64,000 nt of DNA from NCBI GenBank assembly GCA_016870115.1, contig VGCH01000001.1, positions 1 to 64,000 of the forward strand, given 5' to 3'. The DNA is from Alphaproteobacteria bacterium (GTDB taxonomy: Bacteria; Pseudomonadota; Alphaproteobacteria; Reyranellales; Reyranellaceae). The notes under the pieces were generated by a model. The model did not search any database. It had not been told where the DNA came from and saw only the letters and a program-made list of their open reading frames with translations. Within the stretch, counting starts at the first letter, position 1; each line of letters starts with the position of its first letter. A program made the translations under genes and the position numbers. This document shows, piece by piece, positions 1-64,000 of the stretch.

Positions 1-58
1 TGCATTCGCCGCATGGCCGGCTGCGCTACGCCGATCGGCTTCGCCGGCCACGCTCCAA

Positions 59-469
59 CTAGCGCAACGGCCAACTCTGAACTAGCATTCCATCTGGACC
101 ACTCGATGGGGGCCGATCACGGGCAGGAGGTTCGTAGGCGGCGGGTTGCAGCGCCCGAGCGCGGGTCGCCGGCGACATCGGCGGGTCGGGCGCGCGCGGC
201 GGCGGTGCGCGACGCTGCGGTACGCGATTCACCGGGACGTCTTGCGGCGGCGGGATCGGGTCCTGCTTGCGGGCGAACCAGCCGGTGGGACCACCCGTCC
301 GCTCACCGGACGTCTTGGGCGGCCGAACACGGCCATATTGTTGGGTCGCCGACGGCGGCGGCGGCGCGGGCGCTGGTGCAGACACCGGGGGCGATTGCCG
401 TCCCGGTGCGGGCTTGGTCGCCTCCAGGGCACGGTCGATGGCGCGCAGGCGTTCGAGGGCATCGTCCAC
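59..469 (-). CDS. Possible proline-rich protein, function unknown
   Basis: I do not recognise this protein. The minus-strand frame has the GC-rich third positions of a real gene. It encodes about 136 residues from a GTG at 469: a short amphipathic helix (DDALERLRAIDRALEA), then a proline- and arginine-rich tail with no catalytic motif. It ends with TAG at 59. Its start lies only about 12 bases from the point (481) where tyrosine-kinase homology begins on the other strand, so it may be the remnant of a gene brought here by rearrangement. A plus-strand frame also stays open across it, but that translation is low-complexity and looks like a shadow. Confidence 0.35.
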   Translation of the reverse strand: MDDALERLRAIDRALEATKPAPGRQSPPVSAPAPAPPPPSATQQYGRVRPPKTSGERTGGPTGWFARKQDPIPPPQDVPVNRVPQRRAPPPRAPDPPMSPATRARALQPAAYEPPARDRPPSSGPDGMLVQSWPLR

Positions 470-480
470 CGACCGCCGCG

Positions 481-2526
481 GACGCGCAGATCGCGGTCGA
501 ACCACGCAGCCAGGTAGAGGACGACCCCGCCAAGAGCGTTCCCGGTCAGACCTATACCGATCCGTCGACGATCGTGACGGAAGCCAAGAAAATGACCTCG
601 CCGCTGATCGCCGAGGTCACCGCCCGTCATCTGCGACTCATCGAGAACGCGGCGTTCAATCCCATGCTGGCACCGCCGCCGCCGTCGCGCATCAAGGCGA
701 TGTTCGCGCCGGTGCGTCAGCTGCTTGGCCTTGCCCCGACGACCGAAGGCGCGCCCTCGGCGGCGCAGTTGCGCGAGCGGATCGAGCGTCTGACCCCCGC
801 TGAACACAACGCCCTGTATTCGGACATCTCAAAGGGCGTGGCCGGATGTCTGGCCGCGGTCACCGAAGCCGGCCACCGCGTCGTGACGGTGCGCTGTGTC
901 TCGACCGACCCTAAGGCGGCGGCATTGATCGTCAACAAGACGATCGAGACGTACCTCGGACAACAGACCGACGAGTTCAGCGGCAATCTGCGCAATCGTA
1001 TCAAGCAGACCACCATCGCGGTCGAGGAAGCGCGCGAGCGCATCGTGTCGTCCGAAAAGGAGCTGGCCGAGTATCGCATAAAGCTCAATCTCGGCCCGGA
1101 GGAGAACTCCTCCTCGCTCCAGAAGAACGTGAACGACCTTCGCACCCAGCTGAGCGCCGCCGAGGCCTCCGCGTCGAGCGCCGAGGCGGGCCAACGCCAG
1201 GGCATCACCCAGGATCTGACGTCGGGCAACGTCTTGCGCGCGCAGTGCGCGGAGGCGCAAGCCGAATTCGCGCGCGCCCAGGAAGTGCTGGGACCCGCGC
1301 ATCCCGCCTTTATCGCCGCCCGCAACCGCGTAGGCTCCACCTGCGGGCAGCTCCAGCGGCTCGACACGGCGGGCGAACAACAGATCAGGGCCGCCGCGCG
1401 CGCCAAGCGCGACGAGGTCGAGCGCCTCAAGCGCGACCTGCAGAAAGCCGAGGAGCTCGTCGCGCGCCAGACCGAGAATGCCGTGTCGCTCAAGGCCCTG
1501 CAGGTCGAGGTCGAGACCGCTCGCCAGCACTACACCGCCACCCAGTCGCGGCTGCAGAACCTTGAGCAGCTCGCCGCCCAGCGCATCGTGCCGCAAGCCC
1601 GCCAGCTCAGCTTCGCCGAACCCGCCCGCGTGCCGTTCTCGCCGCGCAAGGATCTGATCACGATGGTCGCCTTCCTCGCCTCGCTTGGCGTCGGGGTCGG
1701 CCTCGCCATCGTGATCGAGCTGATGGATTCGGGCTTCCGCAGCGTGCATCAGCTTGAGGAACAGACCGGCGTGCCGGTGCTGGGCATGATGCCATTCCAG
1801 GCCGGCCGCAGCCGTCGCGGAACCAAGCCCTGGGAGAACATCGTCGAGAAGCCCAATTCGGCCTACGCCGAGGCGCTGCGCACCATCAGAACGGGCATCC
1901 AAATCACCTCTTCCGACGCGCCGCAACGCACCGTCGTGGTTACCTCCTCGGTGCCGGGCGAGGGCAAGACCACGACCGCGATCTCGCTCGCCACGGCGTC
2001 GGCGGCGTCCGGCGCGCGCACGCTGACCATCGACTGCGACATGCGCCAGCCCTCGATGCACACCAACCTCGGCGTCGACAACGATGTCGGCCTGTCGGAG
2101 TTCCTGTCGGGCCAGCGCAGCCTCGAGGAAGTCGTGCGGGTCGAGCCGCGCACCGGGCTTTACTACATCCTGGCCGGCCGCCGGCCGCCCTCGCCGACCG
2201 ATCTGCTCGGCGGCCTGCGCATGCAGCGCCTGCTGCAGCAGCTGGGCGATGCTTTCGAGATGGTCGTTCTCGACTCGCCGCCGATCATGGCGGTGTCTGA
2301 CGCGCTCCTGCTGGTGCGCCAGGCCGACGCCACGCTGTTCGTGGTGCGCTGGGAGAAGACCCGCCGCGATGTGGCGACGGCGGGCGTGAAGATGGTCTAC
2401 GAGGCCGGCGCGCGTCTGGCTGGCCTGGTGCTGACCCAGGTCGATCTGCGCCGTCACGCGCAGTACGACTACACCGACAGCTACGCCTACTACTACCGCG
2501 GCTATAAGCGGTACTACTCCGAATAG
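481..2526 (+). CDS. Polysaccharide tyrosine autokinase (BY-kinase/Wzz), N-terminus missing
   Basis: This is an inner-membrane co-polymerase and tyrosine autokinase that controls export of exopolysaccharide. From 481 the protein matches the periplasmic Wzz part of the family, then a coiled coil (about 1000–1600), a second membrane helix (about 1660–1720) and the cytoplasmic kinase. The kinase shows Walker A (VPGEGKTT, about 1951–1974), Walker A' (TIDCDMRQP, about 2029–2055) and Walker B (VVLDSPP, about 2263–2283). The last 22 residues are a tyrosine cluster, the usual autophosphorylation site. The first cytoplasmic segment and first membrane helix of the family are absent. The frame stays open upstream to 13, but that stretch looks like non-coding shadow. 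GTG at 574 or ATG at 592 are possible starts. It is either a truncated gene or a joint in the assembly. Confidence 0.8.
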   Translation, partial: DAQIAVEPRSQVEDDPAKSVPGQTYTDPSTIVTEAKKMTSPLIAEVTARHLRLIENAAFNPMLAPPPPSRIKAMFAPVRQLLGLAPTTEGAPSAAQLRERIERLTPAEHNALYSDISKGVAGCLAAVTEAGHRVVTVRCVSTDPKAAALIVNKTIETYLGQQTDEFSGNLRNRIKQTTIAVEEARERIVSSEKELAEYRIKLNLGPEENSSSLQKNVNDLRTQLSAAEASASSAEAGQRQGITQDLTSGNVLRAQCAEAQAEFARAQEVLGPAHPAFIAARNRVGSTCGQLQRLDTAGEQQIRAAARAKRDEVERLKRDLQKAEELVARQTENAVSLKALQVEVETARQHYTATQSRLQNLEQLAAQRIVPQARQLSFAEPARVPFSPRKDLITMVAFLASLGVGVGLAIVIELMDSGFRSVHQLEEQTGVPVLGMMPFQAGRSRRGTKPWENIVEKPNSAYAEALRTIRTGIQITSSDAPQRTVVVTSSVPGEGKTTTAISLATASAASGARTLTIDCDMRQPSMHTNLGVDNDVGLSEFLSGQRSLEEVVRVEPRTGLYYILAGRRPPSPTDLLGGLRMQRLLQQLGDAFEMVVLDSPPIMAVSDALLLVRQADATLFVVRWEKTRRDVATAGVKMVYEAGARLAGLVLTQVDLRRHAQYDYTDSYAYYYRGYKRYYSE

Positions 2527-2536
2527 GGCGCAACCG

Positions 2537-3283
2537 GTGTCGATCGTCGACGCCGGTCCGGCGCCCGAACCGCCCGCCGAACCCGCACCCCGGCGACCGG
2601 TCCTGCGGCTCGCGGTCACGATCGTCAGCGTCTTGGCCGGCCTGCTGTTGGTCGCGCTCGCGATCCCGCGGCTGGGCGCCGCCCTCGACCTCGCCTCCGC
2701 CAAGCCGACCTACGACCGGCTGCAGCGCGGCGATACGACGGTCGACGACGCGGCGCTCCAGGCCGCCATTGCGTCGATGACCAGCGCCTTCCGCCGCTCG
2801 GGTGAACCGAACTATGGCGTGATGCTCGCCTATCTGCAGCTCGCGGCGGCCGACCGCGCCTCGGCCGATCGCGCCCGCGCCGAGCGCCATCTCGACGAGG
2901 CGATCGCCACGACGCGCGAGACCGTGCGCGTTTCGCCGGCCAACGTGCTGGCCTGGCTGATGCTGGCGATGGCGCTGGAGTCCAAGGACCCGCGCGATCC
3001 CGCGGCGGTCGCCGCGCTGACACGCGCTGTCCATGTCGGTCCCTATGATGCGCGCATGTCGGCCTATCGGGTCGCGCTGGCCATGCGCCAGTGGAATCGG
3101 CTCGATGCCTCGACACGCCGGCTCGTCAGCGCGCAGATCCTGCGCTACGCCACCAACGATCCGCGTTATCTGGCCGCGATGGCCCGCGAGTCGTTCGGGC
3201 TGCCCACGGTGCACGAGGCGCTACGCGGCCAGCCCGAGCTCAAGGCGCGCTTCGACGCCGCCTATCTGGCAAAACCGCGCTGA
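2537..3283 (+). CDS. Single-pass membrane protein with TPR-like helices, unknown function
   Basis: This protein of 248 residues starts at GTG 2537, 10 bases after the kinase stop, so it is probably co-transcribed with it. It has a proline-rich cytoplasmic start, one hydrophobic helix at about residues 25–48, and then an alanine/arginine-rich all-helical region (about 55–245) that resembles tetratricopeptide repeats without a clear consensus. Small TPR-like membrane proteins are common in exopolysaccharide loci, which suggests a structural role in the same machinery. That role rests on context only. Confidence 0.65.
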   Translation: MSIVDAGPAPEPPAEPAPRRPVLRLAVTIVSVLAGLLLVALAIPRLGAALDLASAKPTYDRLQRGDTTVDDAALQAAIASMTSAFRRSGEPNYGVMLAYLQLAAADRASADRARAERHLDEAIATTRETVRVSPANVLAWLMLAMALESKDPRDPAAVAALTRAVHVGPYDARMSAYRVALAMRQWNRLDASTRRLVSAQILRYATNDPRYLAAMARESFGLPTVHEALRGQPELKARFDAAYLAKPR

Positions 3284-3289
3284 GCTTCG

Positions 3290-4576
3290 TCAGCGGGCGC
3301 CAAACGCGCGCTTCAGCTCCGGGACGAGATCCAGCCGTTCCCACGAGAAGCCGCCGTCCTTGTCGGGCTTGCGGCCGAAATGGCCGTAGGCCGCGGTGCG
3401 CTGATAGATCGGCTTGTTGAGCTGCAGGCTGCGACGGATGTTGGTCGGGCGCAGCGGGAACACGTCGGACAGAACCTTCGCCAGCTTGCCCTCGTCGACC
3501 CGGCCGGTGCCTTCGGTGTTGACGTAGACCGACATCGGATCGGCGACACCGATGGCGTAGGCGACCTGAATCAGGCAGCGGTCGGCGAGACCGGCGGCCA
3601 CCACGTTCTTGGCGAGGTAGCGCGCGGCATAGGCCGCCGAGCGATCGACCTTGGTCGGGTCCTTGCCCGAGAAGGCGCCGCCGCCATGCGGGGCGTAGCC
3701 GCCATAGGTGTCGACGATGATCTTGCGGCCGGTGAGGCCGCAGTCGCCGTCGGGGCCACCGACCACGAAATTGCCCGTCGGGTTGACGAAGAAGTCGGCG
3801 GCCTTCTTCGGCATCCAGCCCGCCGGCAGCGACTTCGCGACGTGGCCCGCGATCATCTCGCGGATCAGGCCGGAGCTGTACTTGCGGCCCTTGGCGTTGG
3901 CCTCGCGATGCTGGGTCGAGACCACGACCTTGGTGGCGCCCACCGCCTTGCCGTCGACGTAACGCACCGTCACCTGGCTCTTGGCGTCGGGCTGCAGGTC
4001 GGGTAGCTCGCCGGACCGGCGCGCCTTGCTCAGCACCTCGAGGATCTTGTGGCTGAAATAGATCGGCGCCGGCATGAACGAGTTCTTCTCGTACGCCTCG
4101 CTGTCGCGGCAGGCGAAGCCGAACATCAAGCCCTGGTCGCCCGCGCCCTCCTGCTCGCCGAGATTGCCGCCCTTCTTCTTGGCATCGACGCCCATGGCGA
4201 TATCGGGCGACTGGCCGTGCAGCAGCACCTCGACGTCGGCGCCATGCCAGCTGAAACCGTCCTGGTCGTAGCCGATCTCGTGCACGACCTTGCGGGCGAT
4301 CTCGGTGATGGCCTCACGGTTCACCACCGTGTGGCCGCCGTACTTGCGCATGTAGGGAGCGGCCGCCCGCCCCTCGCCCGCGATCACGATCTTGTTGGTA
4401 GTGACCAGCGTCTCGCAGCCCAGCCGGGTATTGGCATGGCTGTCGTCGGCGATGCCGAGCTTCACGTCGTTAGCGATGAACGCGTCCAGGATGGCGTCCG
4501 AGATCTGGTCGCTGACCTTGTCCGGATGGCCTTCGGAAACCGATTCGCTGGTGAAAAGATAGTCCTTGAGCGCCAT
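3290..4576 (-). CDS. metK: S-adenosylmethionine synthetase
   Basis: The enzyme makes S-adenosylmethionine from methionine and ATP in the cytoplasm. The protein has 428 residues and carries the family signatures: GHPDK at 16–20, GAGDQG at 144–149, and the glycine-rich phosphate loop with [19 protein letters not shown] at 298–316. It is longer than the E. coli enzyme (about 384), mainly through inserts near 130–140 and 185–200. The ATG at 4576 follows a good ribosome site (GGGAGG). A SAM-II-like riboswitch lies about 50 bases upstream, so the gene is probably shut down by its own product. The trmB gene that often follows metK in this class is absent. Confidence 0.97.
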
Positions 4577-4627
4577 GCCGCCCTCCCAAAATCGCTGGAC
4601 TCCGGGACAGGGCGCCGCGCGCCTTTC

Positions 4628-4680
4628 TCCGGCTTAGCCTTTGGTTCGCGGTGGCAAGTCGTCCAAATCCGTCCGCGGCG
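4628..4680 (-). promoter_or_regulatory. SAM-II-like riboswitch in the metK leader
   Basis: Read on the minus strand, CGCGG (4677–4673) pairs with CCGCG (4651–4647) and closes a loop that contains GAUUUGG and CUUGCC. The loop segment CUUGCC (4658–4653) can pair with the downstream GGCUAAG (4639–4633) with one bulged U, making an H-type pseudoknot. SAM-II RNAs share this layout and the conserved pieces GAUUU, UUGC and GCUAA. The element sits between the XRE terminator and the metK ribosome site, where a SAM sensor would be expected. It could belong to the related SAM-V class instead. Assignment is by eye from known consensus features. Confidence 0.75.
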
Positions 4681-4738
4681 ACGCCGACCCTCGGCGCCGC
4701 GCCGTCAAGAACCCCAAACGGTCCCGAAAATCAAGGGT

Positions 4739-4758
4739 CTCGCCGCAAACGCGGCGAG
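4739..4758 (-). terminator. Hairpin terminator of the XRE gene
   Basis: An 8-bp perfect stem (CTCGCCGC/GCGGCGAG) with a 4-base loop lies 4 bases past the XRE stop codon. On the minus strand it is followed by a modestly T-rich stretch ending in GATTTTC. It would end the lnt–XRE transcript and separate it from the riboswitch-controlled metK unit. Confidence 0.6.
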
Positions 4759-4762
4759 CCGG

Positions 4763-5221
4763 TCACTTGCCCTTCTTGGCGCCGCCCAGCATTTCGGCGT
4801 GGCTGGCGACGCCCACGGCCTTGACCATCTCGAAGATGCGCTTGCGCACCCGCGCCTCTCGGATCTTGTAGTAGCCGCGCACCAATTCGAGGGTCTCGCG
4901 CTTGATCAGCGGATCCTTCTCCTGCTCGAACGGCGTGCCGACCTCGCCGAAGCCCTTGCGGCCACGGCCCGACATCGGGCGGCCCGCCAGAGCGTTGGCC
5001 GGCATTTCCTCGAAGAAGTACGACACCGGCACGTCCAGCACCTTGGCGAACTCGAACAGACGGCTGGAGCCGATGCGGTTGGACCCGCGCTCGTACTTCT
5101 GGATCTGCTGGAACGTCAGTCCGACCGCCGTGCCCAGCCGCTCCTGGCTCATGCCGAGCAACGTGCGACGCTGCCGCATACGAGCGCCCACATGGACATC
5201 AACGGGGTGCGATCTTGCCAT
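4763..5221 (-). CDS. XRE-family transcriptional regulator
   Basis: This 152-residue cytoplasmic regulator has an N-terminal Cro/C1-type helix-turn-helix at about residues 12–68, with the recognition helix in LTFQQIQKYERGSNRI. The C-terminal half is charged and helical and has no known ligand fold. It belongs to the small XRE regulators found between lnt and metK in many alphaproteobacteria. Its target genes are not known from the sequence. It lies 176 bases downstream of lnt, far enough to have its own promoter. Confidence 0.88.
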   Translation of the reverse strand: MARSHPVDVHVGARMRQRRTLLGMSQERLGTAVGLTFQQIQKYERGSNRIGSSRLFEFAKVLDVPVSYFFEEMPANALAGRPMSGRGRKGFGEVGTPFEQEKDPLIKRETLELVRGYYKIREARVRKRIFEMVKAVGVASHAEMLGGAKKGK

Positions 5222-5397
5222 GGCGTGTTCCCTGCCTCAGTCGGTTCAGGCCGCGCGGCCCGAAGGAAAGAAAGTTGCGGTGCGGACAATTCGGACCGTC
5301 CTGCCCGCTCCAATATGCCCCTACCGCGAGTCGGCATAGGCTTCTGGCAAGGACATTGCAAGAAGCAGTTAGGGAGTTCGAACAGCGATATTGTCCT

Positions 5398-6900
5398 TTA
5401 TCGACTGCGTTCAGCCACCCTGCGACTTCGCACGGAGAGGGCGAGTCCCAGCGCTGCAATGATCGCGAGCAGTGAAAAGTCGCCAAGTCGCGCATAGGGG
5501 GTGGCGGCCCGTGCCGCCGGCAGGACGTGGTCGATGATCCCCTCCCGCTCCATGCCGAGGCTGGCAAGGATTCGGCCATAGGGATCGATCACCGCGGAGA
5601 TACCCGTATTGGCCGCCCGCATCATCGGCAGCCCCTCCTCGATCGCCCTCAACCGTGCGCTGGCGAGATGCTGGTGCGGTCCACTGGAAAGGCCGAACCA
5701 GGCGTCATTGGTGATGTTGAGCAGCCAGCGCGAGCGACCATCGGCACCCGCGACCGCCCCCGGGAAAATCACCTCGTAGCAAATGATCGGCGAAAACGCG
5801 GGCAGCCCCGCGACGGTGAGGGTCGTCGGACCCGGGCCAGCCTCGAACGAGCCGCGTCCGATGAAGCCGGCAACCGGGGTGAGCTGTTTGCGCAACGGCA
5901 CATACTCGCCGAGCGGCACCAGATGTGCCTTGTCGTAGCTCGCCGCGATCTTTCCCTCGCCATCGATCGCCAACAGCGAATTCCAGACCGCCGTCAACGC
6001 CCGCGACTCCGCCCGAGGCGCGCCGGCGAGCAGCCAGCCACCGGGAGGCGCGGCGGTCGCCATCAGTGCCGGTCCCTCGGTATCGGGCGTGACGATGAAG
6101 GGCACCGCGGTTTCCGGCCAGATGACCGCGGCCAATCCCTCCCAGCCGTCAGCGCGGCTGAGGGTCATCAATCTGGCGAAGTGCTTGGCCCGCGCCTCGG
6201 GTCGCCACTTTTCTCCCTGCGCGATGTTGGGCTGCACGATGCGCAGCTTCGGCCCGTCGAGGCGGGCGGGCTCCATCACCCAGACCCCCGCCGCCCCCGC
6301 GCCCACCAAAGCCGCCAGCGCGACCGCCGAGGCCCGCCATCCGGCGGCCGGCGCCGCCAGCACAAGGAAGGTGAAAACACCCAAGCCATAGACTCCGACC
6401 AGCGCGGCGCCCTGCAAGAGCGGCTCGGCGAAGACGAAGACGTGAGCCAGCGGGTTCCACGGATAGCCGCTCAGGATGTGGCCGCGCAGCCACTCGCCCG
6501 CCATCCAGAGGAGTGCGAGCAGCACCAGCCGGCGCCACCTGATACCAAGGTGCGGTCGGCGGAGGGCGGCCCATCGCGCCCCCGCCGCGGCGAGCGCGGG
6601 AAAGAGGCCCAGGATCGCCGCGAGCCCAACGACAATCGGCGGACCAGCGAGCGCCCATTGCGCGGGAGGCACGAAGAACGCCTCGATGATCCAGTAGGAG
6701 CCGATGGCGAAATGGCCGAAGCCCCAGCCCCAGCCCCGCCAGAACGCGGCCCGGGGCGTCGTCGCGCGATCCCACAGCCAGACATAGGCCAGCAACCCCA
6801 GCACGCCGAGCGGCAGCCAGTGCCAGGGCGGCATGGCGAGGCCGGTCGCCACTCCTCCCGCAACCGCCGCGAGGGCGGCGCGCCAGCCGGTCAGGGTCAC
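5398..6900 (-). CDS. lnt: Apolipoprotein N-acyltransferase
   Basis: Lnt adds the third acyl chain to lipoproteins at the periplasmic face of the inner membrane. The 500-residue protein has an N-terminal block of about six membrane helices (residues 7–200), a nitrilase-like periplasmic domain (about 215–460) and a last helix near 475–490. The catalytic triad is visible as Glu263 (WPETAVPF), Lys324 (YDKAHLVPLGEYVP) and Cys374 (IICYE). The start is GTG at 6900, 8 bases after the corC stop, which points to one operon. The order corC–lnt is widely conserved in proteobacteria. Confidence 0.96.
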   Translation of the reverse strand: MTLTGWRAALAAVAGGVATGLAMPPWHWLPLGVLGLLAYVWLWDRATTPRAAFWRGWGWGFGHFAIGSYWIIEAFFVPPAQWALAGPPIVVGLAAILGLFPALAAAGARWAALRRPHLGIRWRRLVLLALLWMAGEWLRGHILSGYPWNPLAHVFVFAEPLLQGAALVGVYGLGVFTFLVLAAPAAGWRASAVALAALVGAGAAGVWVMEPARLDGPKLRIVQPNIAQGEKWRPEARAKHFARLMTLSRADGWEGLAAVIWPETAVPFIVTPDTEGPALMATAAPPGGWLLAGAPRAESRALTAVWNSLLAIDGEGKIAASYDKAHLVPLGEYVPLRKQLTPVAGFIGRGSFEAGPGPTTLTVAGLPAFSPIICYEVIFPGAVAGADGRSRWLLNITNDAWFGLSSGPHQHLASARLRAIEEGLPMMRAANTGISAVIDPYGRILASLGMEREGIIDHVLPAARAATPYARLGDFSLLAIIAALGLALSVRSRRVAERSR

Positions 6901-6908
6901 GCGATCCG

Positions 6909-7862
6909 TCAGACCGCGGCGGGCGGCGTCGGCGCGGGTCGCACGCGCAAGCGGCGGATGCGGCGCGGGTCGACGTCCAGCACTTCGAACTCGACGCCCG
7001 AGGGGTGACGAACCACCTCGCCGCGTTCGGGAATGCGCCCGAGCAGAGAGAAGATGAGGCCGCCCACGGTGTCGACTTCGCGGCGTTCATCGTCGGAGAC
7101 GACCGGCCCGATTTCGCGCTCCAGCAGCTCGACCGGTGTGCGGCCGTTGGCGTCGATCGAGCCGTCGCCGCGCCGCTTGAAGGTCGGCGGCTGGGCGACG
7201 TCGTGCTCGTCTTCGATCTCGCCCACGATCTCCTCGACCAGATCCTCGATGGTGAGCAGGCCGTCGGTGCCACCGAATTCGTCGACCACCAGCGCCATGT
7301 GGGTGCGCGAGCGGCGCATATCGAGCAGCATATCGAGCACCGGCAGGGTCGGCGCCACGAACACCACGCGCCGCAATATGTCGCGCAGGTTGAAGGTCTT
7401 GGTCGTGCCCCAGTAGGCCAGCACGTCCTTGATGTGAATCATGCCGATCGTGTCGTCGAGCGACTCGCGATAGACCGGATAGCGCGAGTGCGCCTCGGCC
7501 TGGATGACACGCACCACATCGTCGAGCGGGGTGTCGGCGGCGATGCCGACGATGTCGGCGCGCGGCACCATCACGTCCGCCACCGTCTTGCCGCGCAGCT
7601 TCAGGATATTGGCCAGCAGGACCCGCTGGTCCTCGCTGATCGGGCTGTCGGCGGCCGGCGGCGTCTCGATCAGCTCGGCGATCGCGTCGCGGACGACCTC
7701 TTCCTTGTTGCGCCGGCGCAGGCGCCGCAGCAGGCCGCGCACCAGACCCGCACCGCCTCCCTGGGCTGGCCCCGACGCGGTGGAGCGCGGGGCCGTCGTC
7801 ATCCCGACCGGATCCGGGCCCTGAGGGCCCGGCCGGGGACTGTGCGCTGTGGAGTCCGGCAT
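6909..7862 (-). CDS. CBS-pair CorC/YbeX-type protein
   Basis: The 317-residue protein belongs to the CorC/HlyC group, linked to magnesium and cobalt export and to ribosome maturation because of its conserved place beside ybeY. It has a variable N-terminus (1–65), two CBS domains (about 75–200, starting at [20 protein letters not shown]), and a C-terminal CorC_HlyC domain (about 215–310). No membrane helix is seen, so it is cytoplasmic or peripheral. The start is ATG 7862. The divergent aldo/keto reductase begins 50 bases away, so the two share a promoter region. Confidence 0.92.
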
Positions 7863-7912
7863 GGCGCCTAGGATAGGCTAACCGGCCCACGTTGCAACGA
7901 GGAGTGTTCTCG

Positions 7913-8743
7913 ATGCGTTCCTATCGCCTACCCTCCGGCGGCTCGATCCCGGCGCTCGGTCTCGGGACGTGGCGGATGGGCGAGAACGCCAGAACCGCCG
8001 AAGCGGAGTTGGCCGCACTGCGGGCCGGGCTTGAAGGCGGGTGCCGGTTGATCGACACCGCCGAGATGTACGGCGAGGGTGGCGCGGAGACGCTGGTCGG
8101 TCGGGCGATCGCCGGCCGCCGCGACGAGGTGTTCGTCGTGAGCAAGGTCTATCCCCACAACGCCTCGCGGAAGGGGACGGTCGCGGCCTGCGAGCGCAGC
8201 CTCAAGCGGCTGGGCACCGACCGGATCGACCTCTATCTGCTGCACTGGCGCGGCACCGTGCCACTCGCCGAGACCTTCGAGGCACTCGCCGGCCTGCGCG
8301 CGGCAGGCAAGATCGTCGACTTCGGCGTGAGCAATTTCGATGTCGCCGACATGGAGACGTCGGCGACGTTGGCGAGCGGCGCCGTCGCGACCAACCAGGT
8401 GCTCTATGCCGCGAGCCGGCGCGGGCCGGACTACGATCTGTTGCCCTGGTTGCAGGCGCGCGGCATCCCGATGATGGCCTACTCGCCGCTCGATCAGGGA
8501 TCGCTGCTCGTCGACGCAAAGTTCCGGCGTATCGCGGCATCGGCCGCGATCACTCCCGCGCAGCTTGCCATCGCATGGACGCTCTCGCGGGATGGCGTGG
8601 TGTCTATTCCCAAGACCGGCCGTGCCGAGCGTATCGGCGAGCTGCTGGCGGCGGGCGCGATCACGCTCTCGCCAGAAACACTGGCGGCGGTCGACGCGAC
8701 CTTCCCGCCGCCCCGGCGCAAGGTCCCGCTGGAGATGACCTGA
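7913..8743 (+). CDS. Aldo/keto reductase
   Basis: This is a 276-residue NADPH-dependent carbonyl reductase of the aldo/keto reductase superfamily. The catalytic tetrad is visible: Asp in [10 protein letters not shown], Tyr five residues on, Lys in VVSKVYP and His in DLYLLHW. The frame opens at a TTG at 7892, but I chose ATG 7913 because GAGGAG sits at the right spacing before it. Its substrate cannot be told. The gene points against the conserved corC–ybeY block and breaks it, so it is probably a later insertion. A palindromic repeat lies just after its stop. Confidence 0.92.
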
Positions 8744-8754
8744 CCGCGGCGGGT

Positions 8755-8810
8755 GTGTTGGCGTTCAGACGGAACCCCTGAGCGGCTCCGTCTCAGCCGA
8801 CAACACTCTA
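8755..8810. repeat. CTAG-type palindromic repeat, short copy
   Basis: A 56-bp imperfect palindrome runs from GTGTTGGCG to GCCGACAACAC, with inner arms ACGGA/TCCGT. It matches the right half of the longer copy at 31657–31778. It fills the gap between two convergent genes, and its last bases (AACACTCTA) contain the ybeY stop codon. Confidence 0.6.
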
Positions 8811-9261
8811 TCGCGCCGGCGCGTAGGGATCGGGAATGCCGAGGCGGGCGAGCAGGCGCGTTTCGAGCGCTTCCATGATCAGCGCGTCAGCGTCGCGCTC
8901 ATGGTCGTAGCCCAGCAAATGCAGCGTGCCGTGCATCACCAGATGCGTGAGATGCTGATCGAGCGTCTTGCGTTGGGCGCGGGCTTCGCGCGCCACCGTC
9001 TCGCGCGCCAACACGATGTCGCCCAGCGGCTGGCGACGGCCCGACGGGTAGGACAAGACGTTGGTCGGCTTGTCAAAGCCGCGGTCGCGCCGGTTCAGCG
9101 CCTGCACGGCCGCGTCGTCAGCAAGGGCCACGACGAGCGTCTGTCGCCCGCGCCGGCGTGCGCCGCTGAGGGCGGTCCGCGCCGCGCGACGTACGATCTT
9201 CGCCACGTCCGGCAACGCGCGGCGCCAGCCCGGATCGGCCAGCACCACCGCACAGACAAGC

Positions 9262-10238
<977 letters not shown>

Positions 10239-10242
<4 letters not shown>

Positions 10243-11654
10243 GCCGCCGTCCGTGCCGCCGCGACGGCCAGCCGGCCTGAGAGGCTGTTGTCGAATCCCT
10301 CAAGGAGTTCGACCTCGGCGATCCCGCCGATCAGGGTCGACGGGCCGTCGAGATGCACGGATTGCAGCCACGGCGTCTTGCCCGAGACCTGGCCCGGTTT
10401 GCGGCCCGGTTCAGCGAACAGCACGGGCACGGTGCGGCCCGCCGTGGCGCGGTTGAAGTCTCCTTGCTGGCGCTGGATCAGCGCCTGAAGGGCGGCAAGC
10501 CGCGCACTGCGTACCGCTTCGGGCACCTGATTGTCGAGCGCCGCGCCGGGGGTTCCGGGACGCGCGCTGTACTTGAAGGTAAAGGCCGACGCGAAGCCCA
10601 CCTCCTGCACCAGCCGCATCGTGTCGTCGAAATCCGCGTCGGTCTCACCCGGAAATCCGACGATGAAGTCCGACGACAGCGCCATATCGGGCCGCGCCTC
10701 GCGCAGCGCGGCCACCAGCTCGAGATAGCGGTCGCGCCCATGTCCGCGATTCATCGCGGCCAGCACCCGGTCCGATCCGCTCTGCACCGGCAGGTGCAGA
10801 TACGGCATCAGCACGTCGAGCTCGCGGTGCGCCGCGATCAACGCATCGTCCATGTCGCGCGGGTGCGAGGTCGTGTAGCGCAACCGCCCGACACCCGGGA
10901 TCTCCGCAAGCGCGCGCAGCAAACGCGCCAGCGACCAGATCGAGCCATCGGTCGCCTCGCCGTGATAGGCGTTGACGTTCTGACCCAGCAGCACGATCTC
11001 GACCGCGCCCTCCGCGGCGAGCCGCCGCGCTTCGGCGAGCACTGCCGCCGCCGGCCGTGAGTACTCCGCGCCGCGCGTGTAGGGCACGACGCAGAAGGTG
11101 CAGAACTTGTCGCACCCTTCCTGGATCGACAGGAACGCCGAACCGCCGCGCACAGTTCCGGCGGGCGGCAGATGGTCGAACTTGCTCTCCGGCGGAAACG
11201 CGGTGTCGAGCACGCCCGCGCCGGCCCGCCGGCGACCGCCCTCGCGCCGTTCGGCGATCCGTCGCTCGGCTTGCGCGAGCAGTTCAGGCAGGCGGTGGTA
11301 GGCTTGCGGTCCCACCACGATATCCACCGCGGGCTGGCGACGGGCGATCTCCTCGCCCTCGGCCTGCGCGACGCAGCCCGCGACCGCGATCGTGAGATCG
11401 CGTCCGGCGGAGCGTCGCTCCGTCTTGAGATCGCGCAGGCGACCGAGCTCGGAATAGACTTTCTCCGACGCCCGCTCGCGGATGTGGCAGGTGTTCAGCA
11501 CCACCAGATCGGCCTCTTCCGGTGCCGATGCCGGGCCATAGCCCAGCGGCGCCAGAAGCTCGGCCATGCGGTCGGAATCGTAGACGTTCATCTGGCACCC
11601 GTAGGTCCGGATGAAGACGCGCCGTGTCGATCCGCCGGGACGGCCCTCGCTCAT
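10239..11654 (-). CDS. miaB: tRNA-2-methylthio-N6-dimethylallyladenosine synthase
   Basis: MiaB is a radical-SAM enzyme that adds the methylthio group to i6A37 of tRNAs reading UNN codons. The 471-residue protein has the UPF0004 domain with three cysteines (Cys20, Cys56, Cys94), the radical-SAM CxxxCxxC motif (Cys181, Cys185, Cys188), and a C-terminal TRAM domain (about 395–460). The frame runs further upstream, but ATG 11654 is preceded by AGGAGA at good spacing and gives the normal length. It heads the run miaB–phoH–ybeY. Confidence 0.96.
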
Positions 11655-11715
11655 CGATCTCCTGCCGAAAGAGGGCCGGGTTCTAGCATCCGGCCCGGAC
11701 GCGGTCGAGGCGCGG

Positions 11716-12531
11716 TCAGGCGGCGCGCGCAGGCGGCAGGCGCTCCAGCCGTCCAGCATTGGTCGCCTGCAGGCCGGCCGAGACGACCTGGAAGCAGTGG
11801 TCGGCCAGCTTCTTGCGATTGCCCAGCTGGTCGATATCGACCGGCTCGAAGAAGCTCACGACGATCTCCCCCTCGCCAAGGCACGCCATCTGCCAGAGAT
11901 GGGGCAGCAGTTCGTTGTCGCCGAACCAGGTGAAGAGCGGCCGCCAGTAGCGGCCGAGCGGAATGCCGTCGAGCCGGGTGTAGGCCAGCGACACCGGCTG
12001 CACAGCGATCGGCTTGCCGTCATGGCGCAGCTGGGCCACAGCGAAGAGCGCACTGCGGAACGGCAGCACCCGCGTTCCATCGCTCGACGTGCCCTCTGGA
12101 AACAGGATCAGATTGTCGCCGGTATCCAGTCGCTGCAGCATCTCATCGCGGCTGCCCCCGGCGGCGGAACTGCGGCGTTCCACGAAGATCGTGCGCTGCG
12201 CCTTGGCGAGCGTGCCGAACAACGGCCAGCCCGCGACCTCGGCCTTGGCGACGAACGAGCCGGGGATCAGACCGCCCAGCACCTCGATGTCGAGATAGGA
12301 GGCGTGATTGCACACGAAGAGTGTCGGCACCGTCGCCGACGGCGTGCCATGGACCCGTACGCTGAAGCCGAGAATCGCACAGACGGTGCGATGGTAGAAG
12401 ATGGGAATCGTCCGCACGGCGGCGTGCCATCGCAGCGCGACCGCGAGCAATTGCACGGGCAGCAAGAGCAGCGTGAAGGTGAGGTAGGCGATAAGCCGCA
12501 GAACGCCGCGGGCGGGCGAGCCGATCGACAT
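11716..12531 (-). CDS. 1-acylglycerol-3-phosphate O-acyltransferase (PlsC/OlsA-like)
   Basis: This 271-residue membrane-bound acyltransferase moves a fatty acyl chain onto a lysolipid. The LPLAT motifs are clear: NHASYLD at 75–81 (catalytic His and Asp) and FPEGTSS at 144–150. A hydrophobic anchor spans about 12–34. It lies 11 bases after an OlsB-like gene, so it may be OlsA, which finishes ornithine lipid, rather than the main PlsC of phospholipid synthesis. The family match is firm and the exact substrate is not. Confidence 0.9.
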
Positions 12532-12542
12532 GGCGGTCGCAC

Positions 12543-13394
12543 TCAGGCTTCGCTATCGCGCATCCCGCGCTCGTAGTGGCGGATGTACTTTTCCGTCACC
12601 AGGTCCGTCTTGACCACGATGAAGACATCGACGGTGTTGAACTGCTGGTCGATCACCGCGCCGTCGCCAACGAACCCGCCCAGCCGCAGATAGCCCTTGA
12701 TGAGCGGGGGAACGCGCGCCATGGCACGCCGCGGGTCGTAGGCGTCACGGGCCAGCACATCCATCTTCACGTAGCGCTCATCGAGCGCGCGGGCGCGCAC
12801 CTCGGGCGGGGCGAGATGGTGATGATAGAGATAGCTCAGCGACTGGGCGTGCGGCGCCGGATCGGCGCCAGGTAGGCTGGCGCAGCCGAACATGATCTTG
12901 ATGTTGTAGTGGAACGAGTAGAGCGCGATGCCGCGCCAGAGCATCTGCATGGTGGCGGTATTGCGCGCCGTCTTGTCGATGCAGGACCGGCCGAGTTCCA
13001 GCACTTCGCCGGGATACTCGATCATCGGCCGCACGTCGTACTCGGCCGCCGAATAGAAGCCGCCATGTCGGGCGGCGGCAGCGCGGCGGGTCAGCCGGTA
13101 GGTGCCGACGATGCCATCCGGGCCCTCGCCCCGCCGGCGGTCGAGCACCAGAAGGTGATCGCAAATGTCGTCGAAAGTGTCGAAGTCGCGCTGCCGCGCC
13201 GCCATGGCGTCGGTCGGCCGGGCGCCCATCTCCTCGTAGAACACGCGATATCGCAGCGCCTGGGCGGCGTCGATTTCGGCCTCCGACGAGGCCAGCCGGA
13301 CCTCGAAATCGCCCGCGACAACCTTGACGATTTCGGAATTGGAAGTGGGGGCGCCCAAAAGGTCGGCTTCACTTTCAACGCGGTCGAGGCGCAT
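12543..13394 (-). CDS. OlsB-like GNAT N-acyltransferase
   Basis: The 283-residue protein belongs to the hemolysin-like GNAT acyltransferases that include OlsB, the enzyme that joins a 3-hydroxy fatty acid from acyl carrier protein to ornithine. Family landmarks are LRYRVFYEEMGA (about 47–58), EVLELGRSCID (about 130–140) and LPPLIKGYLRLGG-type sequence near 230 (VPPLIKGYLRLGG). The downstream acyltransferase fits the second step of ornithine-lipid synthesis. Other acyl-homoserine-lactone-like or hemolysin-type roles are possible. Confidence 0.78.
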   Translation of the reverse strand: MRLDRVESEADLLGAPTSNSEIVKVVAGDFEVRLASSEAEIDAAQALRYRVFYEEMGARPTDAMAARQRDFDTFDDICDHLLVLDRRRGEGPDGIVGTYRLTRRAAAARHGGFYSAAEYDVRPMIEYPGEVLELGRSCIDKTARNTATMQMLWRGIALYSFHYNIKIMFGCASLPGADPAPHAQSLSYLYHHHLAPPEVRARALDERYVKMDVLARDAYDPRRAMARVPPLIKGYLRLGGFVGDGAVIDQQFNTVDVFIVVKTDLVTEKYIRHYERGMRDSEA

Positions 13395-13460
13395 CGGTCA
13401 TCCGCGCGGGAAAGGCCCCGGTCATGGCGCCATTATCGGGCCGAGCGGTGGCCAGTCCAG

Positions 13461-13907
13461 TCATTTCGCACGGCCGGACTTGGCACCAAGGGGCGTGCCG
13501 TAGAGCTCCAGCCGATGGCCGACCAGGCGATAACCCAACCGTTCGGCGATGCGGCGCTGCAGTTCCTCGATCTCCTCGTCGTGGAATTCCACCACCGTGC
13601 CGCTCTGGATGTCGATCAAGTGGTCGTGGTGCTCGTCCGAAGCTTCCTCGTAGCGGGCGCGGCCCTGCCCCACCTGGCCGAAATCGTGCCGGGCGAGGAT
13701 GCCGGCTTCCTCGAACAGCCGCACCGTGCGGTAAACAGTGGCGAGCGAGATATTGGGGTCGATCGCGGTCGCCCGGCGATGAACCGCCTCGACGTCGGGA
13801 TGGTCGCTGGCGTCCGACAGCACGCGCGCGATCGTCCGGCGCTGCTCGGTCATCTTGAGGCCCCGCTCGACGCACAGGGCCTCCAGGCGGGACTTGCCAT
13901 CGGGCAT
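13461..13907 (-). CDS. fur: Fur/Mur-type metal-dependent repressor
   Basis: This 148-residue regulator of the Fur family senses iron or manganese and represses uptake genes. A winged helix (about 20–85, with the recognition helix at NISLATVYRTVRLFEEAGIL) is followed by the dimer domain with HHDH at 93–96. The CxxC pair of enterobacterial Fur is absent (IDIQSG stands there), as in alphaproteobacterial Fur/Mur proteins, so manganese sensing is possible. ATG 13907 gives the normal length; the frame stays open upstream but is a shadow. TusA-like is divergent, 45 bases away. Confidence 0.9.
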   Translation of the reverse strand: MPDGKSRLEALCVERGLKMTEQRRTIARVLSDASDHPDVEAVHRRATAIDPNISLATVYRTVRLFEEAGILARHDFGQVGQGRARYEEASDEHHDHLIDIQSGTVVEFHDEEIEELQRRIAERLGYRLVGHRLELYGTPLGAKSGRAK

Positions 13908-13939
13908 GGGCGCGACCCTACAACGGGGCCCCGCCTTGG

Positions 13940-13945
13940 TATAGT
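13940..13945 (+). promoter_or_regulatory. Candidate -10 box of the TusA-like gene
   Basis: TATAGT matches the sigma-70 -10 hexamer and ends only 7 bases before the ATG at 13953. If it is used, transcription would begin at or next to the start codon and the mRNA would be leaderless. No clear ribosome site precedes the ATG, which agrees with this. I see no strong -35 box. Confidence 0.35.
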
Positions 13946-13952
13946 CAGCGCC

Positions 13953-14186
13953 ATGGCCGAACCCGTCCCGCACCGCATCGATGTCACCGGCGAGGTCTGT
14001 CCCATGACGTTCGTGCGCACCAAGTTGAAGCTCGAACGGCTGGCGGTTGGCGAGTTGCTCGCGGTGCGTCTCAACGACGGCGAGCCGCTGCGCAACGTGC
14101 CGCGGGCGGCGCGCGAGGAGGGTCACGAGATCGTCTCCATTGTGGCCGACGGCGCGGCGCACCTGGTCACCATCCGCAAGGCCTGA
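13953..14186 (+). CDS. TusA/SirA-family sulfur carrier
   Basis: The 77-residue protein has the TusA fold. Its signature segment is VTGEVCPMTFVRTKLKLE, with the sulfur-carrying cysteine at 16. The canonical CPxP is CPMT here, so it belongs to a side branch and may not be the tRNA-thiolation TusA. The gene is small and lies inside a longer open frame that is otherwise a shadow. It is divergent from fur and convergent with rimI, with 8 bases between the stops. Confidence 0.85.
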   Translation: MAEPVPHRIDVTGEVCPMTFVRTKLKLERLAVGELLAVRLNDGEPLRNVPRAAREEGHEIVSIVADGAAHLVTIRKA

Positions 14187-14194
14187 GCCCTGCC

Positions 14195-14650
14195 TCAGGC
14201 GACGCGCCGCATCAGGACCGCGTCGGCGGGCGGCAGGCCCGCGCGGGCGTAGTAGGCCGGCCGCCGGCCCGCCACCTCGAAACCGAAGCCGCGATAGAGC
14301 GCCTGCGCGCCGGCATTGTCGGCGGCGACCTCCAGAAAGACCTGCGCTGCACCCGCCGCCGCAAGACGCGCCAGCAGGGCGGCGATCAGCGCACGCCCCA
14401 CTCCGTGCCGGCGCGCAAGCGGATGCACCGCGAGGGTGAGTATCTCCCCTTCATCGGCGGCATGACGACCAAGGGCGAGACCGTCCGGGGTGGCCCCGTC
14501 GTGCAGCAGCGCCACGGTACCGGGCGCAGCCAGAAGACCGGCGAAATCGGCGCGCGACCACGCCCGTTCCCCCCACTCCGCGAAGGCGGCGCCATGCAAG
14601 GCGGCCGCGATGTCGAGTTCCAGCGCGCCCAAGGGTCGGATCGCGGTCAT
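14195..14650 (-). CDS. rimI: Ribosomal-protein-alanine N-acetyltransferase RimI-like
   Basis: This 151-residue GNAT acetyltransferase probably acetylates the N-terminus of ribosomal protein S18. The acetyl-CoA loop is seen in HPLARRHGVGRALI, and the late GNAT motif in NAGAQALYRGFGFEVAGRR. ATG 14650 follows the tsaB stop by 5 bases. The pairing of tsaB with rimI is very common in bacteria and supports the name. Confidence 0.9.
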   Translation of the reverse strand: MTAIRPLGALELDIAAALHGAAFAEWGERAWSRADFAGLLAAPGTVALLHDGATPDGLALGRHAADEGEILTLAVHPLARRHGVGRALIAALLARLAAAGAAQVFLEVAADNAGAQALYRGFGFEVAGRRPAYYARAGLPPADAVLMRRVA

Positions 14651-14655
14651 GCGGG

Positions 14656-15303
14656 TCACTCGACGGTGCGGCGCTCGCCGGTCGCTGTCGTGACGCTGGC
14701 ACCGCGCAGATAGAGCGGTCGCGGCAAGCCGTCGGACGCATTCTCGGCGCGCCACTCGGCCACGCTCCGCCGCGCGGCCAGCGCCGCAAGCGCGGGCGCG
14801 AGCGGACCCGCGGCGCGCAGCTCACGGGGTCCGCCGTCGGCGCGCAGTCCGCCGAGCGGCGCGAGGCCGGTGCCCACGACGATCGCGGCGTTGGAGAAGG
14901 CCGCCGCGTCTGCGACGAACGGTGCGGCGCCCGGCGCCAGCGCGCAAAACCAGTCGCCGAGTCCGCTCGCGATCGCCGCCACGGCGCCTGCGGGCGCACC
15001 CTCCAGCAGCGCGTCGGTCGTGGTGATACCCGCAAGCGGACGCTCAAGCGCAATCGCAAGCCCACGCGCGGCGGCGAGACCGGCGCGCACCCCGGTGAAA
15101 CTGCCCGGCCCGCGTGACGCGGCGAGGAGGTCAACCGCGTTCCGGGCAATCCCGGTTTCGGCGAAGAGCGCCGCCAGTTCGGGAAACAGAGTCGCGGCCT
15201 GGTCGCGGCCACCCCGCGCGCGCTGGGCAACGACAACGCCGTCCTGCCACAGCGCCACCGACAGCCCTTCCAGAGCGCAATCGAGCGCCAGGATCGTCGT
15301 CAT
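14656..15303 (-). CDS. tsaB: tRNA threonylcarbamoyladenosine biosynthesis protein TsaB
   Basis: TsaB is the ATPase-fold partner of TsaD in making t6A37 of ANN-decoding tRNAs. The 215-residue protein starts MTTILALDCA and carries the family block SRGPGSFTGVRAGLAAARGLA near residues 63–83. The C-terminal half is alanine-rich and poorly conserved, as usual for TsaB. ATG 15303 was chosen; a longer frame upstream is a shadow. It is co-transcribed with rimI. Confidence 0.93.
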   Translation of the reverse strand: MTTILALDCALEGLSVALWQDGVVVAQRARGGRDQAATLFPELAALFAETGIARNAVDLLAASRGPGSFTGVRAGLAAARGLAIALERPLAGITTTDALLEGAPAGAVAAIASGLGDWFCALAPGAAPFVADAAAFSNAAIVVGTGLAPLGGLRADGGPRELRAAGPLAPALAALAARRSVAEWRAENASDGLPRPLYLRGASVTTATGERRTVE

Positions 15304-15351
15304 CGCGGGCGGCGTCTGGCGCGGCCGCGCGCGGCCCGGCATTCTCTCAGC

Positions 15352-15909
15352 ATGAAACCCGATCTGGTTGCCATCACGCCCGAAGCGTTCGACGTCGACA
15401 TTGCTTTGGCCTACGCGACGCCCGCCAATCCGACGGGCCGGCCGATCTACGCTCATGCCGAATGCTGGCTCAATCGGCAAGCGGCGGAGCGGCTGACGGC
15501 GGCCGTGACGCTCGCGCGGCCGCTCGGCTATCGCATCCGCATCTTCGACGCGCTGCGGCCGGTCGAGGGTCAGTGGGCGCTGTGGAACGCCAATCCCGAT
15601 CCGGAGTTCGTCGCCGATCCGCGACGCGGCGGTCCGCATTGCCGCGGCGCGGCGGTCGATCTCACGCTGCTGGACGACGAGGGGCAGGAGCTCGACATGG
15701 GCACCGGCTTCGACGCCTTCACGCCGCGCTCACACCATGCCCGCACCGACATTCCGGTCGCCGCGCAGCGCAATCGCGCGGTATTGCTGGGACTGATGAC
15801 TGCCGCAGGCTGGGACCACTATCGGAACGAGTGGTGGCACTACCAGCTGTTCGACGCGCGGCAGTATCCGCTGGTCGCCAACGCCGATCTGCCGCGGCCG
15901 ATGATGTGA
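15352..15909 (+). CDS. D-alanyl-D-alanine dipeptidase (VanX/DdpX family)
   Basis: This zinc dipeptidase of 185 residues splits D-Ala-D-Ala, either for cell-wall recycling or for use as a nutrient. The zinc site is PHCRGAAVD (His96, Asp103) and His163; Glu160 in EWWH is the catalytic base, and Arg69 in DALRP is the conserved transition-state arginine. The serine of the SxHxxGxAxD consensus is glycine here. No signal peptide is seen, so it is cytoplasmic. No vanHA genes are nearby, so a resistance role is not suggested. Confidence 0.9.
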   Translation: MKPDLVAITPEAFDVDIALAYATPANPTGRPIYAHAECWLNRQAAERLTAAVTLARPLGYRIRIFDALRPVEGQWALWNANPDPEFVADPRRGGPHCRGAAVDLTLLDDEGQELDMGTGFDAFTPRSHHARTDIPVAAQRNRAVLLGLMTAAGWDHYRNEWWHYQLFDARQYPLVANADLPRPMM

Positions 15910-15911
15910 GC

Positions 15912-15939
15912 GATTTCCCCTGAAGCGAGGACACACTAG
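15912..15939. repeat. CTAG-type repeat, 28-bp remnant
   Basis: The end of this gap, from TTTCCCCTGAAGCG to ACACACTAG, resembles the right end of the copy at 39300–39423 (TTCCCTCTGAGCG to AACACTCT). It again lies between convergent genes, and its terminal CTAG holds the stop codon of the glucosaminidase. It is a short, weak match. Confidence 0.4.
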
Positions 15940-17042
15940 ATGGCGGAGAGGCGCGCCCGATCGAAGTCGGCGAGCTCGTTCTCGCGCATCACCTGGCGCA
16001 CGAACCGGATGTACTCCGGCCCCAGCTCCGAATAGCGCAGCAGCTGGCCGATCAGCCGGTAGCCCTCGGGCCACTCGCCGCGCCCGCGCATCTGATCGCG
16101 TTCGGCGCGGAAGCCGGCGTAGGCGGGATGCGTGTTGAGGTTCATCACATAGGCTTCGGTCGAGTCGCCGGCATTGTGGAACGGCTGCGGCATCGCCGGG
16201 CCGGGCTGCCACGGCACCGCCACGGCGTGGCGGCCGACCGGCTGGATCTGGCCGAACAGGGCATTGCCGACACGGGCGGCGAACGACGTTCCCCAGCCCG
16301 ATTCGATACCCGCCTGGGCGATCGCCATCGACGGCGGGACGATGTCGACTCGGCGCACGAGATCGTCCAACCGCTCCGCCGAGCCGTCGTAGCGCCGCGC
16401 AAGCCGCTCCAGCCAATCGCGCTCGGCGTCGGTCACCAGAGTGGGGGCCACGCGCATCGCCTCGACCAGCATCAGAAGCTGTTCGCGATCGGCCAGAACG
16501 CGCTGGTTCACTTCGAGGACCAGCGGCAGCAACGCCTTGATGAAGAGCGCCTTGCGTTCGTTGCCATCCTTGGCGCCGAGATCGGCCGGCACGCGCTCGA
16601 CGCGCAGCGGCGGCACCGGCTCGCCGGAGCGGATTTCAGCCAGCGTGTAGCCGTTGGAGCGGAACAGCGCGGCGAGATCGTCGGCGGTGCGCGGATTGGC
16701 ACGCTGGATCTCGACCTGGCGATGCATCGCATTGCCCGGCGCGCCAAAGCGGCCGTGCGCGCCCATCGCCTCGCGCGGCCGGCGGGACTGGTCCTCGGCC
16801 TCGGCGGAGTCGTAGCTCACGAAGCGCAGCGCCGCGGGATCCGGCTCCATGGGCAGGAACGACGGCGGCGTCGCGAGCGCGAGCGAGCGACCGCCCAGCT
16901 CGACGAATTTCAGGGCGGCGCCGAGGTCATGAGCGGGCGCCGGCATGTACAGGCCGACACCGGCCGCGAACAGGCCCAGCACCGCCGCCGGAAAGACTCG
17001 GGATCGGCCGCGGGCAACCGCGGCCTTCAGGGTCACAAACAT
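15936..17042 (-). CDS. Bax-like glucosaminidase-domain protein
   Basis: The 368-residue protein is a predicted N-acetylglucosaminidase acting on peptidoglycan. A signal-anchor helix (about 17–35) leads to a linker, and the GH73/Bax-type catalytic domain covers about 155–350. Its core is SMAIAQAGIESGWGTSFAARVGNALFGQ (the Glu of IESGWG is the likely catalytic acid). It should act in the periplasm. It lies 87 bases downstream of nfuA on the same strand. Confidence 0.85.
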   Translation of the reverse strand: MFVTLKAAVARGRSRVFPAAVLGLFAAGVGLYMPAPAHDLGAALKFVELGGRSLALATPPSFLPMEPDPAALRFVSYDSAEAEDQSRRPREAMGAHGRFGAPGNAMHRQVEIQRANPRTADDLAALFRSNGYTLAEIRSGEPVPPLRVERVPADLGAKDGNERKALFIKALLPLVLEVNQRVLADREQLLMLVEAMRVAPTLVTDAERDWLERLARRYDGSAERLDDLVRRVDIVPPSMAIAQAGIESGWGTSFAARVGNALFGQIQPVGRHAVAVPWQPGPAMPQPFHNAGDSTEAYVMNLNTHPAYAGFRAERDQMRGRGEWPEGYRLIGQLLRYSELGPEYIRFVRQVMRENELADFDRARLSAI

Positions 17043-17129
17043 GAGTTCCTCGTCCTGGACAAAGACGAAAGAGGGACACGAATTGGCTTGCGGGTCGCGG
17101 CGCGGGTACGCGTCTGGAGGCCGTCCGGC

Positions 17130-17681
17130 TTACTGGACGGCCCGGACCTCGACGACCTCCGGCACGTAGTGCTTGAGGAGGTTTTCGATGCCCATCTTGA
17201 GCGTGGCGGTCGAGCTCGGGCACCCCGAGCAGGACCCCTGCATGTGCAGATAGACGATGCCCTCGCGGAATTCCTGGAAGACGATGTCGCCACCATCCTG
17301 GGCAACCGCCGGCCGGACCCGCGTATCGAGCAGTTCCTTGATCTGGACGACGATCTCGTCGTCATCGGCCGCGGCGGCGGGAACCGCCTGGCCCTCGCCC
17401 ACGACCACCGGGTCGCCGGACGTGTAATGTTCCATGATCCCGCCCAGGATCGACGGCTTCATCACCTGCCAATCGCGATCGGCGGCCTTGGTCACGGTCA
17501 CGAAGTCGGCGCCGAAGAACACGCGCTCCACGCCCTCGACGGCGAACAGCCGCCGCGCGAGCGGCGAGCGGTGGCCGAGCTCGGCCCGGGCAAAATCCAT
17601 GGTGCCGTCGGCCATCACCACCCGACCGGGCAGGAACTTGAGCGTCGACGGGTTGGGGGTCTGCTCGGTCTGGATGAACAA
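17130..17681 (-). CDS. NfuA-type Fe-S carrier
   Basis: This 183-residue protein delivers Fe-S clusters. It has an N-terminal Nfu_N domain (MFIQTEQTPNPSTLKFLPG) and a C-terminal NifU domain with the cluster-binding CSGC motif (Cys151, Cys154). This two-domain form is usual in alphaproteobacteria and mitochondria (NFU1). A 287-base gap upstream, AT-rich around 17800–17880, probably holds its promoter; I found no clear operator there. Confidence 0.93.
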   Translation of the reverse strand: MFIQTEQTPNPSTLKFLPGRVVMADGTMDFARAELGHRSPLARRLFAVEGVERVFFGADFVTVTKAADRDWQVMKPSILGGIMEHYTSGDPVVVGEGQAVPAAAADDDEIVVQIKELLDTRVRPAVAQDGGDIVFQEFREGIVYLHMQGSCSGCPSSTATLKMGIENLLKHYVPEVVEVRAVQ

Positions 17682-17968
17682 GCGCGTCTCCTGAGTCGAA
17701 CCCTCCGGCGGCAGCCGGCGGGTCGGGTGGCGGGGACCGCCTCAGCGGCCCTCGCCTCATCCTCGGACGTAGGAACCGGGGCCGGAGCGATCAAGAAGAT
17801 TCTGGGCACGAGCCGCAAATTGATTATGGAAAATAGACGATAAACCCAACAAACGCAATGGGATAGACCGTATATTCCATGGGCGTCCCGAAACAGATTT
17901 TCGGCCCTCAAGGGTCGCGGCCGCCCTCGCCGCCGCTGCCGAGTGTCGCACAAAGCCGATAGTGTCTG

Positions 17969-18439
17969 TCAGGAAATAGCGTCGACTTGAGCGTCCGACA
18001 GGCCGCCGGGGACGAGCGTCACCGGTACGCGCAGCTGGGTGGAATACTTGCCGGCCATGGCCGAAACCAGCGGACCCGGACCGTCGGGACCCGACCCCAT
18101 GCCCAGCACCAGGATCGAAATCGACTGGTCTTCATCGATCAGCTTCAGGAGCTGGTCGCGAATCTGGCCTTCCCGGATGTGGATGATCGCGGCCTGGCCG
18201 GTCATGTCCATGGCGGTCGCGGCGTGCTGGGAGACGGCAGCCTCGGCTTTCTGCCGCTCCTCTTCCCGCATCAGCTCGGCGACGGCGCCCCACTGCTGGG
18301 TCTCCGGCGGTTCGGTGACATAGAGCATCGCCACCCGCCCGCCGGACCGCTTGGCCCGCCGACAGGCATAGCGCAGGGCGGCGTGCAGCTCCGGACTGTC
18401 GTCGATCACGACGAGAAACACGCGGTTCTCGGTGCTCAT
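17969..18439 (-). CDS. Universal stress protein family
   Basis: The 156-residue protein has one UspA domain, starting at VFLVVIDDSPELHAALRYA. The usual ATP-binding GxxGxxG(S/T) stretch appears in altered form as LGMGSGPDGPGPLVSAMAGK, so nucleotide binding is uncertain. ATG 18439 follows AGGAGGGATC, a strong ribosome site. It is the last gene of a four-gene run with DUF2333, TauE/SafE and the TIGR02186 protein. Confidence 0.88.
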   Translation of the reverse strand: MSTENRVFLVVIDDSPELHAALRYACRRAKRSGGRVAMLYVTEPPETQQWGAVAELMREEERQKAEAAVSQHAATAMDMTGQAAIIHIREGQIRDQLLKLIDEDQSISILVLGMGSGPDGPGPLVSAMAGKYSTQLRVPVTLVPGGLSDAQVDAIS

Positions 18440-18450
18440 GATCCCTCCTG

Positions 18451-19329
18451 CTAGAGACGCCGAACGATGGCGCCGCCCAGCCAGCCGGCGGCCAGGGCCA
18501 TCACGATGGCGGCGAGCCCGTACCAGGCGCCGTGCCGGTCCGCCCATTGCTCGATCTGCGCGTTGAAGCCGACCTTGCCGACCGGCAGTGGTCGCTGGAT
18601 GGCGGCGACGATGCGGCCTTCGCGCAGCAGATAGGTCCTCACCTCATAGACACCCTCGGGCAATGAGGATGGAAACGGCAAGTCGGCGCGGAACAGCCGA
18701 TTGGCCTGGATCGAGACCTGACCGATCGCCGCCGGATAGAGGCCATCGCGCCGCTTCACCTCGACAAGACCCGCCCGGTACTGCGCGAGGCTCGCGGGGT
18801 TGCGGTCACCCAGCGGCTTCACCGTGGCGAGCCGGTCCTCCAGCGACAGGATCTCGCCGCCCGCGCCGCGCGCCAGCAGACGCTGCAACGGTTGGCTGGC
18901 GGCGATGGCATAGTAGGCCGGCACGTCGTCGAACCGCTGGCGACCCACGTTCAGCCACAGGCCCGCGACGCGCTCCTTGCGCAGCACCGTCTCGCGCGCC
19001 GGTGGCCCCTGCACCACCACCACGATCTCGCCCGGCGGATCGTACATGCCGAACAGCAGCAGGCTCGCGCCCTGGAAGGCCGAGGTGATCGACACGCGCG
19101 CGAGGGACAGATCGACGACGAGGTCCGGCGTGGCGGGCGCCAGCGGCACGGAAGGAGGTGCGGCATCCTGGGTCTGCGGTGCCGGCGCGGCAAGCGGTTG
19201 GCCCCCCGGCAAAACCGGCGCGGGCACTGCGGGAACCGCGGGGGCCGACGGCTCGACGCGCGGGCTTTGGCCCATCGCCGGACAGGCCATCGCGATCCCA
19301 AGCGCCAGCAGAAGCGCGCGCGCGCTCAC
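18451..19329 (-). CDS. TIGR02186-family membrane protein
   Basis: The 292-residue protein belongs to an alphaproteobacterial family of unknown function that regularly sits beside a TauE/SafE carrier. It has a signal peptide (about 1–20), a proline/alanine linker (about 25–65), a periplasmic beta-rich domain (about 70–255) and one C-terminal membrane helix (about 268–287). The start is GTG 19329, overlapping the TauE stop as GTGA, so the two are translated together. It probably assists sulfur-anion export, by association only. Confidence 0.85.
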   Translation of the reverse strand: MSARALLLALGIAMACPAMGQSPRVEPSAPAVPAVPAPVLPGGQPLAAPAPQTQDAAPPSVPLAPATPDLVVDLSLARVSITSAFQGASLLLFGMYDPPGEIVVVVQGPPARETVLRKERVAGLWLNVGRQRFDDVPAYYAIAASQPLQRLLARGAGGEILSLEDRLATVKPLGDRNPASLAQYRAGLVEVKRRDGLYPAAIGQVSIQANRLFRADLPFPSSLPEGVYEVRTYLLREGRIVAAIQRPLPVGKVGFNAQIEQWADRHGAWYGLAAIVMALAAGWLGGAIVRRL

Positions 19330-20252
19330 GGCAACACCTCGCGGACACCCAGCGAGAAGGGCGAGACGGGCGTGCGCAGCAGCTGAACCAGCAGTTCGGT
19401 CGCCACGGCGAGGATGATCGCCGCCATCAGGCCGCGCAGCAGCACGCCGGGCAGACGGGCGGCGATGCGCGCCCCGATCGGCGCGCCGACGACGCCACCG
19501 ACAATCAGCAACAGCGCCAACACGATATCGACGGTCCCGTTGGTCGCGGCATGCAGGAACGTGACGTTGGCCGCCACGAACAGGATCTGGAAGTTCGAGG
19601 TGCCGATCACGACCGCGGTCGGCATGCCGAGCAGGTAGATCATGGCCGGGACCAGGATGAAGCCCCCGCCGACGCCCAGGATCGCCGACAGAATGCCGAT
19701 CGCAAAGCCCAGCCCGACTGGCAGAAGCGCGCTGATGTAGAGCTTGGATTTGTAGAAGCGCAGCTTCAGCGGCAGGCGATGGACCAGATAGTGGGTGTGC
19801 AGCTTGCCGCGCGGCGCCTCGGGATTGCGTCGCCTCACCGCCCAGGTGCGCAGGCTCTCGGCCAGCATCATCACGCCGATGGTCGACAGCAGCACGACAT
19901 AGAGTGTGGCGATCACGAAATCGATCTGGCCGATGCGCTTCAACCAGGTGAAGAGCCACACGCCCCCGGACGAGCCGATCATGCCGCCCAGCAACAGCAC
20001 CAGCCCCATGCGGAAGTCGACGTTGCCACGTCGCCACTGGACCTGCAGCGAGGACACCGAGTTGGCGACCACCTGGTTCACCTGGCTCGCCACCGCCACC
20101 GCCGGCGGGATGCCCGCGAAGATCAGGAGCGGCGTGGCCAGGAACCCTCCGCCGACGCCAAACATGCCCGACAGCAGCCCGGCCGCCGCGCCCAGCCCCA
20201 GAAGCAGGAACACATTGATCGAGAGCTCCGCGATCGGCAGGTAGATTTCCAT
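19326..20252 (-). CDS. TauE/SafE-family sulfite or sulfonate exporter
   Basis: This inner-membrane carrier of 308 residues has two homologous halves of about four helices each. Each half opens with the family glycine motif (GMFGVGGGFLATPLL near 29–43 and AILGVGGGFILVPAMIYL near 190–207). Family members export sulfite, sulfoacetate or similar small anions. It lies 13 bases after the DUF2333 gene and overlaps the TIGR02186 gene, so all four belong to one operon. Confidence 0.92.
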   Translation of the reverse strand: MEIYLPIAELSINVFLLLGLGAAAGLLSGMFGVGGGFLATPLLIFAGIPPAVAVASQVNQVVANSVSSLQVQWRRGNVDFRMGLVLLLGGMIGSSGGVWLFTWLKRIGQIDFVIATLYVVLLSTIGVMMLAESLRTWAVRRRNPEAPRGKLHTHYLVHRLPLKLRFYKSKLYISALLPVGLGFAIGILSAILGVGGGFILVPAMIYLLGMPTAVVIGTSNFQILFVAANVTFLHAATNGTVDIVLALLLIVGGVVGAPIGARIAARLPGVLLRGLMAAIILAVATELLVQLLRTPVSPFSLGVREVLP

Positions 20253-20265
20253 GCCGCGCCGTCCG

Positions 20266-21297
20266 CTATTTCAGCAGGATGTTGCTGACTTCGCGCAGCT
20301 GGGTGCGGGCGCGCAGGAGGTAGAAGCCCTGCGCGGCGAGATGGTTGGGCATCAGGAACGCATCAGGCCGGCCGTTCCAGATGATCCAGGGATCGAGCTG
20401 GGCGGCAAGTCGGAAGCTCTCGACCATGCCGTTCCAGGCGTTGGCGAGTTCGCGATCGCGGATCACGTTGTGGAAGTCGAGCCCGAGCTCGCGCAGCAGC
20501 AAGTAGTTGGCGTAGAGCCGGCCCTTGTTGAAATAGAAGATGTCATCGCAGCGCCAGTCGAACGGATCGCCGCCGCGCTCGATGATGTGCCGGTCGATCA
20601 CCGCCGAATCCGATCCGATGTCGTTGGCCATGCGCTCGAGCAGCGCCTGCAGATTGTCGGCGCGACGCTCGAACACCGCCTGACCCGACGACAGGCGCTT
20701 GTTGTAGGCGAGCAGCCGGTCGCGGCCGGCGCGGTACTTCTGCGCCGAGGTCGCGCTGGGCATCAGCGACACGGTCGGCTGCCAGATCCAGACCGTCGGC
20801 TGTTCGTTCAGGAAACCGCGGGCGAGCTCGAGGTCGCGGTCGATCTGGCTGGAGCCCCTGGTGCGGCCAACCTGATCCATCAGCTCGGTCGCGAAGCGGC
20901 CGAGCGCCGAGGAGATGCCGCGCTGGAAGTTGGGCATGTTGTCGAGCGCGCCGCCGGGCAGGAAGAACGGCTGCATCGGCGTCCAGGTGCGGTCATCGAC
21001 CTCGCGCGTCACCAGAGCGGCGGCGACCGCCACTGCGCGGCTCTCGCCGGGCGTCAGGCCGGTCGGGGCGAATTCGGAGCTGTCGTCGATCTTGTGGATG
21101 ACGATCATTCCCACCGGATAGTAGAGCACCACGACCGCGAGCACGGCGCGCCAGACCCAACGCCAGGGGCTCTTCGGCGCGCCACCCGACGCACCCGATC
21201 CGAAGGACGGCCAGCGGAGCCCGCGCAGCCGGTCGAGCTGGCGTCGCCACCACGGGCGGGACGCCGTCGCGCCGCCATAGTCGGGATCGAATGTCAT
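20266..21297 (-). CDS. DUF2333-family inner-membrane protein
   Basis: The 343-residue protein matches the uncharacterised DUF2333 family. A basic N-terminus, one membrane helix (about 48–70) and a large conserved periplasmic helical domain (about 75–340, with DDRTWTPMQPFFLPGGALDNMPN) are visible. ATG 21297 was chosen; another ATG at 21312 is in frame. It opens the operon that continues with TauE/SafE. No function is known to me. Confidence 0.82.
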   Translation of the reverse strand: MTFDPDYGGATASRPWWRRQLDRLRGLRWPSFGSGASGGAPKSPWRWVWRAVLAVVVLYYPVGMIVIHKIDDSSEFAPTGLTPGESRAVAVAAALVTREVDDRTWTPMQPFFLPGGALDNMPNFQRGISSALGRFATELMDQVGRTRGSSQIDRDLELARGFLNEQPTVWIWQPTVSLMPSATSAQKYRAGRDRLLAYNKRLSSGQAVFERRADNLQALLERMANDIGSDSAVIDRHIIERGGDPFDWRCDDIFYFNKGRLYANYLLLRELGLDFHNVIRDRELANAWNGMVESFRLAAQLDPWIIWNGRPDAFLMPNHLAAQGFYLLRARTQLREVSNILLK

Positions 21298-21380
21298 GGC
21301 TGACCTTACCATCGGCATCGTGACGGAACAGGGGCCGCGCCTGTAAAGAGGATGCGACACGCTCTCTGGAGTTCCGCCCC

Positions 21381-22334
21381 ATGGCCCTCGATCCCGAGTC
21401 CCGCCGCCTGCTCGACCTCGCGGCAGCCGCCAACCGCCCGGTCTGGCATACGCTCTCCCCCGAGGCCGCGCGGGCGCAGTACATGGCGCTGCGGCCGGCG
21501 TCCCAAGGGCCGCGCCCGGCCGGGGTGACCGTGGTCGACCGCACCATTCCCGGTCCCGGCGGCGCGCTGCCGGTGCGGCTCTATCGTCCCGCCTCGGCGC
21601 CGGCGGACGCGGCCCTGCCCGGCCTTGTCTTCGCGCATGGTGGCGGCTGGGTGTTCGGCAATCTCGACAGCCACGATGTGCTCTGCGCCCAGCTCGCGCT
21701 CGACGCCGGCATCGCGGTGTTCGCGATCGACTATCGGCTGGCGCCCGAAACCCGGTTTCCCGGCGCGTTCGATGACGTGGTGGCGGGTCTGGCCTGGGTG
21801 GCGGCCAACGGCGCTTCGGTCGGCATCGATCCGGCGCGCCTCGCCATCAGCGGCGACAGCGCGGGCGGCAATCTCGCCGCGGCGGCGTGTCTCTGGGCAC
21901 GCGATCACGGTGGTCCGGCCCTGCGCCTGCAGATCCTCGCCTATCCGGTGACCGATGCGTTGGCGCGCGCGGAGTCCTATCGCACCTACGACGATGGCTA
22001 CGGGCTCGGCGCCGCCACGATGGAGTGGTTCTTCGATCACTACACGCCGGATCGCGCGATCCGCGGGGATTGGCGCGTGTCGCCGCTGCGCGCAGCCTCG
22101 CTTGCGGGGCTACCGCCCGCCCTGGTCATCACCGCGGGCTACGATCCGTTGCGCGACGAGGGCCGCGCCTATGCCTTCCGCCTGCAACGCGAGGGCACGC
22201 TCGCCGACCTGCACGAGTTCGGCGGCATGCTGCACGGGTTTCTGAGCACGCCCATGCTTCTCCACGGTGCGCGGCGCGGCGCGGCTCTCTGCGCGGCGGC
22301 GCTGCGCGAGGCGCTGATCCTGCGCGCCGCGTGA
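21381..22334 (+). CDS. Alpha/beta hydrolase, hormone-sensitive-lipase type
   Basis: This 317-residue esterase belongs to the family IV (HSL) group. The oxyanion-hole motif HGGGW is at 86–90, the nucleophile is Ser160 in GDSAGGN, and the catalytic Asp and His are in ITAGYDPLRDEG and MLHGFLS. It prefers short-chain esters by family. There is no signal peptide. Its stop overlaps the GTG start of the MFS gene (GTGA), so the carrier may move the substrate or product. Confidence 0.93.
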   Translation: MALDPESRRLLDLAAAANRPVWHTLSPEAARAQYMALRPASQGPRPAGVTVVDRTIPGPGGALPVRLYRPASAPADAALPGLVFAHGGGWVFGNLDSHDVLCAQLALDAGIAVFAIDYRLAPETRFPGAFDDVVAGLAWVAANGASVGIDPARLAISGDSAGGNLAAAACLWARDHGGPALRLQILAYPVTDALARAESYRTYDDGYGLGAATMEWFFDHYTPDRAIRGDWRVSPLRAASLAGLPPALVITAGYDPLRDEGRAYAFRLQREGTLADLHEFGGMLHGFLSTPMLLHGARRGAALCAAALREALILRAA

Positions 22335-23449
22335 GCCCTCAGCCGATCGCCGGCCGGCGCGCGGTCGCGCTGTCGGCGACCACCATCGGGATCGGCCTCG
22401 TCGGCGACACGCTGCTCTACGCGGTCCTGCCGCTCTACCATGCCGAGTTCGGCATCGGGCTCGTCATGGTGGGCGTGCTGCTGTCGCTCAACCGCTGGGT
22501 CCGGCTGGTCGGCAACACCCTCGTCGCCGCCATGGGCGAGCGCTTCGGGCCGCGCCGACTGATGATCGTGGCGGCCGTGGGTTCGGCGATCTCGACGACC
22601 ATCTATGGCACGGGTGCCGGCGAGGCCTGGCAGATGCTGGCGCGCGCGCTCTGGGGCCTCTCCTTCGCCGCGCTCAATCTCGGCTCACTCGCCTTCGCCG
22701 TCAGCGACAAGGCCAATGCCGGCGCCCGCGTGGGCCTCGGTCGCGCGATCATCGGCCTCTACCAGGTCGCGGCGTTGATTGGCGGTACCTTGCTGGTGGT
22801 GGCGATCGGCCCGCTGGCGGCGTTCCTCGCCCTGGGCGTGGCCACACTCCTGGCGCTCGTCTCGGCGTTGCTGCTGCCCGAACTGCCGGCCGAAGCCTCC
22901 GGCCAGCGCGGCTTCTCGCTACCGCGCCCGGGACGGCTCGATATCTGGGGCTTTCTGCTGGGTTTCAGCGGTGACGGCGTGTTCCTGCTGACGCTCGCCT
23001 TCCTGCTGCGCGACTCGGTGACGGCCGTGCCGGCGGTGGTCGCGGCCGCGCTGGTGCTGTCCCTGCGTCCCATTTGCGAGGCGACGACGGGGCCGCTCGG
23101 CGGCTGGCTCGCCGACCGGATCGGCGCGCGCGGGGTCACGGTGGCGACGGCGCTGGTGATGATCGCGGGCTACCTCGCCATCGCCGGCGGCGTCGATCTC
23201 GCGGGCAGCATCCTGGTCACGCTGGCGCGCGGTCTCTTCAGCACACTGATCCCGGTCATGGTGCTGGAGCGGAGCGAGGGCCGCTATCTCGCCTCGCAGG
23301 CAACCTTCTCGACCTGGCGCGACTTCGGCGCCGCCGTCGGTCCGCTCACCGCGCCCTTCCTGTTCCTGAATGTTCCGCAGGCGCCCCTGTTTGCCGGACT
23401 GGCGGCAGTGCTGGCGGTCGGGCTCTGGTTCTGCGTCGCGCGTCGCTGA
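22331..23449 (+). CDS. MFS transporter
   Basis: This 372-residue inner-membrane carrier has about twelve hydrophobic helices in two halves. The MFS loop between helices 2 and 3 is present as GERFGPRRL, and a second copy as ADRIGARG in the C-half. The length is short for MFS but complete. GTG 22331 overlaps the esterase stop. The substrate is unknown. Confidence 0.88.
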   Translation: MSPQPIAGRRAVALSATTIGIGLVGDTLLYAVLPLYHAEFGIGLVMVGVLLSLNRWVRLVGNTLVAAMGERFGPRRLMIVAAVGSAISTTIYGTGAGEAWQMLARALWGLSFAALNLGSLAFAVSDKANAGARVGLGRAIIGLYQVAALIGGTLLVVAIGPLAAFLALGVATLLALVSALLLPELPAEASGQRGFSLPRPGRLDIWGFLLGFSGDGVFLLTLAFLLRDSVTAVPAVVAAALVLSLRPICEATTGPLGGWLADRIGARGVTVATALVMIAGYLAIAGGVDLAGSILVTLARGLFSTLIPVMVLERSEGRYLASQATFSTWRDFGAAVGPLTAPFLFLNVPQAPLFAGLAAVLAVGLWFCVARR

Positions 23450-23464
23450 CCCGACGGGTCAGCG
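23444..23464. terminator. Palindrome holding both stop codons of a convergent pair
   Basis: CGCTGACCC and GGGTCAGCG form a perfect 9-bp stem around GAC. The left arm holds the TGA of the MFS gene, and the right arm holds the TGA of gloB on the other strand. It could act as a two-way terminator, though no T-run follows on either side. Confidence 0.5.
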
Positions 23465-24226
23465 GAATGTGTCCTTGCGGCCGCGCACTTCGGCAAAGAC
23501 CGCGACTGGATCCCCGCCCGCCATGCCGACAGCGGCCTGCACACCGAGATCGTCGGCGCGCAGGAAGGGATTGGTCGCCTTCTCCTCGCCGAGCGTGGAG
23601 GGCACGGTCGCTTGACCCGCCGCCCGCGCCGTGTCGATCGCGGCGGCCCGCGCGGCGAGCGCGCGATTGGCCGGATCGACGGTGACCGCGAAGCGGGCGT
23701 TCGACTGGGTGTACTCGTGCGCGCAGTAGACGCGCGTGTCGTCAGCGAGTGCGCGCAGTCGCTTCAGCGAGTGCCACATCTGCGCCGGCGTGCCCTCGAA
23801 CAGCCGCCCGCATCCCAGCGCGAACAGCGTATCGCCGCAGAACAGCGCACGATCGTCGGCGAAGGAGAAGGCAATGTGTCCGCTGGTGTGGCCGGGCACG
23901 AAGAACACGTCGGCCTCGGCGGCGCCGAACCGGTAGCGGTCGCCGTCATCCACTTCGACATCGATGCCCGGGATGCGCGCGCGATCAGGCTTCGGTCCAA
24001 CGATCGTGCAGCCCGTCGCGGCCTTGATCTCGCGATTGCCGCCGACATGGTCGCCATGATGGTGGGTGTTCAGGATATGGGTGATCTTCCAGCCGCGCCG
24101 GGCTGCCTCGTCGAGCACGGGCGCGGCCACGGCCGGGTCGACGACGCCCACAACGCCGCTCGCGCTCTCGCGCATCAGCCACACGTAATTGTCGTTCAGG
24201 ACGGGAATTCTGACGATATCGAGCAT
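23459..24226 (-). CDS. gloB: Hydroxyacylglutathione hydrolase (glyoxalase II)
   Basis: GloB hydrolyses S-D-lactoylglutathione in methylglyoxal detoxification. The 255-residue cytoplasmic metalloenzyme has the THHHGDH motif at 54–60, His113 in PGHTSGH, the bridging Asp in FCGDTLF, and a C-terminal glyoxalase II domain (about 170–255). ATG 24226 is the real start; an open frame continues far upstream but is a shadow of the neighbouring genes. It is divergent from a methyltransferase gene. Confidence 0.95.
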   Translation of the reverse strand: MLDIVRIPVLNDNYVWLMRESASGVVGVVDPAVAAPVLDEAARRGWKITHILNTHHHGDHVGGNREIKAATGCTIVGPKPDRARIPGIDVEVDDGDRYRFGAAEADVFFVPGHTSGHIAFSFADDRALFCGDTLFALGCGRLFEGTPAQMWHSLKRLRALADDTRVYCAHEYTQSNARFAVTVDPANRALAARAAAIDTARAAGQATVPSTLGEEKATNPFLRADDLGVQAAVGMAGGDPVAVFAEVRGRKDTFR

Positions 24227-24292
24227 GGATCGCAGGCTAACAGAGCGGGCCGCGCCGTTCCATGGCCGGCGGCGCTGGTGTAGGATCGCCCC

Positions 24293-25066
24293 ATGTGGAG
24301 CGACGTGCTCGACCTTGAGGAGTTCTACGCCAGTTCGCTCGGCCAGATGGCCGCGCGGCTGCTGCGCGCGCGGCTGCGCGAGGTGTGGCCGAGCGTGCGC
24401 GGCGAGACCGTGCTGGGGCTGGGCTACGCGACGCCGGTCCTGCGGCCCTTCGTCGAGGAGGCGGCGCGCACACTCTCCTTCATGCCCGCGCCGCAGGGCG
24501 TCGCGCGCTGGCCGCGCGAGGGGGCCAACCTCGCCGCTCTGGTCGACGAGGTCGATCTGCCGCTCGCGGACCGCAGCGTCGATCGGGTGATCCTGGTCCA
24601 CGCGCTGGAGTGCACCGAGCAACTCCGGCCGATGCTGCGCGAGATCTGGCGAGTGATGAATGATGGCGGCCGCCTGATGGTCGTGGCGCCGAGCCGCGGC
24701 GGGCTGTGGTCGCAGCTCGATCGCTCGCCCTACTATCACGGCCAGCCCTACTCGATGGGCCAGCTGAACCGCGTGCTGCGCGCCAACATGTTCGCGCCAC
24801 TCGGCCAAACCCGCGCGCTCTACCTGCCGCCGGTGCGCTCGCGCACGCTCCTGCGCGCGGCGCCCGCCTTCGAGGAGTTTGGCCATCGTTGGCTCGGTCG
24901 GCTCGCGGGTGTCGGCATCATCGAGGCCGGCAAGCAGCTTTACGCTGGCGTTGTCGAGCGGCCGCGGCACGCCGTGGCGGAAGCCGCGCGGCCGCGCCTG
25001 CGCATCGCGAGCTCCCGCGAGGCGAGCCGGCGCGACGGGGACGACGGTCCTACCCGCCCTACCTGA
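24293..25066 (+). CDS. Class I SAM-dependent methyltransferase
   Basis: The 257-residue protein is a Methyltransf_11-type enzyme. The SAM loop is unusual (VLGLGYATPVLRPF, about 40–53), and the later motif LPLADRSVDRVILVHALECTEQ (about 89–110) is clear. It belongs to the methyltransferases found divergent from gloB in many alphaproteobacteria. The substrate is unknown. The C-terminus is arginine-rich and probably disordered. Confidence 0.85.
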   Translation: MWSDVLDLEEFYASSLGQMAARLLRARLREVWPSVRGETVLGLGYATPVLRPFVEEAARTLSFMPAPQGVARWPREGANLAALVDEVDLPLADRSVDRVILVHALECTEQLRPMLREIWRVMNDGGRLMVVAPSRGGLWSQLDRSPYYHGQPYSMGQLNRVLRANMFAPLGQTRALYLPPVRSRTLLRAAPAFEEFGHRWLGRLAGVGIIEAGKQLYAGVVERPRHAVAEAARPRLRIASSREASRRDGDDGPTRPT

Positions 25067-25081
25067 CCCGAGTGCTCGCTG

Positions 25082-26014
25082 ATGGCGTTCGAACCGCGCA
25101 CGATCGCGTTGCTGGGCTTTGGTGAAGCCGGGTCCACCATTGGGCGCGGCCTTGCCGACGCGGCCGGCTGGCGCGGCGCGGCGCGGCCAGGTGACAACGC
25201 TTCGCGTCGCCTGATCGCCATCGACACCGCGCTCGATCTCGACACGCGCGGCGAGGCGCTGGGTCGTGAGGCGCGGCGTCTCGGCATCGAGATCGCACGC
25301 GACTATACGGCCGCGCTGTCCGAGGCCGACCTGGTGATCTGCGCGGTGCAGGGCGAGTTCGCCCACGACGCCGCCCGCGCCGCCGCGCCTCTCCTGAAGC
25401 CGGGAGCGCATTTCCTCGATCTCTGCACGGTGACCGGCCGCATGGCGGAGGAGGACCGCGCGGCGATCGAGACCGGGCGCGGCCGTTACACCGACGTCGC
25501 TGTGATGGGCGGCTTCTTCAAGCAGGGCACCAAGGCGCCGATGTTGCTGGCTGGCCCCGACGCGGCGCTGCTCGCCGACTGGATGAACGCCAACGGCTTT
25601 TCGGTGCGCGTGCTGGGCGATACGCCGGGCCGAGCCTCCTCGGTCAAGATGGTGCGCAGCGTCCTCATCAAGGGTCTCGAGGCTCTGGGCGTCGAGGCGC
25701 TGGTGACGGCGCGCCGGCAGGGCATCCTGCAGGAAGTGCTGGACTGCCTGGCGGACGCCGACAACATGCCCTTCCGCGACTATCTCGCGATGCTGGTGCA
25801 GACCCATGTCGTGCACGCCCATCGCCGCTGGGAGGAAATGGGGCTGGTCGCCCGCACGCTCGAGGAGACCGGCGTGCCGCCTCTCATGACGCGGGCGATC
25901 GAGGCCAACCATCGCCGCACCGTCGATGCCCATATCGCGCCGCCAGACGGACGGGTCCCGCCGCTGGAGGATGCGCTCACCCTGCTGTCTCGGAAGGTGA
26001 TCGGTGGCGAGTGA
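25082..26014 (+). CDS. NAD(P)-dependent oxidoreductase, DUF1932 type
   Basis: This 310-residue dehydrogenase is related to 6-phosphogluconate and 3-hydroxyisobutyrate dehydrogenases. It has an N-terminal Rossmann domain (LLGFGEAGSTIG, about 10–21) and a C-terminal helical DUF1932 domain (about 195–265). The conserved lysine of the superfamily is likely in SSVKMVRSVLIKGLEA. The substrate is a hydroxyacid of unknown kind. It overlaps the next gene by 11 bases. Confidence 0.87.
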   Translation: MAFEPRTIALLGFGEAGSTIGRGLADAAGWRGAARPGDNASRRLIAIDTALDLDTRGEALGREARRLGIEIARDYTAALSEADLVICAVQGEFAHDAARAAAPLLKPGAHFLDLCTVTGRMAEEDRAAIETGRGRYTDVAVMGGFFKQGTKAPMLLAGPDAALLADWMNANGFSVRVLGDTPGRASSVKMVRSVLIKGLEALGVEALVTARRQGILQEVLDCLADADNMPFRDYLAMLVQTHVVHAHRRWEEMGLVARTLEETGVPPLMTRAIEANHRRTVDAHIAPPDGRVPPLEDALTLLSRKVIGGE

Positions 26015-26486
26015 GGTTTTCGACCGGCTGGTCGCTCTGCTGGACGCCGCCGCCGCACGTTACCGGGTGATCGAGCATCCGGCCGAGGGCCGCTCGGAGG
26101 CCATCAGCGCGATCCGCGGCAACCGGCCGGAACAGGCGGCCAAGGCCATGGTTCTGGACGTACGCGGCGGCAGTGGCGGCCGACGGCATGTGCTGGCCGT
26201 GTTGCCCGGCAACGCGCGGCTCGACTTCGCCGCCGTGGCGACTCTCTTTGAGGCGCGCAAGTGCGGCTTCGCAAGCCCGGAGACGGCGCAGGAGATCACC
26301 GGCTGCGTCATGGGCGCGGTGCCGCCCTTCGCGCTCGCCGACGCCCTCGCGCTGGTGGTGGACGAACGGCTGCTCGCCAACGAGACGCTCTACTTCAACG
26401 CCGGGCGACTCGACCGGTCGATGGAGCTGTCGACCGCCGACTGGCTCACCACCGCCCGCCCGCGCGTGGCGCGGATCGCGGCATGA
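26004..26486 (+). CDS. YbaK/ProX-type aminoacyl-tRNA deacylase
   Basis: The 160-residue protein has the YbaK/EbsC fold of enzymes that remove wrong amino acids from tRNA. The catalytic-type lysine is in QAAKAMVLDV (about Lys47), and the glycine stretch near TGCVMGAVPPFAL (about 99–111) lines the pocket. The start is GTG 26004, inside the end of the preceding gene. Its tRNA target (Pro, Ala or Cys errors) cannot be told from this. Confidence 0.85.
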   Translation: MASEVFDRLVALLDAAAARYRVIEHPAEGRSEAISAIRGNRPEQAAKAMVLDVRGGSGGRRHVLAVLPGNARLDFAAVATLFEARKCGFASPETAQEITGCVMGAVPPFALADALALVVDERLLANETLYFNAGRLDRSMELSTADWLTTARPRVARIAA

Positions 26487-26926
26487 GCCCGCGCTTTTCG
26501 TTCCGGCCGGCGGTCGAGGCCGATTTCGAGCCGCTGCTGGTCATCCGCGTCGACGTCATGCGCGAGCATCTGGAGCGCGTGTTCCGCTACGAGCCGGCGC
26601 GCGCCCGGCGGATCTTTCGCGGCCATTTCGACGAGGGCGGCATGCGCGCGATCGAGGTCGCGGGCGTGCTGGCCGGCTGCGTGCGCTTCGCCCGCGCGGA
26701 CGATTGCTACCGCCTCGACTCGCTCTATCTCGCGCGGATCCATCACAATACCGGACTCGGTGCGGCCGTCGTGGCGCCGCTTCTCGCCGAAGCCGACGCC
26801 GCGCGACTGCCGGTCAGGCTGGAGGTGCTGCGCGGCAGCAAGGCGGACCGCTTCTGGGAACGCCACGGCTTCGTCGCGCTGGGCGCCGACGCGATCGAAA
26901 CCCGCTACGAGCGCCCCACGCCCTGA
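26483..26926 (+). CDS. GNAT N-acetyltransferase
   Basis: This 147-residue protein has a GNAT domain, with the core SLYLARIHHNTGLGAAVVAPLLAEA. The acetyl-CoA loop is altered (HNTGLG rather than R/QxxGxG/A). The late motif GSKADRFWERHGFVALG fits the family. ATG 26483 overlaps the deacylase stop (ATGA). The 3' end overlaps the convergent metW by 22 bases. The substrate is unknown. Confidence 0.87.
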   Translation: MSPRFSFRPAVEADFEPLLVIRVDVMREHLERVFRYEPARARRIFRGHFDEGGMRAIEVAGVLAGCVRFARADDCYRLDSLYLARIHHNTGLGAAVVAPLLAEADAARLPVRLEVLRGSKADRFWERHGFVALGADAIETRYERPTP

Positions 26927-27525
26927 TCGCGACGCAGCAGGAACACCGCGTGCTCGCCGAGGAAGTTGGCGATCAGCGGTGGCAGCGAGATCGCCCGGCC
27001 GCCGCTGTCGAGCACGACGGCGCGCTCCACCCGGACGCCCATCTCGGCGCAGAGCGCGCGGAAATCGTCGATGCTGCAGAGATGGATATTGGGCGTGTCG
27101 TACCATTTGTGCGGCAGCGAGCGCGTCTCGGGCATCCGGCCGCCGAACACCAGTCGCAGCCGCACCGGCCAATAGGCGAAGTTGGGGAACGACACGATCG
27201 CGCGTTTGCCGACCCGCAACATCTGGCGCAACACCTCGCGCGGCTCGCGCGTGGCCTGGAGCGTCTGGCTGAGGATCACGTAGTCGAAGGCATCGTCGGG
27301 ATAGTCGCGCAGGTCGGTGTCGGCATCGCCCTGGATCACGGACAGGCCGGCCGCGACACAGGCGTTCACCCCGGCCTGGCTCAGCTCCATGCCGCGCCCA
27401 TCGACCCCGCGATGACGCACCAGCCACTCCAGCAACGCGCCGTCGCCGCAGCCGACATCGAGCGCGCGCGCACCACGCTCCACCATGTCGGCGACGCGTT
27501 GCAAATCGGCGCGCAAAGCCGCCAT
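26905..27525 (-). CDS. metW: Methionine biosynthesis protein MetW
   Basis: MetW is a methyltransferase-fold protein that is paired with MetX in many bacteria and is needed for full homoserine acyltransferase activity. The 206-residue protein has the SAM loop ALDVGCGDGALLEWL (about 21–35) and the family block FPNFAYWPVRLRLVFGGRMP (about 113–132). Its ATG shares one base with the metX stop (TGATG), so the two are co-translated. Confidence 0.94.
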   Translation of the reverse strand: MAALRADLQRVADMVERGARALDVGCGDGALLEWLVRHRGVDGRGMELSQAGVNACVAAGLSVIQGDADTDLRDYPDDAFDYVILSQTLQATREPREVLRQMLRVGKRAIVSFPNFAYWPVRLRLVFGGRMPETRSLPHKWYDTPNIHLCSIDDFRALCAEMGVRVERAVVLDSGGRAISLPPLIANFLGEHAVFLLRRDQGVGRS

Positions 27526-28697
27526 CAGCCGGCCTCCGGCAGGCCGCGCGCGGCGGCGGCGCCCTTCAGGAAGCCGCCCAGCGTGCGGAACATCTCGGGC
27601 TCATCGAGCAGGAACGCGTCGTGGCCCTTGTCGCTGTCGATCTCGACGAACGAGACATTGGCCGCGACCGCGTTCAGTGCGTGCACGATCTCGCGGCTCT
27701 CGCGCGTGGGGAACAGCCAGTCGCTGGTGAACGACATCACGCAGAACCGGGTATGGGTTCCGCGGAAGGCGTTGGCGAGCGTGCCACCATGGGCGCCGGC
27801 CAGATCGAAATAGTCCATGGCGCGCGTGATGTAGAGGTAGCTGTTGGGATCGAACCGGTCGACGAACGTGGCGCCCTGGTGCCGCAGGTAGCTCTCGACT
27901 TGGAAATCGGCGTCGAATCCGAAGCCCGGCGCGTCGCGGTTCTGCAACGCGCGGCCGAACTTGCGTTGCAGCGCGAGCTCCGAAAGATAGGTGATGTGCG
28001 CCGTCATGCGCGCCACCGCGAGCCCGCGTGCCGGCACCGTATTGTGCTGGCGATAGTCGCCCTCGCGCCAGTCGGGGTCGGCCATCACCGCCTGACGGCC
28101 GACCTCGTGGAAGGCGATGTTCTGGGCGGAGTGGCGGGCCGCGCAGGCCACCGGCACAGCGGCGAAGACGCGCTTGGGAAAGCTCGCGCACCACTCCAGC
28201 ACCTGCATGCCGCCCATCGAGCCGCCGATCACGCAGAAGAGATCGGGAATGCCGAGATGATCGAGCAGCGCCGCCTGCGCGCGCACCATGTCGCCGATCG
28301 TCACCACCGGAAAGCGCAGATTCCAGGCTTGGCCCGTCGCCGGATCGCGATCCTGCGGACCGGTGCTGCCCATGCAGCCGCCCAGCACGTTGGCGCAGAC
28401 GATGAAATAGCGCGCGGGATCCAGCACCTTGCCCGGCCCCACGAGCGTGTCCCACCAGCCCGGTTTGCCGGTGACCGGGTGGGTTCCGATCACGAACTGG
28501 TCGAGCGTGAGCGCGTGACAGATCAGCACGGCGTTGCTGCGCGCGGCGTTCAGCGTGCCCCAGGTCTTGTAGGCGACACGGTGACCCGCTAGCTCGACGC
28601 CGCAGTCCAAGCGGAGCGGCGACTCGCGACCCAGTATCGCGTGCTCGCAATGCTGCAACGCCTGGCGCTCGGCGGCGGTGAGGTCGGCGAAATCCAT
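27525..28697 (-). CDS. metX: Homoserine O-acyltransferase
   Basis: MetX makes O-acetyl- or O-succinyl-homoserine, the first step of methionine synthesis. The 390-residue alpha/beta hydrolase-fold protein has the nucleophile Ser160 in IGGSMGGMQ, the family block [12 protein letters not shown], and the catalytic His in [10 protein letters not shown] near the end. Which acyl donor is used cannot be settled by eye. The 105-base gap to the divergent chorismate mutase gene holds a small GCGGC/GCCGC hairpin but no recognisable SAM riboswitch. Confidence 0.95.
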
Positions 28698-28802
28698 GGC
28701 GGCGGCACCTTCCGCGAAGGTCCCTGACGGTGCAAGGAGTTTCGAGCGGCTTTACGCCGCCCGGCCGAACGTAGTATCGCCGCTCACCGACACACGCGCC
28801 GC

Positions 28803-29654
28803 ATGGATTCACCCGACCTCAACCGCCTGCGCCAGGAGATCGACGCGATCGACGGATCGCTGCACGACCTCGTGCGGCAGCGCGCCGGCGTGGTGGCCGA
28901 GATCGGCCGCGCCAAGCCGGCGGGCGGACTGGGGCTGCGGCCCGGTCGCGAGGCCGCGGTGCTGCGCCGACGGCTGGCGGCCCATGACGGCGCGTTTCCG
29001 CCGGCCGCGCTGTTCCGCATGTGGCGCGAGATGATGAGCGCCTTCACCCTCATGCAGACCCCTGGTCTGCGCGTCGCCGTCTGCCGGCCGGCCGACCAGC
29101 CCGGCTACTGGGACCTCGCACGCGACCATTTTGGCTGCCAGATCCCGTTCGTGGCGCGCGAGACGCCGGCGCAGGTGCTGGCCGATGTGCGCGCCGATGC
29201 CCGCACGCTGGGCGTCGTGCCGGCACCGCAGGACACCGAGACGACGCCATGGTGGCCGCTGCTCGCGAGCGGCGAGCCGACCCTGCCCAACGTGGTCGCC
29301 CGCCTGCCCTTCCTCGCGATGCCAAACGCCCGCAGCGCCAGCATCACCGCCGTCGTGCTGGCCCGCATCGAGCCTGAGGTGAGCGGCGAGGACAGGTCGT
29401 TGCTGGTCATCGAATCGTCCGGGGCGCTCAGTCGCGCTCGGATCGGCCAGGCTCTGGCGCAGGCGGAGCTGCCGGCCTTCTCGTTGGCGCTCGACCGCAC
29501 CCATGGCGGCCTCCACCACTACCTCGTCGAACTGGCCGGCCTTGTCGCCGATGGCGATCCGCGGCTGGGCGCGCTACAGGCGGCGCTGGGTGTCTCTGAC
29601 GCCCGGGTTGCCTCGATCGGCGGCTACGCCGTGCCGCTCGACGGCCGATCCTGA
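28803..29654 (+). CDS. Chorismate mutase with C-terminal prephenate-dehydratase-like region
   Basis: The first 80 residues of this 283-residue protein are an AroQ-type chorismate mutase (LNRLRQEIDAIDGSLHDLVRQR, then IGRAKP). The remainder resembles a divergent prephenate-dehydratase and ACT region, but the usual catalytic TRF motif is not visible. It probably converts chorismate to prephenate and may have lost dehydratase activity. It leads a run with hisC and a prephenate/arogenate dehydrogenase, consistent with tyrosine synthesis. Confidence 0.82.
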   Translation: MDSPDLNRLRQEIDAIDGSLHDLVRQRAGVVAEIGRAKPAGGLGLRPGREAAVLRRRLAAHDGAFPPAALFRMWREMMSAFTLMQTPGLRVAVCRPADQPGYWDLARDHFGCQIPFVARETPAQVLADVRADARTLGVVPAPQDTETTPWWPLLASGEPTLPNVVARLPFLAMPNARSASITAVVLARIEPEVSGEDRSLLVIESSGALSRARIGQALAQAELPAFSLALDRTHGGLHHYLVELAGLVADGDPRLGALQAALGVSDARVASIGGYAVPLDGRS

Positions 29655-29680
29655 ACCAGACTTCCACCGGAGACCGCGCC

Positions 29681-30769
29681 ATGACCGCGCTCACGCCCCG
29701 CCCCGGCATCATGAAGATCGCGCCCTACGTTCCGGGCAAGGACTCGGTCGACGGCAAGGAGCCGATCGCCAAGCTCTCGTCCAACGAAGGCGCGCTCGGC
29801 CCCTCGCCCAAGGCGATGGCGGCCTATGCAAAGGCTGCGGCCGACCTGCACCGCTATCCCGATGGCGGCGCCGAGAAGCTGCGCCACGCGATCGGCCGGC
29901 ATTTCGGGCTCGATCCGGCCCGCATCGTCTGCGGCGCCGGCTCGGATGAGATCCTGAACCTGCTGGTGCGCGCCTACTGCGGTCCGGGCGACGAGCTGCT
30001 CTACAGCCAGTTCGGCTTCCTGATGTATCCGATCAACGCGCTGGGTGTCGGCGCCACGCCGGTGGCCGCACCCGAGAAGGATTATCGAACCGACGTCGAT
30101 GCCATGCTGGCGCGCGTCACCCCGCGCACGCGCATCGTCTGCCTCGCCAACCCCAACAACCCGACCGGCAGCTACATCACCAAGGACGATGTGCGGCGCC
30201 TGCATGCCGGCCTGCCGAAAGAGGTGCTGCTGGTGATCGACGCGGCCTATGCCGAGTATGTCAGCCGCAACGACTACGAATCCGGAGTGGAACTGGTCGA
30301 CCAGGCCGAGAACGTGGTCATGACCCGCACCTTCTCCAAGATTTTCGGTCTGGGCGGGCTGCGGCTCGGCTGGATGTACGGGCCGGCCGGCATCGTCGAT
30401 GTGATGAGCCGGCTGCGGCAGCCCTTCAACGTCAACGCCGCCGCCCAGGCCGCGGGCGTCGCCGCCCTCGCCGACATCGCCCACACCGACGCGAGCCGCA
30501 CCAACAACGACATCTGGCTGCCCTGGCTGTCGGCCGAGCTCACCAAGCTCGGCTTCACGCCGCGTCCCAGCGTCGGCAACTTCGTCCTGGTGGGCTTCGG
30601 CTCGAAGGAGCGCGCGCAGGCGGCCAATGACTGGCTGATGAAGGACGGGCTGATCCCCCGCATGGTTGCGGGCTACGGAATGCCCGATCATCTGCGCATC
30701 ACCATCGGGACCGAGACCGAGGTGCGCGCCGTCGCACAGTCGCTCAAGGCCTTCGCGGCGGCCCGATGA
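29681..30769 (+). CDS. hisC: Histidinol-phosphate/aromatic aminotransferase
   Basis: This 362-residue PLP enzyme transfers the amino group from glutamate to imidazole-acetol phosphate, or to prephenate or aryl-pyruvates. The PLP lysine is Lys220 in TRTFSKIFGLGGLRLGW; the substrate motifs ANPNNPTG and DAAYAEYV are present. Its place between chorismate mutase and the dehydrogenase suggests that it mainly serves aromatic amino acids. Its stop overlaps the next start (ATGA). Confidence 0.92.
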   Translation: MTALTPRPGIMKIAPYVPGKDSVDGKEPIAKLSSNEGALGPSPKAMAAYAKAAADLHRYPDGGAEKLRHAIGRHFGLDPARIVCGAGSDEILNLLVRAYCGPGDELLYSQFGFLMYPINALGVGATPVAAPEKDYRTDVDAMLARVTPRTRIVCLANPNNPTGSYITKDDVRRLHAGLPKEVLLVIDAAYAEYVSRNDYESGVELVDQAENVVMTRTFSKIFGLGGLRLGWMYGPAGIVDVMSRLRQPFNVNAAAQAAGVAALADIAHTDASRTNNDIWLPWLSAELTKLGFTPRPSVGNFVLVGFGSKERAQAANDWLMKDGLIPRMVAGYGMPDHLRITIGTETEVRAVAQSLKAFAAAR

Positions 30770-31650
30770 GCGCACCCGCCTTCCGCCGCCTGGCGCTGAT
30801 CGGAATCGGTCTGATCGGCGGCTCGATCGCGCTGGCCGCCCGTCGCGCGGGCATCGCCGCCGAGATTGTCGCCGCGACCCGCAGCGCCGAGACCGCCGCG
30901 ACGGCCATGCGGCTGAAGCTCGTCGATCGCTGCGACACCGACGTCGCGGGCGTCTGCGCGGGCGCCGATCTCGTGATCGTCTGCACACCCGTCGGTGCCT
31001 GTGGCGAGACTGCGCGTCTCATCGCGCCGTCGCTGCAACCGGGCTGCATCGTGAGCGATGTCGGTTCGGTGAAGCAGGCAGTCATTCGCGACATGGCCCC
31101 CCACCTGCCGGCGCATGTCCATTTCGTGCCGGCTCATCCGGTGGCCGGGACCGAGAATTCCGGCCCGGAAGCGGGCTTCGCCGAGCTGTTCGACGGGCGC
31201 TGGTGCATCCTGACACCGCTGCCCGGAACACCGGTCGAGCCGGTGGATCGGCTCGAGGCGTTCTGGAAGGCGCTGGGCAGCCATGTCGAGAGGCTGGACG
31301 CCGCCGACCACGACCGCATCCTCGCCATCACGTCCCACCTGCCGCACCTGATCGCCTACACCATCGTCGGCACCGCCGACGATCTCGGTGGCCATCTCAA
31401 CAGCGAAGTGCTGCGCTTCGCGGCCGGCGGCTTCCGCGATTTCACGCGCATCGCCGCGTCCGATCCGACGATGTGGCGCGACGTGTTCATGAACAACCGC
31501 GAGGCCGTTCTGGAAGTGCTGCAACGCTTCCAGGAGGACCTGTTCTATCTGCAGCGCGCGATCCGGTGGGGCGAGGGCGACAAGCTGTTCGACCTGTTCA
31601 CCCGCACCCGCGACATTCGCCGCGCGCTGATCCACCTCAAGCAGGCGTGA
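30766..31650 (+). CDS. tyrC: Prephenate/arogenate dehydrogenase
   Basis: This 294-residue NAD(P) enzyme oxidatively decarboxylates prephenate or arogenate on the way to tyrosine. The nucleotide loop GIGLIGGS is at 13–20, and the family motifs VGSVKQAV and HPVAGTENSGPEA are clear (the His is catalytic). No ACT domain follows, so it is probably not feedback-controlled by itself. It is translationally coupled to hisC. A palindromic repeat follows its stop by 6 bases. Confidence 0.94.
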   Translation: MSAPAFRRLALIGIGLIGGSIALAARRAGIAAEIVAATRSAETAATAMRLKLVDRCDTDVAGVCAGADLVIVCTPVGACGETARLIAPSLQPGCIVSDVGSVKQAVIRDMAPHLPAHVHFVPAHPVAGTENSGPEAGFAELFDGRWCILTPLPGTPVEPVDRLEAFWKALGSHVERLDAADHDRILAITSHLPHLIAYTIVGTADDLGGHLNSEVLRFAAGGFRDFTRIAASDPTMWRDVFMNNREAVLEVLQRFQEDLFYLQRAIRWGEGDKLFDLFTRTRDIRRALIHLKQA

Positions 31651-31656
31651 GCGCGG

Positions 31657-31778
31657 CTAGAGTCTTTCCGAGCCGGCGGGAGTCAGCCGGATCGGAAAGC
31701 CGACAAGCGAGGATTCGCGAATCGCGCGTTTCCGTTCGGATGGAACCGCAGGAGCCGGTCCCTCTGAGCCGAAAACAC
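31657..31778. repeat. CTAG-type palindromic repeat, long copy
   Basis: This 122-bp element starts with CTAGAGTCTTTCC and ends with CCGAAAACAC. It has two internal inverted repeats: TTTCCGAGCCGG/CCGGATCGGAAA on the left, and a right half that matches the copy at 8755–8810. It is alignable over its length with 39300–39423. Unlike the other copies it lies between genes on the same strand, and the only available start codon of the next gene falls inside it. Confidence 0.6.
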
Positions 31779-32318
31779 CCCAAGCGTCCGGCGGCGGGAC
31801 GGCCGCGCTGGCTCTTTGCCTACGGCTCCCTGATGTGGCGTCCGGGTTTCACGCCCGCCGAGCGCGCGGGCGCGCGACTGGCCGGCTGGCATCGCGCGCT
31901 CTGTGTGCGCTCCGAATACTATCGCGGCACGAAACGCCGGCCCGGTGCGATCCTGGGCCTGCTGGCCGGCGGTTCCTGTCGCGGCTTTGCGCTCCGCCTG
32001 CCGGAGCGCGGATACGATCGCTTGCGCGCCTATCTCTGGCAGCGCGAGATCGAGCATGACGGCGTCTATCTGGAGACGGTGCGTTGGGTCACGCTCGACG
32101 ACGGCAGGCGCGTCCGCGCGTTGGTCTACATCGCCGACCGTCACCATCCCCAGTTCGCCGGCAAGCTTCCGCCCGCGCGGGCGGCAACGCTCGTGCGCCA
32201 GGGACGGGGCGCGACGGGCAGCAATCTCAATTATCTCGCGCAGACTGTAGCCGGGTTGGCCGAACTCGGATTGCGGTCGGCGGCGCTCGACGCGGTGGCG
32301 CGCCGGGTCGGTCTCTAG
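31740..32318 (+). CDS. ChaC-like gamma-glutamylcyclotransferase
   Basis: The 192-residue protein matches ChaC enzymes, which cut glutathione to 5-oxoproline and Cys-Gly. The signature YGSLMWRPGF is at about 23–32, and the Glu-containing block EIEHDGVYLETVRW near 115–128 fits the family. The only start in frame before the YGSL motif is ATG 31740, which lies in the upstream repeat and has no clear ribosome site. The first 15 residues therefore come from repeat DNA. Its TAG stop shares CTAG with the TetR stop on the other strand. Confidence 0.85.
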   Translation: MEPQEPVPLSRKHPKRPAAGRPRWLFAYGSLMWRPGFTPAERAGARLAGWHRALCVRSEYYRGTKRRPGAILGLLAGGSCRGFALRLPERGYDRLRAYLWQREIEHDGVYLETVRWVTLDDGRRVRALVYIADRHHPQFAGKLPPARAATLVRQGRGATGSNLNYLAQTVAGLAELGLRSAALDAVARRVGL

Positions 32319-32938
32319 GCCGGACGACCGCCAACCAGCCGCGTCACATGCGCCTGCCAGACATCGCGCGCTTCCTCTGGCGTGAGCCCCAGCCGCTGGC
32401 GCAGCACGATCCACCCTTCGGGTGTCAGCAGCGCGGCCGCGGCGTTGAGCACGTGGTCGCGCTCCCGCTCAGGTAGGCGCGCGAGTTCTGGATCAAGCCA
32501 CTGCGCGAGCCGCACCCGGCCAACGGTATAGAGGCGCTGGACCTGATCGAGCGCCGCTGACGAGCGGCGTTGCAGCGTGTCGACGAACGGCCAGATCGCG
32601 AGCCACTGTTCGAACCGCGCGGCCCGGTGCTCGACGACGATGCCGATGCGCTCAGCCAGCAGGCCGCCGGCCGCCGGTTCGGGAATCCCCGAGACCAGCC
32701 CAAGCAGGACCCGTCCAAGAACCTCGAGATAGAGATGTTCGGTATCGGTAAAGTGCTGAAACACAGTGCGCGCCGATACACCCGACGCGTCGGCGACATC
32801 ACGCACGACCGGCGCCGCCTGTCCGGCGAGGGCAAGTCCCATCGTCGCCGCGATGATGGAATCGCGAGTACGAGCAAGCTTGCCGCCAACCGCCCTCCGT
32901 CCTTCCTCGACGCCGGGCATCCTGATGTCCTTGTTCAT
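32315..32938 (-). CDS. TetR-family regulator
   Basis: The 207-residue protein has the TetR N-terminal helix-turn-helix (about 22–66; VRDVADASGVSARTVFQHFTDTEHLYLEVL) and an unassigned C-terminal ligand domain. ATG 32938 was chosen; the frame extends to 33061 without homology. It is divergent from a Cys/Met PLP-lyase gene across 171 bases that contain a perfect 13-bp palindrome, a possible operator. Its ligand is unknown. Confidence 0.87.
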   Translation of the reverse strand: MNKDIRMPGVEEGRRAVGGKLARTRDSIIAATMGLALAGQAAPVVRDVADASGVSARTVFQHFTDTEHLYLEVLGRVLLGLVSGIPEPAAGGLLAERIGIVVEHRAARFEQWLAIWPFVDTLQRRSSAALDQVQRLYTVGRVRLAQWLDPELARLPERERDHVLNAAAALLTPEGWIVLRQRLGLTPEEARDVWQAHVTRLVGGRPA

Positions 32939-33069
32939 TCTTCCCAAAGTTTCGGCGGAGCCTCTTGACGCGGACCCCTTGCCAACGCAGGACGCCCCAA
33001 GTGACACGGAAGCCGCGTGCGGACCAAGTGAAATTTCAACGAGGCCGCTGCCCAGAAACACGGCACGCC

Positions 33070-33082
33070 GTTACACTGTAAC
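33070..33082. promoter_or_regulatory. Candidate TetR-type operator
   Basis: GTTACACTGTAAC is a perfect 6+1+6 palindrome centred 34 bases before the PLP-lyase start and downstream of any likely -35 box. Its size and symmetry suit a TetR dimer, and a TetR gene is divergent from it. The assignment rests on position and symmetry only. Confidence 0.45.
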
Positions 33083-33109
33083 TCTCAGAGGTAGAGAAGC
33101 GTCGCAGCC

Positions 33110-34264
33110 ATGAGCGAGAAGAAACTTTCCCCCGCCTCGCTCGCCGCGCAGGCCATGGGCTTTGTCGATCCGACGACGCGCGCGGTCGTGCCGCCGGTCC
33201 ATCGCGCCAGCACCTATCTGCGCGACGAGGACAACGCCTATCGCTCGGGCCACATCTACGCCCGCGCCGACAATCCAACGTTCCGTCACGCCGAAGCGAC
33301 GCTGGCGGCGTTGGAGGGCGGCGCGGCGGCGATGATCTTCTCGTCCGGCATGAGCGCCGCCACCGCCTGCTTCCTTGCGTTACGACCGGGTAACCATGTC
33401 GTGGCTCCGCAGGTGATGTACTGGTCGCTTCGGAACTGGCTGCAGGGCTTCGCGACGGACTGGGGCCTCAAGGTCGAGTTCGTCGATGGCGCCGACACCG
33501 CAGCCTTCGCCGCCGCGATCCGCCCCGGCACGACCAAGCTCGTGTGGGTCGAGACGCCGGCCAATCCCCTGTGGACCGTGACCGACATCGCCGCCGTCGC
33601 TGAGGCCACTCACCGCGCTGGTGCGCGGCTCGCCGTTGATTCAACGGTGGCCACGCCAGTCCTGACGCGGCCGCTGTCGCTTGGCGCCGACATCGTGATG
33701 CATTCGGCGACCAAGTACCTCAACGGCCACTCCGACCTGATCGGCGGCGCACTGGTGACGGCGCGCGAGGACGAGGGCTGGGCGAAGCTGCGTTCGGTCC
33801 GCGCCCAGCTCGGCACCGTGCCCGGTCCGGACGACGCCTGGCTCCTGCAACGCGGCATGCGCACGCTGTTCCCGCGCGTCGCCTGGGCCAGCCGCTCCGC
33901 GCAGGCGCTCGCCGAGCGTTTCGCGGCCCATCGCTCGATCGCCGAGGTGCTTTATCCGGGCCTGCCCGGATTCGCCGGCCACACGACGGCCGCGCGCCAG
34001 ATGCAGGGCGGCTTCGGCGGCATGCTGTCCGTGCGGGTACGGGGCGGCGAGCGCGCGGCAATCGCGACCGCCGCGGCCGTCCAGCTCTGGAAGCGCGCGA
34101 CGTCGTTGGGCGGCGTCGAAAGCCTGATCGAACACCGCGCGAGCGTCGAGGGTGCGGGGTCGCCCTGCCCGACCGATCTGCTGCGCCTGTCGGTCGGCGT
34201 CGAGGATGCGAACGATCTGTTCGACGATCTCGACCAGGCCCTGCGTCGCGCGCACAACGCGTAA
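33110..34264 (+). CDS. Cystathionine gamma-synthase/beta-lyase family PLP enzyme
   Basis: This 384-residue enzyme belongs to the Cys/Met metabolism PLP family. The PLP lysine is Lys202 in HSATKYLNGHSD, and the phosphate-binding SSGMSA block is at 78–83. In this group the reaction may be cystathionine beta-lysis, gamma-synthesis or sulfhydrylation; PQVMYWSLRNW points to the beta-lyase-like branch. Its stop is 1 base from the convergent hydroxyproline gene's stop. A TetR regulator may control it. Confidence 0.88.
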   Translation: MSEKKLSPASLAAQAMGFVDPTTRAVVPPVHRASTYLRDEDNAYRSGHIYARADNPTFRHAEATLAALEGGAAAMIFSSGMSAATACFLALRPGNHVVAPQVMYWSLRNWLQGFATDWGLKVEFVDGADTAAFAAAIRPGTTKLVWVETPANPLWTVTDIAAVAEATHRAGARLAVDSTVATPVLTRPLSLGADIVMHSATKYLNGHSDLIGGALVTAREDEGWAKLRSVRAQLGTVPGPDDAWLLQRGMRTLFPRVAWASRSAQALAERFAAHRSIAEVLYPGLPGFAGHTTAARQMQGGFGGMLSVRVRGGERAAIATAAAVQLWKRATSLGGVESLIEHRASVEGAGSPCPTDLLRLSVGVEDANDLFDDLDQALRRAHNA

Positions 34265-34265
34265 G

Positions 34266-35267
34266 TCAGTCGCGCAGCGCGAAACCCGAAGCGAGCGGAT
34301 CGTCAGCATCGAAACGGAACGCCGCCTCGGCCATCGGATGGGCGGTGCCGCCCACCTCGACGGTGCAGGCGGCGTGCGGTCCGACAGACGCGGCAGCGGC
34401 GAGGACGCGTCCGCTGAAGACCGCACCGGTGCAACTTTCGAAACGGTGTTCTCGGGCGGCACGTGCGGCGTCGCGTCGCCAAGCCAGCGCCATGCGGGCA
34501 GTGACACCGCTGCCGGTCGGGCTGCGATCGACCTGGCGGCCGGCGAAAATGCAGACGTTGAGGCTGGGGCGATCGAGCCCGTCGCCGCCATCAGTCAGGA
34601 TCGTGCCATAGAGGAACCCGAGATCGGGCTCGTCCGGATGACGCACGTCGATGGCACCGGCCGCCGTGCGTGCGATCTCCTCGCCGGCATCGACGACGTC
34701 GCGCATCGCCGAACGTCGCAGGTCGAGACCGACCGTCTCGGCAGCGAGAATCGCATAGAAGGCGCCGCCATAGGCGACGTCGACAGCGACCGGCCCGAAG
34801 CGCCGCGTCGGCGCGAGACGATCACGCGCCAGCACGAAGGCGGGAACGCTTTCGAAGCGCACGGCACCGGCGCGTCCCCCCGAGACCGACACCCGCGCCG
34901 TCACCAGACCGCAGGGGCATTGCAGCCGCACCGTGGTTTCAGGCTCCACCACCTTCACCCGCCCGCTCTGCACGGCCCAGCGCGCGAGCGCGATCACGGC
35001 ATGCCCGCACATGGTGCTGTAGCCTTCGTTGTGCAGGAACAGCACCGCCAGATCGGCATCGGGATGGTCGGCCTCGACCAGAAGCGCGCCATACATGCCG
35101 GCGTGACCGCGCGGCTCCAGCATCAGGCCACGCCTCAGCGAATCGTGCCGTTCCTGGCATTCCCTGCGTTTGTCGAGCAGCGTGCGGCCGGTCAATAAGG
35201 GCCAGCCGTCGACCACGATGCGGGTCGGCTCGCCGCCGGTGTGCCAATCGACCGTCCGCAGGATCAC
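34266..35267 (-). CDS. Trans-3-hydroxy-L-proline dehydratase (proline racemase family)
   Basis: The 333-residue protein belongs to the proline racemase superfamily. The first catalytic residue is Cys87 in TMCGHA. At the second site, where racemases have Cys in DRSPCGTG, this protein has Thr251 (DRSPTGSG). That replacement marks dehydratases of trans-3-hydroxy-L-proline. The GTG start at 35267 overlaps the stop of the acyl-CoA dehydrogenase (GTGA), so both are made from one transcript. Confidence 0.85.
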   Translation of the reverse strand: MILRTVDWHTGGEPTRIVVDGWPLLTGRTLLDKRRECQERHDSLRRGLMLEPRGHAGMYGALLVEADHPDADLAVLFLHNEGYSTMCGHAVIALARWAVQSGRVKVVEPETTVRLQCPCGLVTARVSVSGGRAGAVRFESVPAFVLARDRLAPTRRFGPVAVDVAYGGAFYAILAAETVGLDLRRSAMRDVVDAGEEIARTAAGAIDVRHPDEPDLGFLYGTILTDGGDGLDRPSLNVCIFAGRQVDRSPTGSGVTARMALAWRRDAARAAREHRFESCTGAVFSGRVLAAAASVGPHAACTVEVGGTAHPMAEAAFRFDADDPLASGFALRD

Positions 35268-36421
35268 CCGCCGACCCCGAACGTGGCACCCAGCGCCTGG
35301 CCGATCCGCTCGTTCATCATCTCGATCGAGCCGTCAGTGTAGGCCGCGATCTTGGCGCCGGCGAGATGGCGGGCGAGCGGGTAGTCGGCGCGCAGGCCGT
35401 TGGCGCCCATCGCCTGGATGCAGTCGGAGATGCGCTGCACCGCCATGTCGGTCGCGAACTTCTTGGCGTGGGCTGCCGGCAGTACGGCGTCGGCGCCCTC
35501 GTCGATCATGCGGGCGGCGCGATAGGTGAGCAGCCGGGCGGCCTCGAGATCGGTCGCGGCGTCGACCAGCTTCCAGCGCAGGCCCTGATGGTCGAGCAGC
35601 TTCCGGCCAAAGGTCCGACGCTCGCTGCCATAACGCACCGCCACTCGCAGCGATTCCTCCAGCATGCCGCAGCACATGGCGGCGACGTAGGTGCGCGCGC
35701 CGTTGATGCCGGCCAGCGCCGACTTGAAGGCGCGCCCCGGCGGATGCAGCAACGCCTCATCCGGCGCAAGGTAGTCCTCAAGCGCGAAGCCGCCCGCGCC
35801 GATCGCGTGGCCGCCATGCAGCTCGAACGCCGGCAGACGTTTGAATCCGGCGCGACTCGCCTCGATCGCGAAGCAGGCGATCCCCCGCCATCCTTGCGCC
35901 GGATCGGTTTGGGCATAGGCGATACTGAGACCAGCCACCGCGGCGTTGGTGATCCAGGCCTTGCCGCCATTCAGCACCCAGCCGCCCTCGACGCGCCGTG
36001 CCGACGTCGAGATCGCGCCGAAGTCGCTGCCGGCACCCGGCTCGGTGAGGCCCGCGCAGCCGATCAGCTCGCCTGTCAGCATCGCGGGCAGCAAGCGATC
36101 GCGCAGCGTCGGCGGGGCGTCGCGTGCAAAGCGCGCGGTCGAATTGTGAACGTTGATCAACGCGAAGGCGAAAGCGTAGTCGTGGCGCGCCATCTCCTCG
36201 AACGCCCGCATCTTGCAGGTGAAGGAGAGCCCCAGCCCGCCGTGTTCCCGCGCGAGTTCGATCTTGTTCAGTCCCGCCGCGCAGGCCTCGCGGATCGCCT
36301 CCAGCGGATAGCGCCGCCCCCACTCCCAGCGCGCGGCGTTGGGCGCGACGACGCGCTCGGCAAAGGCGCGGGCGGTCGCGATGATCTCGCGCTCGGCCGC
36401 TGTCAGAACGGCGTCGATCAT
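35264..36421 (-). CDS. Acyl-CoA dehydrogenase
   Basis: The 385-residue flavoenzyme oxidises an acyl-CoA at the alpha-beta position. The FAD/substrate motifs LTEPGAGSDFG (about 124–134) and KAWITNA are present, and the C-terminal helical domain is complete. At the site that often carries the catalytic Glu near the end, the sequence is AYTDGSIEMMNERIG, as in side branches of the family. The acyl substrate is unknown. It is coupled to the downstream dehydratase. Confidence 0.92.
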   Translation of the reverse strand: MIDAVLTAAEREIIATARAFAERVVAPNAARWEWGRRYPLEAIREACAAGLNKIELAREHGGLGLSFTCKMRAFEEMARHDYAFAFALINVHNSTARFARDAPPTLRDRLLPAMLTGELIGCAGLTEPGAGSDFGAISTSARRVEGGWVLNGGKAWITNAAVAGLSIAYAQTDPAQGWRGIACFAIEASRAGFKRLPAFELHGGHAIGAGGFALEDYLAPDEALLHPPGRAFKSALAGINGARTYVAAMCCGMLEESLRVAVRYGSERRTFGRKLLDHQGLRWKLVDAATDLEAARLLTYRAARMIDEGADAVLPAAHAKKFATDMAVQRISDCIQAMGANGLRADYPLARHLAGAKIAAYTDGSIEMMNERIGQALGATFGVGG

Positions 36422-36431
36422 TCCGTCTCCG

Positions 36432-37718
36432 TCACAGGCGCCACAACGTCACGTCCCGGGGTGTCGCGGCGCGATCGAGCACGCCTTGGACGTCGGCGAC
36501 GAAACCCTGCCCGTCCCGCAACAGGCCCTGCACCAGCTTCCAGCCGCCCTCGCGGTAGGGCTGATGCGCGACAGCGACCACCACGGCATCGGCCGGCGTC
36601 AGCCGATCCAACGGCGTGAGCGACAATCCGTATTCATGGGCGAGCTGTTCGCCGTCAGCCATCGGGTCATGCAAGGCCACATCGATGCCGAAGTCGCGCA
36701 ACTCGCCAACGATGTCGACCACGCGCGTGTTGCGGGTGTCAGGCACGTTCTCCTTGAACGTCACCCCAAGCACGTTGACCCGCGGCGCCTGGGTTCGCGG
36801 GCGGCGCATGATGCTGCGCACCACGCGATTGCCGACATGGAGACCCATGCTGTCGTTCACGCGGCGGCCGGAATTGATGACATGGGCGTGGTAGCCCAGC
36901 TCTTCTGCCTTGTGGGCGATGTAGTGAGGATCGACGCCGATGCAGTGGCCGCCGACCAGCCCCGGCGTATAGCCGTGGAAGTTCCACTTGGTGCGCGCGG
37001 CCGCGAGCACGTCGCGGGTGTCGACACCCAACCGGTCGCAGATCAGCGACACCTCGTTGATCAAGGCGATGTTGACGTCGCGCTGGGTGTTCTCCAGCAC
37101 CTTGGCGAACTCCGCGACCTTGATCGAGGGCGCGCAGTGGGTGCCGGCCCGAACCGCCGAGGCATAGACCGAGTCGACGATGGCCAGTGTGGCCGGTGTG
37201 TCGCCGGCGACGACCTTCTTGATGGTCTCGAACCGTCGTTCCTTGTCGCCCGGATTGATGCGCTCGGGCGAGTAGCCGACATTGAAGTCGGTTTTCCAGC
37301 GCAGGCCCGACACCTTCTCCAGAACCGGAATGCAGGCATCCTCCGTGACGCCGGGATAGACCGTGGACTCGTAGACGACAATGTCGCCGCGCTTCAGGAT
37401 GCCGCCCAAGGTGCGCGACGCGGCGGTGAGCGGCCCGAGATCCGGCCGCTTGCCCTCGTCGATCGGGGTGGGAACCGTCACAATGTGGAAGTCCGCCCGA
37501 CGCAAGGCGGCGGGATCCGCGGTGAAGTCCAGGCCTGGTTGGCGGAGTTCGGCTGGTTCGACCTCACCGGTGCGATCGCGGCCCCCGCTCAGTTCATCGA
37601 TCCGGCTCTTGTCGATATCGAAACCGACGACCGGTACCCCGGTGCGCGCGAATCCGACCGCGACGGGAAGTCCGACATACCCCAGACCGATAACCGAAAT
37701 GCGTCGTCCATGTGCCAT
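36432..37718 (-). CDS. Nucleotide-sugar dehydrogenase (TviB/WbpA type)
   Basis: This 428-residue enzyme oxidises UDP-sugars such as UDP-GlcNAc or UDP-GalNAc to uronic acids for surface polysaccharides. The NAD loop VIGLGYVGLP is at 9–18, the catalytic Cys259 is in GGHCIGVDPHY, and the C-terminal UDP-binding domain follows (about 320–425). It resembles the TviB/WbpA group more than UDP-glucose dehydrogenase. ATG 37718 is the real start. No other sugar gene is adjacent; the tRNA gene is divergent, 84 bases away. Confidence 0.92.
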   Translation of the reverse strand: MAHGRRISVIGLGYVGLPVAVGFARTGVPVVGFDIDKSRIDELSGGRDRTGEVEPAELRQPGLDFTADPAALRRADFHIVTVPTPIDEGKRPDLGPLTAASRTLGGILKRGDIVVYESTVYPGVTEDACIPVLEKVSGLRWKTDFNVGYSPERINPGDKERRFETIKKVVAGDTPATLAIVDSVYASAVRAGTHCAPSIKVAEFAKVLENTQRDVNIALINEVSLICDRLGVDTRDVLAAARTKWNFHGYTPGLVGGHCIGVDPHYIAHKAEELGYHAHVINSGRRVNDSMGLHVGNRVVRSIMRRPRTQAPRVNVLGVTFKENVPDTRNTRVVDIVGELRDFGIDVALHDPMADGEQLAHEYGLSLTPLDRLTPADAVVVAVAHQPYREGGWKLVQGLLRDGQGFVADVQGVLDRAATPRDVTLWRL

Positions 37719-37802
37719 GGCGCTGAGATACACGATGCCGCTCGCGCCGCAAACCGGCGGCGGCGTTGCCAGCCGGCGGGCGGTCGCTACAATGGCGGGC
37801 GT

Positions 37803-37877
<75 letters not shown>

Positions 37878-37893
37878 TTTTTCCGATTGCGGG

Positions 37894-39303
37894 ATGGGGT
37901 TGATGGACTCTCACAGCGATGTGACGGCGGCGCTGGCACGCGCCGGCTTCGACGTCGCCGCGATCGATCGTTGGGCCTTGGCCGCGCCGGGCTGGACCGA
38001 CGATTTCGATGCCGATGCCAGCGCGGCGACGCACTACTGGACGCTGGGCGGCGCGTTGCTGAGCCGGCTTCCCGCCAAGCCGGCGCGTGACGCAGCCAAC
38101 TCCCGCGCGGCGGAGGGACTGAAGGCGTCGCTCAGGGCGGTGCGGGCCGCCTTCCTGGATCGGCACGCCGGCGCGCTCTACGACCGGCTGACGGGCGGCC
38201 GCACGCGCTTCGTTCGCATCGAGCGGCTGGTCTACGACGCTGCCGACCTCGTGCCAGGTCTGGTCCCGGACCGGCGTATGGTGGCAGCGGAGGCCGAGCT
38301 CAAGCAGGCCGACAAGGAAGGCCACGAGATCGACCAGGGGCTGTTGCTCAACCGCTTCCTCGCCTGCCCGGTGCGCGGCATTCATCTCTGTCACACCATG
38401 CTGCTGGCTCGACCGGAGTCGGCCGAGGCGCTCGCCAAGTTCCTGCGGGACGGCTCGCTCGATCTGGGCGGCGCCCGCGTGGAACGCCAGGGCAAGGCCG
38501 CGGTCCTCCTGCTCAGCAATCCGCGCTTCCTCAATTCCGAGGACATGTTCACCCAGACCGCGACAGAGATCGGCGCCGATGTCTGCATCCTCGACCCGAA
38601 GAGCGAGGTCGCCGTGCTGCGCGGCGCAGTGGTGCCGCAGGGCAAGTACGCCGGCCGGCGCATCTACAATGCCGGCATCAACCTCACGCACCTCTACTAC
38701 GGCAAGATCCCGTTTCTGTGGTTCCCGATCCGCGACATGGGCTTCGTGAACAAGCTGACGCGCGGCCTCGCGAGCCCCGAGGCGCCGCCCTTCGAAGAGT
38801 TCGGCGGTTCGACCGAAAAGCTCTGGATCTCGGCGGTCGATACGTTCGCGATCGGCGGGGGCTGCCAGATCCTGCTGGCGACCGATTTCACCGTCGCGGC
38901 CGACGACGCCTACATGACGCTGCCCGCCCGCAAGGAGGGCATCATCCCGGCGATGGCCAACCTGCGGCTCGCGCGCTTCGTCGGCGACCGGCTGGCGCGC
39001 CAGGGCATCATGTACGAGCGCCGCTTCGATTGCGCGAGCCCCGAGGGCCGCATGATCTGCGATGAGGTCGTGCCGGCCGATGCCATCGACGCGACGCTGA
39101 CGCGCGTGATCGACCGGCTGACCGGCGCCGGCGTGGTGGGTGCAATCGGCAATCGTCGAGCGCTCCGGCTCGCGCTGGAGCCGCTCGATCTCTTCCGCCG
39201 CTACGCCGCGCTCTATGCCCGCGAGCAGGCACTCTGCCATTTCAGCCCGGCGCTGATCGCCAATCTCGAGTTCCACTGGAACGCCCAGAACCGACGGGCC
39301 TAG
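37894..39303 (+). CDS. DpgC-like crotonase-superfamily dioxygenase
   Basis: The 469-residue protein has a long N-terminal helical domain (about 1–190, including KEGHEIDQGLLLNRFLACPV) and a crotonase core (about 200–440). The blocks RRIYNAGINLTHLYYGKIPF, GGGCQILLATDF and ARKEGIIPAMANLRL resemble DpgC, the cofactor-free dioxygenase of (3,5-dihydroxyphenyl)acetyl-CoA. No dpgA, dpgB or dpgD neighbours exist here, so it may act on another aryl-acetyl-CoA. ATG 37894 or 37903 may start it. Its TAG stop lies in the following repeat. Confidence 0.75.
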   Translation: MGLMDSHSDVTAALARAGFDVAAIDRWALAAPGWTDDFDADASAATHYWTLGGALLSRLPAKPARDAANSRAAEGLKASLRAVRAAFLDRHAGALYDRLTGGRTRFVRIERLVYDAADLVPGLVPDRRMVAAEAELKQADKEGHEIDQGLLLNRFLACPVRGIHLCHTMLLARPESAEALAKFLRDGSLDLGGARVERQGKAAVLLLSNPRFLNSEDMFTQTATEIGADVCILDPKSEVAVLRGAVVPQGKYAGRRIYNAGINLTHLYYGKIPFLWFPIRDMGFVNKLTRGLASPEAPPFEEFGGSTEKLWISAVDTFAIGGGCQILLATDFTVAADDAYMTLPARKEGIIPAMANLRLARFVGDRLARQGIMYERRFDCASPEGRMICDEVVPADAIDATLTRVIDRLTGAGVVGAIGNRRALRLALEPLDLFRRYAALYAREQALCHFSPALIANLEFHWNAQNRRA

Positions 39304-39423
39304 TGTCCCGCGATCCGGTTGAGCTCAGCCGGATCGAGACGCCAACGAACGAGGCATCATGAATCGCGTGCTTCCGGTAAGAGGCAACCGCGCGAGCTGT
39401 TCCCTCTGAGCGGTGAACACTCT
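39300..39423. repeat. CTAG-type palindromic repeat, long copy
   Basis: This 124-bp element starts CTAGTGTCCCG and ends GAACACTCT. Its left half holds GATCCGG/CCGGATC arms; the right half resembles the copy at 8755–8810. It fills most of the gap between the convergent DpgC-like and livF genes, and its first CTAG carries the TAG stop of the former. Confidence 0.6.
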
Positions 39424-39438
39424 CGGCGCAGTCGGCCC

Positions 39439-40146
39439 CTACGCTCCCGCCATCAGGTCGGCGAGGCCCGCGTTGGCCAGCAGCGCCGCCGCCGGGGCTT
39501 CCGCGACGATGCGGCCGCGCCGCAGCACGACGCCGCGACCGGCCAGCGAGAGCGCGGTCGCCGCCTTCTGCTCGGCCAGCAGGACGGCGGTGCCCGATGC
39601 CGCGAGCCCCGCGAGCCGCGCCCACAAATCCTCGACGATGGCGGGCGCGAGCCCCAGCGTCGGCTCATCGAGCAGCAAGAGCCGCGGCCGTGGCATCAAC
39701 GCTCGAGCGAGCGCCAGCATCTGCTGTTCGCCCCCGGACAGCGACCACGCGCGGTGCCCGGCGCGCGCGGCAAGCGCGGGAAAAGAGTCCAACATCTCGC
39801 CCACGCGCCGCTGACGCTCGCTCCGCGACGCGTCGAGCGCAGCCTCCAGAGTCTCGCGCACCGTGAGCCCGGCGAACACTCGACGACCCTCCGGGACGTA
39901 GCCGACGCCGGCGCGTGACCGCACCTCGACGGGCAGGCGCGCGAGATCTTGGCCCGCCCACCGAAGACGGCCAGCCTGCGGTGGATGCAAGCCCAAGACC
40001 GTCTCCAGCAACGTCGACTTGCCGGCGCCATTGCCGCCCAGCAACGCCACGATCTCACCCGGTGCCACGGCGAGCGAAACCTCGTCGAGCACGCGCGCGC
40101 CGCCGCGCTGGACGGCAAGGCCTTCTAGGACGAGCCCTTCGCTCAT
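39439..40146 (-). CDS. livF: Branched-chain amino acid-type ABC transporter ATPase LivF
   Basis: The 235-residue ATPase drives a Liv-type importer. Walker A is GGNGAGKST, the signature is LSGGEQQ and Walker B is LLLLDEP, all intact. ATG 40146 overlaps the stop of the upstream permease–ATPase fusion (ATGA). Together with that fusion and LivH it makes a full transporter except for the binding protein. Besides amino acids, Liv-type systems often carry aromatic acids or amides. Confidence 0.93.
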   Translation of the reverse strand: MSEGLVLEGLAVQRGGARVLDEVSLAVAPGEIVALLGGNGAGKSTLLETVLGLHPPQAGRLRWAGQDLARLPVEVRSRAGVGYVPEGRRVFAGLTVRETLEAALDASRSERQRRVGEMLDSFPALAARAGHRAWSLSGGEQQMLALARALMPRPRLLLLDEPTLGLAPAIVEDLWARLAGLAASGTAVLLAEQKAATALSLAGRGVVLRRGRIVAEAPAAALLANAGLADLMAGA

Positions 40147-41774
40147 GCGGCTCGCCCGAGATAGGCCGCCTGCACGCGGCGATCGGCCCGCACGGCGTCG
40201 GGCGTTCCGCTGGCGATGACGCGCCCGCGATCGAGGCAGATCAGCCGATCGCAGGCGCGCGACAGCAGCGCGATATCGTGGTCGATGACCAGCACGGCGC
40301 GATCCTCGGCCGCGAGCGCCCGCAGGGCCGCGACCAGTACCTCGCGTTCGGCATCGCCCAACCCGGCCGCCGGCTCGTCGAGCAAGAGAAACGGCGCACC
40401 TGTGGCGACGGCACGCGCAAGATCGACGCGGCGGCGTTCGCCCGGCGCCAGCCGACCGCAGGGCTCGGCAGCGACCTTGTCGAGACCGAACATCGCGAGC
40501 GCTTCTGGCGCGTCGCCCCACGCGACCAGGCCGACAGCGTCGCCGGCGAGCGTGGCCGCCGGCAGAGCCGGTGTCTGGAAACTGCGGGCGAGGCCCGCCC
40601 GCGCGCGCGGCACGGCGCCGAGCCCGTCGAGCGCCTGATCGTCCAGCAGGATCGCGCCCTCGTCGGCGGGCACCAGCCCGCTGATGAGGTTCAGGATCGT
40701 GGTCTTGCCCGACCCGTTGGGGCCGATCAGTCCGACGACCTCGCCGCGCGCGACCTCGAACGAGACGCCGGCCACCGCCTCGACACCGCCGAAGCGCTTC
40801 ACGGCATCGCGCACAGCGAGGCGCCGCTTCGCCGTCACCGGACGCCGCGGCAACGGATCGAGAGGCGGCATGGGCTGCGCCGCGCCGCGCCAACGATCGA
40901 TCGCGGCCGCAAGACCCTCGGGCGCCAAGCGGACCACGATCAGCGTCGCGATGGCATAGGCCAGCAGCCAGGCGCCACCGAAGTCGCGCAGCAACTCGGG
41001 CAAGAGGACGGCGAGCACCGCCCCCAGCACGGCACCCATGGGATGGCGCGCGCCACCCACCACGACCGAGACGAGGCAGAGCACCATCAGCGGAAAGCCG
41101 GTCGCCTCGGGCGAGACGACGCCCGCGGCCGCTGCGGCGATGCCGCCGCCCAGCCCGCCCAGCGCGCTGCCGCAAACGAAGGCAGTGAACCGCCAGCGCG
41201 CGCCGTCGATGCCGAGCGCCTCGGCGGCAAGCGGCGCCTCGCGCAGCAGACGCGCGGTCTCGGCCCATCGGCCGGCCATCGCGCGGGCAAGCGCGGCGAC
41301 GAACAACGCCGCGACTGTCCACGCCACGAGGGCCAGCGACAGCTCGGACGGCAGGTTCGTGCCGAACCCGACGAGACCGTTGGCGCCGCCCGTCCAGCGC
41401 TCGGCATTCACCGCAACGAGATGCACGATGGCCGCCAGCGCGATCGTGGCCAGCGCGAAGTAGTGTGATTGCAGGCGCAGCACCGGCACCGCCACCACGG
41501 CCGCGACGAGCGCCGCGATCAATGCGCCCACGGGAATCACCCCGACTCCAAGCGTCGACGCCAACAGCGCCGTCGCGTAGGCACCGACACCGAACATGGC
41601 ACCCTGCGAGAGGGCGAGCGCGCCGAGATGGCCGAAGATCAGCTGATAGCCCAGCCCCATCAGCGTGTAGGCCGCGATCAGGGTCGCGGCGTGCGGATAG
41701 CGTTCCGCCACGACGAGGGCCGCCATCATCGTCGCGACCAGTGTGAACCGCCAGAAACGGGACAGGCCGCTCAC
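40143..41774 (-). CDS. LivM–LivG fusion: ABC permease joined to ATPase
   Basis: The 543-residue protein combines a LivM-type permease (about 1–300, roughly ten helices) with a LivG-type ATPase (about 318–543). The ATPase half has Walker A GPNGSGKT and Walker B FLLLDEPAAGL, but the signature is LAPGERRRVDLA instead of LSxGE, so its activity may depend on LivF. The start is GTG 41774, one base after the livH stop. Such fusions are known in Liv systems. Confidence 0.93.
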   Translation of the reverse strand: MSGLSRFWRFTLVATMMAALVVAERYPHAATLIAAYTLMGLGYQLIFGHLGALALSQGAMFGVGAYATALLASTLGVGVIPVGALIAALVAAVVAVPVLRLQSHYFALATIALAAIVHLVAVNAERWTGGANGLVGFGTNLPSELSLALVAWTVAALFVAALARAMAGRWAETARLLREAPLAAEALGIDGARWRFTAFVCGSALGGLGGGIAAAAAGVVSPEATGFPLMVLCLVSVVVGGARHPMGAVLGAVLAVLLPELLRDFGGAWLLAYAIATLIVVRLAPEGLAAAIDRWRGAAQPMPPLDPLPRRPVTAKRRLAVRDAVKRFGGVEAVAGVSFEVARGEVVGLIGPNGSGKTTILNLISGLVPADEGAILLDDQALDGLGAVPRARAGLARSFQTPALPAATLAGDAVGLVAWGDAPEALAMFGLDKVAAEPCGRLAPGERRRVDLARAVATGAPFLLLDEPAAGLGDAEREVLVAALRALAAEDRAVLVIDHDIALLSRACDRLICLDRGRVIASGTPDAVRADRRVQAAYLGRAA

Positions 41775-41775
41775 G

Positions 41776-42648
41776 TCACACCCGTCGACCCGCCGGCTCG
41801 CCGAACAGGCCCTGCGGACGCAGCGCCAGTGTTGCGATCACGCCGACATAGAGCGCGCCCTGCGCCCAGGCGTCGCCCACCCAGGCGCTGGCAAGGCTCT
41901 CGAACGCGCCGATTCCCAGCGCCGCCAGCAGTGCCCCCGGCACGCTGCCCCAGCCGCCCAGCGCCACCGCGATATAGGCCTTGAGCATGTAGCCCGCACC
42001 TTGCGTCGGCGAGACCAGGAACTGGTGGCCAAGCAGCAGGCCGGCCAGTCCCGCGAGCGCGCCGGATAGCGCAAAGGTGGCGGCGATGTAGCGGCCCGCC
42101 GGGATCCCGACCGCGCGCGCCATCGTGCGATCCATCGCCACCGCGCGCATGCGCATGCCGATCCAGCTCCGCTCCAGCAGCAGCCACACCAGCAGGATCG
42201 CCGCGCCGCCCAAGACAAGGATCGCGAGTTGTTGGCGTCCGACCGCGACACCCAAAACCTGCACCGCACCGGCACCCGCCACCGCCGGCACCGTGGCCGG
42301 CGCGCCTGCCATCGCAAGCGTCAGCGCGTGCTCGACGATCGCGGCGAGCGCGATGGTAGCGACAAAGGTGGTTTCGGGCGGCCGGTCGACCAGCGGCAGG
42401 ATCGCGACCCGCGCCGCGAGCACGCCGACCGCGCCGAGGACCAGCAGCACAAGCGGCACCAGCAACCAGGCTGGCGCGGCGAGATGGAATGCGAGTGCCA
42501 CCGCGACACCGCCGCCCAGAACGACCAGATCGCCATGCGCGAAGTTCACCGCCCCGGCCGCGTTCAGGGCCAGCACGAAGCCGAGCGCGATCAGGGCATA
42601 GGCCATGCCGAGCGCTACGGCGTTGAGGAGGAGCTGGGCGGCGATCAT
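41776..42648 (-). CDS. livH: Branched-chain amino acid-type ABC permease LivH
   Basis: The 290-residue inner-membrane permease has about eight helices and the family blocks GMAYALIALGFVLALNAAGAVNFAHGDL (start) and VALGGWGSVPGALLAALGIG (about 235–254). ATG 42648 is chosen; the frame extends upstream without homology. It opens the three-gene transporter operon. No LivK-type binding protein gene lies within the window. Confidence 0.93.
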   Translation of the reverse strand: MIAAQLLLNAVALGMAYALIALGFVLALNAAGAVNFAHGDLVVLGGGVAVALAFHLAAPAWLLVPLVLLVLGAVGVLAARVAILPLVDRPPETTFVATIALAAIVEHALTLAMAGAPATVPAVAGAGAVQVLGVAVGRQQLAILVLGGAAILLVWLLLERSWIGMRMRAVAMDRTMARAVGIPAGRYIAATFALSGALAGLAGLLLGHQFLVSPTQGAGYMLKAYIAVALGGWGSVPGALLAALGIGAFESLASAWVGDAWAQGALYVGVIATLALRPQGLFGEPAGRRV

Positions 42649-42700
42649 CTCACCGCAGCATATCCCGTTCGACCGTCCGCGGTCGCCCGGGATCGGGACG

Positions 42701-43285
42701 TCAGTGCTCGCGCGGCGCGTGCTTGCCCAGGATGCGCTGCAGCGTCCGGCGGTGCATGTTGAGGCGACGCGCCGTCTCCGACACGTTGCGATCGCACTGC
42801 TCGAACACACGTTGGATATGCTCCCAGCGCACCCGGTCGGCCGACATGGGATTGCTGGGCGGCGGCGGCAACTTGCGACCGTGCGAGGTCAGAGCCTGTT
42901 CGATGGCGTCGGCGTCGGCCGGCTTGGCCAGATAATCGACCGCGCCTTCCTTCACTGCCGCGACCGCGGTCGCGATGTTGCCATAGCCCGTCAACACCAC
43001 GATCCGGATGTCGGGCCGCGCCTGACGCAGCGGCGCCACGAGTTCGAGTCCGTTGCCATCGCCCAAGCGCAGGTCGAGCACCGCGAAGGCCGGCGGCTTG
43101 CCGATCGACGCCCGCGCCTCGGCCACCGAACCCACGGCGGTCACCGCGAAGCCGCGCTGCTCCAGCGCGCGCGCGATGCGATTGCGAAACGCCGCATCGT
43201 CGTCAGCGATCAGCAGGCTGCGCTCGTTCGCGCCGTTGCCGCTGCTGGCGGGCGACGGCCGCATGCCGCCGCTGTCCTGGCTCAT
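42701..43285 (-). CDS. regA: Redox response regulator RegA/ActR
   Basis: The 194-residue regulator has a receiver domain with the phospho-acceptor Asp71 (FAVLDLRLGDG) and a Fis-type helix-turn-helix at the C-terminus (NVSETARRLNMHRRTLQRILGKHAPR), nearly unchanged in RegA/PrrA/ActR. It would control respiration, nitrogen and carbon genes by redox state. I chose ATG 43285, preceded by AGGAG, over GTG 43291. It follows regB by 23 bases. Confidence 0.95.
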   Translation of the reverse strand: MSQDSGGMRPSPASSGNGANERSLLIADDDAAFRNRIARALEQRGFAVTAVGSVAEARASIGKPPAFAVLDLRLGDGNGLELVAPLRQARPDIRIVVLTGYGNIATAVAAVKEGAVDYLAKPADADAIEQALTSHGRKLPPPPSNPMSADRVRWEHIQRVFEQCDRNVSETARRLNMHRRTLQRILGKHAPREH

Positions 43286-43308
43286 GGCCACTCCTATTAA
43301 GTTGGGCG

Positions 43309-44610
43309 CTATGTAGCCTTGAACACCGCACTTGGCCAGCGCACGACCACACGCCCGCCGCCGCCCGGCGCGTTGCCGAAGGAGACGTTACCACCGGTTC
43401 TTTCGAGCAGGGTCTTGGCGATGAAAACCCCGAGGCCCATGTGGCCTTCCTGGCCCTGCCGGGTCGAGGTGAAAGGCGTGCCAAGCTCGTCCAGAACCGC
43501 CTCCGAGAAGCCCGGGCCGTCATCGCTCACCGAAACCTCGGCCCACTCGGCGGTCCAGCACGTGGCAATCAACACACGATTGCGGGCAAACGAAACGGCG
43601 TTCTGCACGATGTTGCCCAGCCCCTGCTGAAGTTCGGCGCTGCGCGCATAGTGTGGCGCGGCGGCGGGGCCCGAGGCTTCGGCCGGTCCCTGCTCGAACG
43701 CAAGCGCCACGCCCTCACGCCCCGCGCCTCGCGCTGCCGCCTCGACCAGCGCGGGCAGTGGCACCACCGTGTAGGTGTCCGATTCATCGCCCGCTGGATT
43801 GACTGAGAAGCGGGCGAGGATCGCACGACAGCGTTCCGACTCGGCGGCCAGCAAATCGATGTCCTCGCGCAAGGGATCGTCGGACTCGACCTCGCGCTGC
43901 ATCTCGCGCGTCACCACGGCGATGGTGGAGAGCGGCGTGCCGAGTTCGTGCGCCGCCGCTGCCGCCAACGCGCCCAGCGCCGAGAGCTGCCGCTCGCGCG
44001 CCAGCGACTCCTGGGCGGCGGCGAGCGCGTCGTTCATCTGCCGCGCCTCCTCGGCGAGACGCCAGGCGTAGAGCGTGATCAGCAGCGTGGTGAGCGTGAG
44101 CCCGGCCCATACGCCGTAGCGATAGTTGTCGGGAAACTCCGGTGGCACGCCGTCCCAGGGCAGCGGTTGGCGGTAAAGCGCGAGGACCCCGATGCAGAGC
44201 ATCGTCAGGGTCGAGAGCGCGATGGTCGGACCGAGCGACAGAATGGTGGCGGCGATCGCGACGGGCGCAAGCAGCAGCAGCGAGAACGGATTCTCAACGC
44301 CGCCGGTGAGATAAAGCAGCACCGCGAGCTGGAAGATGTCGAAGGCGAGGAAGATCGCGGTCTCGCGGTCGTCCATGCGGGTCGACGCCGGGCGGCCGAG
44401 GCTGACGGCGATGTTCAGTAGCGCCGACAGGCCGATCGCCACGCTGACCGCCAGAAGCGGCACATCGTAGCCGAGGCCGAGATGCACCAGCGCGATGGTG
44501 AAGACCTGTCCCGCGACCGCCGACCAGCGGATCAGCACCAACGCCCTGAGGCGCACGCCACCGCGCGGCGGATGGCCGGACGGCGGCGCCACATCGGGCA
44601 GCGCGGTCAT
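43309..44610 (-). CDS. regB: Redox sensor histidine kinase RegB/ActS
   Basis: The 433-residue kinase has about six membrane helices (25–185), including the quinone-sensing GGVENPF motif (103–109). The H-box is AAAHELGTPLSTI with His221, and the redox-active cysteine of RegB is kept as Cys261 in ESERCRAIL. The ATPase domain ends with DDGPGF and GLGVFIAKTL motifs. It phosphorylates RegA. The presence of both quinone motif and cysteine suggests a full sensing range. Confidence 0.95.
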   Translation of the reverse strand: MTALPDVAPPSGHPPRGGVRLRALVLIRWSAVAGQVFTIALVHLGLGYDVPLLAVSVAIGLSALLNIAVSLGRPASTRMDDRETAIFLAFDIFQLAVLLYLTGGVENPFSLLLLAPVAIAATILSLGPTIALSTLTMLCIGVLALYRQPLPWDGVPPEFPDNYRYGVWAGLTLTTLLITLYAWRLAEEARQMNDALAAAQESLARERQLSALGALAAAAAHELGTPLSTIAVVTREMQREVESDDPLREDIDLLAAESERCRAILARFSVNPAGDESDTYTVVPLPALVEAAARGAGREGVALAFEQGPAEASGPAAAPHYARSAELQQGLGNIVQNAVSFARNRVLIATCWTAEWAEVSVSDDGPGFSEAVLDELGTPFTSTRQGQEGHMGLGVFIAKTLLERTGGNVSFGNAPGGGGRVVVRWPSAVFKAT

Positions 44611-44617
44611 CGCGGGA

Positions 44618-45415
44618 TCACTCCTCCAGCATCAGGTGCTTGCGATGCACCGTCACGAACAGCGGAATCCGACGCTGCTTGCGCCGGTTCGGCGGCTCCT
44701 TCACCAACCGGCCGACCTCGCCCAGGATCAGGCCGGTGATGGTTGGCAGCGGCAGCTCGCGCGCCTCGTCGAGGCGAACCCACCGCACATCGCCCAACTC
44801 GCTGGAAGCCCGCACATCGCCCATCGCGTCCTCCGCACGCGCCATGAAGAAGCGCGCATTGAAGCGGCGCGGGCGGCCCGGTGGCGTCACCGCGCGCGCG
44901 ATGAGGTCGAGACAATCCAGCGCAGGCGCGAGTCCCTTGTCGAGAAACCCGGCCCACGCCTCCTCAACGTGCGACGGCGGCGCGCCCGCGAGCGGCTTGG
45001 CGAGCATCAAGCCGGTCTCCTCGTAGGTCTCGCGGACCGCGGCAACCGCCAGCGCCTGCGCCCGTCGCGCCGTGGCCGCGCGTTGCAGACGCTCGGCGAC
45101 GAAGCGATCCAGCGGCGCCGCCACCGGCACGACAGCATCCTCGCGATCCACGCGACCGCCGGGAAAAACATAGCGATTTGGCATGAAGGCGTGCTTGGCG
45201 TCGCGGCAACCCAGCAACACCTCCGGCACCTTGCCGCGTTCACGCACCAGGATCAGCGTCGCGGCGTCGCGTGGCCGCAGGTAGGGGAACTTCTGGCCGG
45301 CATAGGTCTGATCGACCGGCCGCTCGCCCTTGGGCAGGCGGGTGACTTCGTCGTAGCCCTTGTCGCGGCCGCGCACCACGGCGCCCGCCGGCAGGCCCTG
45401 TTTGGCTTTGCTCAT
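44618..45415 (-). CDS. NUDIX hydrolase
   Basis: The 265-residue protein has a Nudix fold. The catalytic helix is AVAAVRETYEETGLML (about 120–135), with the glycine part (FPGGRVDRED) far upstream, as in the long-insert NUDT8/NUDT19-like group that cleaves CoA derivatives or similar nucleotides. ATG 45415 is preferred to an upstream in-frame start. It lies 7 bases before regB on the same strand and may be co-transcribed. Confidence 0.88.
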   Translation of the reverse strand: MSKAKQGLPAGAVVRGRDKGYDEVTRLPKGERPVDQTYAGQKFPYLRPRDAATLILVRERGKVPEVLLGCRDAKHAFMPNRYVFPGGRVDREDAVVPVAAPLDRFVAERLQRAATARRAQALAVAAVRETYEETGLMLAKPLAGAPPSHVEEAWAGFLDKGLAPALDCLDLIARAVTPPGRPRRFNARFFMARAEDAMGDVRASSELGDVRWVRLDEARELPLPTITGLILGEVGRLVKEPPNRRKQRRIPLFVTVHRKHLMLEE

Positions 45416-45477
45416 TCGCTCTGGTTCCGTTCGGGTTTGTCGCCCCACGATAGACCAAGCGGGCCGACGGGGCAGCG

Positions 45478-46521
45478 TCAGAACGTCCAGCCGACCGGCG
45501 TATCGGGGCGGAACACCACGACGCTTCTTCCGGCCTGCGGCACGTCGATCGCGTCGGGCGCCATCAGAGGCGCCGCGCGCAGCACGATCCGCTCCTCATT
45601 GGGCGGGAGGCCATAAAAGCGCGGCCCGTTCAGCGACGCAAAAGCCTCAAGCCGGTCGAGCGCACCCTCATCGGTGAAGACCTGCGCGTAGATCTGCATC
45701 GCCACAGGCGCGTTGAAGATACCGGCGCAACCGCAGGCGCTTTCCTTGGTGTCGACTGTATGCGGCGCGGTGTCGGTCCCGAGGAAGAAGGCGGGATGGC
45801 CCGAGGTCGCGGCACGGCGCAGCGCGCGGCGATGCGGCTCACGCTTGGCGATCGGCAGGCAATAGAGATGCGGACGGATGCCGCCCTTGAAAATGTCGGA
45901 GCGGTTGATGACCAGATGATGCGGCGTGATCGTGCCGCCGACGCGCGGCGCGTGCTCTTCGACAAAGGCGACACCCTCGGCCGTGGTGATGTGCTCCAGC
46001 ACCATCTTCAGCCCCTGATGACGGCGTAGCAGCGGTCCCAGAACCTGGTCGATGAACACCGCCTCGCGATCGAAGATATCGACCTCGGGATCGGTCACCT
46101 CGCCATGGACCAGCAGCGGCATGCCAGCCTTCTCCATCGCCTCAAGCCCGCGCGCGATGCGATCGATCGAGGTGACGCCGAAATGCGAGTTGGTTGTCGC
46201 GTGGGCGGGATAGAGCTTGGCCGCGATCCAGCTGCCGGCACGATGACCCTCGGCGAGCTCGGCCGGATCGGCGTCGTCGGTGAGGTAGCAAGTCATGAGC
46301 GGCTCGAACGCGACGCCCGCCGGCACCGCGGCACGGATGCGATCGCGATAGGCTTCGGCCTGGGCGCGGCGCGTCACCGGCGGCACCAGATTCGGCATCA
46401 CGATGGCGCGGGCAAACTGGCGGGCGGTGTGGGGAACGACGGCTTCCATCATGGGACCATCACGGAAATGCACATGCCAATCGTCGGGCCGGCGGAGCGT
46501 GAGCGAAACGGGTGAGGTCAT
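45478..46521 (-). CDS. pyrC: Dihydroorotase, class II
   Basis: PyrC closes carbamoyl-aspartate to dihydroorotate in pyrimidine synthesis. The 347-residue zinc enzyme has HVH at 16–18, the carboxylated Lys102 in AKLYPAHATT, the later His residues in LLVHGEV and LEHITT, and the catalytic Asp in GTDTAPHT. Length and motifs match the E. coli type. It is divergent from a serine hydrolase gene. Confidence 0.95.
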   Translation of the reverse strand: MTSPVSLTLRRPDDWHVHFRDGPMMEAVVPHTARQFARAIVMPNLVPPVTRRAQAEAYRDRIRAAVPAGVAFEPLMTCYLTDDADPAELAEGHRAGSWIAAKLYPAHATTNSHFGVTSIDRIARGLEAMEKAGMPLLVHGEVTDPEVDIFDREAVFIDQVLGPLLRRHQGLKMVLEHITTAEGVAFVEEHAPRVGGTITPHHLVINRSDIFKGGIRPHLYCLPIAKREPHRRALRRAATSGHPAFFLGTDTAPHTVDTKESACGCAGIFNAPVAMQIYAQVFTDEGALDRLEAFASLNGPRFYGLPPNEERIVLRAAPLMAPDAIDVPQAGRSVVVFRPDTPVGWTF

Positions 46522-46571
46522 GCGCCGTTTCTACGCTTGCCCGCCCCCGGCCACCAATGTTGATTGCGGGC

Positions 46572-47627
46572 ATGAGACCCGCCCTTGCCGACGCCATCGC
46601 CTTCGCCCGAGCCCATGAATCACCGTGGCCCGAGAGCCTGATGCTGCCCGACGGCCGGTTCGTGATGACCGCCGACAGCGGCGAGAGCCCGCCCGACGAC
46701 GAGGTGCTGGGCCCGGTACCGTCGCGCGGCCCGCAGGCGGGACAGATCTGGCAAGGCTCCCGGCTGCTCGCCGAATGGGGCGATGTGGCCCGCGCCGACA
46801 TCACCTTCAGCGTCGCCAAGAGCTATCTCGCGCTCCTGGCAGGTCTGGCGCTGGGCGACCGGCTGATCGGCGATCTCGACGAGCGCGCCGGCGATCGGGT
46901 GCGCGATGGCGGCTTCGACGCGCCGCAGAACCGCGACATCACCTGGCGGCATCTGCTCACGCAGACCTCGGAGTGGGAGGGCGCGGTGTTCGGCAAGGCC
47001 GACCGGATCGACCGCAACCGCGTCGTCGGCCCGGTGAAGGCGGCGGGCCCGAAAGGATCGCATCGCGACCTGCGAGCACCCGGCAGCTTCTACGAGTACA
47101 ACGATGTCCGGGTGAACCGGCTCTCGGTGTCGCTGCTGCATCTCTTCCGCGAGCCGCTTCCGCAGGTGCTGAAGCGACGCATCATGGACCCGATCGGCGC
47201 GTCGTCGGGCTGGCGCTGGAATGGCTATCGCAACTCCACGCTGACCATTGACGGACGGCCGATGGTCTCCGTCCCGGGCGGCAGCCATTGGGGCGGCGGG
47301 CTCGTGATTTCGGCAGCCGATCTTGCTCTCACGGGCCGGTTGGTCGCGGCCGACGGTGTGTGGAACGGCAAGCGTTTGTTGCCCGAGGGCTGGTGCCGGG
47401 CGCTGCGCGAGCCGTGCCGGGTCGCGCCCTTCTATGGCCTGCTGTGGTGGCTCAACACCCGTCGCGGCCAGATCCCGGCGGCGCCGGAAAGCAGCTACTT
47501 CGCCATGGGCTGGGGCTCGCACATCCTTTGGATCGAGCCGGAGCGCGATCTGGTGGTCGCGGTGCGCTGGATCGACCGGTCGCATTTCCCGGGCTTCGCC
47601 GAGCGCGTGCTCAGCGCCACCGCATGA
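46572..47627 (+). CDS. Serine hydrolase, beta-lactamase (class C) fold
   Basis: The 351-residue protein has the penicillin-binding fold: SxxK at Ser80 (FSVAKSYLA) and a Tyr-containing YEYN motif at 174–177. There is no signal peptide, so it is probably a cytoplasmic esterase or peptidase rather than a beta-lactamase. ATG 46557 is an alternative start. Its stop overlaps the next gene's start (ATGA). Confidence 0.87.
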   Translation: MRPALADAIAFARAHESPWPESLMLPDGRFVMTADSGESPPDDEVLGPVPSRGPQAGQIWQGSRLLAEWGDVARADITFSVAKSYLALLAGLALGDRLIGDLDERAGDRVRDGGFDAPQNRDITWRHLLTQTSEWEGAVFGKADRIDRNRVVGPVKAAGPKGSHRDLRAPGSFYEYNDVRVNRLSVSLLHLFREPLPQVLKRRIMDPIGASSGWRWNGYRNSTLTIDGRPMVSVPGGSHWGGGLVISAADLALTGRLVAADGVWNGKRLLPEGWCRALREPCRVAPFYGLLWWLNTRRGQIPAAPESSYFAMGWGSHILWIEPERDLVVAVRWIDRSHFPGFAERVLSATA

Positions 47628-48493
47628 CGGCACGCTCCCGCATCGACGCGGTGGAACGCGCCGCCGCGCGACACCGCGTGCCGATGGGCAATGGCGGCAC
47701 GCTGGCGTGGCGCGTGTGGGGTGCGGGATCGGGTCGGCCGCCACTTCTGTTGCTGCATGGCGGCAATGGATCGTGGCTGCACTGGATCGCCAACGTCGAG
47801 GCGCTCGCCGGACGCTTCACCGTGCATGTGCCGGACCTGCCGGGTCTGGGCGAAAGCGACGCGCCCGACGATCTGCGCGACATCTGGTCCGTCACCTCCT
47901 GCATGAAGACGGCGTTCCTCGCGATGTTGGGCGATGCCGGGCCGGTACCGGTCGCGGGCTTCTCGTTCGGCTCGATGGTCGCGGGACATCTGGCGTTCCA
48001 GCTGCCCGAGCGGATCGCCGCCATCGCGTTGGTCGGCGCGGGCGGATTGCGGCTCACGCGCACGCCGACCGACAAGCTGCGACGTCTGCTCCCCGACATG
48101 GATCGCGCGACGCTGGAGGCCGAAGCGCAACGCAATCTGGCGCTGCTGATGATCCACGATCCCGCGCGCATCGACGATATCGCGATCGAAATGCAGATCG
48201 TGAACTCGCTTGCGGCCCGCACCCGGTCCAAGAAAATCGGCCAGCAGGGCGTCCTGACCGACATCCTGCCCCGCATCGCGACGCCGCTCTGCGGCATCTG
48301 GGGCGAGCGCGATACCACCATGTATCCGCACTGGGCGGAGCGCGTGGATTTCCTGAACCGCGTGCGGCCGGGCCTCGCGCTCGAGACGATCGGGGGCGCC
48401 GGCCACTGGGTCGCTTACGAGGCTGCGGATCGCTTCAATCGATTGCTGCCGGATCTCCTGTGCAAGGCATCGACGTCGTCGCCGCGCTCCTGA
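47624..48493 (+). CDS. Alpha/beta hydrolase
   Basis: This 289-residue protein has the classic fold: oxyanion region LLLHGGNGSWLHW (about 42–54), nucleophile Ser in AGFSFGSM, Asp in GIWGERDTT and His in GGAGHWVAYEA. The order of motifs is that of ring-fission-product hydrolases and haloperoxidase-like esterases. The substrate is unknown. It is coupled to the serine hydrolase and overlaps the following transporter gene by 34 bases. Confidence 0.9.
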   Translation: MTARSRIDAVERAAARHRVPMGNGGTLAWRVWGAGSGRPPLLLLHGGNGSWLHWIANVEALAGRFTVHVPDLPGLGESDAPDDLRDIWSVTSCMKTAFLAMLGDAGPVPVAGFSFGSMVAGHLAFQLPERIAAIALVGAGGLRLTRTPTDKLRRLLPDMDRATLEAEAQRNLALLMIHDPARIDDIAIEMQIVNSLAARTRSKKIGQQGVLTDILPRIATPLCGIWGERDTTMYPHWAERVDFLNRVRPGLALETIGGAGHWVAYEAADRFNRLLPDLLCKASTSSPRS

Positions 48494-49296
48494 GTGCGCT
48501 CCTGCCCGCGGGCTGGAACGCCGCGGTCAAGGCGAGCCCGGATCCCGCGCGCGCGATGACCGCCCAGATGCTGACGGGCGCCCTGCTCCTGCTGCCGCTC
48601 CTGCTCTGGACCGGCCTGCCGGCGGCCGCCGCCTGGCCGTGGATCGCGGTCTCGACCGCGGTGAACCTCGTCATCGTGAGCGCCATGCTGCGGGCCTACG
48701 AGCTCGCGGGCTTCGCGCTGGTCTTCCCGGTGATGCGCGCCATCGGCGTGATGCTGGTGGTGCCGCTGGCCGGCTGGGTGGCGGGCGAACGACTGGGCAC
48801 CGCCGCGCTTGCCGGCGTGGTCGCGATCGCGCTTGCGGTCGGCATGTTGGCGCTCGATGCCGCGCGCGACCGCTCGCTCGGTCTCGCGGCGCTGGGCTTC
48901 ACCCTGCTCGCCGGGTGCGGCACGGCGCTCTACATCCTCGCCGATGCGCAAGGGGTGCGCGCCTCGGGCGATGCCCTGGCTTACGGCATCGTGGTGTCGG
49001 CGACCAATGCGCTTGCCATGTGCTGGCGCCGCCGCGCCGACGGCCCGCCCTGGATCCAGCTGCGCGGCTACTGGCTAGCGTCGTTGCCCGTCGCGCTCGC
49101 CTCGATGGCCTCGTACTTGCTGATCCTCTGGGTGTGGACACGCGCGCCCATCGCGCCGGCCGCGGCGCTGCGCGACACCAGTGCCGTGTTTGCGATCCTG
49201 ATCGCGGTGTTCGTGCTGAAGGAACGATTGACGAACGTGCGCATCGCGGCCCTCGTCGTCACGGTCGCCGCGATTCCGCTTCTGCGCCTGGGCTAG
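48460..49296 (+). CDS. EamA-family transporter
   Basis: The 278-residue inner-membrane protein has about ten helices in two EamA repeats; the motif APIAPAAALRDTSAVFAILIA of the second repeat is typical. It probably exports a metabolite or amino acid. I chose GTG 48460, inside the end of the hydrolase gene. Its stop is the TAG of the CTAG that opens the repeat at 49293. Confidence 0.87.
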   Translation: MQGIDVVAALLSALLPAGWNAAVKASPDPARAMTAQMLTGALLLLPLLLWTGLPAAAAWPWIAVSTAVNLVIVSAMLRAYELAGFALVFPVMRAIGVMLVVPLAGWVAGERLGTAALAGVVAIALAVGMLALDAARDRSLGLAALGFTLLAGCGTALYILADAQGVRASGDALAYGIVVSATNALAMCWRRRADGPPWIQLRGYWLASLPVALASMASYLLILWVWTRAPIAPAAALRDTSAVFAILIAVFVLKERLTNVRIAALVVTVAAIPLLRLG

Positions 49297-49356
49297 AGAT
49301 TGTTCGAGCCAGATGGCGTTGCAGGCGCGGTTCACTCCGCGCGGAGAAGGCTCTAG
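49293..49356. repeat. CTAG-type palindromic repeat, short copy
   Basis: This 64-bp element runs from CTAGAGATTGTTCG to GGCTCTAG. It aligns in inverted orientation with the right end of the copy at 63358–63486. Both convergent genes beside it end in TAG codons located in its two terminal CTAG sites, so the repeat fills the whole gap. Confidence 0.6.
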
Positions 49357-50546
49357 GGCGCGCCGCGCAGACCGAGCGAACGCAAATAGCTCCAGCGCAC
49401 CTCGCCTCGGGCGAGCCGGATGCCGTCGAGGTACTGCCGCACCGCGCGCTCGACCAGCACCGCCGGCGGCTTCTCCCGGGTGCGGCCATCGGCGAAAGCG
49501 ACCAACTCGTTCCAGCCCTCGGGGCGGGGAATCGAAACGATGGTCGAGGAGGTATCGAGGTTCTTGTAGGTCCAGAACGACCAGCCCACGCCATGTCGCT
49601 CGTGCAGCTCGCGGAACGCCTGGTTCCATTCGTCGGTGAGCTCGCCCGTCTCGCCGAGGAACAGCGGCACGTTGTGGCGGGCGGCGAAGTTCAGATGCCG
49701 CTGGATCGAGTCGCGCCGCGTGCTGGCCCAGAAGGAATGGTAGGTATAGACGAGGTTCTCCGCGAAGGGCGGGCCGAACATGTCGAAGGTAGAGCTCCAT
49801 TGCCCGCCGGCGAGGATCAGGAGCCGGCCGGGATCGACCGCCCGGACCGCCGCCGCGATCTCGCGATAGAAAGGCTCCAGCCTCGCGTTCAGGGTCGCGG
49901 TATCATGGTACGGCGCGATCGGCTCGTTCAGAAGATCGTACCCCAGGATCGTCGGATCGCCCGCGAAGCGGCGCGCGATTTCGCGCCACAGCGCCACCGT
50001 CGCCGCGCGATGGCGCGGCACATAGAACATGAGGGGATAGCCCGGCCCGTCGTCGTGATTGATGCCGGTCTGGCCGCCCGGCGCGGCGTGAAGGTCGGGG
50101 ATGACGTAGAGGCCGTTTGCGCGCGCCCACCCGACGACGCGTTCGAGCAGGCTCCAACCCTCGCCCTCCATGCGGCCGTCTTCGGTCATGAACAGCGCCC
50201 AGTGCAGCGGAACGCGCACGGTGTTGAAGCCGACCGACTTGATGAAGGCGAGATCGGCCTCCGTCACATAGTGCTCGCGATACTCGCGCCAGAACGCGGC
50301 GGCGCGATCGCGGCCCAGCAAACGCTCGAAAGCCCCGTAGATCTGGCGCGGCGCCTTGGCTTTCTCGAACTTGAACATGTAGCCCTCGGGCATCAGCCAG
50401 TTGCCGAGGCTGATGCCCTTGATGGCAAGCGTCGTTCCGTCCGGCGCCACGATGCGCGACCCCTCGGTCCGCACGAGACCGTCGCGCGCCAGAACCGGCG
50501 AATACGACAGCGCCAGCAAGAGAGCCGCGAGAGCGAGGCGAGACAT
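49353..50546 (-). CDS. Secreted glycoside hydrolase family 5 (cellulase-like)
   Basis: The 397-residue protein has a signal peptide (about 1–20) and a GH5 TIM barrel. The acid/base is Glu208 in LLNEPIAP and the nucleophile is Glu299 in FLGETGEL. The GH5 blocks NTVRVPLHW, YVIPDLHAAPGGQTG and YTYHSFW are intact. It probably cleaves a beta-1,3/1,4- or 1,6-glucan in the periplasm or outside. It has no carbohydrate-binding module. Confidence 0.92.
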   Translation of the reverse strand: MSRLALAALLLALSYSPVLARDGLVRTEGSRIVAPDGTTLAIKGISLGNWLMPEGYMFKFEKAKAPRQIYGAFERLLGRDRAAAFWREYREHYVTEADLAFIKSVGFNTVRVPLHWALFMTEDGRMEGEGWSLLERVVGWARANGLYVIPDLHAAPGGQTGINHDDGPGYPLMFYVPRHRAATVALWREIARRFAGDPTILGYDLLNEPIAPYHDTATLNARLEPFYREIAAAVRAVDPGRLLILAGGQWSSTFDMFGPPFAENLVYTYHSFWASTRRDSIQRHLNFAARHNVPLFLGETGELTDEWNQAFRELHERHGVGWSFWTYKNLDTSSTIVSIPRPEGWNELVAFADGRTREKPPAVLVERAVRQYLDGIRLARGEVRWSYLRSLGLRGAP

Positions 50547-50600
50547 GACGGCACTCTAGCAGTTGGATAGTCTGCGCGTCGTGACGTTGCTCGCCCTTCC

Positions 50601-51791
50601 ATGCTGATTTCCATCGCAAGCCTTGTCGCGCTTGTCGGCGTGCTCGCCTGGGCGACGGACCGGCTGCGACTGCCGGCCTTCACCGCGCTGATGGCAGGCG
50701 TGCTTCTGTTCGGTCTCGTCAACCGCATGACCGTCAACTCGGTCGGCAAGGCGTTCGGCCTCGGCTTCGTTCAAGCGCTCGAAACGCCGGGCCTGCTGTT
50801 CGTCGCCGCCATGCTTGCGGCGCGTCTACTCCGCCCCGCGGCTGGCGGGCCCGCGCAGGCGCTGCTGGCGGGATCGGTGGCGGGGCTGGGCGGAACCGCG
50901 AACGGCGGCTATGCGCTCGCCGCGCCGCTGCTGACCGGCGGCGTTCGAACCGCGCTCCTGCTGGCGCTCGCGCTTCTGCTGGTCCAGGCGCTGGTTCCGC
51001 CCGCACCGCTCGCCGTCGCCGCAGGCTACGTGCTGGCGGTGTCCACCGCGCCCTGGCTCGCGGTCGCGGTGCCGCTGGCCGTCCTCTTGCTGGCGGGTGC
51101 CTGGTTCTGGTGCCACCGCGCGGCGCTCGCCGACGGAACCGGTTTCGCCGGGCGCGCACTGTTGGTGCTCGCCGTGCCGGCAGCGCTGCTGATCGCGCAG
51201 GCGGTTGCGCAGATACCGTCGGAACCGCTCGGTCGCGGCGGCGCCCGCGAATTCTGGACCGGGATCAGCCGGCCGCTCATGCTCGCGGTCTTGGTGGTGG
51301 GTCTCGCTTTCGTGGTCGCCCGCGACCGCGGCACCGCAGCCCTGGCCGACACCGGCTGGGCGTTGCCGCTGTTGGCCATCGGCGCGGCAGGCGGGCTCGC
51401 GCGAGTCCTCGACGAGGCGGGCTTCGCCGACCTCGCCGCCGAGGCACTGCTCGATGCGCGTCTTGGCGTGCTGGCACCGTTCGTCGCGGCCGCTACGGTC
51501 AAGGCGCTGCAAGGCCACTCGCTCAGCGCCGTGCTCACCGCATCGGGCATGACCGAGCCGATGCTGGGCGCACTCGGTCTCGACAGCGCCACCGGACGGG
51601 CGCTGGCCGCCGCGGCCGCCGGGCTGGGCTCGGTGGCCGTTGTCCACGTCAATGATCCGCTGTTCTGGATGGTCGCCCACGGCGCCGGCATGGGGACCAA
51701 GCGCACGCTGGCGACGCTGACGCTCGGCCTCGCCGCCCTCGCGACGACGGGTGCGGCCCTGCTGTGGATCGCCGCCGCGCTCCTGCTCTGA
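50601..51791 (+). CDS. GntP-family carboxylate transporter-like protein
   Basis: The 396-residue membrane protein has about eleven helices. It resembles gluconate and other carboxylate:proton symporters (GntP), with the motif VVHVNDPLFWMVAHG near 353–367 matching the HVNDSGFW block of that family. It is shorter than typical GntP (about 440). The substrate is unknown. Its TGA stop abuts that of the convergent Bug-type gene as TGATCA. Confidence 0.75.
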   Translation: MLISIASLVALVGVLAWATDRLRLPAFTALMAGVLLFGLVNRMTVNSVGKAFGLGFVQALETPGLLFVAAMLAARLLRPAAGGPAQALLAGSVAGLGGTANGGYALAAPLLTGGVRTALLLALALLLVQALVPPAPLAVAAGYVLAVSTAPWLAVAVPLAVLLLAGAWFWCHRAALADGTGFAGRALLVLAVPAALLIAQAVAQIPSEPLGRGGAREFWTGISRPLMLAVLVVGLAFVVARDRGTAALADTGWALPLLAIGAAGGLARVLDEAGFADLAAEALLDARLGVLAPFVAAATVKALQGHSLSAVLTASGMTEPMLGALGLDSATGRALAAAAAGLGSVAVVHVNDPLFWMVAHGAGMGTKRTLATLTLGLAALATTGAALLWIAAALLL

Positions 51792-52760
51792 TCAGTCGAG
51801 CTTCACACCAGCGGCCTTGACCGACGGCCCCCAGAGCTTGCGGTCGGCCGCAATGTGTTCGGCGATCGCCTTGCGTCCGGGTGTCACCACGTCGAGCCCC
51901 AGCTCATTCACGAAGCGCTCCTGCAGGTCCTTGTTGGCGAGGACTTCGGTCACCGCGGCCTCGAGGCGCGCGAGGATCGGTTCCGGAACGCCCGCCGGCG
52001 CGCCCATGCCGTACCACGAGGTGGCGACGAAGCCGGGCACCGTTTCGCCCACGGTCGGCAATTCCGGCGCCGCCCTAAATCTGGTCGGACCCGTGACGGC
52101 GAGGCCTCGCAGCTTGCCCGAGCGCACCTGCGGCAGCATGCCGGGCAGATTGCCGAACATCAGATGCACCTGGCCCGAGGCAAGGTCGTTGTAGGCGGCG
52201 CCGGCACCCCGGTAGGGCACATGCAACAGATCGACCCCCGCCATCACCTTGAACATCTCGCCGCTGAGATGGAGCGACGTGCCCGGCCCCGACGAGGCGT
52301 AGGCGTACTTGCCGGGTTCTTTCTTCGCGAGCTGGATCAGCGAGGCCACGTCGGTCACCGGCAGTGACGGCGTGGCGCCCAGCAGGTTGGCGAGCGTGGC
52401 AAGCAGCGAGATCGGCGCGATGTCGCGATCCGGATCGTAAGGCAGGCGGCTATAGAGCATCGGGTTGAGCGTGTGGCTCGCGACCGAAATCAGGCCGACC
52501 GTGTAGCCGTCGGGTGCGGCGCGCGCGAGTTCGGTGGTGCCGATATTGCCGCCCGCGCCGCCCTTGTTCTCGACCAGAACCTGCTGACCGAGGATCCGCT
52601 GCAAGGGATCGGCGACCAGCCGGCTCACCGTGTCGGTGCCGCCGCCCGGGACAAAGGGCACGATCCAGCGGAGCGGCTTCTGAGGCCATGCCTGGGCGTG
52701 GACCGCCGGGGCCGCGAGAAGCGAGGCCATTCCGACGACGACATGACGGCGACGCGGCAT
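51792..52760 (-). CDS. Bug/TctC-family substrate-binding protein
   Basis: The 322-residue periplasmic protein has a signal peptide (about 1–21, ending in AVHA) and the tricarboxylate-binding receptor fold. Landmarks are WPQKPLRWIVPFVPGGGTDTVSR and ENKGGAGGNIGT. Such proteins deliver small carboxylates to TctA/TctB, neither of which is in the window, so it is an orphan of the kind often found in this group. ATG 52760 follows GGGAGGGC. Confidence 0.92.
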   Translation of the reverse strand: MPRRRHVVVGMASLLAAPAVHAQAWPQKPLRWIVPFVPGGGTDTVSRLVADPLQRILGQQVLVENKGGAGGNIGTTELARAAPDGYTVGLISVASHTLNPMLYSRLPYDPDRDIAPISLLATLANLLGATPSLPVTDVASLIQLAKKEPGKYAYASSGPGTSLHLSGEMFKVMAGVDLLHVPYRGAGAAYNDLASGQVHLMFGNLPGMLPQVRSGKLRGLAVTGPTRFRAAPELPTVGETVPGFVATSWYGMGAPAGVPEPILARLEAAVTEVLANKDLQERFVNELGLDVVTPGRKAIAEHIAADRKLWGPSVKAAGVKLD

Positions 52761-52825
52761 TCGAGCCCTCCCTTGTTTTGGCGGACGATAGAGCGGGCGT
52801 CGGCGCTTGGCCATACTATGGCGGC

Positions 52826-54034
52826 ATGGCGCCTCCGCCTCCCGATCGCGCGCGCGACCTGCTGGCCCGACCCGACTTTCTCAAGTTGTGGCTGGTCGGC
52901 GCGTTCGCCAACGCCATGCGCTGGCTTGAGCTGTTGGCGTCGGGCCTGTTCGCCTATCAGGTGACCGAGTCGGCCTTCGCGGTCGCCGCCGTCGTGGCCG
53001 CGCGCCAGCTGCCGCAACTGTTGTTCGGCGCGCTGGCCGGCGCCATCGCCGAGGCGGTGAACCGGCGCACCATCCTGCTCGTCGCGCTCATTCTGCCGGC
53101 GGCGATCTCCGCGACGATTGCCGTACTCGCCGTCACCGAGGCGTTGCAGCTCTGGCAGATCGCGCTCGCCAACTTTGCCTGCGGCACGCTGTGGGCGAGC
53201 GAAATGTCGACCCGCCGCCGCATGGTGGGCGAAAGCGCCGGCGCAGATCGCGTGGGACAGGCGATCGCGCTCGACTCCACCACCTCCGCCGGCACCCGGC
53301 TGGCCGGACCGCTGCTGGGCGGGATCGCTTTCGAGTGGCTGGGCATGGCGTCGGCCTACACGCTCACGGCGGCGGTGCAGGCGCTGTGCGCGGTGGCGGT
53401 GCTCACCCTCGCCTACCGCCAGCGCACCGCGCCGATCGCGCTGGCGCAGCTGCCGCGCGACATCGCCGAGGGGCTCGCGTTTGCCCGCACGCAGCCTGAC
53501 ATCATGCTGGTGTTCGCCATCACGGTGGTCATGAACGCGTTCGCCTTCAGCTACACCGGCCTCGTCGCCCCGCTCGGCCAGGGCGAGTTCGGGGTTTCGC
53601 CGGCACTGGTCGGTGTGTTGGCGGCGGCTGAGCCGCTCGGCGCCCTGCTGGGCGGCGTGCTGCTCGCGACCGGCCGGGTGCGACCCGACGGGCGGCGCGC
53701 CTTTGTGGGCGGCACCTTCCTGTTCATGGTGGCGCTGCTCGCGCTGGCCGCATCGCCGGGCTTCGCGCTCGCCTTCGCCGCACTGGCGCTGGGGGGCCTC
53801 GGCACCGCGGGCTTCGGCAACATGCAATCGACCCTGGTGCTGACCGGCGCCCCGCCGCACTTGCGATCCCGGCTGATGGGTGTGGTCACGGTCTGCATCG
53901 GCACCGGGCCGCTCGGCGTGCTGGTCGCCGGGGCTCTTGCCGAAGCGGTCGGCACGCGGACCGCCATCGCGACGATGGCGGGCCTGGGCATCGTGCTCAC
54001 CGCGGCCGCCGTCCGGCGCTATCGCCGGCCCTGA
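52826..54034 (+). CDS. MFS transporter
   Basis: The 402-residue inner-membrane protein has about twelve helices and resembles the enterobactin-exporter-like MFS_3 group. The loop sequence AIAEAVNRRTIL holds the helix 2–3 motif in degenerate form. ATG 52826 is chosen because homology begins there. The substrate is unknown. It is the last plus-strand gene before the RNA candidate at 54034. Confidence 0.88.
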   Translation: MAPPPPDRARDLLARPDFLKLWLVGAFANAMRWLELLASGLFAYQVTESAFAVAAVVAARQLPQLLFGALAGAIAEAVNRRTILLVALILPAAISATIAVLAVTEALQLWQIALANFACGTLWASEMSTRRRMVGESAGADRVGQAIALDSTTSAGTRLAGPLLGGIAFEWLGMASAYTLTAAVQALCAVAVLTLAYRQRTAPIALAQLPRDIAEGLAFARTQPDIMLVFAITVVMNAFAFSYTGLVAPLGQGEFGVSPALVGVLAAAEPLGALLGGVLLATGRVRPDGRRAFVGGTFLFMVALLALAASPGFALAFAALALGGLGTAGFGNMQSTLVLTGAPPHLRSRLMGVVTVCIGTGPLGVLVAGALAEAVGTRTAIATMAGLGIVLTAAAVRRYRRP

Positions 54035-54215
54035 ATAGAGAAAGGCCGGTCGCTTGGGGAACGACCGGCCTCTCGTAGGAGCCCGCTGGGGTGGGGAAGG
54101 AACGAAGCCTATGGGGTGTGGGGAAGGGGCTTCGTCGGACGGCTTGGGGAGCCGTTGCGGGCTTTGGGGAACTTGGGGATGTGGCGCGCGGTGCGCTGCC
54201 TGTGGGTGAAGACCT
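54034..54215 (-). ncRNA. Candidate structured small RNA with repeated UCCCCA
   Basis: No protein frame fits here. Read on the minus strand, the stretch has UCCCCA six times within about 125 bases (plus-strand TGGGGA near 54055, 54092, 54119, 54145, 54165 and 54174). Two copies lie in the loops of perfect hairpins (10 bp, 54043–54071, and 6 bp, 54139–54155), and one lies in a larger loop closed by 8 bp (54102–54135). The last hairpin is followed by UUUCUCUAUU, so the RNA would run leftwards. C-rich loops are used by some alphaproteobacterial sRNAs to bind ribosome sites. The 5' end is not defined. Confidence 0.55.
54036..54071 (-). terminator. Rho-independent terminator of the RNA candidate
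   Basis: The arms AGGCCGGTCG and CGACCGGCCT (54062–54071 and 54043–54052 on the minus strand) form 10 perfect pairs around a 9-base loop and are followed on the minus strand by TTTCTCTATT. On the plus strand no T-run follows, so it does not look like the end of the MFS transcript. Confidence 0.65.
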
Positions 54216-54495
54216 TTAAGAGAATGAAAGCAAAGAATTAGCGAACGACTTAATAATGAGAGATTAACAGCGGGTTGGCTGAATGCCTATCTGCAAAAAC
54301 GCATATCTCGAGCCTGATGGGAGTCAAAAAAGCCAATGAAATCAAACGCCGTCAGAATCCTGATACACAGAAAGGGGGAGCAGAGGGCGTGCAGGAATCG
54401 GCCAAATCCGGACTTTATCTCTATTTTTCAATGAGATAGACGCGGGAAACGGCGAAAGCCCCGCGCAATGTCGGTGCAACAAGTTTTCGGTCGGA
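54216..54495. other. AT-rich intergenic region
   Basis: This stretch is much richer in A and T than its surroundings and holds no convincing gene; a short minus-strand frame across it lacks good codon use. On the minus strand it follows the molybdopterin gene and should contain that gene's terminator: TATCTC/GAGATA arms near 54415–54439 are one weak candidate. Its left part may contain the promoter of the RNA at 54034. Confidence 0.5.
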
Positions 54496-56838
54496 TCAGG
54501 CGCCCTGCAGCGCCCGCCAGACCTTCTCCGGCGTCGCCGGCATTTCAATGTGGTGGATGCCGCGTTCGGCGAGCGCATCGGCGATGGCATTCATCACCGA
54601 GGGCAGCGCGCCGGCGCAGCCCGCTTCGCCGCAGCCTTTGACGCCGAGCTTGTTGGTCTTGGCCGGCACGGGATGGCTCACGACGGCGAAGGACGGCGCG
54701 TCGGCGGCGCGGGGCAGCGCGTAGTCCATGTAGGAGCCGGCGAGCGGCTGGCCCTCGGGGCTGTAAACCGTGCGCTCCATCAGCGCCTGGCCGATCCCCT
54801 GCACGACGCCACCATGGCTCTGCCCTTCGACCAGCAGCGGGTTGATGACCGTGCCGAAGTCGTTGACCATCGTGTACTTCGCCACCTCGATGTGGCCGGT
54901 GTCGGGATCGATCTCGACCTCGGCGATGTGACAGCCATTGGGAAAGGCCGACGGCGGCGTATCGGCGACATGGCTGATATCGAGTGAGGTTGGCGCGTCG
55001 GCCGGCAATCCGGTCCGCTCGCGCACGCGCTTCGCCAGCTCGAGGATGCCGATGCCGCGATCGGTGCCCGCAATGGAGAAGCGGCCGGCCTTGAACTCGA
55101 TATCGGCGGTCGCGGCCTCCAGCAGATGGCTCGCCAGCGCGCGGCCCTTCTCGACCAGCTGCGCGCTCGCTTCGAGATAGGCCTCTCCCGCCACGATCAT
55201 CGAACGCGAACCGCCGGTGCCACCGCCGGCCTTGAGCTGATCGCTGTCGCCCTGCAGGAGCCGGAAGCGGTCAAACGGGATGCCCAGCGTCTGGCTCAGC
55301 ACCTGCGCGAACGGCGCGGCGTGGCCCTGCCCGTAGTCGAGCGTGCCCGAGAGCATGGTCACGGTGTCATCGGCCTCGAAGCGCAGGCCGGCGTATTCCT
55401 TGCCCGGCGGCGCCGTCACTTCCAGGTAGCTGCCGATGCCGAGCCCCCGCAGGCGACCGCGCGCGCGGGCCTCGGCGCGGCGCGCGGCGAAGCCCGCCAC
55501 ATCGGCTGCCGCGAGCGCCTTGTCGAGAAGGCGCGTGAAGTCGCCTGAGTCGTAGAGCATGCCCGAGGGAGCCTTGTAGGGCATGGCATCGGGCGCGATG
55601 TGATTGCGCCGCCGCATCTCCAGCCGGTCGATGCCCATCTCCCGGGCGGCGGTGTCGATCAGCCGCTCCATGTAGTAGTTGCCCTCGGGCCGGCCCGCGC
55701 CGCGATAGGCCGCGATGGGCGTGGTGTTGGTGAAGGCGATCTTGGTGGTCACCTCCATGGCCGGCGTCTTGTAGACGTCGATCACGTTCTTCACCGCGTT
55801 GATGGTCGCGGGCAGCGGCGGATAGATGAAGGCGCCCGCATTGCCGGTGCCCGACAGCCGCACCGCGAGGAAGCGGCCGTCCTTGTCCAGCGCGAGTTCG
55901 GCCACGCGCTGGTGGTCGCGGCCGTGATGGTCGCTCAGGAAACTCTCGCTGCGCTCGTCGGTCCACTTCACCGGCCGGCCGAGCCGCTTGGCCGCCAGCA
56001 GCACGCAGGGATACTCGGGATAGACCGGCGCCTTCATGCCGAACGAGCCGCCGACATGGCCGGTCAGCACGCGCACCTTGTCCGCCGCGACATTCAACAC
56101 ATCCTTGGCGAGGGAGGCCCGCATGCCGAAGACGCCCTGCGACTGCACATGCAGGACCCAGCGGCCGCTTGCGGTCTCGAACTCGCCGATCGCCGAGCGC
56201 GGCTCCATGGCGCTCACGACCACGCGGTTGCTCTCGATCTCGAGGCGCGTGACGTGAGCAGCCTCGGCGAAGGCCTTGGCGACGGCAGCGGCATCACCGT
56301 AGTGATAGTCGAGCACCAGATTGCCGGGAGCCTCGTCGTGCAGCGCGGTCGCGCCTGCGGCCAGCGCGGCGGCGGGATCGGTGACGGCGGGCAGCTCCTC
56401 GGCGTCGAGTTCGACCGCTTCGGCCGCGTCGCGCGCCTGCAGCAACGTCTCCGCCACCACGACGGCGAACGCCTCGCCCACGAAGCGCACCCGGTCGGTC
56501 GCGAGGGCGGGGCGCGGCGGCGTCTTCATCGGCGAGCCATCGCGATTGGGAAACGCTACCGGACAGCGCAGCGGCCCGAAGCCCTCGGCGGCAAGGTCGG
56601 CGGCGGTGTAGATCGCCAGCACGCCGGGCATCGCCCGGGCGGCGTCGGTGCGGATCGCGCGGATCCGGGCGTGGGCGAGCTTGCTCCGCACCATCGCGGC
56701 CCAGGCCTGGCCCGGCAGGCTGAGATCGTCGGTGTAGCGGCCCTGCCCGCGCAGCAGCACGGGGTCCTCGGTGCGCGGGACCGGCTGGCCGACGCCGAAT
56801 TTCATCAGGGCAAGCTCGTTCTCGCGCGCCGCGTCCAT
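54496..56838 (-). CDS. Molybdenum hydroxylase large subunit (CoxL/xanthine dehydrogenase family)
   Basis: The 780-residue protein binds the molybdopterin-cytosine cofactor and hydroxylates an aldehyde, purine or aromatic substrate. An N-terminal Ald_Xan_dh_C domain (about 20–135) precedes the cofactor domain, with GGSFGMKAPVYPEYP (about 265–279), AYRGAGRPEGNYYMERLID (about 373–391) and the active-site GCGEAGCAGALP near 735–746. The CoxL-specific AYRCSFR loop is absent, so it is not CO dehydrogenase. No FAD or 2Fe-2S subunit gene is adjacent. ATG 56838 follows GGAGGATT. Confidence 0.9.
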   Translation of the reverse strand: MDAARENELALMKFGVGQPVPRTEDPVLLRGQGRYTDDLSLPGQAWAAMVRSKLAHARIRAIRTDAARAMPGVLAIYTAADLAAEGFGPLRCPVAFPNRDGSPMKTPPRPALATDRVRFVGEAFAVVVAETLLQARDAAEAVELDAEELPAVTDPAAALAAGATALHDEAPGNLVLDYHYGDAAAVAKAFAEAAHVTRLEIESNRVVVSAMEPRSAIGEFETASGRWVLHVQSQGVFGMRASLAKDVLNVAADKVRVLTGHVGGSFGMKAPVYPEYPCVLLAAKRLGRPVKWTDERSESFLSDHHGRDHQRVAELALDKDGRFLAVRLSGTGNAGAFIYPPLPATINAVKNVIDVYKTPAMEVTTKIAFTNTTPIAAYRGAGRPEGNYYMERLIDTAAREMGIDRLEMRRRNHIAPDAMPYKAPSGMLYDSGDFTRLLDKALAAADVAGFAARRAEARARGRLRGLGIGSYLEVTAPPGKEYAGLRFEADDTVTMLSGTLDYGQGHAAPFAQVLSQTLGIPFDRFRLLQGDSDQLKAGGGTGGSRSMIVAGEAYLEASAQLVEKGRALASHLLEAATADIEFKAGRFSIAGTDRGIGILELAKRVRERTGLPADAPTSLDISHVADTPPSAFPNGCHIAEVEIDPDTGHIEVAKYTMVNDFGTVINPLLVEGQSHGGVVQGIGQALMERTVYSPEGQPLAGSYMDYALPRAADAPSFAVVSHPVPAKTNKLGVKGCGEAGCAGALPSVMNAIADALAERGIHHIEMPATPEKVWRALQGA

Positions 56839-57340
56839 GGCAATCCTCCGCTCAGGCCCGCTTCTCTAGCAGAAACCGGACCGCGCGCGGGCGCGCCGGC
56901 GCGGGACGGTTCGCAGGTCGAGCCCGGTCCGACGGAGGCGTCACGCCGAATTCACGATTCGCGAACAAAAAAAGCGGGAAGAATCGCGGGGAATTTTCAA
57001 CGGGAAGTGTCGAGGCACGGGCCGGCCGGCATTTCGACACCGCGCCGGGACAAGTGCCTGCGGCGACAAGGGCTTGCGCGGTCACGGCGCTGGCCGCCGG
57101 CGCGGCGCCGAGGTGTCGAGCGAGGTGTGGGGTCGTCATCCTATTTGTCTTTGGAAGATCGGACGCTAGTGAGAGGGGGTGTCATTTATTTTCCAGTCCA
57201 TTCTTGCCGTCGTTGCTGACAATCTATCGTATAATATAGTCCTATTTGCGACGAAATACGAGCCCGATTTTCGCGCATGGCACGGCGTGGCCCGCCAAAC
57301 GCCACTTCCCCCCGGGCCGCGCGGGAACGATCCTCCCACG
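56839..57340. other. Intergenic region before the vsr remnant
   Basis: I see no gene here. The left two thirds are GC-rich with no conserved frame. The right part (about 57170–57260) is AT-rich, which would suit the promoter of the former vsr gene. The base-composition change at about 57140 may be the left edge of the decayed restriction island. Confidence 0.5.
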
Positions 57341-57635
57341 ATGGTCGACCACGTGAATCGCGTGAAGCGCAGCGAGATGATGCGGGCGGTGCAAGGGCGC
57401 TGGACGCGGCCGTAAATGAGGGTCGCGCGCTTGCTCAAACGGCTGAAGTGTCGACCCACCACCCATGTCGCGGACTTGCCCGGCCGGCCTGACTTCGTCC
57501 TGCGCCGGCGACGCAAGATCGTGCTGGTGCACGGCTGCTTCTGGCATCGACACGGCTGTCGCTGGACCACCAACCCCAAGACTCGCCGCGCCTTCTGGCG
57601 GGAGAAGTTCGACGCCAACGTCCGGAAAGGCACGC
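57341..57635 (+). pseudogene. vsr: Broken very-short-patch-repair endonuclease
   Basis: Vsr nicks next to T:G mismatches left by deaminated 5-methylcytosine. The frame from ATG 57341 starts as usual (VKRSEMMRAVQGRWTRP) but then meets TAA at 57413, just where Vsr has a conserved Glu (KPE), so a GAA-to-TAA change is likely. The same frame goes on with the core GRPDFVLRRRRKIVLVHGCFWHRH. The C-terminal part is lost at about 57630, where the sequence passes into another gene remnant. No DNA cytosine methylase gene remains nearby. Confidence 0.82.
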
Positions 57636-58169
57636 TACCGCTTTGTATTGGGTCCGGTGGTGCGGATCGAACCGCGCGCCGATATGGCAGCGACGAAAAT
57701 ACCAGACTCGACACCCGAGCTCGTCGGCGCCTACGCCTTGGACGACGAACAGGCACTGCTGGCAATCGTCAGATACAATCGCCTGATCGACATTTTCTTG
57801 TCGCTTACCACCTACTCGCTGCAGAACCATCTCCGAACGTTCGTTCGCGGCATAGGTCAAATGGAAGTCGACGAACTCTACGTCGGACTCGACAGCCGAG
57901 GCGGGCACTACGTCGTGCCGGTTCAGGCGAAGGGCGGCAAAGACAGAAACTCCATGGTCCAGACGCAGCAGGATATCGCCGCCTGCGCGGAGAAGTTCCC
58001 CGACCTCCGATGCAGGCCGGTGTCGGTCCAGTTCCTCCCCGATCGAGCCGTCGCGATGTTCGAGTTCGCGAAAGTCGACGGCGAGGTGAAGGTCGTTCGC
58101 GAGCGCCACTATCGTCTAGTCCCCATCGACGAGATACCGACCGCCGAGCGGACGAGATATCAGCCATGA
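57630..58169 (+). pseudogene. Remnant of a PD-(D/E)XK-like nuclease gene
   Basis: A good coding frame appears right where vsr ends, in another phase, and gives about 180 residues (an ATG at 57684 would yield 161). The segment YVGLDSRGGHYVVPVQAKGGKD has an Asp and a downstream QAK spaced like the PD-(D/E)XK site of type II restriction enzymes. The N-terminal part seems deleted at the vsr junction. It may be a degenerate restriction endonuclease of the island. The name rests on motif and context; a shortened protein might still be made. Confidence 0.5.
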
Positions 58170-58390
58170 GCGATTCGCCTCGTCGTCGTGCACTCAAGCG
58201 ACGCACCTCCAACGCGAATCCGCACGCCGGGTCCGACCTCGAGTCCTTCCTTCGGGAGGACGGCCGGCTTAAAGCGGCCACGGCGGCGGCACAGGCGTCT
58301 CTGTACAAGATCGCACATCGTGGCTCTCGCAAGCCGGGGTCGGCCAACCAGCGAAGGTCTACCGCCGCCGCAAGGACTTCGTCGCGGTAG
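58166..58390 (+). CDS. Small basic protein, antitoxin-like segment, unknown
   Basis: This 74-residue frame starts at an ATG that overlaps the preceding stop (ATGA), which supports real translation. The N-terminus is arginine-rich. The middle (SDLESFLREDGRLKAATAAAQ) resembles the short helix of HTH-type antitoxin and regulator proteins, while the C-terminus is low-complexity and may be shifted. I do not recognise it. The following 219 bases to 58609 hold no gene I can support. Confidence 0.4.
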   Translation: MSDSPRRRALKRRTSNANPHAGSDLESFLREDGRLKAATAAAQASLYKIAHRGSRKPGSANQRRSTAAARTSSR

Positions 58391-58609
58391 GTGCGGCGAC
58401 GTCGCGCGCCATCGCGAGGGGCTTGGGATGGTTCACGGCGTACGGAGTCGGTCGAGCGCGCGTGAAGTCGTATTCGGCTCGCATTTCGGGCGCGCGTGCC
58501 TCGGTTCGCCTGGGGCACTTCACTTTCTTGATTCCGCGACGTTCGTGCCTTCCGTCCAGGAACGCAAGGTCCCTCGGCTTCGCTCGGGGCGACCGCATCT
58601 TGCCCCCTC

Positions 58610-59794
58610 TCACGGATGCGGCCGTTTGGGCGGGTGGGCGCGGACGGCCTCCTCGTTCACATCGGCGCCCCAGCCGGGGCGGGTCGGCAGGACCAGTTCG
58701 CCATTCTCGATCTTGGGAACGTGGGTCACCAGGTCGTCCTTCCACGGCACATCGTCGATATCGATCTCCATGACGCGGAAGTTGGGCAGAGCGGCGCAGA
58801 AATGCGCGCTCATCAGGGTCGACAGATGGCCATAGAAATTGTGCGGCGCGCAGTTGATCTCGTAGGCATCGGCCATGTGGCCGATCTTGAGCGACTCGGC
58901 GATCCCGTTCCACGGCACGTCGACAATGGCGACATCCATCGCCCGCGCCTCGAAGAAGGGCCGGAACTGCCGACGCCCGAACAGCGACTCACAGGAAGCG
59001 ATGGGCATCGCCGCGCGGTCGCGGATGAGCCGCAGGCCATCGGGATCGTAGGTGTCGATCTCCAGCCAGAAGAGATCGAACGGCTCGACCGCGCGCGCCA
59101 CCTTGACGTAGCCCTCGGTGCGGAAGTTGAAATTGAGATCGAGCAGAATTCCGGTCTCCGGGCCGGCGCCCTGGCGCAACGCCGCGAGCCCGTCCGCGAT
59201 GGCGCCCAGCACCGCCGGATCGGGATTGAGTTCCGGCATGTGCCCGCCGCGCGCGAAGCCCGGCTGGTGCATGTGCGGCGGATCGGTATCAAAGCGGAAA
59301 ATGTTGGTCTTGAGCGCGCGGAAGCCGCTCGAGCGGACATGCGCGCCCAGCACCACCAGATCGTCGAGCGTACGCACCGGCGGCAGGCCCATCAGCGCAG
59401 CGTGTTGCAGCCGATAGCTACCGCAATGCGACCAGTAGAGCGGCAGGCGCTCCCGCACGGGCCCGCCGAACAGCGCGGCGACCGGCACACCCAGCGCCTT
59501 GGCCTTGATGTCGACGAGCGCATTCTCGATGGCGGCGATCGCCTGCTGGTTCATGCCGCCCGGCGCCTGTCGGGTGATGCCCTGCAGGATGGCGACGATG
59601 CGCTCGACCGGTCGCGGATCCTGGCCGATCAGCGGCTCGGCGAGGCGGCGGATGGCGGCGGTGAGGCCGGCGCTGCCGTAGCTTTCATTGTACTCGCTCC
59701 AACCGACCAGCCCATCGTCGGTGACGATCTTGAGGAACGAGAAATCCCGCCAGCCCGCGTCGCAATGCAGGTCTTCCACCCGAACGATCTTCAT
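58610..59794 (-). CDS. Mandelate racemase/enolase-superfamily enzyme
   Basis: The 394-residue enzyme removes a proton next to a carboxylate of a sugar acid or similar substrate. The barrel ends are visible: Lys in ALKTNIF, metal ligands Asp in LLDLNFNF, Glu in FWLEID and Glu in ASCESL, and the His in CAPHNFYGHLS. It is closest in style to galactonate or mandelate racemase-like dehydratases. No sugar-acid carrier is adjacent. ATG 59794 is used. Confidence 0.9.
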   Translation of the reverse strand: MKIVRVEDLHCDAGWRDFSFLKIVTDDGLVGWSEYNESYGSAGLTAAIRRLAEPLIGQDPRPVERIVAILQGITRQAPGGMNQQAIAAIENALVDIKAKALGVPVAALFGGPVRERLPLYWSHCGSYRLQHAALMGLPPVRTLDDLVVLGAHVRSSGFRALKTNIFRFDTDPPHMHQPGFARGGHMPELNPDPAVLGAIADGLAALRQGAGPETGILLDLNFNFRTEGYVKVARAVEPFDLFWLEIDTYDPDGLRLIRDRAAMPIASCESLFGRRQFRPFFEARAMDVAIVDVPWNGIAESLKIGHMADAYEINCAPHNFYGHLSTLMSAHFCAALPNFRVMEIDIDDVPWKDDLVTHVPKIENGELVLPTRPGWGADVNEEAVRAHPPKRPHP

Positions 59795-59836
59795 GCGCTG
59801 CCTCCCCTCAAGCCGGCGGGATCATAGCGCGGGCTC

Positions 59837-61531
59837 TCAGCGCTTGAGGATCGAACCCAACACGCCGCGCAGGACCGCGCCGCCGACTGACGCGCCGACG
59901 GTGCGGGCGAGGCCCTTGCCGAACACCGCCTTGGCGGCCTCGCGAGTCGCAATGGTGATCACACTACGGCCGGCGGCTTTGGCGACCGCCGTGCCGAGCG
60001 AGTCGGGCTGGCGGCCGCGCGGCTTGGGCGCGGCGGGCTCCGGCTGCGGCTGGGCGCGCTTGAGACGCGGCTCGGCGCGCGGCGCGGCCTCCGGCTCCGG
60101 CTCGACCGGGGCGGTCTGCGGAATCCGCGAGCGGCCCCAGGGACCGGCGGGTGGCATGTCGGACGGCACAGGAGGCGGCGGCGCCCCATACTGGCCGCGA
60201 CGGCGCGGACCGGCGGCGGCCGACGCGGGTCGGGCCTGATCGCCGCCCGAGGCACGGCCGGTCAGCACCTCGAAGGCCGAGGCGCGATCGACGGGTGTGT
60301 CGTACTTGCCGGCGAGTGGGCTCGCGGCGATGGCGGCGGCGCGCTCGGCCTCGGTCACAGGGCCGATGCGCGATTGCGGCGGCGCGATCATGGTGCGCTC
60401 GACCATGCCGGGCACGCCCTTGGCGTCGAGACAGGAGACCAGCGCCTCGCCCACGGCCAGTTCCACGATCGCCTCGGCGGCCTTGAACTTCTTGTTGGGA
60501 CGGAACGTTTCTGCCGCGACCCTCACGGCCTTCTGATCCTTAGGCGTGAAGGCCCGCAGCGCGTGCTGCACGCGGTTGCCCAGCTGGCCGAGCACGGTCT
60601 CCGGCACGTCGAGCGGGTTCTGGGTGATGAAATAGACACCGACACCCTTGGAGCGGATCAGCCGCACCACCTGCTCGATCTTTTCCAGGAGCGCCTTGGG
60701 CGCGTCGTCGAACAGGAGATGCGCCTCGTCGAAGAAGAACACGAACTTGGGCTTGTCGAGATCGCCCACTTCGGGAAGCGCCTCGAAGAGCTCCGACACC
60801 AGCCACAACAGGAAGGTCCCGTACAGCCGCGGGCTTTGCATGAGTTTGTCGGCGGCAAGGATGTTCACCACGCCGAGGCCGCTTGCGTCGCGGCGGATCA
60901 TGTCCGCGAGATCGAGCGCGGGCTCACCGAAGAAATCCTCCCCGCCCTGCTGTTCCAGCATCAGGAGCTGGCGCTGGATCGTGCCGACCGTCTGCTTGCT
61001 GACATTGCCGTATTCGGTCGTGAGCTGGCCCGCGTTCTCGGCGACCCATTGCAGCATCGCCGTCAGGTCCTTGAAGTCGAGCAGCAGGAGGCCCTGGCTG
61101 TCCGCCACCTTGAAGACGATGTTGAGCACGCCCTCCTGGGTCTCGTTCAGCTGCAGAAGCCGCGCCAGCAACAGCGGCCCGACTTCGCTCACGGTGGTGC
61201 GGATGGGGTGACCCTTGGCGCCGAACAGATCCCAGTGGACGACCGGAAAGGCGCGGCCGGCATAGCCGTCGATCTGCAGGAGCTTCGCCCGTTCCAGTGC
61301 CCGCGGGTTGGTGCCACCGGCGTGCGCAAGGCCCGCGAGATCGCCCTTCACATCGGCCATGAACACCGGAACGCCATAGGCCGAGAAACCCTCGGCCAGC
61401 GTCTGCAGCGTCACCGTCTTGCCGGTGCCCGTCGCGCCCGCAACCAGCCCGTGGCGGTTGCCGTATTTCAGGAGCAGGAACTGGTCGAGCTCGCCCGCGC
61501 CGCCGATGAAAATGCCCTGCTCGTCGCTCAT
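59837..61531 (-). CDS. HerA-like ATPase (DUF853/YjgR family)
   Basis: The 564-residue protein is a P-loop ATPase of the YjgR group, related to HerA-type DNA translocases but of unknown role. Walker A is [11 protein letters not shown] (about 32–42) and Walker B is [11 protein letters not shown] (about 265–275). The C-terminal third (about 430–530) is a proline/arginine-rich linker, followed by a glycine-rich end. It is longer than E. coli YjgR (about 500), mostly through that linker. Confidence 0.9.
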
Positions 61532-61594
61532 GAAGCTCTCCCACTGGTCGCGGGCACCTTAGCGAAGCGGACGGCGGCGGTGTAGGGTCCTTCC

Positions 61595-62449
61595 ATGCCC
61601 CGCGCCAATCTTGCCCTCGCCGTGATCGGCGACGAAATCGGACCATCGCTCGACGAGATGATCGAGTTCGCCCGGTCCGAGAAGGTCTCCCGCCTCGACA
61701 TGCGAACGGTAGCGGGACGCAATCTTCTGGGCATGGAGCCGGCCGAGATCGACGCCATCGCCGGCCGCCTTCGCGCCGCCGGGATCGCGGTGCCGACCTT
61801 CGTGTCGCCGCTCCTGAAATGGACCGCGCCGGGACGCGGCACCAGCGCGGGCAAGGTCGATTTCGCCTTCGACCCCGCGCAGTGCCCGGCCCCCGATCCC
61901 TTTGCCTATGCGGTCGAGGTGGCGGAGCGGCTGGGCGCGCGGCGGCTGCGGATCTTCAGCTACCTGCGCTATCCGGAGTATCGACCGGACGATCTCGCCG
62001 AACCGATCGGCCGCCTGACCGCGCTCGCCGAGCGGCACGACCTCACGTTGGAGCTGGAGAACGAGCCGGTCTGCAATGTCGGCACCATCGCCGAGCTCCG
62101 CGCTTTCTTCGACCGGTTCGACCATCCCCGGCTGCGGCCGCTGGTCGATATCTGCAATGCCTGGTCGATGGGCGAGCGACCGACGGCCGACGATCTCGCG
62201 CGGTTGGCGCCGCGCGCCGACCAGATTCATCTGAAGGATCGCGATGTCGCGGCGCGACGCACGGTGGCGCTGGGCGAGGGCGACATGCCCTGGGCGACCG
62301 ATCTCGCCCATCTGCTCGACCGCGTGTCGGCACCCGAGGTGCTGGCGTCGATCGAGACGCATGTGCCCGCCGAGCCGCGCGCCGCGACGACCCGCTCCGT
62401 TGCCGCGCTGCGCCGCCTCGCCCGCGAGATCGGCGTCACGTTGAGTTGA
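61595..62449 (+). CDS. Sugar phosphate isomerase/epimerase-like TIM-barrel protein
   Basis: The 284-residue protein has the AP-endonuclease-2/xylose-isomerase-like barrel. Metal-site candidates are Glu in LELENEP, Asp and Asn in LVDICNAW, His in DQIHLKD and Glu in SIETHVP. The exact reaction is unknown. It is divergent from the HerA-like gene and 51 bases ahead of the phzF-like gene, with which it may be co-transcribed. Confidence 0.85.
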   Translation: MPRANLALAVIGDEIGPSLDEMIEFARSEKVSRLDMRTVAGRNLLGMEPAEIDAIAGRLRAAGIAVPTFVSPLLKWTAPGRGTSAGKVDFAFDPAQCPAPDPFAYAVEVAERLGARRLRIFSYLRYPEYRPDDLAEPIGRLTALAERHDLTLELENEPVCNVGTIAELRAFFDRFDHPRLRPLVDICNAWSMGERPTADDLARLAPRADQIHLKDRDVAARRTVALGEGDMPWATDLAHLLDRVSAPEVLASIETHVPAEPRAATTRSVAALRRLAREIGVTLS

Positions 62450-62500
62450 CGCCCCTTCGCCCCGATTGATGGCGGCGACCGTCCTCCCTACCCTGCCGCG

Positions 62501-63361
62501 ATGACCCGCTACCGCTTCGTCACTGTCGACGTGTTCACCGACCGGCGTTTCGGCGGCAATCCGCTGGCGGTGTTTCCCGATGCGCGCGGGCTCGACGCCG
62601 CGCAGATGCAGGCATTGGCCGCCGAGTTCAATCTCAGCGAGACGACCTTCGTGCTGCCGCCGGAGGATCCCGCCAACGACGCGCGGGTGCGCATCTTCAG
62701 CCGCACCGCCGAGATGGCTTTCGCCGGCCATCCCAATGTCGGCACCGGCTGGGTGCTGGCGCGGGAAGGGCGCTTGCGCTTCGAGGAGCTGGCGGGGCTG
62801 GTCGAAGTGCGGATCGACGGCGCACAGGTCACCATCGACGCGCCGCAACCGCTGTCACTCCTGGGCGAACCGCCGTCCGAGCTGGTCGCGCGCACCGCCG
62901 GATTGACGACGGGCGACATCGTGACCGCGACGCATCCTCCGATCGCCGCCTCCACCGGCAACGGCTTCGTGATGGTCGAGGTGAGCGGTGAAGCACTGAC
63001 GCGGGCCCGACCCGATCTCGACGGCTTCGCGCGGGCGGTCGCGGCGTTCCCGACCCTGGGGCCGCGGAGGCTGCCGCTCTATCTCTACGCCCGCGACAGC
63101 GCGGACCGGCTGCGGGCCCGCATGTTCGCGCCGCTGTCCGGCACGCTGGAGGACGCCGCCACAGGAAGCGCGGCGACGGCGCTGGCGGCATTGCTGCTGG
63201 AGCGTGGCGGAGCGGCCGAAGCGCGGCTCGAGATCGTGCAAGGAGTCGAGATGGGACGACCCAGCCTCCTCTTCACCCGCGCCTGGCGGACCACCGACGG
63301 AGCGCGGGCGAGCGTGGGCGGCGGCTGTGTCGCGGTCATGTCAGGCGACGTCGAGATCTAG
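62501..63361 (+). CDS. PhzF-family isomerase/epimerase
   Basis: The 286-residue protein has the two-domain PhzF/diaminopimelate-epimerase-like fold. Signature blocks are GGNPLAVFPDA, NLSETTFVLPP (the Glu is catalytic) and EDAATGSAATALAALL near 225–240. No phenazine genes are near, so it is one of the many stand-alone members of unknown substrate. Its TAG stop lies in the following repeat. Confidence 0.9.
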   Translation: MTRYRFVTVDVFTDRRFGGNPLAVFPDARGLDAAQMQALAAEFNLSETTFVLPPEDPANDARVRIFSRTAEMAFAGHPNVGTGWVLAREGRLRFEELAGLVEVRIDGAQVTIDAPQPLSLLGEPPSELVARTAGLTTGDIVTATHPPIAASTGNGFVMVEVSGEALTRARPDLDGFARAVAAFPTLGPRRLPLYLYARDSADRLRARMFAPLSGTLEDAATGSAATALAALLLERGGAAEARLEIVQGVEMGRPSLLFTRAWRTTDGARASVGGGCVAVMSGDVEI

Positions 63362-63486
63362 GCCCGTCATTCTGAGCCCAGCGTCGCGTCAGCGTTCCCT
63401 CGCCGACAAACGAGGTATCGCGAAGGGCGTGATTGCCTTTGGACGGAACCGCGTGGTCGGTTCCATCTTCACCGCGAACACTCTAG
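63358..63486. repeat. CTAG-type palindromic repeat, long copy
   Basis: This 129-bp element begins CTAGGCCCG and ends GAACACTCTAG. Inside it, GGAACCGCG and CGGTTCC form a clear inverted repeat. It aligns with the right half of 31657–31778 and of 39300–39423. It fills the whole gap between phzF-like and rpe, and both genes take their TAG stops from its terminal CTAG sites. Confidence 0.65.
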
Positions 63487-64000
63487 CCGCGGAGGGCGGC
63501 GATGTTGTTGGCGTAGCGATCAGGACCGCCGGAAAAGACGGCGGTGCCGGCGACCAGCACATCGGCGCCGGCGGCGACCGCGCGCCGCGCCGTCTCGAGA
63601 TTGATGCCGCCGTCGACCTCGAGGTGGATCGGCTTGCCCAGTGCATCGATGGCAGCGCGGAGCGCGGCGATCTTGGCGAGTTGGCTCTCGATGAAGGCCT
63701 GGCCGCCGAAACCGGGATTGACGCTCATCACCAGCACGAGATCGAGATCGGCCAGCAGGTGCTCGATCGCGGCGAGCGGCGTCGCGGGATTGAGCACGAC
63801 GCCCGCCTTCTTGCCGAGCGACTTGATGAGTTGGACGGTCCGATGGCTGTGCGGCCCGGCCTCGGGATGGAAAGAGATCAGGTCGGCGCCGGCCTCGGCG
63901 AAGGCCGGCACCAGCGGATCGACCGGCGAGACCATCAGGTGAACGTCGAACGGTTTGGCGCTGTGGCGGCGCAGCGCCTTCACCACCATCGGTCCGATCG
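63483..64000 (-). CDS. rpe: Ribulose-phosphate 3-epimerase, cut by the window edge
   Basis: Rpe interconverts ribulose-5-phosphate and xylulose-5-phosphate. The visible 172 or so residues are the C-terminal three quarters: metal-ligand His in FDVHLMV, His in SFHPEAG, the VMSVNPGFGGQAF block, catalytic Asp in EVDGGIN and the phosphate loop GADVLVAGTAVF. The N-terminus lies beyond base 64000. The stop is in a palindromic repeat. Confidence 0.95.
   Translation of the reverse strand, partial: IGPMVVKALRRHSAKPFDVHLMVSPVDPLVPAFAEAGADLISFHPEAGPHSHRTVQLIKSLGKKAGVVLNPATPLAAIEHLLADLDLVLVMSVNPGFGGQAFIESQLAKIAALRAAIDALGKPIHLEVDGGINLETARRAVAAGADVLVAGTAVFSGGPDRYANNIAALRG

Follow-up and report, generated by a model that had tools for sequence, protein, structure and literature searches.

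A conserved structured RNA of Reyranellaceae, proposed as a trans-acting small RNA under TetR-type control

The minus strand near position 54,100 of the window, the 64,000-nucleotide stretch of DNA analysed here, carries what comparison among relatives strongly supports as a real, conserved structured RNA of Reyranellaceae, previously unlisted and absent from Rfam. We read it, with a probability of roughly 0.68, as a trans-acting small RNA of a new family that forms one regulatory unit with a dedicated TetR-type regulator. Under this proposal the cell very likely turns the RNA on and off as one output of a dedicated TetR switch. Since the family comes with a likely regulator, an operator and tens of natural variants, both its control and the role of its loops are directly testable.

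A conserved structured RNA on the minus strand

The initial annotation had pointed to six UCCCCA motifs and perfect hairpins on the minus strand at 54034-54215, which is confirmed. TCCCCA occurs there six times (5' ends at 54179, 54170, 54150, 54124, 54097 and 54060), while dinucleotide shuffles of the segment contain 0.35 copies on average and reached six in 0 of 5000 trials. The minus strand folds with -72.8 kcal/mol, against -41.1 ± 3.4 for shuffles (z -9.3), and the plus-strand fold is unremarkable (z -1.3). In the fold an outer stem surrounds two hairpins, and a terminator-like hairpin of 15 pairs comes after it. Of the strong terminal hairpin with a U-rich tail described earlier, the hairpin stands with its 15 pairs, but the tail is modest (UCUAUU after a pairing UUUC) and a simple terminator scan did not call the hairpin as a terminator. 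The ends of the RNA were predicted, the 5' end from a conserved -10 box and the 3' end from the terminator hairpin; because the promoter conserved in relatives places the 5' end near 54254, the predicted RNA measures ~218 nt instead of the 150-190 bases first suggested. The features, in window coordinates, are as follows.

54037-54254, minus strand: predicted small RNA, ~218 nt (homologues and promoter alignment, folding)
54033-54167, minus strand: conserved RNA core, match to covariance model R1, 124.4 bits
54080-54163, minus strand: outer stem (54163-54157 with 54086-54080) around hairpins 1 and 2 (folding, covariation)
54139-54155, minus strand: hairpin 1, with a UCCCCA loop (folding, covariation)
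54101-54136, minus strand: hairpin 2, with a long C-rich loop at 54127-54110 (folding, covariation, loop identity)
54087-54100, minus strand: C-rich junction strand CCUUCCCCACCCCA (folding, motif count)
54040-54074, minus strand: terminator hairpin with a nearly invariant UCCCCA loop, then UCUAUU at 54039-54034 (folding, covariation)
54261-54269, minus strand: extended -10 box TG-T-TAATCT (aligned RNA and TetR promoters)
54289-54309, minus strand: putative TetR operator GAGATATGCGTTTTTGCAGAT, an imperfect dyad ATATGCR-N4-TGCAGAT (genome scan, family tally)
54037-54428, minus strand: duplicated block, 94% identical over 394 columns with C39:5813-6203 (intragenomic comparison)

The earlier suggestion of an undescribed small RNA family is strongly supported by covarying homologues in most Reyranellaceae. 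By BLAST the element turned up in 25 relatives, all from one other genus of the family; those with named records are Reyranella (R. massiliensis 521, R. soli, R. aquatilis), a strain labelled Enhydrobacter aerosaccus ATCC 27094 and many metagenome assemblies. A covariance model of 137 positions and 36 pairs matches 59 of 75 Reyranellaceae genomes, in two of the five genera, with the hairpins kept in close relatives. In a class-wide search of 385 genomes the model scored only 25-36 bits outside the family, on terminator-like matches shorter than the core. Two RNA-negative genomes of the main genus (G075 and G098) have a neighbouring operator-like site within 260 bases of a contig end; as several negatives of this genus look broken at the locus, 59 is probably a lower bound. 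The proposed check against Rfam (release 15) returned, for the whole window at gathering score, tRNA only and no family at the element, whose best weak matches at permissive thresholds had E values of 0.47 or worse.

The genome to which the window belongs (3.56 Mb, 59 contigs) holds one further copy, at C39:5986-6203. The similarity between both copies extends into the upstream region, so that the duplication took in promoter, operator and RNA together. The C39 copy immediately precedes a TetR-type gene. The window copy lacks a TetR-type neighbour and runs into the end of a convergent gene (52514-54034, plus strand), which looks like a transporter and whose stop codon it adjoins. The window copy is a recent duplicate, the ancestral one being that upstream of the TetR-type gene. 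In the homologous loci examined, an RNA copy likewise precedes the TetR gene and shares its strand (copy A), and in many Reyranella a second is embedded in the end of that gene (copy B).

Covariation was assessed on 90 copies, with rows fitted to the model; such fitting favours the structure, but not to the degree observed, with 98.0% of cells paired and two-sided changes in 24 of the 36 pairs (13.1 ± 1.6 in shuffles). The covariation score is 0.346, compared with 0.140 for shuffles and 0.023-0.065 when partners are slid by 1-3 columns. Since the two-sided changes largely separate the two kinds of copy, events were also counted on an independent tree of the TetR genes, with upstream copies only. 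This gave 17 two-sided compensatory events against 0-2 in slid controls, together with 22 one-sided events that keep the pair and 15 that break or repair it. In a first RNAalifold consensus, made from a mixed alignment (A1), misalignment of the two copy kinds had hidden the outer stem and hairpin 2; building the model from one kind and then realigning remedied this. A protein-coding reading of the core was rejected, as its lengths range from 126 to 181 nt and do not change in steps of three.

Across the 90 copies the hairpin-2 loop CCCUUCCCACACACCCC has identities mostly of 0.89-0.98, with a few positions at 0.75-0.84. Apart from the terminator loop UUCCCCAAG (0.94-1.00), no unpaired stretch is better conserved, while the outer base pairs of stems fall to 0.49-0.6. 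Loops better conserved than the outer stem pairs look like base-pairing seeds. UCCCCA occurs once in the core of 66 of the 90 copies and twice in 18; the sixfold repetition is peculiar to the genus of the window, most relatives having one or two copies of the motif.

Long-form copies (that of the window and upstream copies) have an extra 5' part, at 54181-54255 (minus strand) in the window, with a conserved AAAGGYNUU and a small GC-rich hairpin. One subgroup lacks this part entirely, and the RNA there begins near the outer stem. Three dispersed copies (L037, L039 and L148) all lie upstream of one same gene, 364-410 codons long, which carries the motif PPxTPRPVxxPTPEEVDRxGDxxFxKSIADL close to its start. 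Another (L149 3379-3511, G096:C227) sits just downstream of a tRNA-like sequence and may be released by tRNA processing; neither it nor the extra copy L150 has a recognisable operator just upstream.

The TetR-type partner, its putative operator and the embedded copy

The partner protein is predicted to be a TetR-type regulator from its Pfam and NCBIfam matches and its modelled fold. PF00440 (TetR_N) scores 25.2 bits in a relative (cut-off 24) and 18.9, below the cut-off, in the genome's own copy; NCBIfam matches also point to TetR, and the predicted structure is an all-helical TetR fold (pLDDT 85) whose nearest PDB entries are TetR regulators. Gene and RNA go together across the family: among the 59 RNA-positive genomes a close TetR homologue is absent from only two (G071 and G089), and only G025 has the homologue without the RNA. 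When 58 RNA and 55 TetR promoters were aligned, a common layout emerged, an operator AGATATGCATTTTTGCAnnTTAC followed at nearly fixed distance by TGnTAnnnT, an extended -10 box. The TetR gene has an operator and extended -10 of its own, downstream of the upstream RNA copy, and in the window copy and other dispersed copies an operator accompanies the RNA with no TetR gene alongside.

A scan of the 3.56-Mb genome that allowed up to 3 mismatches gave three operator sites in all, one each for the window RNA, the C39 RNA and the TetR gene. A stricter pattern, passed by one of these three sites, finds at least one site in every RNA-positive genome among 75 of the family; the 16 RNA-negative genomes together have one variant site, and the reversed pattern used as control has 2 matches in the 75 genomes. 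From this co-occurrence we infer that the TetR protein binds the operator. The operator is centred ~42-43 bases before the predicted start, which fits either repression or class II activation.

Most relatives also have a second element that resembles the operator in inverted form (like AGATAGGCATTTTTGGGTGATCT) and lies ahead of the main one at the TetR gene. In the window, 32342-32896 (minus strand) encodes a protein distantly related to the TetR regulator (97.7 bits); the genome-wide operator scan gave no site there.

Copy B is absent from the genome of the window and from one Reyranella subgroup. The TetR stop codon has a constant position inside the hairpin-1 loop in all 32 examined loci with a downstream copy (for example L061 4130-4269), and the last TetR codons, usually CCC GTG GCG GTG GCC (Pro-Val-Ala-Val-Ala), supply the 5' arms of both the outer stem and hairpin 1. 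Copy B has no operator of its own in view; the TetR mRNA would end in it and yield another RNA with similar loops. That one TetR promoter makes, from a single mRNA, both the regulator and an RNA whose C-rich loops are similar to those of the separately transcribed upstream copy, and that ribosomes at the stop codon can influence how this RNA folds or is released, seems to us about an even bet. It is uncommon for the end of a regulator gene to serve also as a structured copy of an RNA probably under that regulator's control, and the layout suits the study of one sequence as code and RNA at once.

Proposed mode of action and alternative explanations

The RNA has the attributes of a trans-acting small RNA, as predicted from its sequence: a promoter and terminator of its own, a conserved structure and a gene away from that of its regulator. 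We propose that the TetR protein, bound at the operator, would switch the RNA and its own gene together in response to a ligand signal. The exposed C-rich loops (CCCUUCCCACACACCCC, UUCCCCAAG) would then base-pair with a restricted group of mRNAs at G-rich stretches, most probably those of ribosome sites, and thereby block translation or destabilise the mRNA.

The initial annotation had compared the loops to anti-Shine-Dalgarno loops. Their C-rich character holds up, being conserved in hairpin 2 and the terminator, but for general pairing with ribosome sites a test on start regions gave no specific signal. Among 205 start regions in ~460 kb of the genome, UGGGGA is found in 1 and GGAG in 57. 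Pairing of the C-rich segments with these regions (-20 to -1) is ~1.3 kcal/mol better than with flanking stretches, while a reversed control sequence pairs with them nearly as well. Searching eight genomes for hairpin-2 loop complements, perfect or with one mismatch, revealed no conserved ribosome site; besides the RNA genes themselves the matches are mostly coding, three of them within the conserved GDGVWEG of an aminotransferase-like gene. The TetR leader has no G-rich site to pair with the RNA loops. As these target searches were null, the target step is one that we infer.

C-rich loops are also a feature of the CcsR (cuckoo) RNAs. In Rhodobacter sphaeroides CcsR1-4 are several homologous RNAs derived from the 3' end of a gene transcript, with ccaF1 (DUF1127) as the partner gene and control by RpoHI/RpoHII (PMC8307010, PMC10253847). 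The likeness lies in the alphaproteobacterial host, in the presence of several homologous RNAs and in the 3'-end origin, comparable to that of copy B, but the neighbour of the Reyranellaceae RNA is a TetR-type gene, no small DUF1127-like gene like the ccaF1 with which CcsR RNAs are co-transcribed was noticed upstream, and the CUCCUCCC-type CcsR motif is absent from its copies, whose loops read UUCCCC, CUCCCA and CUUCCCACACACCC. A broad RNA of this kind, repressing many mRNAs through Shine-Dalgarno pairing, would account for the C-rich loops and for the gain of start regions over flanks, and yet we hold it to be improbable, given the nearly equal gain of the reversed control, the scarcity of UGGGGA relative to GGAG and the missing CUCCUCCC motif. 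In RsaE/RoxS of Firmicutes the UCCCC seed motif, which pairs with Shine-Dalgarno sequences, is duplicated (PMC9217828); the motifs are alike, but structure, phylum and regulator differ and there is no Rfam match. The 6C RNA (RF01066) shares two hairpins with C-rich loops, while the Reyranellaceae RNA adds an enclosing stem and a terminator hairpin and belongs to another phylum; the 6C model gives the element 18.5 bits (E 4.7) against a gathering score of 47. Membership in 6C, RsaE or CcsR is not supported by these tests.

In layout, the system resembles Vibrio LuxR/HapR-Qrr, where a TetR-type regulator has sites at its own gene and at several redundant small RNA genes, and where the Qrr genes need sigma-54 and LuxO and target luxR mRNA (PMC2628434). 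The Reyranellaceae system is similar in having putative sites of this kind at the regulator's own gene and at RNA genes, but its promoter looks like a sigma-70 promoter with an extended -10, the RNA gene adjoins that of the regulator, in which one copy is embedded, and the TetR leader is devoid of a G-rich pairing site. Both this likeness of layout and the chemical likeness to UCCCC-seed RNAs are analogies. An open literature search found no paper on Reyranella small RNAs, and the small RNAs of this branch of Alphaproteobacteria appear unstudied.

Three further explanations were weighed against a trans-acting RNA. The RNA might instead be a decoy or scaffold whose repeated C-rich loops titrate an RNA-binding protein with no mRNA pairing, which would suit the several similar C-rich unpaired stretches in one RNA, the stronger constraint on loops than on much of the stems and the empty searches for target complements. 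We nevertheless regard it as unlikely, if the most plausible of the alternatives: the loops are unlike one another, that of hairpin 1 changes freely and carries the stop codon in embedded copies, and we know of no C-rich-binding partner in these bacteria. That copy A precedes the TetR gene in the same orientation could also suggest a cis-acting leader or attenuator of this gene, riboswitch-like in action. This is a shade less probable still than broad Shine-Dalgarno pairing, since the RNA has its own terminator-like hairpin, the TetR gene is served by a separate operator and extended -10 farther downstream, the window and dispersed copies keep the RNA, and often the operator, without the TetR gene, and the end of the window copy adjoins the stop codon of a convergent gene. 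Finally, two near-identical copies in one genome and extra copies at unrelated sites are what a DNA-level repeat, a mobile element remnant or a shared terminator with no RNA function would produce, but compensatory changes over tens of species, the orthologous position beside the TetR gene and the conserved promoter and operator make this very improbable indeed.

An operator-like site upstream of an Xre-type gene and metK

An operator-like site is also found 110-140 bases upstream of an Xre-type gene, which is followed by a metK-like gene, in 7 of 8 Reyranella genomes examined (L141-L147). The Xre protein was considered as the operator binder and judged less likely. Its gene is 87-90% identical in genera devoid of the TetR gene, whose genomes all lack the motif; in the genome of the window, where the Xre gene lies at 5012-5221 (minus strand), there is no operator-like site near it and the motif stands instead at the TetR gene and the RNA genes. 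Its distribution therefore tracks TetR and not Xre. The Reyranella site at Xre-metK points to a possible link with S-adenosylmethionine metabolism.
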